From: Actinomycetota bacterium
Lineage (GTDB): Bacteria; Actinomycetota; Thermoleophilia; Gaiellales; F1-60-MAGs149
DNA: 32,044 nucleotides
Direction of reading: 5' to 3'
NCBI GenBank assembly: GCA_009885805.1
Contig: VFJZ01000041.1
Location: forward strand, 1 to 32,044
Shown here: piece after piece, positions 1 through 32,044 of the stretch
Numbering within the stretch: the first letter of the stretch is position 1
How the letters are laid out: every line of letters starts with the position of its first letter
Notes under the pieces: generated by a model
Told to the model about the DNA's origin: nothing
The model's input: only the letters and a program-made list of their open reading frames with translations
Databases searched by the model: none
Program-made: the position numbers and the translations under genes

Positions 1-966
1 CGTCGCGGGGCCGGCGCGGCGCACCACTCCCGCTGGACATGCGAGGTCCTCGCCTGGTGCTGCGACGACGATCGGGCGCTGGTCGAGGATCGCAGCGGTG
101 GCGGCGCCAAACGACCCGCGGAGGATCGGCCCGTCGTGATCGTCGACTCGGCACACGGTCACCTCGACGACGTCACCGCTCGGACGCCGTACAAGGGGTT
201 CGGTCGGTGCCGGCGCCGACCATTCGGCACAGTCCCCAACGTCGATGGGTGCGACCTCGGCCTCGACCGGTGCGACGGCCATCGACGTTCCCGTGACGGA
301 TTCGGCCGGTCTCACCCGCATGATACGGGCCGGGCCGCCGGCGCCGTGCGACACCAGCCCGTAGGCGTTGCCGACCTTGCACGCCGGCCCGCCGGAATCA
401 CCGAAGTGTACGGCGAGATCGGTACTCGCGGCCATGCCGCCGTAGTAGCGGCCCGTTGTCGCCTGGAACGCGTCTGGGTAGGAGGTGACCGTGCCGCAGT
501 CGGTGTCCGAGAGGCTGCCGCCCGCGCCGGTGTGGCAGAGGAACACCCCGACAATCGGAATGGCGGTTGCATTGATGGAATAGCTCGGGTCCCTCACGGT
601 GCTCGCGCTCGCCTCGACGTAGACGAAGCCCCGAGTGTCCCAGTTCGAACTTGGCCGCACGTGGACGAGGCCGGCGTCGCCGGTCAAACACGGCGTCGTC
701 GAGCAGCCGTTGACGAACACGGAATGCCCGCCGCCAACAACGACGACCACGCCATTCGTCGTCCTCGCTGACCATTCCGCCGTGGATCCCTCCGTGCAGT
801 GCCCAGCGGTGAGCACGTCGATGTCGGTTGCCGAACGGCGCGCGACGAACCCGCCGGTGCAGGTGTTGGGGCCGGTGATCCTCATCCCGCCGCGCAGAGG
901 CGGTCCACACTGAACGGCCGAGCAAGCGGCGGGTCTTGACGGTTGCTCAGGGCGGTAGGCGATCAA
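1..966 (-). CDS. Secreted S1-family serine protease, catalytic domain (runs off left edge, frameshifted from its propeptide)
   Basis: Reading downward in this frame gives an uninterrupted chymotrypsin-fold protease. The catalytic His lies in TAGHC (codon 799-801), a probable Asp in TGDAGLVH (676-678) and the nucleophile in GDSGGPA (Ser codon 394-396). The domain begins with a Cys pair (CSAVQCGPPLRGG), followed by MRITGPNTCTGGFVA, and has further paired Cys typical of streptogrisin/alpha-lytic-like secreted enzymes. After the Ser motif about 130 residues with more Cys continue to the window edge, so the C-terminus is missing. There is no credible start in this frame: a TTG at 966-964 overlaps the TGA of the upstream propeptide, and the first ATG is at 885, inside the domain. 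Homology logic says it is the second half of one preproprotein with the next entry, separated by a single-base shift. Fold and family are secure; functionality of the locus is uncertain. Confidence 0.75.
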   Translation of the reverse strand, partial: MIAYRPEQPSRPAACSAVQCGPPLRGGMRITGPNTCTGGFVARRSATDIDVLTAGHCTEGSTAEWSARTTNGVVVVVGGGHSVFVNGCSTTPCLTGDAGLVHVRPSSNWDTRGFVYVEASASTVRDPSYSINATAIPIVGVFLCHTGAGGSLSDTDCGTVTSYPDAFQATTGRYYGGMAASTDLAVHFGDSGGPACKVGNAYGLVSHGAGGPARIMRVRPAESVTGTSMAVAPVEAEVAPIDVGDCAEWSAPAPTEPLVRRPSGDVVEVTVCRVDDHDGPILRGSFGAATAAILDQRPIVVAAPGEDLACPAGVVRRAGPAT

Positions 967-1454
967 TCCCGTCCGACGACGCGGGGCACCTGCGGCTCGA
1001 GGCCGACCGAGACGACCTCCCGATCACCGGCCGTGCGGCGCCAGACCTCGTCAATCAGCGCGAGGAGATCCTTCATCGCGACAGGGCGGCGGGTCACCTC
1101 CGTCTCGTCGGTGAGGCCGGCCTTGTCGACGAGATCGACGACGATCTGCTGCTCACCGTCGGTCGCCGAACTCGCGACGGCGAGCCTGATCCAGCGCTTC
1201 TGCGTGTTGTCGAGCCAGACGCCGCTCACTACCGCCGGCATGTTCGACGTGAGTTCTTCGTAGAGATCGCCGAGCGCGGGCTCAAGTGCCGCGCGCCGCT
1301 CGGCTTCGATGGTCGAGATGTCGTACGCGGACGCGGACGCGCGTGACGTCGCGTCGGGAAGGATCTCGACCTCGAAGAAGAGGCCTTCAGCCAGCGCAGT
1401 GGCAGGCCAAACCAAGACCACCATCAGCGCGGCGAGGAACGACCGGCATCCCAT
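963..1454 (-). CDS. Signal peptide and propeptide of the frameshifted serine protease
   Basis: This encodes 163 residues. It opens with a clear signal peptide (MGCRSFLAALMVVLVWPA..ALAE) and then a mixed alpha/beta region without catalytic residues, ending in PQVPRVVGRD before TGA. The catalytic protease domain follows at once in the -1 frame, so this looks like the secretion signal and folding propeptide of that enzyme rather than an independent protein. One extra base near 963-970 would join the two halves. The ATG at 1454 was chosen because it precedes the signal peptide and has a GAGG 8 bases upstream; longer in-frame extensions are not protein-like. A TATCCT at 1517-1512 could be its -10 box, leaving a leader of about 50 bases. 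Alternative: a separate secreted protein of unknown role, which I consider less likely. Confidence 0.65.
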   Translation of the reverse strand: MGCRSFLAALMVVLVWPATALAEGLFFEVEILPDATSRASASAYDISTIEAERRAALEPALGDLYEELTSNMPAVVSGVWLDNTQKRWIRLAVASSATDGEQQIVVDLVDKAGLTDETEVTRRPVAMKDLLALIDEVWRRTAGDREVVSVGLEPQVPRVVGRD

Positions 1455-1621
1455 CCAATCCGCCTCACGTTCGAGTCGATGAAACGCGTCATTGTGGTAC
1501 GTCCGGTCGGGAGGATAGCGATGCGTGGGACGCGAGGGCTTGCCCTTCGTACCACTACCATGTGCCGCCCTCGCCACTGTCCGCGACGCCGGCTCGCGTC
1601 GTCCATCGTGACGCCGCGACA

Positions 1622-3136
1622 TCAGAACCCCGCCGCCACGCCATCCTTGCGCGGCTCGGATCCGCCCGCCAACCCGTCGCCGCGACGGAGGATCACCTGC
1701 CCGCCGCCGTAGCTCGTCGGATCGGGATCGCGCCAGACGCGGTGTCCCCGGCGCTCCAGTTCGTCCGCGACCGACCACAGCCCGGGCTCGAGGCAGAGCA
1801 GCCAGCCGTCGCTATCGCGGTCGAGCCGCCAGCGCGGCTCGTCGAGCGCCGCCTGCGGACTCAGGCCACGCTGCAGCAGGTTCGTGACGAGTTGCAGATG
1901 GCCCTGCGGCTGGACGTGGCCGCCCATCAGCCCGAACGGACCGAGCAGATTACCCCCGCGGAGCAGCAGCCCCGGGATGATCGTGTGGAACGGACGTCTG
2001 CCAGGCGCCAGGCGATTCGGATGCCCCGGCTCGAGGGTGAAGCAGGCGGCGCGGTTCTGCAGCAGGACGCCGGTTCCGGGCGCGACGATTCGTGACCCGA
2101 AGCGGATGTACAGGCTCTGGATGAGCGAGCAGGCCAGGCCGTCGCCGTCGACGACGCAGAGGTAGACGGTGCCGCCCCGCGGCAGCGCGCCAGGCTGGGG
2201 CGTTCCGGCCCTGGCGGGATCGATCAGCGCCCGCCGTTCCGCCACGTAGGCGGCATCGAGATAGCCGGCGGGGAGCGGCTCCTCGGCGATGTACCGGTAC
2301 GCGTCGGCGAAGGCCAGTTTCATCGCCTCCGCCTGGAGGTGGACGCGGTCGGCGTCGGCGAGCGCACCGAGGTCGAACGCGTCGGCGATCGCCATCGCCT
2401 GCAGCGCCGCCGCGCCCTGCCCGTTCGGTGGCAACTCGCAGACGGTCGCGCCCCCGAACTCCTGCCGCAGTGGCTCGACCCAGTCCGCGCCGACGGCCGC
2501 GAGGTCGGACTCCGTCAGCCACGTCGCAGCGGCGATGGCACGCGCGACCGGGCCGCGGTAGAGGCCGTTCGGGCCCTCGGCGGCGATCCGGCGGAGCGTC
2601 CCGGCGAGGTCCGGCGAGCGCCACGTGTCGCCCGCCACCGGAGCCGGTAGCAGCACACGGGAGGCCTCCGCTTCGCTGACGAGGTCGCCGGCGACGCGTC
2701 CCCAGATCTCCGCGATCACCGGCGCCACCTCGAAGCCGCCATCGGCGAGGTCGATCGCATCACGCAGACAGCGATCGAGACCCCACGTGCCGTGTCGCTT
2801 CAGCAGGGCCTGCCAGCCGGCAACGGCACCCGGCACCGTCACCGAGCGGGGCCCGGTCAGCGGCATCGCGTCGCCCAGGGCCTCGGGATCGGCGCTGAGC
2901 GGCGCGCGACCGCTGGCGTTCAGGCCGGTGACCTCACCGTCGCGGTGGACGACGGCGAAGGCGTCACCACCGATGCCGGTCGACATCGGCTCGACGACGC
3001 AGAGGACCGCAGCGGCGCAGATCGCCGCGTCGGCCGCGTTGCCGCCGGCGCGCAGGCAGTCGAGGGCGGAGGCAACGGCGAGGGGGTGGCTCGTCGCCGC
3101 CATCGCGGTCGGCGCGAGCGCGTCTACAGATGGCAC
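1622..3136 (-). CDS. ggt: Gamma-glutamyltransferase family protein
   Basis: 504 residues from GTG 3136. The N-terminus has the family's opening (MAATSHPLAVASALDCLRAG), then GNAADAAICAAAVLCVVEP and STGIGGDAF. The autoprocessing/catalytic Thr is about residue 323 in GGTVYLCVVD, followed by PGTGVLLQN and, near the C-terminus, GLMGGHVQPQGHLQ. Such Ntn-hydrolases cleave themselves into large and small subunits and transfer or hydrolyse gamma-glutamyl groups, for example of glutathione or gamma-glutamyl peptides. No signal peptide is visible, so a cytoplasmic location is likely, unlike the periplasmic E. coli enzyme. The GTG is preferred because a CAGTAT box lies 6 bases upstream; an ATG at 3103 is the alternative (493 residues). 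It diverges from the PucR-type regulator only 18 bases away, so that regulator may control it (inference). The exact gamma-glutamyl substrate cannot be told. Confidence 0.85.
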   Translation of the reverse strand: MPSVDALAPTAMAATSHPLAVASALDCLRAGGNAADAAICAAAVLCVVEPMSTGIGGDAFAVVHRDGEVTGLNASGRAPLSADPEALGDAMPLTGPRSVTVPGAVAGWQALLKRHGTWGLDRCLRDAIDLADGGFEVAPVIAEIWGRVAGDLVSEAEASRVLLPAPVAGDTWRSPDLAGTLRRIAAEGPNGLYRGPVARAIAAATWLTESDLAAVGADWVEPLRQEFGGATVCELPPNGQGAAALQAMAIADAFDLGALADADRVHLQAEAMKLAFADAYRYIAEEPLPAGYLDAAYVAERRALIDPARAGTPQPGALPRGGTVYLCVVDGDGLACSLIQSLYIRFGSRIVAPGTGVLLQNRAACFTLEPGHPNRLAPGRRPFHTIIPGLLLRGGNLLGPFGLMGGHVQPQGHLQLVTNLLQRGLSPQAALDEPRWRLDRDSDGWLLCLEPGLWSVADELERRGHRVWRDPDPTSYGGGQVILRRGDGLAGGSEPRKDGVAAGF

Positions 3137-3141
3137 CGGGG

Positions 3142-3148
3142 CATACTG
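3142..3148. promoter_or_regulatory. Overlapping divergent -10 boxes (ggt / GAF-PucR regulator)
   Basis: The plus strand carries CATACT at 3142-3147, 7 bases before the regulator's ATG. The minus strand carries CAGTAT at 3148-3143, 6 bases before the ggt GTG. The two boxes overlap by five bases. No good -35 is visible on either side. This fits leaderless transcription in both directions. Confidence 0.5.
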
Positions 3149-3154
3149 CCAGCG

Positions 3155-4903
3155 ATGTCCATGTACGAGACGTCGCCCGGCCTGGGCAGCGATCCGCTGG
3201 CACCGGCCGAGGAGCGGCGGATCCTCTACGAGATCATCTCGACGGTGTCCTCGACCGTCGACCTCGAGCAGGTGCTGTCGGCGGTCGTGCGCCTGATCGG
3301 TGAGGGCGTGAAGGCGCAGTCCTGCTTCGTCTGGATCGTCGAGCGCGGCGGTCGGCTGACGTTGCGCGCCGCTTCGAGCCAGTACGCCGCCGCCGTCGGC
3401 CGGGCCAGCCTCGCCCCCGGGGAGGGCTTCGCCGGCTGGGTCGTCGAACACCGCCAGCCGATCTTCATCCCCTCCGACGCGCTGCAGGATCCGCGCGCCC
3501 GCTACTTCCCGGAGTTCGAGGAGGAGAAGTACCAGTCGATGGTGTCGGTCCCGCTCGTCTCGAACGAGGGCACGGTCTTCGGCGTGATCGGGCTGCACTC
3601 GCTGGCGCCGCGCACCCTGACCGAGGACGACGCTCGCTTCGTGATCCACTCCGCGTCGCTGGTCGCGGGCGCCATCGCCAACGCGCGCCTGTACGAGGCG
3701 GCGCGGCAGCGGGTGACCGAACTGGAGCACCTGTCATCCCTCTCCGAAGCAGCGGCCCGGGCAGCGACGCTCGCAGAACTCCTGCCGCTGGCAGTCACGA
3801 CCGGTCAGGTGCTGCTCGGCGCCGACAGCGTGCACGTCTACGCCGTCGCCCGCGACGAGCGCCTCGTCCGGCGAGCCTCCGCACCCGACGCCGGCACCGC
3901 TCCCGCCTCGCTGCCGCGGACGGCAACCGACGACCTGGCGGCGGCGGTGACGCGAGACGTGACGTTCGCCGGTGCGATCGTGCTTCCCCTGCGGGCCGAC
4001 GCGGAGACGCTCGGCCACCTGATCGCCCTACGCGCCGAGCGTCCATTCGATCACGAGGAGGCCGATCTCGCGGCCACCGTCGCCGCGCAACTCGCCGTCG
4101 GCTGGAAGAAGATCGAGCTGATCGACGGACTGACGGAGCGGAACCTGATCCGCGACTTCCTCGCCGATCTGGCCGGCGGCCGCCACGAGGGCGTCGCGAC
4201 CCGGGCCCGGCGGCTCGGCTGTGACCTGTCGACGCCGCGCCTGGCGGTCGTCGCGCAGGCCCACCACCCGGGCGAGCGGTCCGACACGGACCGCGTCGCG
4301 ACGCTCGAGCGATTCGAGGCCGAGGTCGCACGCCTGCTGCCGGGCGTGCTGTTCGATCGTCGCGACGACGTCGGCCGCGGCCTCGTCCCGGCGCTCGGGA
4401 CCGAGGGCACCGAATCCGTCGACCGCCTGCGCCTGGCCGTCGCCGGGCTGCCGCTCGTCGTCGGCGTCTCCAACCCCTGTGTCGGCGCCGAGGCGGTCAC
4501 GGCCGGATTCGCGGAGGCGCGTCAGGCGGCGCGGGCAGCGCCGGTGATCGACAGCGGCCCGGGGGTCGTGACGTTCGACGGACTCGGGCCGTACAAGTAT
4601 CTGCTGGGCGTGCAACCGGCGGCAGGGACCCGCGACAAGCATCGCGAGGCGCTCCGACGGCTGCTCGCGTACGATCGACAGCGGCGCGCCGAGCTGACCC
4701 GGACGCTCGACGTGTACCTCACGCGTCGCGGCAACATCGCCGCGACCGCGCAGGCCCTGTACGTCCATCCGAACACCCTCCGCCAGCGCCTCCGGCGGAT
4801 CGAGGAGATCACCGGCCTCGACGTGCGCGAGGGCGAATGGCTGATGATCGAGATCGCGTTGAGGCTGCAGCGGCTCGAGGAGATCGACACCGAACAAGGC
4901 TGA
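3155..4903 (+). CDS. Tandem-GAF, PucR/CdaR-family transcriptional regulator
   Basis: 582 residues. A first GAF domain spans about residues 25-175 (CFVWIVERGGRLTLRAAS, then GEGFAGWVVEHRQPIFI, VPLVSNEGTVFGVIGLHS). A second, more diverged GAF-like domain spans about 190-320. A central CdaR-type linker follows at about 330-470. The C-terminal helix-turn-helix of the PucR family is at about 515-572 (TLDVYLTRRGNIAATAQAL, YVHPNTLRQRLRRIEEITG). Members bind DNA through this HTH and usually activate catabolic genes, with GAF domains sensing small molecules; the ligand here is unknown. ATG 3155 is chosen because the upstream -10 is 7 bases away; a second ATG at 3161 is possible. It diverges from ggt and is followed after 32 bases by cheC, probably co-transcribed. 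Confidence 0.88.
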   Translation: MSMYETSPGLGSDPLAPAEERRILYEIISTVSSTVDLEQVLSAVVRLIGEGVKAQSCFVWIVERGGRLTLRAASSQYAAAVGRASLAPGEGFAGWVVEHRQPIFIPSDALQDPRARYFPEFEEEKYQSMVSVPLVSNEGTVFGVIGLHSLAPRTLTEDDARFVIHSASLVAGAIANARLYEAARQRVTELEHLSSLSEAAARAATLAELLPLAVTTGQVLLGADSVHVYAVARDERLVRRASAPDAGTAPASLPRTATDDLAAAVTRDVTFAGAIVLPLRADAETLGHLIALRAERPFDHEEADLAATVAAQLAVGWKKIELIDGLTERNLIRDFLADLAGGRHEGVATRARRLGCDLSTPRLAVVAQAHHPGERSDTDRVATLERFEAEVARLLPGVLFDRRDDVGRGLVPALGTEGTESVDRLRLAVAGLPLVVGVSNPCVGAEAVTAGFAEARQAARAAPVIDSGPGVVTFDGLGPYKYLLGVQPAAGTRDKHREALRRLLAYDRQRRAELTRTLDVYLTRRGNIAATAQALYVHPNTLRQRLRRIEEITGLDVREGEWLMIEIALRLQRLEEIDTEQG

Positions 4904-4935
4904 ACCTCGGGCCCGGATCTGCCGATGGCTGCAGG

Positions 4936-5520
4936 ATGGAGTATTCCGACCTTCAGATGAGCGCGATCCGTGAGATCGCCAACGTCGGCACCGGTAGCGC
5001 CGCCACGTCACTGGCCGCACTCGTCGGCCACTCGATCGACATCAACGTCCCGAACGCCGAGTTCGTCCCGATCGGCGAGCTCGCCGAACGGATCGGCGCC
5101 GTCGAGGAGATGGTCTTCGGCGTCTTCCTGCCCGTGCTCGGGGACGTCCCGGCGGCCGTCCTGCTCGTGCTCGACCACGACGCGGCGGAGACGCTGTGCG
5201 GTGCGCTCGGCTGCAGCCCGCACGACGAGATGGGCGAGTCGGCGTTGCAGGAGATCGGCAACATCCTCGCGGCCAGCTACACATCTGCGATCGGAACGAT
5301 GGCCGGCGTCGCGATCGAGCCGGGCCCACCGGTGATCGCCCACGACATGCTCGGCTCGATCGTCTCGACAGCCGTGATCATGACCGTGGAGGCGGCCGAC
5401 CAGGCGCTCTACATGGAGACGTCCGTCGCCGTCGAGGGCGAGCCGTGCGCCTTCAGCTTCCTGTTCTTGCCGGAGGCGGCGACGGTCAGCCGCCTGCTCC
5501 ACGGCCTCGGCGTCGGTTAG
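4936..5520 (+). CDS. cheC: CheC-type CheY-P phosphatase
   Basis: 194 residues, the usual CheC length. It contains two copies of the phosphatase active-site helix: E13-x2-N16 in SAIREIANVGTGSAATSL and E106-x2-N109 in ESALQEIGNILAASYTSA. Having both sites is characteristic of CheC rather than CheX (one site). CheC removes phosphate from CheY-P and, in Bacillus, partners CheD. No cheD, cheA, cheY or receptor gene is nearby, so its partner must be encoded elsewhere or it serves another response regulator. ATG 4936 was chosen because the family starts just before the first helix; a short GCAGG precedes it. It follows the GAF-PucR regulator by 32 bases, suggesting one transcript. Its TAG overlaps the stop codon of etfA on the other strand. 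Confidence 0.88.
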   Translation: MEYSDLQMSAIREIANVGTGSAATSLAALVGHSIDINVPNAEFVPIGELAERIGAVEEMVFGVFLPVLGDVPAAVLLVLDHDAAETLCGALGCSPHDEMGESALQEIGNILAASYTSAIGTMAGVAIEPGPPVIAHDMLGSIVSTAVIMTVEAADQALYMETSVAVEGEPCAFSFLFLPEAATVSRLLHGLGVG

Positions 5521-6488
5521 CCGCGCGCCTTCACCAGTTCGGTCAGCTTCGGCACGATCGCATGCAGATCGCCGACGACGCCGAAGTCGGCAAAGTCGAA
5601 GATCGGCGCGTTCGCGTCCTTGTTGATCGCCACGATCAGGCCGGAGGACTGCATGCCGACCTTGTGCTGGATCGCGCCTGAGATGCCGACGGCGATGTAG
5701 CAGCGCGGCGAGACCATCTTCCCGGTCTGCCCGACCTGCGAGGAGTAGGGATACCAGCCGGCGTCGACGACGGCGCGCGTGGCCGCCACCGCCCCGCCAA
5801 GCGCTGCGGCGAGTGCCTCGCAGAGCGCGAAGTTCTCTGCCTTGCCGAGACCGCGCCCGCCGCCGACCAGGACGTCGGCCTCGCCGATGTCGACACCGGA
5901 CTGCTCGGCCTCCTCGTGTCCCGAGATCCGGGCGGCGGTCGAGAAGGTGCGGAACTCCGGCGCGAACGTCCGTAGCTCGGCGTCCGGCCCCGACCGGTCC
6001 TCTGCGGCCGCGAACGCGTTCGCGCGGACGACGACGACCCCGACCGGGGTCGTGAAGGCGCAGTGCGCGAGCACCGAGTCACCGAGCCCGGCCCGGCGAG
6101 TGACCAGTTCGCCACCGTCGGCAGCCAACTCGACCGCGTCGATCACGAGGCCCGCGTCGAGGCGGACGGCCGCGCCGGCGGCCGCGTCGGACGCCGCGAT
6201 CGAAGCGCCGAACAGCAGGTAGCGGAACGACTCCGCCGCCTGGAGCGTCGCGACCGCGTCGACGATCGGCTGGGCCAGGCCGTAGCCGCCACCGGCGGCG
6301 ACGTGCACCACCGTCGCACCGTGGCGGCCGAGCGCCGCGGCCTGCGATCCGTCGACGTCGCCGCAGACCAGCGCGTGGACGGGCTCGCCGAGCGCCTGAC
6401 CGAGCCGCTCCGCCTCCTCGAGCAGGCCGAGCGAGCCGGTTGCGAAGGCACCGCCCTGCAGTTCCGCGAAGACGAGGATGCCGGCCAT
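5517..6488 (-). CDS. etfA: Electron transfer flavoprotein alpha subunit
   Basis: 323 residues. The N-terminal domain ([23 protein letters not shown]) and the C-terminal FAD-binding domain are complete. The latter has the family signature: [53 protein letters not shown] and [20 protein letters not shown]. With EtfB it forms the soluble FAD/AMP heterodimer that takes electrons from acyl-CoA and related dehydrogenases and passes them to ETF:quinone oxidoreductase. The ATG overlaps the etfB stop (TGATG), so the two are translationally coupled. Its TAA overlaps the cheC TAG by four bases. No dehydrogenase or ETF-QO gene is adjacent. Confidence 0.96.
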
Positions 6489-7270
6489 CAGACCACCACC
6501 TTGTTCTCGACGAGGAACGCGAGGATCTTCTCGGCGGCGGTGCCATCGTCCTCGATTCGTACCGACGCGCCACGCCCGGCAGGCTTCGACAGCCCGCGCA
6601 CCGTCGTCCGCGATCCCGCGCCGCCGACCGTGTCGGGGTCGATACCGGCGTCCGCCAGGGAGAGCACCTCGTGCGGCTTGCGCTTGGCCCCCATGATCGC
6701 CGGCAGCGACGGGTAGCGAGGCTCGTTGATCGCGTCAGAGACCGACACGACTGCCGGCAGTGGCATCTCCACGGTGTCGTAGCCCGTCTCGACCTGCCGT
6801 TTCACCCGGAGCGTCGACCCGTCGAGGGTCAGGCTCGCCGCCTGTGAGACGCAGGGCCGGTCGAGGCGCTCGGCGACGGCCGCGGCCATCACGTAGCACT
6901 CGGCATCGGACGCCTGCTGGCCGAACAGGACGAGGTCGTACGCGTCTCGTTCGAGCAGCGCCGCCAGCGCCCGACTGGTGGCGAGGATGTCGGAGTCGGC
7001 CAGCCCGTCGTCCGCCAGGTGTACCGAGCGGTCGCCACCCTGCGCGAGTGCCTTGTCGACGGTGCGCGCCGCGCTGGCCGGACCGACGAGGACGATGGAG
7101 ATCTCCGTCTCGACGCCGGACTCCTTGATCCGCACGGCCTCCTCGATGGCATGACGGTCGTACGGGTTGAGCGTGTTCTCGCCCGTCCGGACGAGCCGAT
7201 TCGTGCCGGGATCGATCCGCTTCTCCGCGGTCGGATCCGGCACCTCCTTCACGCAGATCGCGATCTTCAC
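6488..7270 (-). CDS. etfB: Electron transfer flavoprotein beta subunit
   Basis: 260 residues from GTG 7270. It opens with the canonical beta-subunit sequence (MKIAICVKEVPDPTAEKRID), followed by NPYDRHAIEEAVRIKE, LALAQGGD-type and DLVLFGQQASD segments. Near the C-terminus is RYPSLPAIMGAKRKP, the ETF-beta signature region. The subunit holds AMP and completes the ETF heterodimer with EtfA. The GTG is clear because an AGGAG lies 10 bases upstream (7285-7281). It is downstream of the small TPR-like gene (52-base gap) and coupled to etfA. Confidence 0.96.
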   Translation of the reverse strand: MKIAICVKEVPDPTAEKRIDPGTNRLVRTGENTLNPYDRHAIEEAVRIKESGVETEISIVLVGPASAARTVDKALAQGGDRSVHLADDGLADSDILATSRALAALLERDAYDLVLFGQQASDAECYVMAAAVAERLDRPCVSQAASLTLDGSTLRVKRQVETGYDTVEMPLPAVVSVSDAINEPRYPSLPAIMGAKRKPHEVLSLADAGIDPDTVGGAGSRTTVRGLSKPAGRGASVRIEDDGTAAEKILAFLVENKVVV

Positions 7271-7322
7271 GCCGCAAGTCCTCCTGAACGCCGGTGCCGC
7301 GGCAGTGTAGGAAGCGTCTGGC

Positions 7323-7799
7323 TCAGCGGGCGCAGACGGCCTTGCAGGCGCGCTGCGGCGACCGGTGCCAGGCGCCGTACGCCGCGTAACTCGCCGCCCG
7401 CGGCCAGGACAACCCCGCGCGGCGCGCCGTGCGCAGCGCGAGCACCGGGGCTCCGGCCATCGCGGCGAGCCAGGGCATATCGACCTGCAGGGGATCGGGC
7501 GTCGCCGCCAGGTGACGGGCGAGAGCGACCCGCGCGGCGCGGCCGTCTCCGGCCCGCAATGCACAGGCCGTGTCGAGGTAGGCGAGCAGCGGCGGCGCGG
7601 CACCCTCGGCGACGGCGCGGCGGCAGGCAGTGACCGCTTCGTCGTAGTCCCCGGCTGCGAACAGCAGCGTCCCGGCCCGGGCGACATCGTCCGCAGCGGC
7701 GGCGCCGTCTTCGACGATGCCACGTGCCAACTCCGTCGCCTCGGCGTGGCGGCCCGGTCCTTCGCGGTAGAGCGTCCAGGCGACCTCGGCGGCGGTCAC
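7323..7799 (-). CDS. Small alpha-helical, TPR-like protein upstream of etfBA
   Basis: 158 residues from GTG 7799, which has a TACGAT box 6 bases upstream and so looks leaderless. The N-terminal two thirds consist of amphipathic helix pairs in tetratricopeptide rhythm (ARAGTLLFAAGDYDEAVTAC, then PPLLAYLDTACALRAGDGRA). The C-terminus is basic and aromatic (SYAAYGAWHRSPQRACKAVC). No catalytic motif or signal peptide is visible. It is probably the first gene of the etfBA transcript, but no role in flavoprotein function can be deduced. The TPR assignment rests on pattern only. Confidence 0.65.
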   Translation of the reverse strand: MTAAEVAWTLYREGPGRHAEATELARGIVEDGAAAADDVARAGTLLFAAGDYDEAVTACRRAVAEGAAPPLLAYLDTACALRAGDGRAARVALARHLAATPDPLQVDMPWLAAMAGAPVLALRTARRAGLSWPRAASYAAYGAWHRSPQRACKAVCAR

Positions 7800-7805
7800 C
7801 GGGGC

Positions 7806-7811
7806 ATCGTA
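7806..7811 (-). promoter_or_regulatory. -10 box of leaderless promoter, TPR-etfBA operon
   Basis: TACGAT on the minus strand, 6 bases before the GTG at 7799. The match to the TANNNT consensus and the spacing agree with the other leaderless starts in the window. Confidence 0.5.
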
Positions 7812-7850
7812 GCCCGTCCCCGCGCTGACGACCCGATCAAGTCGCAGGGG

Positions 7851-7856
7851 TATAGT
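7851..7856 (+). promoter_or_regulatory. -10 box of leaderless promoter, C5-epimerase-like gene
   Basis: TATAGT, 5 of 6 matches to the -10 consensus, sits 7 bases before the GTG at 7864. A weak TGACGA lies 19 bases further upstream. Confidence 0.6.
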
Positions 7857-7863
7857 TGACCGT

Positions 7864-9513
7864 GTGACGCGGCGCCACGTCACCCTCGCCGCGGCCTTCG
7901 CCGTGGCCCTGATCGCCGCACCAGCCGCCTTCGCCGCTGGGCCGCCGATCGAACTCGAGCCGCCCGGATCGCCGCCGGCGCTGATGTCCCCGCGCGCGTT
8001 CACCGCCGTCCACGCGCCGACCGCGGCGCAATCCGTCGGCCAGGCGCTGATCGACGGCGGAATCCCCGGAGCCCAGCGCCGCGAGTATCTCCGACTCCTC
8101 AGCCGGGCCCGGCGGCTCGCGCGCCGTCTCGGTGGGCCAGCCGGCGCGGAGCTCGCGGCCGTCGCGGCGACGACGGTGCAGATCGCGCGCAGCACCGGCT
8201 TCACGCCGGAGCGCGCTCGCGCCGTCTTCCTTGAGCTGGCCGTCAATGTGGAGGAGCTGCCGAACGGGTTGCCGCGGGCGAACGCTCGCCTCCGAATCGA
8301 CTCGCTGACGTTTCAGCGCTACCCGGGCAAGGGCCTGCGGATCCAGCCGCTGGCGTCGTGGTGGTTCGCGCGAGACACGGCGCGCCACGGCGATGCCAAG
8401 ACCACGATCCGACTGCTGGACGCCGCGCTCGAACTGTCGGTGCCGCGCGGCGACGCGCTGACGACGGAGTACCTCTTCGAGTGGGGGCGCGGCGCTCCAC
8501 CCTGGTCGAGCCCGATGGCCCACGGCCTCGCGATGGACGCGCTCGCCCGTGGCTTCGTGCTGACGGGCGACGAGCGGTATCGTGACGCGGCGATCCGCTT
8601 CGCGCGGGCGGTCGCCGTCAGCGACGTCGGCGCGGGTGACGACGTCTGGTTCCCGCTGTACCCGTTCGAACCCGGCCTGCGGGTCCTCAACGCCGATCTG
8701 CAGGTCATCATCGGCCTCGAACGGGTCCGGCTGCTCACGGGCGCCGAGGAGTACGGGGCGCTCGCCGACGCGGCGCGCATCACAGCCGCCGGCCGGCTCG
8801 GCCGCTACGACACCGGTGCCTGGTCGCGGTACTCGGAGCAACGCGAGGCTCCGCTCGAGTACCACGACCTCCACACCGAGCAGCTGACCCAACTCGGGAA
8901 GCTGACGGACGGTGCCGTCTTCGCCGACTACGGCCTGGCATTCGGTGAGTACCGGGTCCAGCCGCCGCTCTTCGACCTCGTCCCCGGCGGCATGCGGGAG
9001 CTGTATCCCGTGCCGGCGGACGGGTTCCGTGACAGCGTCAGGGTCGGCTTCACGCTCTCGAAGCCGACGCGCGTCACGGTGGTGTTCGCGCGGGAGGGCG
9101 GTCCATCGAAGTCGATCAACGTCGGTCTGCGCAGCAGCGGCACGCATGCCGTCCGCTGGGCGCCCGGCGTGACGCCGCCCGGCACGTACAACGTGGTCCT
9201 GAAAGGCACTGACCTCGCCGGCAACAGCGCCCGGCTCGATGACGCGCGCCAGATCGAGGTCGGGCGCGACACCGACCCGCCGCGCATCGTCGAGGTGACG
9301 GTCAGCGGCGGCCGCCTGCGCTGGACCGTCACCGACGCCGGTACGCCGTGGGTGAACGTCGTGATCGGCTCCGGCGCCAACGCGGTGACGCTGAAGCGGC
9401 GGCGCCTGAAGGGGAGCGCTCGGGTAAGCGGTGCGCCGACGGACGTCCGCTTCGTCGACTCGTCCGGAAACACGGCGCGGTGGCGTCGCGTGCCGGTCGT
9501 GCGGCCGGGCTGA
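7864..9513 (+). CDS. Exported protein with D-glucuronyl C5-epimerase C-terminal-type domain
   Basis: 549 residues from a leaderless GTG. There is a signal peptide (residues 1-25, AAAFAVALIAAPAAFAAG). The region of about residues 190-350 is an alpha/alpha-barrel-like domain matching the C5-epimerase C-terminal family: FPLYPFEPGLRVLNADLQVI, GLERVRLLTG, YDTGAWSRYSEQ and YHDLHTEQLTQL. In animals this fold epimerises glucuronate to iduronate in heparan sulfate; here it more likely acts on an exported uronic-acid polysaccharide or is a related lyase/epimerase. Residues of about 385-465 resemble a FlgD/Ig-like beta sandwich (PPGTYNVVLKGTDLAGNSA), and a second beta domain ends the protein. No glycosyltransferase or sulfotransferase genes are nearby, so the substrate is unknown. 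Its last 46 bases are duplicated at 9766-9811. Confidence 0.75.
   Translation: MTRRHVTLAAAFAVALIAAPAAFAAGPPIELEPPGSPPALMSPRAFTAVHAPTAAQSVGQALIDGGIPGAQRREYLRLLSRARRLARRLGGPAGAELAAVAATTVQIARSTGFTPERARAVFLELAVNVEELPNGLPRANARLRIDSLTFQRYPGKGLRIQPLASWWFARDTARHGDAKTTIRLLDAALELSVPRGDALTTEYLFEWGRGAPPWSSPMAHGLAMDALARGFVLTGDERYRDAAIRFARAVAVSDVGAGDDVWFPLYPFEPGLRVLNADLQVIIGLERVRLLTGAEEYGALADAARITAAGRLGRYDTGAWSRYSEQREAPLEYHDLHTEQLTQLGKLTDGAVFADYGLAFGEYRVQPPLFDLVPGGMRELYPVPADGFRDSVRVGFTLSKPTRVTVVFAREGGPSKSINVGLRSSGTHAVRWAPGVTPPGTYNVVLKGTDLAGNSARLDDARQIEVGRDTDPPRIVEVTVSGGRLRWTVTDAGTPWVNVVIGSGANAVTLKRRRLKGSARVSGAPTDVRFVDSSGNTARWRRVPVVRPG
9468..9513 (+). repeat. Direct repeat copy A (3' end of the epimerase-like gene)
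   Basis: This 46-base segment, including the TGA stop, matches 9766-9811 at 41 of 46 positions by eye. It is coding here and non-coding in the second copy. Confidence 0.75.
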
Positions 9514-9526
9514 GGCCCGCAGGGCC

Positions 9527-9559
9527 GTGTCACATTCGTGCCGCACGCCTTTGCGACAG
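9527..9559 (+). repeat. 33-base palindromic repeat, copy 1
   Basis: The unit starts GTGTCACATTCGTGCCGCAC and ends TTTGCGACAG. Its ends are complementary (GTGTCGCA-type against TGCGACAC-type), and it contains an inner GTGC-C-GCAC palindrome. It lies 37 bases upstream of copy 2 and differs from it at 3 positions. Confidence 0.75.
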
Positions 9560-9563
9560 GCGC

Positions 9564-9596
9564 GTGTCGCATTCGTGCCGCACGCCTTCGCGACAC
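9564..9596 (+). repeat. 33-base palindromic repeat, copy 2
   Basis: GTGTCGCATTCGTGCCGCAC followed by GCCTTCGCGACAC. Outer arms GTGTCGC/GCGACAC are perfectly complementary. It follows copy 1 in direct orientation. Confidence 0.75.
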
Positions 9597-9701
9597 GCGG
9601 CGCAGTTGCAGCGGTTGCCGGGATTCTTGCCGCGGTCGGGCGGGAGCCGAACATCCCTGCGGCACCCCTCAACCGTGTACTGATGCGGTGTTGTGCGCAC
9701 C

Positions 9702-9734
9702 GCGTCGCAAAGGCGCGCGGCACGATTGCGACAC
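9702..9734 (-). repeat. 33-base palindromic repeat, copy 3 (inverted)
   Basis: The minus strand reads GTGTCGCAATCGTGCCGCGC then GCCTTTGCGACGC, the same unit in opposite orientation with a few changes. With copies 1 and 2 it could form a larger stem. Confidence 0.7.
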
Positions 9735-9765
9735 GCGGTGGCGACACGCGCACCACCGCCACGCG

Positions 9766-9811
9766 AAACACGGCGCGGTGCCGTCTCGTCCCGGACGCGC
9801 GGCCGGGCTGA
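9766..9811 (+). repeat. Direct repeat copy B (non-coding duplicate of the epimerase gene tail)
   Basis: It repeats 9468-9513, including the stop codon, with five substitutions. It would encode the ending NTARCRLVPDARPG, compared with NTARWRRVPVVRPG in the gene. It probably records a local duplication or a deleted paralogue. Confidence 0.75.
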
Positions 9812-9857
9812 CGGGCTCTGGCGGGCGGGCGGGCGGCGCCGTGCGACAATGACGGCG

Positions 9858-10901
9858 GTGAGGACGTGGCCCGCGCTGGTTGCGACGACCGCCGCGCTGC
9901 TCGCGGGCTGCGGTGACGCGACGCCACGCGCGACGCCGACCCTGTCCACGCCCGACGCGCAACAGGGCATCGTCTACGGCAAGCTCGCGTCCGACGACGG
10001 CGATCCGTTCGTCACTCGCGGCTGCCAGGGGTGTCCGCCCGGCCCGGCGACGCCCGAAGCGCCTGCACTGGCGCCGGGCGTGGCGCGCATCGCGTTCACG
10101 CGCGCGACGGCCGGCGCCGAGGCCGACATCTGGATCGCCGCCGCCGACGGCTCGGGCGAGATCAGGCTGACGCGCGATGCCGGGCTCGAGATGGCACCGG
10201 CGTGGTCGCCCGACGCGACGCGGATCGCGTTCGTCTCCGACCGTGACGGCGGCGACCTCGATCTGTACACGATCGCGACCGACGGCACCGATCTCAGGCA
10301 GCTGACGGACCTCGCCGGCGACGAGTTCTCGCCCGCCTGGTCGCCCGACGGGACGACGATCGCCTACAGCCGCTCGCACCGATTCCGGGCGGACGTCCGC
10401 GTGATCGGGGCCGACGGCAGCGACGATCGACGGCTCCTGCGCGGCCAGTGGCCGAGCTGGTCGCCGGACTCGACCCGCCTGCTCGTCACCCTCGGCGAGT
10501 TCACCGCCGGATCACTCGCGATCGTCGATGTCGCCTCCGGCGCCCAGACGCCCGTCGCGCTCGACGTCCCGAACGCCCACCAGGGCTCGTGGTCGCCGGA
10601 CGGACGCCACATCGTGTTTGCCGTGTCGGAGAACGGCTTCAGCGGCATTCCCGACGAGTGGAACGAGGAGTTGTGGCTCGCCGGGAGCGACGGCACTGAC
10701 CTGCGCCGGCTGACGACACGCTCCGGCAACGACCACTGGCAGGTCGCCTGGTCGCCCGACTCGGGGATGATCGTCTGGACGGCTGATGACACCGAGGGTG
10801 GCGCCGACCTCTACATCGCGCGTCGCGACGGAACGGGTATCCGGCGCCTCACGAGCGACCCGGCCTACGACGCCTGGCCGGCATTCGCCCCGACGGGTTA
10901 G
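9858..10901 (+). CDS. TolB/WD40-like beta-propeller lipoprotein
   Basis: 347 residues from GTG 9858. A lipoprotein signal peptide ends in the lipobox LLAGC (Cys18). Repeats of the PD40/TolB type follow: DIWIAAADGSGEIRLT, MAPAWSPDATRIAFVSDRDG, LYTIATDGTDLRQLT, FSPAWSPDGTTIAYSRS and others to SDPAYDAWPAFAPTG. This indicates a six- or seven-bladed propeller outside the membrane. Such proteins usually mediate protein-protein contacts; no enzyme motif is seen. The GTG is preferred because GACAAT lies 7 bases upstream; an ATG at 9849 adds three residues and is equally readable. Its TAG overlaps the stop of the NlpC/P60 gene on the other strand. Confidence 0.8.
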   Translation: MRTWPALVATTAALLAGCGDATPRATPTLSTPDAQQGIVYGKLASDDGDPFVTRGCQGCPPGPATPEAPALAPGVARIAFTRATAGAEADIWIAAADGSGEIRLTRDAGLEMAPAWSPDATRIAFVSDRDGGDLDLYTIATDGTDLRQLTDLAGDEFSPAWSPDGTTIAYSRSHRFRADVRVIGADGSDDRRLLRGQWPSWSPDSTRLLVTLGEFTAGSLAIVDVASGAQTPVALDVPNAHQGSWSPDGRHIVFAVSENGFSGIPDEWNEELWLAGSDGTDLRRLTTRSGNDHWQVAWSPDSGMIVWTADDTEGGADLYIARRDGTGIRRLTSDPAYDAWPAFAPTG

Positions 10902-12034
10902 ATCCGCACCGCGCCGTTGTACCCCGGGTAGCCGTCGAGGTTGGAAACCTTGACGACGTCGCCCGTGCGCGGGGCGTGCACGAACTGGCCGCCGCCCATG
11001 TAGATGCCCATATGGTTGTCGCCGTTGAAGAAGACGAGGTCGCCGGGCGCGAGATTCGAACGGTCGACCGGCGTGCCCATCGCGTGCTGCGCCGCCGCGA
11101 AGTGCGGTAGGGACACGCCGATGTGCGCGTACGCCCACATCGAGAGCCCAGAGCAGTCGAAGCCCTCCGACGGCGACGCCCCACCCCACTTGTAGGGGAC
11201 GCCGACCTGCGACAGAGCCGCAGCCACGACGGACGAGCCGCCGGCGGACGGTGGCGGCGGCGCGACCGGAGCTGGCTCTGGCGGCGCCGGCGAACTGCCG
11301 CCGGTGGAGCCGCCGGTCGACCCACCGATGCCCGGATCCGGCGCCGCTGGCTCCTCAGCGGCCGCCTGCTGCGCCGCGACCGCAGCGGCGGCGCGACGCG
11401 CTGCCGCCGCGCGCTCGGCTGCCTCGCGCTCGGCGATGATCTGCTTGATGTCGGCGGCGATCGTGCGTAGCCGCTGCTGCCGCGCCTTCATCCCAGCGCG
11501 GATCGCGGCGCGGCGTTCCGTCCGCTGAGTCAGCGCGCGTTCGCGCGCCTTGCGCTGCCGCCCAAGCGTCTTGCCGCGGCGCTCGAGCTGCTTCGAGAAC
11601 GTCAGCACCTCGCCGATCAGCGTCGTCGTTCGGGACGAGGTGCGCCGCACGAGGTCGATCCGGTCGAGCATGTCGACCAGCGAGCCGGCGCCGAGGATCA
11701 CGCCGACCGCGTCGACCTGTCCGTACCGGTAGTCGGCGACGAGCTGGAGGGACAGATCATCCTCGGCGACCTCGAGGTTCCGGCGCGTGACCTCGATCTG
11801 ACCGCTGTTCTCCTGGATCGCGCGCTCGGTCTCCTGCAGCTGGAGCTCCGCAGCGTTGAACGCCTCGATCGCAGCGGCCAGTCGATGATCGAGCTCGGCC
11901 ACGTCGGCCTGGACACGGTCGGCCTCCGCGCGGCGGTCGGACAGCCGATCAGCCTGCGCACCGCCCGCGCCGACGAACGACGCGGCGATGAGAGCGACTC
12001 CAACGAGGAGTCCTCCTCTCCGGGCGCCCGGCAT
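10898..12034 (-). CDS. Secreted NlpC/P60 peptidoglycan endopeptidase with coiled coil
   Basis: 378 residues. There is a signal peptide (residues 1-28, GLLVGVALIAASFVGAGGAQA), then long coiled-coil helices at about 29-110 and 130-215 rich in Arg, Glu and Ala. A Gly/Ser/Pro linker (GGSTGGSTGGSSPAPPEPAP) leads to a C-terminal NlpC/P60 domain. The catalytic Cys is about residue 294 (FDCSGLSMWAY), the His about 341 (NHMGIYMGGG), and a third polar residue is His about 353 (FVHAPRTG). The layout matches RipA/CwlO-type D,L-endopeptidases that cut stem peptides during cell separation, with the coiled coil holding the enzyme in check until activated (family knowledge). ATG 12034 is preferred to an ATG at 12079 because it starts the signal peptide and has a TAGCAT box 8 bases upstream. 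Confidence 0.9.
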   Translation of the reverse strand: MPGARRGGLLVGVALIAASFVGAGGAQADRLSDRRAEADRVQADVAELDHRLAAAIEAFNAAELQLQETERAIQENSGQIEVTRRNLEVAEDDLSLQLVADYRYGQVDAVGVILGAGSLVDMLDRIDLVRRTSSRTTTLIGEVLTFSKQLERRGKTLGRQRKARERALTQRTERRAAIRAGMKARQQRLRTIAADIKQIIAEREAAERAAAARRAAAAVAAQQAAAEEPAAPDPGIGGSTGGSTGGSSPAPPEPAPVAPPPPSAGGSSVVAAALSQVGVPYKWGGASPSEGFDCSGLSMWAYAHIGVSLPHFAAAQHAMGTPVDRSNLAPGDLVFFNGDNHMGIYMGGGQFVHAPRTGDVVKVSNLDGYPGYNGAVRI

Positions 12035-12042
12035 AGCCGCCG

Positions 12043-12048
12043 ATGCTA
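12043..12048 (-). promoter_or_regulatory. -10 box of leaderless promoter, NlpC/P60 gene
   Basis: TAGCAT on the minus strand, 8 bases before the ATG at 12034. Confidence 0.45.
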
Positions 12049-12131
12049 GCAGGAACGGCACCGTGCTCGTCTGTGTCACCTGTTCGGGGGATCCGATGGG
12101 AATCCCTCTTCACGTGGACCGCGTTTGGGGG

Positions 12132-12137
12132 TAGCGT
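12132..12137 (+). promoter_or_regulatory. -10 box of leaderless promoter, 12144 gene
   Basis: TAGCGT, 6 bases before the GTG at 12144; no Shine-Dalgarno could fit between them. Confidence 0.5.
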
Positions 12138-12143
12138 GGCGTT

Positions 12144-12563
12144 GTGCCCGAACCTCACACACCAGCCTTCGGCCTCATCCAGCGACCGCTCGAGGCGCAG
12201 ATCCGCGCCCTCAACGTCGCCGTGCGCGGGTCGGCGACCGAGCGGGCCTGGGCTCACGCCTCGAACGCCGTCGCCCTGATCAACGAAGTCACCGACCTCA
12301 CGCTGACGGCCGAAGACCTGCTCCGTGGCCTGCTCGAAGGAGCGGAGGCCGGCTGCAGCGGGCAGGAGGTGCTCGACACACTGCTCGACCTCGGCGTCCA
12401 GCGCCGGCTGCTCGCTCGCGGTAGCCTCGTGGAGCAGGATGGCGTCAAGCGTTTCACGCGTGACGACAACGAGTTGCGCATCGAGGTCAGGGCGCTGCTC
12501 GGCGAGCCGGAGAACGATCCGCTCGACGACCCCCGCTGGCGCGACCTGCTCGGCCACGCCTGA
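12144..12563 (+). CDS. Hypothetical cytoplasmic protein
   Basis: 139 residues from a GTG with a -10 box directly upstream. The protein is acidic and helical, with no signal peptide, membrane segment or recognisable motif. The middle region (TDLTLTAEDLLRGLLEGAEA) and the end (ENDPLDDPRWRDLLGHA) look like protein-interaction helices. The next gene has its own -10 box 22 bases after this stop, so it need not belong to that pathway. Coding is supported by codon-position GC, the clear start and the fit between neighbours; the function is unknown. Confidence 0.65.
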   Translation: MPEPHTPAFGLIQRPLEAQIRALNVAVRGSATERAWAHASNAVALINEVTDLTLTAEDLLRGLLEGAEAGCSGQEVLDTLLDLGVQRRLLARGSLVEQDGVKRFTRDDNELRIEVRALLGEPENDPLDDPRWRDLLGHA

Positions 12564-12585
12564 CCCCGGCGGCCTGGACCGGCGA

Positions 12586-12591
12586 TATCCT
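12586..12591 (+). promoter_or_regulatory. -10 box of leaderless promoter, DapA-family gene
   Basis: TATCCT, 6 bases before the ATG at 12598. Confidence 0.55.
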
Positions 12592-12597
12592 GCGCCC

Positions 12598-13491
12598 ATG
12601 GATATCGAGGGCGTCTACACCCCAATCGTCACCGCGTTCGATGCTGGCGAGGAGATCGACTTCGACGCGACCGCAGCCGTCATCGACTTCGTCCTCGCTG
12701 GCGGCGTTCGTGGCATCGTCTCGTGCGGTACGACGGGTGAGTACTACGCCTGCACCACCGACGAGCGCCTGCGACTCCTGGCCCACGCTCGCGACGTCGT
12801 CGCCGGCCGTGCGCAGCTGATCGCCGGCTGCAACGCCGGCTCGACGCGCGACGTGATCGGCTTCGGTAGGGCAGCGCGCGACCTGGGCTACGACGCGCTG
12901 ATGCTGGCGGCCCCACACACCTCGCTACCGTCGCAGCGCGAACTGGCGGCGCACTACGCGGCGGTGGCGAACGCGGTCGGCCTGCCGATCATCCTCTACA
13001 ACTTCCCGGCCCGTGCGGGCGTCGAGATCGGGTTCGACTGCCTCGACGCCATCGCGGACGTGCCCGAGATCGTCGCGATCAAGGAGTCGAGCGGCGACTT
13101 CTCCCGCTTCCTCGCCCTCCGGCGCCGCTACGCCGACCGCATCACCGTCATGTGCGGCTCCGACGACCAAGCGGTCGACTACTTCGCCTGGGGCGTGCGC
13201 TCGTGGCTCGCCGGGACGGCGAACGTGCTGCCGCGCCACCACGTCGCGATCATGGACGCCGCCAACGCCGGCGACCACGCCACCGCGTACCGGCTGTTCG
13301 ACGGCATCCTGCCGTGGGTGCAGAACATGGAGTCGGGCTCGTACAACCAGAAGGCGAAGCTCGGCCTGGCCCGTCAGGGCGTCGAGACCGGTGGCGTGCG
13401 CCGGCCGCTACTGCCGATCGACGATGACACTGCCGCGTCGGTGATCGCCGACCTCGACGCCGCGCTCGCCGTCTCCCTCGCGCCCGCCTGA
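12598..13491 (+). CDS. DapA/N-acetylneuraminate lyase-family enzyme, probable pyrroline-hydroxycarboxylate deaminase
   Basis: 297 residues, a normal length for the class I aldolase DHDPS/NAL superfamily. Seen motifs are VYTPIVTAFD at the start, GTTGEYY at 44-50, Tyr134 in LYNFPARAG, and the Schiff-base Lys162 in AIKESSGDF. The family includes dihydrodipicolinate synthase, sialate lyase, sugar-acid dehydratases and the deaminase of hydroxyproline breakdown. The last converts 1-pyrroline-4-hydroxy-2-carboxylate to alpha-ketoglutarate semialdehyde. The coupled proline-racemase-family gene (TGATG overlap) favours that role over lysine biosynthesis. This is inference from context, as sequence alone does not fix the substrate. 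Missing from the window are the D-hydroxyproline oxidase and the semialdehyde dehydrogenase. Confidence 0.82.
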   Translation: MDIEGVYTPIVTAFDAGEEIDFDATAAVIDFVLAGGVRGIVSCGTTGEYYACTTDERLRLLAHARDVVAGRAQLIAGCNAGSTRDVIGFGRAARDLGYDALMLAAPHTSLPSQRELAAHYAAVANAVGLPIILYNFPARAGVEIGFDCLDAIADVPEIVAIKESSGDFSRFLALRRRYADRITVMCGSDDQAVDYFAWGVRSWLAGTANVLPRHHVAIMDAANAGDHATAYRLFDGILPWVQNMESGSYNQKAKLGLARQGVETGGVRRPLLPIDDDTAASVIADLDAALAVSLAPA

Positions 13492-14522
13492 TGCGTCTGG
13501 CCCGGACGCTGACCGGCGTCGAGGTCCACGCCGAGGGCGAGCAGGGCACCTGCTATCTCGGCGGCGTGTTCGAGATCCCCGGCGCGACGATGCGGGACAA
13601 GCTCCACCACGTGAACGAGGTGGACGACTCGCTGCGGCGGTTCCTCTGCCACGAGCCGCGCGGCCGTCCGCAGACGAGCGCGAACCTCGTCTTCGCCTCG
13701 ACCGACCCGGAAGCCGACGCGGGCTTCATCATCCTGCAGGCCGATCGCGCGCATGCAATGAGCGGGTCGAACACGATCTGCGTCGTCACGGCGCTGCTGG
13801 AGACCGGCGCCGTCGCCATGCGCGAGCCGGAGACGACGGTCGTGCTGGAGACCGCGGCCGGTCTGGTGCGCACGGTTGCGACCTGTCGCGACGGCCGCTG
13901 TGAGCGCGTCACGCTCGACGGCGTGCCGAGCTTCGTGGAGCAACTGGACGTGCCGCTCGACGTGCCCGGGTTCGGTGCGATCACGGTCGATGTCGCCTAC
14001 GGCGGTTGCTACTACCTGCTGGTCGACGCGGCACAACTCGGCCTGTCACTCGATCGGGCCAACGCCCGCGACGTGGTCGATGCGGCGGCGGCGATCCGGG
14101 CAGCGGCTGACGGCATCGTCCGCGTCCAGCACCCCGAGGTGCCGGAGATCGACTTCATCTCGTACGCGATGCTGATCGGCGACGACGACCCGGCGGCGGG
14201 GAAGCTCCGCGGCGCGACCGTCTGCAACGGCCGCGTTGACCGCTCACCGTGCGGCACCGGGAACTCCGCTCGGCTCGCCTGCATGGCGGCGCGCGGCCAG
14301 GCGTCCACCGGCTCCCGTTTCACAGCGACGTCTTTGATCGACTCCGAGTTCGGTGTCGAGATCGTCGGTACGACGACCGTCGGCGGGCGCCCGGCAGTGC
14401 TGCCGCGGATTTCAGGCCGCGGCTTCGTCGTCGGGACGCGCACGTCCACGGTCGATCCGGCCGACCCGTATCCGCTGGGCTATGCGCTGAGCGACCTGTG
14501 GGACATGACGACGCTGCGTTAG
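13491..14522 (+). CDS. Proline racemase-family enzyme, probable 4-hydroxyproline 2-epimerase
   Basis: 343 residues, full length. The second active-site loop is intact (DRSPCGTGNSARLACM, Cys254). The first has Ser91 where racemases have Cys (AMSGSNTICV instead of a CGH-type motif). Cys/Cys pairs are typical of proline racemase and hydroxyproline epimerase. A Ser at the first site is a known variant group in the superfamily, which I recall as linked with 4-hydroxyproline epimerisation, whereas 3-hydroxyproline dehydratases alter the second site. Its translational coupling to a DapA-family gene supports hydroxyproline degradation. The stop TAG overlaps that of the Gmad2-like gene on the other strand by four bases. 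Activity (epimerase or dehydratase) remains open. Confidence 0.82.
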   Translation: MRLARTLTGVEVHAEGEQGTCYLGGVFEIPGATMRDKLHHVNEVDDSLRRFLCHEPRGRPQTSANLVFASTDPEADAGFIILQADRAHAMSGSNTICVVTALLETGAVAMREPETTVVLETAAGLVRTVATCRDGRCERVTLDGVPSFVEQLDVPLDVPGFGAITVDVAYGGCYYLLVDAAQLGLSLDRANARDVVDAAAAIRAAADGIVRVQHPEVPEIDFISYAMLIGDDDPAAGKLRGATVCNGRVDRSPCGTGNSARLACMAARGQASTGSRFTATSLIDSEFGVEIVGTTTVGGRPAVLPRISGRGFVVGTRTSTVDPADPYPLGYALSDLWDMTTLR

Positions 14523-15331
14523 CAGGCGATCTCGGGGACGGGCCCGCCAACGGTGATCAGGTATTCGACGCCGACCCGGGTCGTCGCGACGAGGATGTCG
14601 CTGGTCTCTGGATCGATCGCGACGAAGGCGACATCATCTCGGACTGTCGTCTGCGCCTCGATGTCGCCGATCGCGACGGTCGCGACGCACGACGGAAGCG
14701 CGGCGTGGACGAGATCGCCGACCCTGCGAACGTAGAACGCCCCGGAGTCGGTAGACGGCGGATATGCCGTCCACCCGCCAGCAGCCAGCACGACGTCCCA
14801 CCGGACGAGATCACGCTCCGCGCCGTCCTCGGCCGAGATCGTGAACAGCTCCAACGTCGCGGGGCCATCGACACCGGCCGCCGCATCGATCGATCCCTCG
14901 AAGGTGCCGCGGCAGCCGGACCCGCAGGTGGCGGTGACGAACGTCTCCGCGATGACCTGGCCGCCCTGGCGGAGCCGGACCTGGACGGTCGCCTCGAACA
15001 CGTCGGCGTTGCCGACGAACTCCACCCGCGGCCCGACAACCTCGATTGCTGTCAGTTCGATCGCGGGCCGCACCGTCTCCGCCAGCGTGGCGGTGACCAC
15101 CGGCGCTGGATCGGACGTCGCGGGCCGCGGCGCGCCGTCATCGCGGCCGGCAGTGACGATCGCGCCGCCCGCTGCGACCACACCCGCGAGACAGGCGAAG
15201 CCCACGAGCAACGGCCGCCAGGTGCGTCCCGGCGCACGGCGGCGCTCCGGCCGCAGGGTGACCGGCGGGATCGCGGCGAGCGGCGCCAGCAGGTCTTCGA
15301 CGCGGCGCTCGTCGTCTGCGGTCGTTGTCAT
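14519..15331 (-). CDS. Membrane-anchored protein with Gmad2-like domain, putative anti-sigma factor
   Basis: 270 residues. The N-terminus is short and cytoplasmic (residues 1-38, beginning MTTTADDERRVEDLLAPLAA), followed by one membrane helix at about 40-62 (LLVGFACLAGVVAAGGAIVT). Outside lies a beta-sandwich resembling the Gmad2 domain at about 95-185 (FEATVQVRLRQGGQVIAETF, GTFEGSIDAAAGVDG, ATLELFTISAEDG). A second extracellular region reaches the C-terminus. The start codon overlaps the stop of the ECF sigma factor (ATGA), the usual arrangement of a sigma/anti-sigma pair. I see no zinc-binding HxxxCxxC motif, so a non-ZAS type is implied. The anti-sigma role is inferred from position and topology. 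Confidence 0.72.
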   Translation of the reverse strand: MTTTADDERRVEDLLAPLAAIPPVTLRPERRRAPGRTWRPLLVGFACLAGVVAAGGAIVTAGRDDGAPRPATSDPAPVVTATLAETVRPAIELTAIEVVGPRVEFVGNADVFEATVQVRLRQGGQVIAETFVTATCGSGCRGTFEGSIDAAAGVDGPATLELFTISAEDGAERDLVRWDVVLAAGGWTAYPPSTDSGAFYVRRVGDLVHAALPSCVATVAIGDIEAQTTVRDDVAFVAIDPETSDILVATTRVGVEYLITVGGPVPEIAC

Positions 15332-15822
15332 CGTTCGGCCTCCTTCAGGAGCGTGGCGCGGGATCGCTCCAGCCGCTTGCGGATCGCTGCCGGTGATCGC
15401 CCGGTGATCGCCGCGAGCGCCGGCGCGTCGAAGCCGTGCACATGGCGCAGGACGACGAGCGCGCGGTCCTCCGGGCCGAGCGCACGGTGGAGCAGGTCGA
15501 GGACGTCGAGGGCAGGCCCCGGCCCCTGGTCGGGCGTCCGCTCGTCGCGACCGATCCGCTCCAGTGCCAGGCGCAGCCGCCGTGCGCCGCGCAGGGCGTG
15601 CAGCGCCCGGTGCCGCGCGATGCCGAATAGCCAGGCCTCGGCGTTGACGACCTCACCCAGCTGGTCGCGCGACCGCCAGGCGGCGAGGAACGTCTCCTGC
15701 AGCACGTCCTCGGCGAGCCCGCGGTCGCGTACGACGTGGACGAGGAACTGGCCCAGCCGACGCTCGTGGAGCGCGAACAGCCGCTCCGCGTAGGTGTCTG
15801 CGGTCGTCGGCTCCCGCTCCAT
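15328..15822 (-). CDS. ECF-type RNA polymerase sigma factor
   Basis: 164 residues. Region 2 is at about 8-75 (LFALHERRLGQFLVHVVRD, LAEDVLQETFLAAWRSRDQL, EAWLFGIARHRALHALR). Region 4 is at about 105-160 (LGPEDRALVVLRHVHGFDAP, LAAITGRSPAAIRKRLERSR). Both are standard for extracytoplasmic-function sigma-70 factors. It lies 58 bases after the PotD-like gene and overlaps the putative anti-sigma gene, so the four genes from gabT may be one unit. An ATG at 15834 would add four residues. A TACCCT at 15842-15837 could be an internal promoter giving a leader of about 7 bases, which is why 15822 is chosen. Confidence 0.92.
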   Translation of the reverse strand: MEREPTTADTYAERLFALHERRLGQFLVHVVRDRGLAEDVLQETFLAAWRSRDQLGEVVNAEAWLFGIARHRALHALRGARRLRLALERIGRDERTPDQGPGPALDVLDLLHRALGPEDRALVVLRHVHGFDAPALAAITGRSPAAIRKRLERSRATLLKEAER

Positions 15823-15880
15823 GGCCTCGATCATGCAGGGTAGGTGCCGCAGCGCGCTCGAGTGTGACGAGCGCCGCGCC

Positions 15881-16978
15881 TCAGCGGCGTGCTGCCGACC
15901 ACACCTGCTCCCAGGCACCGATTCCGGTCGGTGCCCGGGGCGTGCGCGCGACGATCATCCGCTCGAGGACTGCCTCGTCGTCGAGCCGGGCTGCGGCACA
16001 GGCCTCGGCCCCGAGCAGCGGACACGCCGTCAGAACGGCCGGCGCCGCCGACAGGGCGCCGGCCAGACTGATCTGGACCGGTGCCGACAGAGCGTGGTTG
16101 AGCCACTTCGCCGCGCAGCGTGGGTGGGGCGCGTCGGCGGCCGCGACGAACCAGGTCGACCAGGCAAGCAGCGGACCGTCCGGCACGATCGCGGCGACGC
16201 CGAGCGGCGCCAGGCGCCGTGCCATCTGGCCCCGGCCCTGGGCGACCGTGACGCGCCCAGCGTCGAACAGCGCGACGAGATCGCTCGGATCGCGCCAGTA
16301 CTCACGCACCAGCGGTCGCTGCCGGCGGATCAATTCGGCAGCCGCGGTCAGGTCCGCCGCACCCAGGGCATACGGATCTTCTGTGCCCAGGACGTGGGCG
16401 GCGAGCGCGACCTGGAAGGGGTCGTCCGGCACTGCGATCCGTCCCCGCTGCTCGGGCGCGTAGAGCGCGGTCCACGTTGTCGGCCCTGGATCAGCCACAG
16501 CCGTGAGCAGCAACTCCGGCCCCCACGCGAACGGCACGCCGAACCGAACACCACCGACATCACCGGCGCGACGGAGCGCGGCGGGTACGGCATCATCGCG
16601 ACCACGGGCGATCGGCTCGGCGGCGCCGGCGGCAACCAGGGCCAGGACCGCCTCGCCGGAGACGGCATAGATATCGGTGTCCCTGGCGGGAGCGGCCCGG
16701 ACGATGTCTGCCGAGGTCCCGGCGCGGACGGCGTCGACCTCGCAGCCGGTCGCCCGCTCGAACGGCGCGACGGTCGAGCCGAGGGTGAGCCCATCGGCGA
16801 GAAGGACGCGGAGCGCACCCTCGCCGGGCGCTCCGGCATCGACCGGCGGTGGTGGCGGCGGCCCGCTGGCGTCGCCGCAGGCGGCGACCGTCACCAGGAC
16901 GGCCGCCGCCAGCAGGCGGAGTGCGTTATGCAGCGGTGGCCTCGCGCAGCGAGGCCTCGAGGATCGCCAGTCCCTCAT
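15881..16978 (-). CDS. PotD-like ABC-transporter substrate-binding lipoprotein
   Basis: 365 residues. A basic N-terminus and hydrophobic stretch end in a lipobox (VTVAAC, Cys34), so the protein is membrane-anchored outside the cell. The body fits the spermidine/putrescine-type family of periplasmic binding proteins: LRVLLADGLTLGSTVAPFER, TSADIVRAAPARDTDIYAVS, GVPFAWGPELLLTAV, RGRIAVPDDPFQVALAAHVL and AGRVTVAQGRGQMARRL. Permease and ATPase genes are not in the window. Its start overlaps the end of the gabT-like gene by 53 bases; no closer ATG or GTG exists in frame, so this ATG is accepted with some doubt. Next to an omega-amino acid aminotransferase, polyamine or GABA uptake is plausible (inference). 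Confidence 0.8.
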   Translation of the reverse strand: MRDWRSSRPRCARPPLHNALRLLAAAVLVTVAACGDASGPPPPPPVDAGAPGEGALRVLLADGLTLGSTVAPFERATGCEVDAVRAGTSADIVRAAPARDTDIYAVSGEAVLALVAAGAAEPIARGRDDAVPAALRRAGDVGGVRFGVPFAWGPELLLTAVADPGPTTWTALYAPEQRGRIAVPDDPFQVALAAHVLGTEDPYALGAADLTAAAELIRRQRPLVREYWRDPSDLVALFDAGRVTVAQGRGQMARRLAPLGVAAIVPDGPLLAWSTWFVAAADAPHPRCAAKWLNHALSAPVQISLAGALSAAPAVLTACPLLGAEACAAARLDDEAVLERMIVARTPRAPTGIGAWEQVWSAARR

Positions 16979-18227
16979 CCAGATCAGCGTCGGTCGCGAC
17001 GAGCGGAACGAGGATACGGATGCAGTTGGAGAGCACGCCGGCGCCCATCAGCAGTAGCCCGTTGGCTCGGGCCAGTTCGATGGTGCGAGCCGCGATCGTC
17101 GGTGCCGGCTTCTTCGTCGCCCGGTCCTCGACGAGTTCGAGGGCGAGCATCGCGCCGAGGCCGCGCACCTCGCCGACGGCGGGTGACCGCGAAGCGACAT
17201 CCTCGAGTCGGGCGCGGAGACGATCGCCGAACACCCGTGACGCCTCCTGGTAGGCAGGATCGAGCACCTGGTCGAGCGAGACGATCGCGGCGGCGCAGGA
17301 AACGGGGTTGCCGACATAGGTGCCACCGAGGCCGCCGGGATGGACGGAGTCCATGATCTCGGCCCGGCCGGTGACGCCGCCGATCGGCATGCCGCCTCCC
17401 ATCGACTTCCCCCACGCGCAGAGATCGGGCTCGATGCCCCAGCGCGTGACGGCCGCCGGATAGCCGGTGCGGCACATGCCGGATTGCACCTCGTCCGAGA
17501 TGTAGACGATGCCGTACCGCGCGCAGATCTCGACGAGACCCTCGACGAAGCCCTCCGTGGCGGGGTGGAAACCGCCCTCGCCCTGGACCGGCTCGTAGAT
17601 CATCCCGGCGACAGCAGACGGGTCGACCTGGCTCTTGAACAGCCGCTCGACGGACTCGAGCGCCTCCTTCGTGCCGATGCCGCGGTACGGGTAGGGCGCG
17701 AGGGCGCGGTAGATCTCCGGCGCGAACGGACCGAAACCCTTCTTGTACGGCATCGCCTTGGAGGTCAGGCTCATCCCCATCAGCGTCCGGCCGTGGAAGG
17801 CGTTCTCGAAGCAGACGATCGCCTGACGGCCGGTGTGGTACCGCGCGATCTTGATCGCGTTCTCGGTCGCCTCGGCACCGGTATTGACGAGCAGCGCCTT
17901 GTACGGGCCCGCGCCGGGGTGGCAGTCGATCAGGCGTCGGCAGACTTCGAGAAACGGCTCGTACTGCGCGATCGAGTAGCACTGGTGGAGATAGCGGTCG
18001 GCCTGCTCGTGGATCGCCGCGACGACCTTCGCCGGCGTGTGGCCGCCGTTCAGGGTGCCGATGCCGCCGACGAAGTCGATGTAGGTACGGCCGTCGACGT
18101 CGGTCAGCCGGGCGCCATGCGCGCGGTCGACAAAGATCGGCGTCGTCGCGATACCGCGGGCAACGAGACGTTCGCGCTCCGCCTGCAGCTGAGCCGTGCG
18201 AGTGCCTACCCGTTCGTCAACCGCCAT
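16926..18227 (-). CDS. gabT: Class III aminotransferase, GABA aminotransferase type
   Basis: 433 residues, the normal length. PLP-dependent fold I features are visible: VNTGAEATENAIKIARYHTG, ENAFHGRTLMGMSLTSK, YEPVQGEGGFHP, Asp245 in YISDEVQSGM, and the Schiff-base Lys274 in AWGKSMGGGMPIGGV. GGTYVGNPVSCAAA follows. This is the 4-aminobutyrate/omega-amino acid:2-oxoglutarate aminotransferase pattern, giving succinate semialdehyde and glutamate from GABA; related omega-aminotransferases cannot be excluded. It has a GGAGG 4 bases before the ATG and a TAGAAT box upstream, so unlike many neighbours it is led by a short 5' UTR. It is the first gene of the run with the PotD-like, sigma and anti-sigma genes. 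Confidence 0.88.
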   Translation of the reverse strand: MAVDERVGTRTAQLQAERERLVARGIATTPIFVDRAHGARLTDVDGRTYIDFVGGIGTLNGGHTPAKVVAAIHEQADRYLHQCYSIAQYEPFLEVCRRLIDCHPGAGPYKALLVNTGAEATENAIKIARYHTGRQAIVCFENAFHGRTLMGMSLTSKAMPYKKGFGPFAPEIYRALAPYPYRGIGTKEALESVERLFKSQVDPSAVAGMIYEPVQGEGGFHPATEGFVEGLVEICARYGIVYISDEVQSGMCRTGYPAAVTRWGIEPDLCAWGKSMGGGMPIGGVTGRAEIMDSVHPGGLGGTYVGNPVSCAAAIVSLDQVLDPAYQEASRVFGDRLRARLEDVASRSPAVGEVRGLGAMLALELVEDRATKKPAPTIAARTIELARANGLLLMGAGVLSNCIRILVPLVATDADLDEGLAILEASLREATAA

Positions 18228-18256
18228 CGTGCCTCCGGCGTTCGGTTTCGTGCCGG

Positions 18257-18262
18257 ATTCTA
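18257..18262 (-). promoter_or_regulatory. -10 box upstream of gabT
   Basis: TAGAAT on the minus strand, 5 of 6 consensus matches, in the 70-base gap between the cytochrome c gene and gabT. It predicts a leader of about 23 bases carrying GGAGG at 18236-18232. No clear -35 is seen. Confidence 0.5.
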
Positions 18263-18297
18263 CCGGGGAGGGCGTGACGAGCAGCGCGCCGGGGTGG

Positions 18298-19239
18298 CTA
18301 CGCGGCCAGGCCGTACGTCCGCAGCGACGCCCGCATGCCCTCGTAGGCGGTGACGACGTCAGCGACCGCCTCGCCCGCGAGGCGGATCTGGTCAGCCGCG
18401 TCGGCGGCGGCGGCGACGGCGGCGATCCGCTCGGCCCGCTCCACAAGCGTCGCGAGGCGGTCGACCGCGAACCGCACGGTCGCGGCGGAGCGGTCGGCAC
18501 GCTCGCGGTCCGCCGTTGAGACGCCCGGATCAGCAGCGATCTCCGCGAACAGGGGCTCAGCGTCGGCGACGTAGCCGCCCTCGCTGCCCGCCAGCCCGAC
18601 ACCGTCACCTGGATTGGAGGCCTCCCCATTGGTGTCCAGGTCTCGGACCGGCTCGCCGTGCACGATGTTCGACAGGTGCTCCGCGTGGAAGCGCACGTTG
18701 AAGACGTTGTCCTCGCGCAGCGCCAACTCCAGGAAGCCGGTGTGCTCCACCAGCACGTCGACCTGCGACTGACCGCGCCGCAGTAGGCCGCCAAGATCGG
18801 CGAGCGCCTTGACCGACACCTCCGACGGGCCGGTTGGCGCGGGGACGGTCGTCGCCGGCGGCGGCTCGGCCGTCGTCGCCGGCGGCGGCTCGGCCGTGGT
18901 CGCGGCGACCGGCGCGGCGTCGAGCGCGTCAACGAACGCCGCCACGTCGAGCGCCTCGGGTCCGGTCACGAGCCCGGCCGGCATGGCGCCGCCGCCGGCG
19001 GCGATCTTCGCCAGCGCGGCCTCCGCCGAGACGCCGGCGATGTCGGGGCCGACGCCGCCACCACCGTCGGCGCCGTGGCACGCGGCACACGACGCCGCGA
19101 ACAGCGTCGCCCCACGTGCCGCGTCGCCCGACGCGCCCGCCGTCACCGGCGCCGCCGACGGGCTGAACGGGTGCCACGCAGCGAGGCCACCGACGACCAG
19201 CACGACGAGCAGCATCAGCGCCAGCGGGCGTCCGATCAC
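18298..19239 (-). CDS. Membrane-anchored c-type cytochrome with helical C-terminal domain
   Basis: 313 residues from GTG 19239, which overlaps the preceding stop (GTGA). An N-terminal helix (residues 5-22) serves as export signal or anchor. A single-haem cytochrome c domain follows: CAACH at 51-55 binds the haem and GGAMPAG offers the Met ligand. A Thr/Pro linker at about 112-140 contains two perfect copies of TTAEPPPA. The C-terminal half is an alpha-helical domain with HAEHLSNIVHGEPV, a DLDTNG loop that looks like an EF-hand-type metal site, and NPGDGVGL. I know no firm function for that domain; it recalls domains in other environmental-bacterial cytochromes. With the small membrane protein upstream and the divergent molybdoenzyme it probably carries electrons on the outer face of the membrane. 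Confidence 0.82.
   Translation of the reverse strand: MIGRPLALMLLVVLVVGGLAAWHPFSPSAAPVTAGASGDAARGATLFAASCAACHGADGGGGVGPDIAGVSAEAALAKIAAGGGAMPAGLVTGPEALDVAAFVDALDAAPVAATTAEPPPATTAEPPPATTVPAPTGPSEVSVKALADLGGLLRRGQSQVDVLVEHTGFLELALREDNVFNVRFHAEHLSNIVHGEPVRDLDTNGEASNPGDGVGLAGSEGGYVADAEPLFAEIAADPGVSTADRERADRSAATVRFAVDRLATLVERAERIAAVAAAADAADQIRLAGEAVADVVTAYEGMRASLRTYGLAA
18848..18895 (-). repeat. Perfect 24-bp tandem duplication in the cytochrome linker
   Basis: Two identical 24-base units (18848-18871 and 18872-18895) encode the repeated TTAEPPPA of the linker. The unit is in frame, so only linker length changes. Confidence 0.85.
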
Positions 19240-19709
19240 AGCCCGATCCCAAACTCGCCGAAGTACCAGAGGCCGGACGTGATCCAGAGCAGCGCCAACA
19301 GGGCCGCCACCGCGCCGCCGAACACCGGCAGCGCCCAGGCGGGGTAGCGATGCTCTCGGATGATCAGGATCTTTGCCGCGAAGGCCCCGTAGAAGAACGA
19401 ACCCGCCACCGAGTGGACCGCGACCCGGGCGTCGGTTGTCTGGAAGCCGAGGATCGCCACGCAGTGGAAGACCACGGGCAGCGTGAGCAGGAGCGCGATC
19501 CGACCCGACCAGCGATGCGCCCGCTTCGCCCCGGCGTCGGACAGCGGCACGACCCCGCGCAGCCGCCCCCACATCCGCGCGGCGGTCGAGACCTGCACGA
19601 CGGCGAGCGCGACCGCAGCGGTGGCGAACCACACCTTCGCAACGATCGGCGCCGAGAACACGACCGTCATGAGGTCGGCGTATGCCGACGCGATGTCGAG
19701 GAGGGGCAC
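19236..19709 (-). CDS. Small four-helix membrane protein (possibly DUF6529-like), cytochrome partner
   Basis: 157 residues with about four membrane helices: VWFATAAVALAVVQVSTAA, RIALLLTLPVVFHCVAILGF, VHSVAGSFFYGAFAAKILII and LPVFGGAVAALLALLWITSG. His residues in or near the helices (KRAHRW, VVFHCVAI, AVHSVAGS) could ligate haem b, as in small b561-like or ferric-reductase-like proteins. I suspect the DUF6529 family but cannot confirm it. It overlaps the cytochrome c gene by four bases, so the two act together. The GTG at 19709 is chosen over the ATG at 19718, because the latter lies inside a good -10 box (TACAAT, 7 bases from the GTG). Confidence 0.72.
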   Translation of the reverse strand: MPLLDIASAYADLMTVVFSAPIVAKVWFATAAVALAVVQVSTAARMWGRLRGVVPLSDAGAKRAHRWSGRIALLLTLPVVFHCVAILGFQTTDARVAVHSVAGSFFYGAFAAKILIIREHRYPAWALPVFGGAVAALLALLWITSGLWYFGEFGIGL

Positions 19710-19716
19710 GTGCGCC

Positions 19717-19726
19717 ATTGTAGTCT
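19717..19726. promoter_or_regulatory. Bidirectional -10 element sharing one TA (membrane protein-cyt c / molybdoenzyme)
   Basis: The ten bases ATTGTAGTCT hold TACAAT on the minus strand (19722-19717) and TAGTCT on the plus strand (19721-19726). Both use the same central TA. Each box is 7 bases from its start codon (GTG 19709; ATG 19734), leaving 24 bases between the genes. Confidence 0.6.
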
Positions 19727-19733
19727 GCAGCCG

Positions 19734-20747
19734 ATGCGCCATCCCTGGGCGAACACGGCGCTGCTCGCGCTCGTGCCGCTCGCGCTCGTCACCGGCGTCG
19801 CCGGCGTGATGAGCGGTGGCATGTCGCGCGCCTGGGTACTGATCGCGCACGCAGTCGCGGCGTACGCCCTGATCGCGCTGCTCGTCTTCAAAGCCCGGAT
19901 CATCGCCGGCGCCCTGCGGCGACGACGGCGTATCGACTGCGCTCGCCTCGTGTTCGGAGGCATGGCGCTGCTGCTCGTCGCCGTCCTCGCGACCGGCCTG
20001 GCCTGGATCCTCCTCGGCCGCACGCTGGTCGGCGGCATCTCACTGATCAACATCCACGCCTACCTCGCGATCGCGCTCGCCGTGCCATTCGGCGCTCACG
20101 TCGCCGCCCGGCGCTGGGGCCTGCGCGTCCAGCCGTCTCGCGACCGCGCCGCCTTCCTGCGCCTGGCGGGCCTGGGCGCCCTCGGCCTCGCTGCCTGGGC
20201 CGTCGAATCGGCGGTGGGACGAGCACGCCGCTTCACCGGCTCGTACGAGATCGGCTCACTCGGCGGACGGTTCCCCTCCGTCTCGTGGCTCTTCGACGAC
20301 CCGGCGCCGATCGATCCGGCGACGTGGCGGCTCTCCGTCAGCGGCGCCGTGACAGTCGATCTCAACGTGACCGTCAGTGACCTGACATCTGCCGGACACC
20401 GCCGCGCCATCCTCGATTGCACCGGCGGCTGGTACAGCGAGCAGGACTGGTCAGGCACCGCGCTCGCCGACCTGCTGGACCGCGCGGGGATCCGGGACGG
20501 CGCCCGCAGCGTCGAGGTCGTCGGCGTGACCGGCTACCGGCGGCGCTTCAGCCTCGGCGATGCGCGCACCCTGCTGCTCGCGACCGGCGTCGCCGGTGAG
20601 CCGCTCACGCACGGGCATGGCGCCCCACTCCGACTCGTCGTACCGGGACGACGTGGCTACGACTGGGTCAAGTGGGTCGTCGCCGTGCGCGTCCTGGAGA
20701 GCGACGAGCGGCTCCAGAGTCCGCTCCCGCTGCCGGCGTGGCGCTAA
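19734..20747 (+). CDS. Cytochrome b-like membrane domain fused to a molybdopterin oxidoreductase domain
   Basis: 337 residues. The first 125 residues form four membrane helices (ANTALLALVPLALVTGVAGV, WVLIAHAVAAYALIALLVF, LVFGGMALLLVAVLATGLAW, INIHAYLAIALAVPFGAH). His39, His108 and His122 are candidate haem b ligands. A further hydrophobic stretch at about 143-160 leads into a sulfite-oxidase-type Moco domain at about 175-330. The probable Mo-ligating Cys229 is in ILDCTGGWYSEQDWSG, with VEVVGVTGYRRRFSLGDAR and PLRLVVPGRRGYDWVKWVVA after it. The fold suggests an extracytoplasmic Mo-enzyme passing electrons to its own membrane domain and to the divergent cytochrome c. The substrate is unknown. 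The stop codon lies within a 39-bp perfect palindrome. Confidence 0.82.
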   Translation: MRHPWANTALLALVPLALVTGVAGVMSGGMSRAWVLIAHAVAAYALIALLVFKARIIAGALRRRRRIDCARLVFGGMALLLVAVLATGLAWILLGRTLVGGISLINIHAYLAIALAVPFGAHVAARRWGLRVQPSRDRAAFLRLAGLGALGLAAWAVESAVGRARRFTGSYEIGSLGGRFPSVSWLFDDPAPIDPATWRLSVSGAVTVDLNVTVSDLTSAGHRRAILDCTGGWYSEQDWSGTALADLLDRAGIRDGARSVEVVGVTGYRRRFSLGDARTLLLATGVAGEPLTHGHGAPLRLVVPGRRGYDWVKWVVAVRVLESDERLQSPLPLPAWR

Positions 20748-20774
20748 AGGTGCCCGGCACCTTTAGCGCCACGC
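20736..20774. terminator. 39-bp perfect palindrome at the end of the molybdoenzyme gene
   Basis: Two 19-base arms (20736-20754 and 20756-20774) are exact reverse complements around a single C. The core reads AAAGGTGCC-C-GGCACCTTT. It includes the stop codon and ends 12 bases before the leuB-operon -35. It could act as a bidirectional terminator or be a REP-like element; there is no T-run. Confidence 0.7.
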
Positions 20775-20786
20775 ACCGGAGGAACC

Positions 20787-20815
20787 TTGCCAGCCCGACC
20801 CCACTCCGGTACCCT
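20787..20815 (+). promoter_or_regulatory. Promoter of the leuB-ilvBNC operon
   Basis: TTGCCA (20787-20792) and TACCCT (20810-20815) are separated by 17 bases, the optimal sigma-70 spacing. It is the only start in the window with both boxes recognisable. Transcription would begin about 20822, just before the leader peptide ATG. Confidence 0.65.
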
Positions 20816-20825
20816 GAGGGCAGCG

Positions 20826-20897
20826 ATGTACGCGGCCACCGACATCACCGAGGGCGTTTCTGCCTCCGTCGGCGTACTGCTCGTTATTCCGCGCTAG
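20826..20897 (+). CDS. Branched-chain amino acid leader peptide (attenuator)
   Basis: A 23-codon reading frame from ATG to TAG, preceded by GAGGG five bases upstream. Residues 15-21 read VGVLLVI, just before the PR-stop end; in total it has four Val, two Leu and two Ile. The control codons include GTA, GTT and ATT, which look rare in this GC-rich DNA, as expected where ribosome stalling must be sensitive. It lies between the operon promoter and leuB, followed by hairpins. This is the classical layout of an ilv/leu leader peptide, which senses charged tRNA levels for Val, Leu and Ile. The peptide itself has no other expected role. The assignment is by position and composition, not by homology. 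Confidence 0.68.
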   Translation: MYAATDITEGVSASVGVLLVIPR

Positions 20898-20965
20898 GCC
20901 TGCGCGCGCCACCCGGCGCCCGGAGGCCTCCACCACCAGGGGCCGCCGGTGATGCGCCGCGGCCC
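20896..20965 (+). promoter_or_regulatory. Hairpins of the putative leuB-operon attenuator
   Basis: AGGCCT at 20896-20901 can pair with AGGCCT at 20924-20929, enclosing GCGCC-ACCC-GGCGC (20906-20919). A second stem pairs GGGCCGC (20940-20946) with GCGGCCC (20959-20965). The first begins at the leader stop codon, so a stalled ribosome would change folding. No T-run follows the second stem, so control could be by Rho or by masking the leuB start. Confidence 0.45.
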
Positions 20966-20992
20966 GAAGCACGGCACCATTCGAGGAGCGAG

Positions 20993-22051
20993 ATGAGCTA
21001 CGACATCGCGGTACTCCCAGGCGACGGCATCGGACCCGAGACGGTTCGGGAGACGCTGCGCGTCCTCGACGCTACCGCCGACGCGTTCGGCTTCTCGCTG
21101 ACGGTCCAGCGCTACCCGTTCGGCGGGAACGCCATCGACACGCACGGCGACCCCTTCCCGGAGCACGTCCGGACGGCTGTCAAGGCGGCCGATGCCGTCC
21201 TCAAGGGCGCGGTCGGCGGCCCGCAGTGGGACGCCGGGCCCGTTCGTCCCGAGATGGGGCTGCTCGCGCTGCGTGCGGAGCTGCAGGTGTTCGCAAACAT
21301 CCGGCCCGTGCGCCGCTGGACGACCCGCACGTCCTCGCCGCTGAAGCCGGAGCTCGCGGAGGGTATCGACATGGTGATCCTGCGCGAGCTGACGGGCGGG
21401 CTCTACTTCGGGCCGAAGGAGCTCGACGACGAGCACGGCCTCGACACCTGCGCCTACACGCGCCCGGAGGTCGAGCGGATCGCCCGCCGCGCCTTCGAGC
21501 TCGCGCGCACCCGCCGCCGACGCCTCTGCTCGGTCGACAAGATGAACGTGCTGTCGTCCTCCAAGCTCTGGCGGGCAGTTGTCATCGACATCGCAGCTGA
21601 CTATCCGGACGTCGAACTCTCCCACCAGCTCGCCGACTCGATGGCGATGAAGCTCGTCGAGCAACCCGCCGCGTACGACGTGATCGTGACGGAGAACATG
21701 TTCGGGGACATCCTCTCCGACCTCGCCGCCTCCGTCGGCGGCGGCATTGGCCTGGCACCGTCGTCATCCGTCGGCGTCGGCCGCCCTGGCCTGTACGAGG
21801 CGATCCACGGCTCCGCGCCGGACATCGCCGGGCAGGGCATCGCCAACCCGACCGCGACCATTCTCTCCGCCGCGATGATGCTGCGCGACCTCGGCGAGAG
21901 CGCCGCCGCCGACGCCGTCGAGACCTCCGTCATCCGGCTCCTGAACGAGGGGCCGGTCACGCCGGACCTCGGCGGGAAGGCCACCACCGAAGAGTTCGGC
22001 GCCGCAGTGGTCGACGCCGTTCGAACCGCCGCAGAGGTGATCAGCCGATGA
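20993..22051 (+). CDS. leuB: 3-isopropylmalate dehydrogenase
   Basis: 352 residues, full length. Motifs seen: [10 protein letters not shown] at the N-terminus, [29 protein letters not shown] (the LeuB-type substrate loop), [42 protein letters not shown], and [20 protein letters not shown] for NAD binding. It oxidatively decarboxylates 3-isopropylmalate in leucine synthesis. GAGGAG lies 4 bases before the ATG. It is the first structural gene of the operon and overlaps ilvB by ATGA. The other leucine genes (leuA, leuC, leuD) are not in the window. Confidence 0.96.
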
Positions 22052-23838
22052 GCGCCACGAACCCGATCCCGGCCAGGCCCGATACGCCGAGAGTCGCCGT
22101 CCGCACCGGTTCGATGACGGGCGCCGAGGCGATCATCCGCTGCCTCGAGGCCGAAGGCGTCGACATCTGCTGGGGTATCCCCGGCGGCGCGATCCTCCCG
22201 CTGTACGACGCCTGGGCGCGTGTCGAGCACTCCGTCCGCCACATCCTCGTCCGGCACGAGCAGGGCGCCGGGCACATGGCGCAGGGCTACGCTCGCGCGA
22301 CGGGCAAGGTCGGCGTCTGCATCGGCACGTCGGGTCCGGGTGCGACGAACCTCGTGACGCCGGTCGCCGACGCGTTCCTCGACTCGACGCCACTGATCGT
22401 CATCACGGGGCAGGTGCCGACGCACCTGATCGGTTCCGACGCCTTCCAGGAGGCCGATACGACCGGCATCTTCATGCCGATCACGAAGCACTCGTACCTG
22501 ATCACCGACGTCCGCGACATCCCGCGCGTCTTCCGCGAGGCGTTCCACATCGCGCGGACCGGGCGGCCCGGTCCGGTGCTCGTCGACATCCCGAAGGATC
22601 TCGCGAACGCAACCTTCGACTTCAGCTACCCGGAGGAGATCGATCTGCCCGGCTACCGGCCGACGCAGACCGGGCACCCGCTGCAGGTCCAGTCGGCGGC
22701 CGAGGCGATCGCGCGGGCGCGGCGCCCGGTGCTGTACGTCGGCGGCGGTGTCCTGAACGCCGACGCCTGCACGGAGTTGCACGCGTTCGCCGAGGCCGTC
22801 GGCATCCCCGTCGTCACGACGCTGATGGCGAAGGGCGCCTTCCCCGACTCGCACCCGCTGTGTCTCGGCCTGCCAGGGATGCACGGCTCGAAGTTCGCGA
22901 ACTGGGCGATGAACCGCGCCGACCTGCTCGTGACCATCGGTGCTCGCTTCGACGACCGCGTGACGGGCAAACTCGACGCCTTTGCGCCGGGCGCCAAGGT
23001 GATCCACATGGACATCGACCCGGCCGAGATCGACAAGAACCGCAAGGCCGACGTCCCGATCGTCGGTGAGCTGCGCCAGGTCCTGCCCGCCCTCACCGTC
23101 GCCTACCTCGACCTGCGCGCGGAGGACCGGATCGCCTCGAAGCGCGAGTGGAAGGACCAGGTCGAGGAGTGGCGCTTCAAGCATCCCTTCCGCTACCGAC
23201 GCGTCGGCCCGCTGAAGACGCAGTTCGTGATGGAGCGCTTCCGTGATCTGCTCGCCGACCGCGACGTGATCTGGACAACCGGTGTCGGCCAGCACCAGAT
23301 GTGGGCTGCACAGTGGCTGAAAGTCGAGAAGCCGCGGCACTTCATCACCTCCGGTGGCCTCGGCACGATGGGGTTCGGTGTCCCGGCCGCGATCGGCGCG
23401 CAGATGGCGTACCCGGACAAGACGGTCATCAACATCGACGGCGACGGCTGCTTCCAGATGACGATGCAGGAGCTCGCGACGGCCGTGTCCTATGACGTCC
23501 CGGCGATCCACGCGATCCTCAACAACGGTTGGCTCGGCATGGTGCGCCAGTGGCAACAGCTGTTCCACGGCGAGCGCTACTCCGAGACGCTGCTGCGGAA
23601 CGACCTGCCCGACTACGTGAAGCTGGCCGAGTCCTTCGGCGCACTCGGGCTTCGCGCCGAGACGGAGGCCGACGTCGACCGCGTGATCATGGAGGCCGTC
23701 GAGTCGCGACGCCCCTGCGTGATCGACTTCCGCGTCGACCACGAGGAGAAGGTCTACCCGATGGTGCCGGCCGGCGCCGGCTCGAGCGAGATGATCGACG
23801 AGCCATGGGACAACGACTGGGTGGAGGATGGCGTCTGA
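22048..23838 (+). CDS. ilvB: Acetolactate synthase, large (catalytic) subunit
   Basis: 596 residues. The three-domain ThDP enzyme is complete: [33 protein letters not shown] and [18 protein letters not shown] (catalytic Glu) in the first domain; a central domain with [20 protein letters not shown]; and the ThDP/Mg motif [19 protein letters not shown] with [17 protein letters not shown] at the C-terminal side. It condenses two pyruvates, or pyruvate and 2-oxobutyrate, to acetohydroxy acids, the first common step to Val, Leu and Ile. The start overlaps the leuB stop (ATGA) and its stop overlaps the ilvN start (TGATG). Confidence 0.97.
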
Positions 23839-24353
23839 TGCATCACACGCTGAGCGTGCTCGTCGAGAACTCGCCGGGCGTCCTCGCCCGCGTTGCCGGG
23901 CTCTTCTCCCGCCGCGGCTTCAACATCGAGAGCCTGGCGGTCGGTCCGACCGAACGGGACGATCGGTCCCGCATCACGCTGCGGGTCGACTGCTCGCAGC
24001 ACTCGATCGGACAGGTCGTCAAGCAGTTGTACAAGCTGATCAACGTGCTGAAGGTGAACGAGTTGACCGCGGACGACGCGATCGAGCGCGAGCTGATGAT
24101 CGTCCGCGTGACGGCGCAGCCCGCTGACCGGGCCGACCTGATCAGGCTCGGCGAGGTGTTTGGAGCGCGTGTCTGCGATGTCGGCCCGACATCGCTGATG
24201 TTCGAGTGCCTCGAGCATCCCGACAAGCTGCACGCCTTCGAGGAGATCCTGAAGCCGTACGGCGTCAAGGAGCTGGTCCGAACGGGCCGCGTCGCGCTGC
24301 GGAAATCGACTCCCGAACGGACGCGTTCCGGGCGCATGCGCGTCCTCGCCTGA
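23838..24353 (+). CDS. ilvN: Acetolactate synthase, regulatory small subunit
   Basis: 171 residues, the length of the long IlvN/IlvH type. An ACT domain occupies residues 2-75 ([40 protein letters not shown]). The C-terminal regulatory domain follows ([39 protein letters not shown]). It binds IlvB, raises its activity and gives valine feedback inhibition. The ATG overlaps the ilvB stop, so subunit production is coupled. Confidence 0.97.
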
Positions 24354-24387
24354 CGCGCCGCGCGTGATCGGCTGGAACACTGCAGCC

Positions 24388-25407
24388 ATGCCCAAGCTCT
24401 TCTACGAATCGGACGGCGACTTCTCCGCCATCGCCGGCCGCAAGATCGCCGTTCTCGGCTACGGATCACAGGGCCACGCCCACGCGCTCAACCTGAAGGA
24501 ATCCGGCGCGAACGTCACCGTCGGCGTGCGCGCCGGGTCGGACGGCTGGCGCCGCGCGGAGGCACACGGCTGGTCGCCGCAGACGCTGGCCGACGCCGTG
24601 CAGGGCGCCGACGTGATCGGCGTGTTCGTCCCCGATCACATCCAGAAGAGCCTGTGGGAGACGGTCATCGCACCGACGCTGCGGCCAGGCGTCACCGTCC
24701 TGTTCGCCCACGGCTTCGCGATTCACTTCGGCCAGATCGCTCCGCCCGCCGACGTGAACGTGATCATGGTCGCTCCGAAGGGCCCGGGCCACCTCGTCCG
24801 CCGCCTCTACAAGGAGGGCGCGGGTGTGCCGGCGCTGATCGCGATGCACCAGGACCCGACCGGTGACGCCCGCGCGCTCGCACTCGCCTGGGCGATCGGC
24901 ATCGGCGCTGCACGCGCCGGGCTGATCGAGACCACGTTCCGCGAGGAGACCGAGTCCGACCTGTTCGGCGAACAGACCGTGCTCTGCGGCGGCACCACTG
25001 CACTCGTCCAGGCGGCGTTCGAGACGCTGGTCGAGGCCGGCTACTCGCCGGAGATCGCCTACTTCGAGTGCATGCACGAGCTGAAGCTGATCGTCGACCT
25101 GATGTACGAGGGCGGCATGGACTGGATGCGCTACTCGATCTCCGACACGGCCGAGTACGGCGACATGACCCGCGGCCCGCGCGTGATCGGCCCCGAGGTG
25201 AAGGTGGCCATGAAGGAGATCCTCGAGGAGATCCAGTCGGGTCAGTTCGCACGCGAGTTCGTCGCCGAGAACCAGACGGGCCGCAGCGTCCTGAAGATGC
25301 TCCGCGAACGCGGCGCCCGCCACCAGATCGAGACCGTTGGCGCCGAGTTGCGCGCGATGATGCCGTTCGTCTCCACGGCCCGCCAGAAGGCCGAGGACGA
25401 GGGCTGA
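24388..25407 (+). CDS. ilvC: Ketol-acid reductoisomerase
   Basis: 339 residues, class I (short form). The Rossmann motif is [19 protein letters not shown]. Others are [53 protein letters not shown] and [20 protein letters not shown], the metal- and substrate-binding region of the knotted domain. It isomerises and reduces acetohydroxy acids with NAD(P)H. It starts 34 bases after ilvN. AACACT lies 6 bases upstream, so an additional leaderless start inside the operon is possible but weak. The convergent next gene ends 3 bases away. Confidence 0.97.
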
Positions 25408-25410
25408 CGC

Positions 25411-26019
25411 TCAGTTGATCGCGAGCTGCGCGCGATGCAGGGCGACACGCACCTGCGTCGCCGGCAGCCGCTCGTTGAAGAGCGGCGACATCGTCGCGTG
25501 AGTGAGCAGCCGATCGAGCAGGGCGACTGCCGTCGGGTGGACCTTCGACGCCGGCCGCGCGAGGTGGAAGGCGACGGCGATGAACTCGTCGCGGTACTCG
25601 CGGATCCGCGAGTAGCAGGGAGCCAGAGCAGCGCCTGACGGCTCGAAGCCGTCAGCCTCCAACACCAGTCGGCCGATCACGGCCGCCATCTTCGTCCGCG
25701 TCACCGGTGTCACGAGCACCGCCGCGGCGCGCCGGACGTCGGCGATCTCGTAGGCGGACCGCTGACGGACGAGTCGCGCGATCAACGCCGAACGATCGGC
25801 GCGCGCGTACAGGCAGACGACGCCGCCGGCAAGGGCGCCGGCAGTCGCGGCGAGGCCGACGGCTGCCTGCCCGGCGACGAGCAGCACGCCACCGCCGATC
25901 GCGGCCGCCGCTGCACCACCGAGTGCGTCCCTGGCGCGAGCGCGGAGTTTGTCCAGGGCGGCGCGAGCAAGGAACGGGTCGACGGCGTGCTCGTAGATGA
26001 TCGACGCCGGCTCGTGCAT
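25411..26019 (-). CDS. Hypothetical protein with a central membrane hairpin
   Basis: 202 residues. Two adjacent hydrophobic stretches at about residues 34-70 (AAAAAIGGGVLLVAGQAAVG, LAATAGALAGGVVCLYA) form a probable membrane hairpin. The rest is soluble and helical (RADRSALIARLVRQRSAYEI, VRRAAAVLVTPVTRTKMAAV). There are no catalytic motifs and I do not recognise the family. The ATG has no Shine-Dalgarno or well-spaced -10 box. It is convergent with ilvC and diverges from the thioredoxin-like lipoprotein, so it is probably monocistronic. Coding is supported by consistent third-position GC and the membrane pattern. Confidence 0.65.
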   Translation of the reverse strand: MHEPASIIYEHAVDPFLARAALDKLRARARDALGGAAAAAIGGGVLLVAGQAAVGLAATAGALAGGVVCLYARADRSALIARLVRQRSAYEIADVRRAAAVLVTPVTRTKMAAVIGRLVLEADGFEPSGAALAPCYSRIREYRDEFIAVAFHLARPASKVHPTAVALLDRLLTHATMSPLFNERLPATQVRVALHRAQLAIN

Positions 26020-26059
26020 CTTCAGTGCATCGGCACCGCTCGGGTGCTGCTTGACCGGC

Positions 26060-26065
26060 TACGCT
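26060..26065 (+). promoter_or_regulatory. -10 box of leaderless promoter, thioredoxin-like lipoprotein
   Basis: TACGCT, 7 bases before the ATG at 26073. No Shine-Dalgarno is present. Confidence 0.55.
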
Positions 26066-26072
26066 CAGACGG

Positions 26073-26996
26073 ATGCGACCCGTGATCGTCGGTCTGATGG
26101 CTGCCGTCGCCCTTGTTGTGGCCGCGTGCGGCGGCGACACCACGTCCGATCGGGCCCTGGCCGACGTGCTGGGGATCCCGAAGGATCGGGACGAGGTCGT
26201 CACACCGGAGGTGCTGGTGCCCGCGGGCCAGGAGTTCGTCGCAGGTGCTCCGATCCGGATCCCGCTCGGCCTGCTGCGCAAGGATGGCACGCACTTCAAG
26301 CCGGACTCCGAGCAGATCGACGTCTACCTGGCGTCATCGAACCTGAGCATCCCGATCGGGCCGTTCCCGGCGACCTACGTCCCGATCGAGGCGCCCGGCG
26401 TCGAGTTGGCGCCGGAGGATATCCAGGGCATCTGGGTCGCCCAGGTGACGGTCGACGTGCCGGGCAGCTACTTCATCGCGGCGACGTACACGCTTGACGG
26501 CGCCCGGTCGAGCGCGAGTGGCGGCATCGTCCTCACCGACGCGCCGACGACGCCGCCGATCGGCGCGAAGGCGCCGCCGTCGCAATCTCCGACGATCGAG
26601 AGCGTCGACGGCGACGTCTCCAGGCTGACGACGGCGAACCCGCCCGATCGAACGCTCCTCGAGCACTCGATCGCCGACTCGATCACCGCCGGGACGCCGT
26701 TCGTCGTCGCGTTCGCGACCCCGCTGTACTGCACCAGTCGGCTGTGCGGTCCGACCGTCAAGATCGTCGAGGAGGTGCAGCGCCGCCTGGCGGACACGCC
26801 GATGCGCTTCATCCACGTCGAGATCTTCGCCGACAACGATCCGGCGAAGGGCCCGAACGCGTGGGTGCGGGAGTGGGGCCTGCCCTCCGAGCCCTGGGTG
26901 TTCGTCGTCGGCGCGGACGGCACGGTCCGCGCAAAGTTCGAGGGCGCGGTCGGCGTGGACGAGCTCGAGCTCGCCGCGCGGGCCGCAGTCAGTTGA
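26073..26996 (+). CDS. Lipoprotein with thioredoxin-fold domain (CX4C)
   Basis: 307 residues. A lipoprotein signal (VVAAC, Cys19) is followed by an Ig-like beta region at about 45-155 (APIRIPLGLLRKDGTHFKPD, GIWVAQVTVDVPGSYFIAAT). A thioredoxin-like domain spans about 195-305: FVVAFATPLYC with Cys220, CTSRLC with Cys225, FIHVEIFADNDPAKGPN, then WGLPSEPWVFVVGADG, which carries the cis-Pro. The two Cys are four residues apart, not two as in thioredoxin or three as in Sco proteins. A redox or copper-handling role outside the membrane is plausible but not shown. It is leaderless and its 3' end overlaps the FIST gene by 8 bases. Confidence 0.8.
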   Translation: MRPVIVGLMAAVALVVAACGGDTTSDRALADVLGIPKDRDEVVTPEVLVPAGQEFVAGAPIRIPLGLLRKDGTHFKPDSEQIDVYLASSNLSIPIGPFPATYVPIEAPGVELAPEDIQGIWVAQVTVDVPGSYFIAATYTLDGARSSASGGIVLTDAPTTPPIGAKAPPSQSPTIESVDGDVSRLTTANPPDRTLLEHSIADSITAGTPFVVAFATPLYCTSRLCGPTVKIVEEVQRRLADTPMRFIHVEIFADNDPAKGPNAWVREWGLPSEPWVFVVGADGTVRAKFEGAVGVDELELAARAAVS

Positions 26997-28095
26997 GCAA
27001 CGCGAGGGTGGCCGTGAAGCCGTGGACGTGGTTGCGGCCGCCGACGGGCCCGATCTCGCCCTGACAGAACAGGCCGGCGGACGGCACGCCGAGCAGGCGC
27101 TCGACCATCGCCGCATCGTGATCCGGAGCGGTGAACAGGCGGCTACCGCGGCCGTTGCAGGAGAAGACGAGCGCGGCACCGCCGCCGCCGGCGCTCGTCA
27201 GCACCTGCTGGAGCTCGCTCGCCGCCGACGCCTCGTCCCGCACGTGGAAGCGGAACGTCTGGCCGACGCGTGGGACGTCGCCGACGATCAGCGCGCCGCG
27301 CTCGGCGTCGGCGCCGAGCAGGACCCGCACGAGATAGTCCCCGACGCCGTAGTCGGGACGGTTCTCGTCGATCACCAGCCCTGCGAGGAGCCCGTTGCGA
27401 ACGAGGCTCTGGTCGGCCGGCGGTAGCGAGGCGACGATGTCCCGCAGCTTCGTCAGCGCGGGCACACCGGCAAGCTCGAGCAGCGCGTTGCCCGAGGCCG
27501 CCGTCACGACCAGATCAGGGCCGACCGGGCGGCAGCCCTGCGAGACGAGCGGTCGCGCGACCGACGCCGGCAGGACGATGCCGACCGCACCGGCCCGCAG
27601 GACACCGCCGTCACGGAACAGCCGCGCCTGCCCCGCACCGCCACCCCCCGCGAGCCCGCCGACGGCCGCGGCCGTGGTACCCAGACGGGTCACGAGGTCA
27701 GCGATGTCGAACGTGTAGGGGTCGGTGAGGACCACGAGCAGGGAGCCGTCCGGCACGGCGGGCAGGCCGCCGAGATCGGCGAGGGTGTGGAACGCGGTCA
27801 GATCGACGTCAGGCAGCGAGGCGGCCAGAACGGAGACGGCCGGCTCATCCTCGACCTCACGTCCGCAGCCGAGCACCCCCGAGACGCCGACGGCGCCGAC
27901 GAGAGCCCGCGGCGCGAGGTGGTCATGGACGAGCGGGCCAATGCGGACGGCGTCCGCTCCGTACGCGCCGGCGACGAAGACGAAGACGAGGTCGGCGCGG
28001 GCGCCGTCGAGGGCGGCGGCGGCATCGGCCGCGGCTGCCGACGCGGCCGCCTCGGGGTCACGGTCGAGCGCGATGCCAGCGCCGAAGCGGTGCAC
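26989..28095 (-). CDS. FIST N- and C-domain signal-sensing protein
   Basis: 368 residues from GTG 28095. The N-terminal FIST domain is at about 5-190 ([69 protein letters not shown]). The FIST_C domain is at about 200-345 and ends with [14 protein letters not shown], then [24 protein letters not shown] domains are thought to bind small ligands such as amino acids; here the protein stands alone without kinase or cyclase output. It is cytoplasmic, with no signal peptide. The GTG is fixed by TACCAT 6 bases upstream. It diverges from the cyclophilin gene. Confidence 0.85.
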
Positions 28096-28101
28096 GTGGC
28101 C

Positions 28102-28111
28102 ATGGTACCGT
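28102..28111. promoter_or_regulatory. Bidirectional -10 element sharing one TA (FIST gene / cyclophilin)
   Basis: ATGGTACCGT contains TACCAT on the minus strand (28107-28102), 6 bases from the FIST GTG, and TACCGT on the plus strand (28106-28111), 7 bases from the cyclophilin ATG. The central TA is common to both boxes. Confidence 0.6.
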
Positions 28112-28118
28112 CCGCCGC

Positions 28119-28574
28119 ATGCCCGACACCGCCACCCTCACAACGAACCTCGGAACGATCGAGGTCGAACTGTTCCCCGACGACGCGCCCGAGACGGTCG
28201 CGAACTTCGCCAAGCTCGCCGGCGAGGGCTTCTACGACGGCCTGACGTTCCACCGCGTCATCCCGGACTTCATGATCCAGGGTGGCTGCCCGACCGGCGA
28301 CGGGCGCGGCGGGCCGGGCTACAAGTTCGAGGACGAGGCGAACGACAAGCGGATCGTGCGCGGCGCGCTGGCGATGGCAAACGCCGGGCCGAACACGAAC
28401 GGGTCGCAGTTCTTCATCGTCACCGCGGAGGCCTGCTCCTGGCTCGACGGCAAGCACACCGTCTTCGGCCAGGTGACGGCAGGACTCGACATCGTCGACG
28501 CGATCTGCGCGACTGACCGCGACGGCCAGGACCGCCCGAGGACGGCGGTCACCATGTCCGTCGCGATCGACTGA
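28119..28574 (+). CDS. Cyclophilin-type peptidyl-prolyl cis-trans isomerase
   Basis: 151 residues, a single minimal cyclophilin domain. Seen: [38 protein letters not shown] (catalytic Arg in FHR), [20 protein letters not shown], and [20 protein letters not shown]. There is no signal peptide, so it works in the cytoplasm as a folding helper. The ATG is leaderless from the shared -10 element. It converges with the PRC-barrel gene with an 11-base gap. Confidence 0.95.
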
Positions 28575-28585
28575 CGAGCGACGGT

Positions 28586-29104
28586 TCAGGCGACGCGGAT
28601 GGCGTCGCCCGAGATCGACAGCGACTCACGCGGGACGAGCGTGCCGTCCTCGAGTTCCAGCGCGAGCACGTCGCCCGTCGCGAGGTCGGCGACGACATCG
28701 GCGACGCGCACCGGCATGCGATCGCGGCGGCGCGAGGCGGGCGTGTCGAGCAGGTCCGGCAGCGTCAGCCCGGCCTGGTCGTAGTAGCACACCTCCTCGA
28801 CCAGATGCAGCGGCGAATCGAGCTCGATGCCGGACGGACCGAGGGCGACGACCGCGACCAGCGGCACGAACCGCCGCTCGCCGTCGGCGAGCCGCACATC
28901 GAAGCCGGCGACGCGTCGCGCCTCCGCGTCGAACACGACCTCGGCGATCGCGCCGACGTGGACGCCGGCCACGGACACTGCCCGGAGCCGGATCCGATCC
29001 CGGTGGAGGTGGATGCTTCCGGTGTCGCTGAGAGTCGGACCGTGCAGGGCGGTGTCGTCGTGTCGGGCGTCAAGGACGGACTCGATCGTTGCGGTCGTCG
29101 TCAT
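28586..29104 (-). CDS. PRC-barrel domain protein
   Basis: 172 residues. Two PRC-barrel-like halves are visible. The first is at about 38-95 (RAVSVAGVHVGAIAEVVFDA, VAGFDVRLADGERRFVPLVA). The second is at about 130-170 (MPVRVADVVADLATGDVLAL, LVPRESLSISGDAIRVA). PRC barrels occur in RimM and in photosynthetic reaction centre H subunits, and in many stand-alone proteins of unknown role. No signal peptide or membrane segment is seen. The ATG has TAGGGT 6 bases upstream and so looks leaderless. Confidence 0.78.
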   Translation of the reverse strand: MTTTATIESVLDARHDDTALHGPTLSDTGSIHLHRDRIRLRAVSVAGVHVGAIAEVVFDAEARRVAGFDVRLADGERRFVPLVAVVALGPSGIELDSPLHLVEEVCYYDQAGLTLPDLLDTPASRRRDRMPVRVADVVADLATGDVLALELEDGTLVPRESLSISGDAIRVA

Positions 29105-29110
29105 GCCCCC

Positions 29111-29116
29111 ACCCTA
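29111..29116 (-). promoter_or_regulatory. -10 box of leaderless promoter, PRC-barrel gene
   Basis: TAGGGT on the minus strand, 6 bases before the ATG at 29104. Confidence 0.45.
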
Positions 29117-29456
29117 TGGTCGCTGCGTCGCATCACCATCACACCATGATCACGATCCGGTCACGGACCCGGACCGAATCACCCGCAAGAGGGGTGTCTT
29201 CGGCCCGAACCTGCGTCAGACTTCCGATTGTGTTGAGCAACCTTCCGACGCAACTCGCGGCGCCCGTCAGGGTCGTCCGCGCAGTCGTCGGGTAGCTCCC
29301 TCCCCGCCCCAGCCGCGCCGCCTCCCCCGACGGACGCCAGCCGGATCTTCCGGCCTCGTGGCGCCCGCCGGCGCAAACGTGCCGCACCGTCTCCTCCCGA
29401 CGCGTGCGGACGGCACTGGCGGGTCCCACGAGGGCCGGGGCCAGTCGCCCCCCCTC
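29117..29456. other. Intergenic region without recognised feature
   Basis: About 340 bases lie between the PRC-barrel promoter and the end of the S9 peptidase gene. Short open frames here have shadow-like compositions and no plausible starts. Several GC-rich inverted segments exist but no T-run. No known riboswitch or RNA was recognised, though an RNA cannot be excluded. Confidence 0.4.
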
Positions 29457-31175
29457 TCACACACCCAGGTGGCGCTCGAGAAACGAGGCCACCTGGGTGT
29501 ACCCGTCGATCCGGTTCGCGAGGCGGACGAGCCCGTGCCCCTCGTCCTCGTAGCGGAGGTAGATCACCTCGCGCCCCCGCGCTCGCAGCGCGTCGACGAT
29601 CTGCTCGGCCTCCGAGACCGGCACGCGCGGGTCGTTGGCGCCGTGGATGACGAGCAACGGCACGACGATGCGGTCGACGCGATGGATCGGCGAGAGGCGC
29701 GTCAGCAGCTCGCGGTCGTGCTCGAGCGTGCCGTACTCCGCCTCGCGCAGCGCGCGGCGGTACGCGCCGGTGCGCTCGAGGAACGTCACGAGGTTGGCGA
29801 TGCCGACGACATCGACCGCCGCGCGCCAGAGATCCGGGTACTCGCTGATGGCGGCGAGCGTCATGTAGCCGCCGTACGAGCCTCCCATCACGGCGACGGG
29901 AACGCCGCGGTCGGCGCCCAGCAGCCGCGCGAGCTCGGCGAGATCGCGCACGGCATCCGGGCGACGCTCGACGTCGTCGAGCGAGGCGAACGTCTTGCCG
30001 TAGCCGGTCGAGCCGCGGACGTTCGGCACGGCGACGGTGATACCGCGGGCCGCCAGGTACTGCACGACCGGGTTCAGCGCCGGACGCGACTGCGCCTCGG
30101 GGCCGCCGTGGACGTAGCAGACGGTCGGAGCGTCCGACGGTCCGTAGAGCAGGTAGGGGATGCGGACGCCATCCGATGCCTCGAACGCCTCATCCGTTGG
30201 CCGTCGCAGCGACGACGGCGCGACGCCGCCGCCGTCGGCCCGGGTGACGCGCGAAGCCACCCCGTCGATCACCCAGACGTCCGTCGGAGCGTCGGGCGGC
30301 GAGACGTGCAGCGCCAGGCGCCGGCCGTCCGCGGCGAACGCCAATCCGCCGTAGACGCCGACCGGCAGGCCAGCGGTCGCTGTTCCATCGAGCGTCAGCT
30401 CGCTGCAGCCGCCGACGTTGCGCAGGACCGCCACCCGTCCGGTGCAGGAGACCGCGATCCCCTCGACATCGGCGTCGTCGGCGGTCAGGGACGACCGCCC
30501 GCCCTCGAGGTCGAGGCGGACGAGCCGTGTGAACTCCGCGTCGCGGTCCGACGCGAACAGCACCGATCCGTCGCCATCGAAGGCCGCCGGCAGCGCCTGC
30601 TCGGGCGCGACGTGCGGTGTCAGCGAGACCGTCGCGCCGGAGCTCGCGTCAACCAGCAGCAGCTCGTGATCGACGTTGGAGTGGGCGCGGCCGACGAGGA
30701 TTCCGCTTTCGCTCCAGTCGCAGACGACGTTCCAGCCCTCCAGCAAGGCGAGTTCCTGCACGACGCCGGTGGCGATGTCGACAACGGCGAGATCGAAGTC
30801 GACGCCGTTGCGCGCCGTGTGAGTGAAGGCGAGGCGCGCGCCGTCTCGCGAGAAGCAGCCGAGCGTGTGGATGGCGTCGACGACGACCAGCGGCCGGTCC
30901 GGTTCGGCGAGGTACAGCCGCGCCCGCTCGTCGCCGCCGACGTCACGGCTGAAGGCGAGCGCGGAGCCGTCAGGCGGCGCGACGATCGCCATCACGCGCT
31001 CACCCTCGCGCGTCAGGAGGTCGGGCCAGCCGCCGGCGGCTGGCATCACCCACGCCTGCGGCAGCCCGATCGTGTCGGCGATGAACGCGAGCCGCCGGCC
31101 TCCGTCGAGCCACTGCGGCGAATGCGCGCTGCGGATCCGCAGGTACGAGCGGATGTCGGGAGCGCCGTCTACCAC
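29457..31175 (-). CDS. S9-family (acylaminoacyl/prolyl oligopeptidase-type) serine peptidase
   Basis: 572 residues from GTG 31175. The N-terminal half is a beta-propeller built of TolB-like repeats ([58 protein letters not shown]). The C-terminal alpha/beta-hydrolase domain starts near residue 350 with [12 protein letters not shown]. Its triad is Ser433 in [10 protein letters not shown], Asp515 in [14 protein letters not shown] and His547 in YEDEGHGL. It should cleave short peptides or acyl-peptides in the cytoplasm, since no signal peptide is present. The GTG overlaps the end of the SDR gene by 7 bases, implying one transcript. Longer in-frame extension upstream runs antisense to rnpB and is not real. 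Confidence 0.9.
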
Positions 31176-31858
31176 GGGATCTCGAGGCAGCCGCGCCAGA
31201 AGCGACCGGTCGGGCCGCCGTCGGGGAGCGTCGCGAGATACAGCGCCGTGACGGCCGCCTCCTCGGGCGTCACCGTCGCTGCGGGCCCGCCCATCGCCGT
31301 CTTCACCCAACCGGGGTGCATCGCGTTGACGAGGATGCCATCGCCAGCAAGCTCGGTGGCGGTGCAGGCCACGAACGCGTTGACGGCGGCCTTCGAGACG
31401 CGGTAGGGGAGCGAGCCGCCCGTCATGCCGCCCGCGAACTGCCCCATGGTCGACGACACGACGACGATCCGGGCCGCGTCGGCGGCCCGCAGCTGCGGCA
31501 GCAGCGCCTGGGTCAGGCCAATGGGAGCGACGACGTTGACCGCGAAGCAGACGTCGAGATCGTCCCGCAACGCGTCGTCGACGCCGCCCCGGCGCAGGAC
31601 GCCGGCGTTGTGCACGAGGACGTCGAGTTCCGGCGCGAGCGTGGCGACGCGCGCGGCCACCTCGGCGATGCCGGCGGCATCGCCCAGATCCCCGGCGACC
31701 GGTTCGCCGCCGACCTCCTCGGCGGCGCGGCGGGCGTCGTCCTCCGTACGGGCGTGACAGATCACCCTGCCCCCCTGGTCGGCGAAGGCGCGCGCGATCG
31801 CCGGCCCGATGCCTCGGCTGGTACCGGTCACGAGCGCGGTCCGTCCGTTGATCTGCAT
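31169..31858 (-). CDS. Short-chain dehydrogenase/reductase
   Basis: 229 residues, the classical SDR size. Seen: ALVTGTSRGIGPAIARAFA (cofactor-binding TGxxxGIG), VLVHNAGVLRR (NAG), VVVSSTMGQF (catalytic Ser), YRVSKAAVNAFVA (Tyr and Lys of YxxxK), and HPGWVKTAMGG. The substrate is not deducible. It is the first gene of a pair with the S9 peptidase and is leaderless from a TACGCT 6 bases upstream. It diverges from rnpB. Confidence 0.92.
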   Translation of the reverse strand: MQINGRTALVTGTSRGIGPAIARAFADQGGRVICHARTEDDARRAAEEVGGEPVAGDLGDAAGIAEVAARVATLAPELDVLVHNAGVLRRGGVDDALRDDLDVCFAVNVVAPIGLTQALLPQLRAADAARIVVVSSTMGQFAGGMTGGSLPYRVSKAAVNAFVACTATELAGDGILVNAMHPGWVKTAMGGPAATVTPEEAAVTALYLATLPDGGPTGRFWRGCLEIPW

Positions 31859-31864
31859 GGGCGA

Positions 31865-31870
31865 AGCGTA
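31865..31870 (-). promoter_or_regulatory. -10 box of leaderless promoter, SDR-S9 peptidase operon
   Basis: TACGCT on the minus strand, 6 bases before the ATG at 31858. Confidence 0.5.
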
Positions 31871-31877
31871 GGCGCGG

Positions 31878-31883
31878 TACGAT
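31878..31883 (+). promoter_or_regulatory. -10 box of rnpB
   Basis: TACGAT, 6 bases before the predicted RNase P RNA 5' end at 31890. The opposing SDR -10 box is 7 bases away. Confidence 0.5.
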
Positions 31884-31889
31884 GGTCGC

Positions 31890-32044
31890 GCAGGCCGGGC
31901 AGCTGCGGGGCGTGCAAGCGCCCCGAGGAAAGTCCGGACACCACAGGGCAGGGTGGTCGAGAAGTCGACCCGGGGAAACCCGCGGGAAAGTGCCACAGAG
32001 ACACACCGCCGATGGCTGAGCCGCAGCTGCGCTCCGCACAGGCA
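31890..32044 (+). ncRNA. rnpB: RNase P RNA, class A (5' part, cut by window end)
   Basis: The conserved 5' half of bacterial RNase P RNA is present. GGGGCG-TGCAAG-CGCCCC forms the P3-type hairpin, directly followed by GAGGAAAGTCCGGACACCAC (5' strand of P4 and J3/4). Then come CAGGGCAGGGTGGTC, ACCCGGGGAAACCCGCGGGA and AAGTGCCACAGAGACACACC, all highly conserved in the family. The RNA is the catalytic subunit that trims tRNA 5' leaders. About 155 bases are in the window and the specificity/3' part lies beyond it. The 5' end is estimated from the -10 box and helix P1 and may be off by a few bases. Confidence 0.93.

Follow-up and report, generated by a model that had tools for sequence, protein, structure and literature searches.

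Results

Gene Organization at the Locus

The window analyzed here is a complete contig of 32,044 bases, from a 3.56 Mb genome in 101 contigs that is 95% complete and has a GC content of approximately 71%. Two transcription units face away from each other across a short spacer near position 19,707. On the minus strand is a gene for a 157-aa DUF6529 membrane protein (PF20139, E 3e-51; 19236..19709), for which a leaderless GTG start at 19709 is predicted in place of the ATG at 19718, followed by a gene for a c-type cytochrome (18298..19239). The GTG start of the cytochrome gene at 19239 overlaps the DUF6529 stop codon (GTGA), and the two genes are therefore very likely to be carried on one transcript. 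The plus strand encodes a membrane-anchored molybdopterin oxidoreductase of 337 aa (PF00174; 19734..20747), with a predicted leaderless ATG start at 19734, and leuB is located downstream of this gene. BLASTP gave no significant match between the two membrane parts, and a shared origin for them was rejected. An inverted repeat with perfect 19-bp arms and a 1-nt loop (20736-20774; GCGTGGCGCTAAAGGTGCC / GGCACCTTTAGCGCCACGC) extends across the molybdoenzyme stop codon and is probably a terminator lacking a clear T run.

Geometry of the Core Element

Positions 19707-19736 read CACGTGCGCC ATTGTAGTCT GCAGCCGATG, with a putative bidirectional core element, ATTGTAGTCT, of the form ANNNTANNNT at 19717..19726 on both strands. 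The minus-strand -10 box of the DUF6529-cytochrome c operon, TACAAT, runs from 19722 to 19717 and is followed by 7 nt (19716-19710) and GTG 19709; the plus-strand -10 box of the molybdoenzyme gene, TAGTCT, occupies 19721-19726 and is followed by 7 nt (19727-19733) and ATG 19734. These opposed TAnnnT boxes overlap at T19721/A19722 alone, bases that are common to both boxes as in bidirectional promoters, and the gap between the two start codons is 24 nt (19710-19733). The coordinates, the overlap at a single TA, the spacings and the gap had been given in the first-pass annotation and are exact to the base in the sequence from 19700 to 19760. This is the sole site in the window with 7-nt spacers on both sides (7/7), and the 30-base pattern that describes it, CAY-N7-ANNNTANNNT-N7-RTG, has this one match in the window and no match in any of 100 dinucleotide-shuffled copies.

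Both boxes match the actinobacterial TAnnnT motif; scored against the E. coli -10 consensus, TACAAT is good (5/6) and TAGTCT weak (3/6). A classical sigma-70 promoter with a -35 element was sought by a scan that generally fails on actinobacterial promoters too, and none was found at this site. Neither ATG 19734 nor GTG 19709 is preceded by an AGGAG-like Shine-Dalgarno run, in contrast to the leuB start at ATG 20993, which has GAGGAG before it. Each of the two genes has the features of a TAnnnT leaderless gene, a box 6-7 nt before the start and no Shine-Dalgarno sequence, and if transcription begins at the start codons (19709/19734) the predicted distance between transcription start sites (TSSs) is 25 bp.

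A second shared-TA element in the window, CACGTGGCCATGGTACCGTCCGCCGCATG (28093..28121, both strands), places the minus box TACCAT 6 nt from GTG 28095 and the plus box TACCGT 7 nt from ATG 28119. Its partners encode a protein with FIST N and C domains (PF08495, PF10442; 26989..28095, minus strand) and a cyclophilin-type peptidyl-prolyl isomerase (PF00160; 28119..28574, plus strand). Elsewhere in the window, at 7797-7866, a doubly leaderless divergent pair has separate, non-overlapping boxes and 64 nt between its start codons.

Start Codons of the Divergent Genes

GTG 19709 and ATG 19718 share one minus-strand frame, which is open up to 19850, and ATG 19718 falls within the minus -10 box. In the order, five DUF6529 homologues (L034, L035, L036, L041 and L045) have their start at the fourth residue of the long form, the equivalent of GTG 19709, and L038 has it at the third. 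A TAnnnT box lies 6-7 nt upstream of the start in 5 of 12 homologues (L034, L035, L038, L041 and L045) and 10-12 nt upstream in four more, and in L034 a stop codon immediately precedes the start equivalent to 19709. The correction of the start from ATG 19718 to GTG 19709 that the first-pass annotation had proposed is therefore well supported.

On the plus strand, the N-terminal motif M(R/K)xPWAN is conserved at residue 1 in Chloroflexota homologues, and a TAnnnT box is found 6-7 nt before the start in eight homologues (L002, L004, L005, L069, L071, L073, L074 and L075), comprising three of the four from the order of this genome and 5 of 29 further ones. Each promoter taken alone resembles the one that its gene family uses elsewhere. 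The nearest homologues found for the molybdoenzyme belong to Chloroflexota (L055-L087) and not to the order, and the gene may therefore have arrived from outside by horizontal transfer.

Leaderless Starts and Spacing of Divergent Pairs

In an 832-kb sample of the genome, TAnnnT boxes before ATG or GTG near coding starts peak at spacings of 6 nt (91) and 7 nt (53), with mostly about 2-6 at other spacings, secondary peaks at 8-9 nt and no peak within genes. Gene calls in this sample were made with a simple greedy codon-usage caller; the 19707 pair escaped it, the most likely reason being that the minus-strand open reading frame runs open into the plus-strand gene. The 129 divergent pairs called include 12 with a leaderless candidate on both sides, and boxes placed at shifted control spacings yield 0-1 such pair. 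The start-to-start gaps of the 12 doubly leaderless pairs are 22-23 nt in seven cases and 31, 35, 38, 56 and 64 nt in the others.

Recurrence in the Genome and the Order

The shared-TA pattern occurs 27 times in this genome, with 3 sites of the 7/7 type, 15 with spacers of 6 and 7 nt (6/7) and 9 with spacers of 6 nt (6/6), compared with 0, 0 and 0 for a reversed-pattern control. This control keeps base content but does not conserve all dinucleotides, and its outcome is matched by those of the Markov and shuffle controls. In the 832-kb sample, 10 shared-TA sites are present against 0.5 ± 0.5 expected from an order-2 Markov model, a count that is slightly favored because the sample consists of contigs already known from pattern hits, while whole-genome counts are unaffected. 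A chance origin of the shared-TA geometry was rejected on the shuffles of the window, the genome-wide count and the Markov comparison. At 23 of the 27 sites there are open frames on both sides that have a coding GC signature (approximately 0.75/0.5/0.9 per codon position) and open exactly at the predicted starts; at about four sites, one of the two flanks has no credible gene. For some partners, including ectoine synthase and DUF2277, the Pfam domain starts at residue 1.

Across 129 genomes of the order, 947 shared-TA sites (180 of the 7/7, 488 of the 6/7 and 279 of the 6/6 type) were counted against 198 in the control (56, 103 and 39), and this genome has the highest count among the 129. In a broader sampling of the phylum, enrichment of the 6/7 pattern is lower, and the class may therefore be particularly marked in this order.

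Conservation at Another Gene Pair

Since none of the relatives examined pairs the DUF6529 and molybdoenzyme genes, conservation was examined instead at a pair encoding a 213-aa protein and a dehydrogenase E1-alpha-like protein. In this unascertained test, the 213-aa protein was used to search the order, and the DNA upstream at the 30 best loci was inspected. The E1-alpha-like gene is divergent in 30/30 loci (L226-L255), and a shared TA with spacers of 6-8 nt is found in 26 of them, with L238 carrying one additionally with a 9-nt spacer. The shared TA persists at protein identities down to approximately 50%, whereas the bases of the element that are not fixed differ freely between loci. In more than 10 genera the two genes have kept this head-to-head order and the shared-TA promoter. 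The retention of the shared TA is strong evidence that selection maintains the geometry at this pair and indirect evidence bearing on the 19707 site.

Gene Partners and the Proposed Redox Module

The DUF6529 gene recurs beside a cytochrome c gene in the order. No molybdoenzyme gene was found near the DUF6529 loci of relatives that were examined, nor was a DUF6529 gene found at the homologous molybdoenzyme loci examined, and among these loci the pairing is unique to this genome. At 20 other shared-TA sites, Pfam scans of the proteins encoded on either side identified mostly unrelated pairs: cyclophilin and FIST, DNA polymerase III delta and a luciferase-like monooxygenase, ectoine synthase and an M20 peptidase, SelA and a D-Ala-D-Ala carboxypeptidase, and LysE and DUF2277. 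A few partners are possibly related, for example two glycosyltransferases. The absence of the pairing from the relatives examined and the mostly unrelated partners elsewhere suggest that sharing of the -10 element reflects compaction and not designed co-regulation. The first-pass annotation had suggested a purpose for the shared element, by which the halves of a redox chain may be produced in alternation or at a set ratio; this part of its proposal is unsupported, given the lack of such neighbors in the relatives examined and the unrelated nature of most other partners.

Discussion

Relation to Known Promoters

Bidirectional promoters have been described in which divergent TSSs lie 7-25 bp apart and share a -10 element, with a distance of 18 bp being the commonest (PMC12825309, PMC10268837) and distances of 10 and 23 bp also common (PMC12825309). 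The arrangement at 19707 resembles the promoters described by Warman, Grainger and colleagues (PMC12825309, PMC10268837) in having opposed -10 elements with common key bases, and the predicted distances, 25 bp here and 23 bp where the spacers are 6 nt long, fall within the 7-25 bp range and fit the 23-bp class. It differs from them in that both predicted transcripts are leaderless and the genes stand head to head; because both mRNAs are predicted to lack leaders, the shared-TA element fills the entire intergenic region.

In Actinobacteria, leaderless starts preceded by TAnnnT are established (PMC3160421, PMC3898074), and they share with the arrangement predicted for the 19707 genes a box directly before the start, no leader and no required -35 element. 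Those boxes are described singly, and the passages retrieved give no account of paired, merged boxes as a recurrent class. For Mycobacterium tuberculosis, divergent promoters are reported to lie frequently in close juxtaposition, and the divergent pair Rv1129c/prpD is shown to be leaderless in both directions (PMC3898074). A -10 motif adjacent to open reading frames in Deinococcus-Thermus (PMC12340547) is also alike in that it consists of a -10 element alone, at fixed spacing, and directs leaderless expression; it belongs to a different phylum, and the words "divergent" and "bidirectional" are absent from that paper. Searches of the literature available returned no account of leaderless genes that recurrently stand head to head on a single merged -10 element, and an earlier description is possible. 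Promoters with a bidirectional -10 element and leaderless genes of the TAnnnT type are each known already, and the arrangement predicted here is a minimal, doubly leaderless and recurrent variant.

Proposed Mechanism and Alternatives

The 24-bp spacer is quite likely a minimal bidirectional promoter for two leaderless transcripts. RNA polymerase with the housekeeping sigma factor would load on ANNNTANNNT in either orientation, melting the same TA. A rightward polymerase would start at or next to ATG 19734 and produce a leaderless molybdoenzyme mRNA, and a leftward polymerase would start at or next to GTG 19709 and produce a leaderless mRNA for DUF6529 and cytochrome c. The two bound forms would be sterically exclusive, with nearly independent outputs at ordinary promoter strength. 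The dinucleotide TA is its own complement, so that merging two TAnnnT boxes costs nothing: four fixed bases replace six and serve two genes, in a genome where A and T are scarce. The arrangement at 19707 would be one of approximately 23-27 such sites in this genome, and compaction of head-to-head leaderless genes is the most likely driver. The bidirectional leaderless promoter put forward by the first-pass annotation is supported by the geometry, its genome-wide excess, the homology of both starts and the deep conservation of the geometry at another gene pair, from which transcription in both directions, the TSS positions, the sigma factor and exclusion are inferred.

Three other explanations were weighed. 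It is conceivable, if unlikely, that only one direction is real, most likely the minus direction from TACAAT, and that the plus gene is transcribed with a leader from a promoter inside the DUF6529 gene. TACAAT is the nearer of the two boxes to the consensus, TAGTCT being weak, and a TAnnnT box alone carries little information, with five sites at a 7-nt spacing in the window against 2.3 expected. However, the box 6-7 nt before the start in three of the four plus-strand homologues of the order, the approximately 20-fold excess over expectation of shared-TA sites flanked on each side by a coding gene and the lack of a Shine-Dalgarno sequence before ATG 19734 all argue against this. A start of DUF6529 at ATG 19718, from a promoter inside the molybdoenzyme gene and with no leaderless promoter on the minus strand, is the least probable of the three; ATG is usually preferred over GTG and the open frame would accommodate it, but neither a TAnnnT box at 6-7 nt nor a Shine-Dalgarno sequence lies upstream of 19718, while the homologues begin at the residue equivalent to 19709, five with a box 6-7 nt before it and L034 with its stop codon directly upstream.

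The remaining explanation, in which the shared -10 element is a dedicated device coupling the DUF6529-cytochrome c operon to the molybdoenzyme gene, with alternating or fixed-ratio output, is considered very improbable. Membrane redox proteins are encoded on both sides, and E. coli offers an established case of steric exclusion at shared -10 elements (PMC12825309), but the genes are not neighbors in any relative examined and most other shared-TA partners are functionally unrelated. Basal outputs of the E. coli bidirectional promoters are moreover independent, with competition arising only under strong activation of one direction (PMC12825309), and alternate or fixed-ratio expression is thus possible and not the default expectation. 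Compaction into a minimal promoter remains the preferred reading of the spacer.

Beyond this locus, the evidence moderately favors the view that shared-TA elements are a distinct, selected class of minimal bidirectional promoters in the order, accounting for about half of doubly leaderless divergent pairs, with the distance between start codons fixed at 22-25 nt, and kept at the housekeeping pair of the 213-aa and E1-alpha-like proteins over more than 10 genera. Should this selected class be real, promoter geometry itself would constrain gene order and intergenic length. If both directions fire, a divergent promoter could hardly be smaller: ten bases with four fixed would fill the whole gap between the coding sequences, and the upstream contacts of each transcript would sit inside the opposite gene. 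The rule CAY-N6/7-ANNNTANNNT-N6/7-RTG could be used to correct start codons in high-GC genomes and to predict paired TSSs from sequence alone, and shared-TA sites could serve as natural, deeply conserved test objects for the regulatory effect of polymerase exclusion at a shared -10 element.

Comparison with the TANNNTA Form

The 18-bp symmetric form of bidirectional promoter has a TANNNTA core, in which positions -7 and -11 of each strand coincide; it was considered for the 19707 site and rejected, the core being ANNNTANNNT. TANNNTA is the most common form among the E. coli bidirectional promoters, in contrast to its lesser use here. This genome has one such site (6/6 and 7/7 spacers covered), making it much rarer than the shared-TA form, and across the order the TANNNTA pattern is moderately enriched with 6/6 spacers (120 vs. 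47 in the control) and below the control with 7/7 spacers (40 vs. 111). A TANNNTA 6/6 site (CATCGCCGGTAGCCTACGGGCAGTG) is present in most genomes of genus g4 in family f1, a genus that has several conserved bidirectional sites, including a shared-TA site between genes for a fabF-like and an M42 peptidase-like protein (named by eye from their N-termini only). In large actinobacterial genomes of genus g79, 7-10 Mb in size, one shared-TA site of the CATCCCATGATTCTATGATGGGCCGCATG type recurs in several, and the geometry is thus present outside the order.
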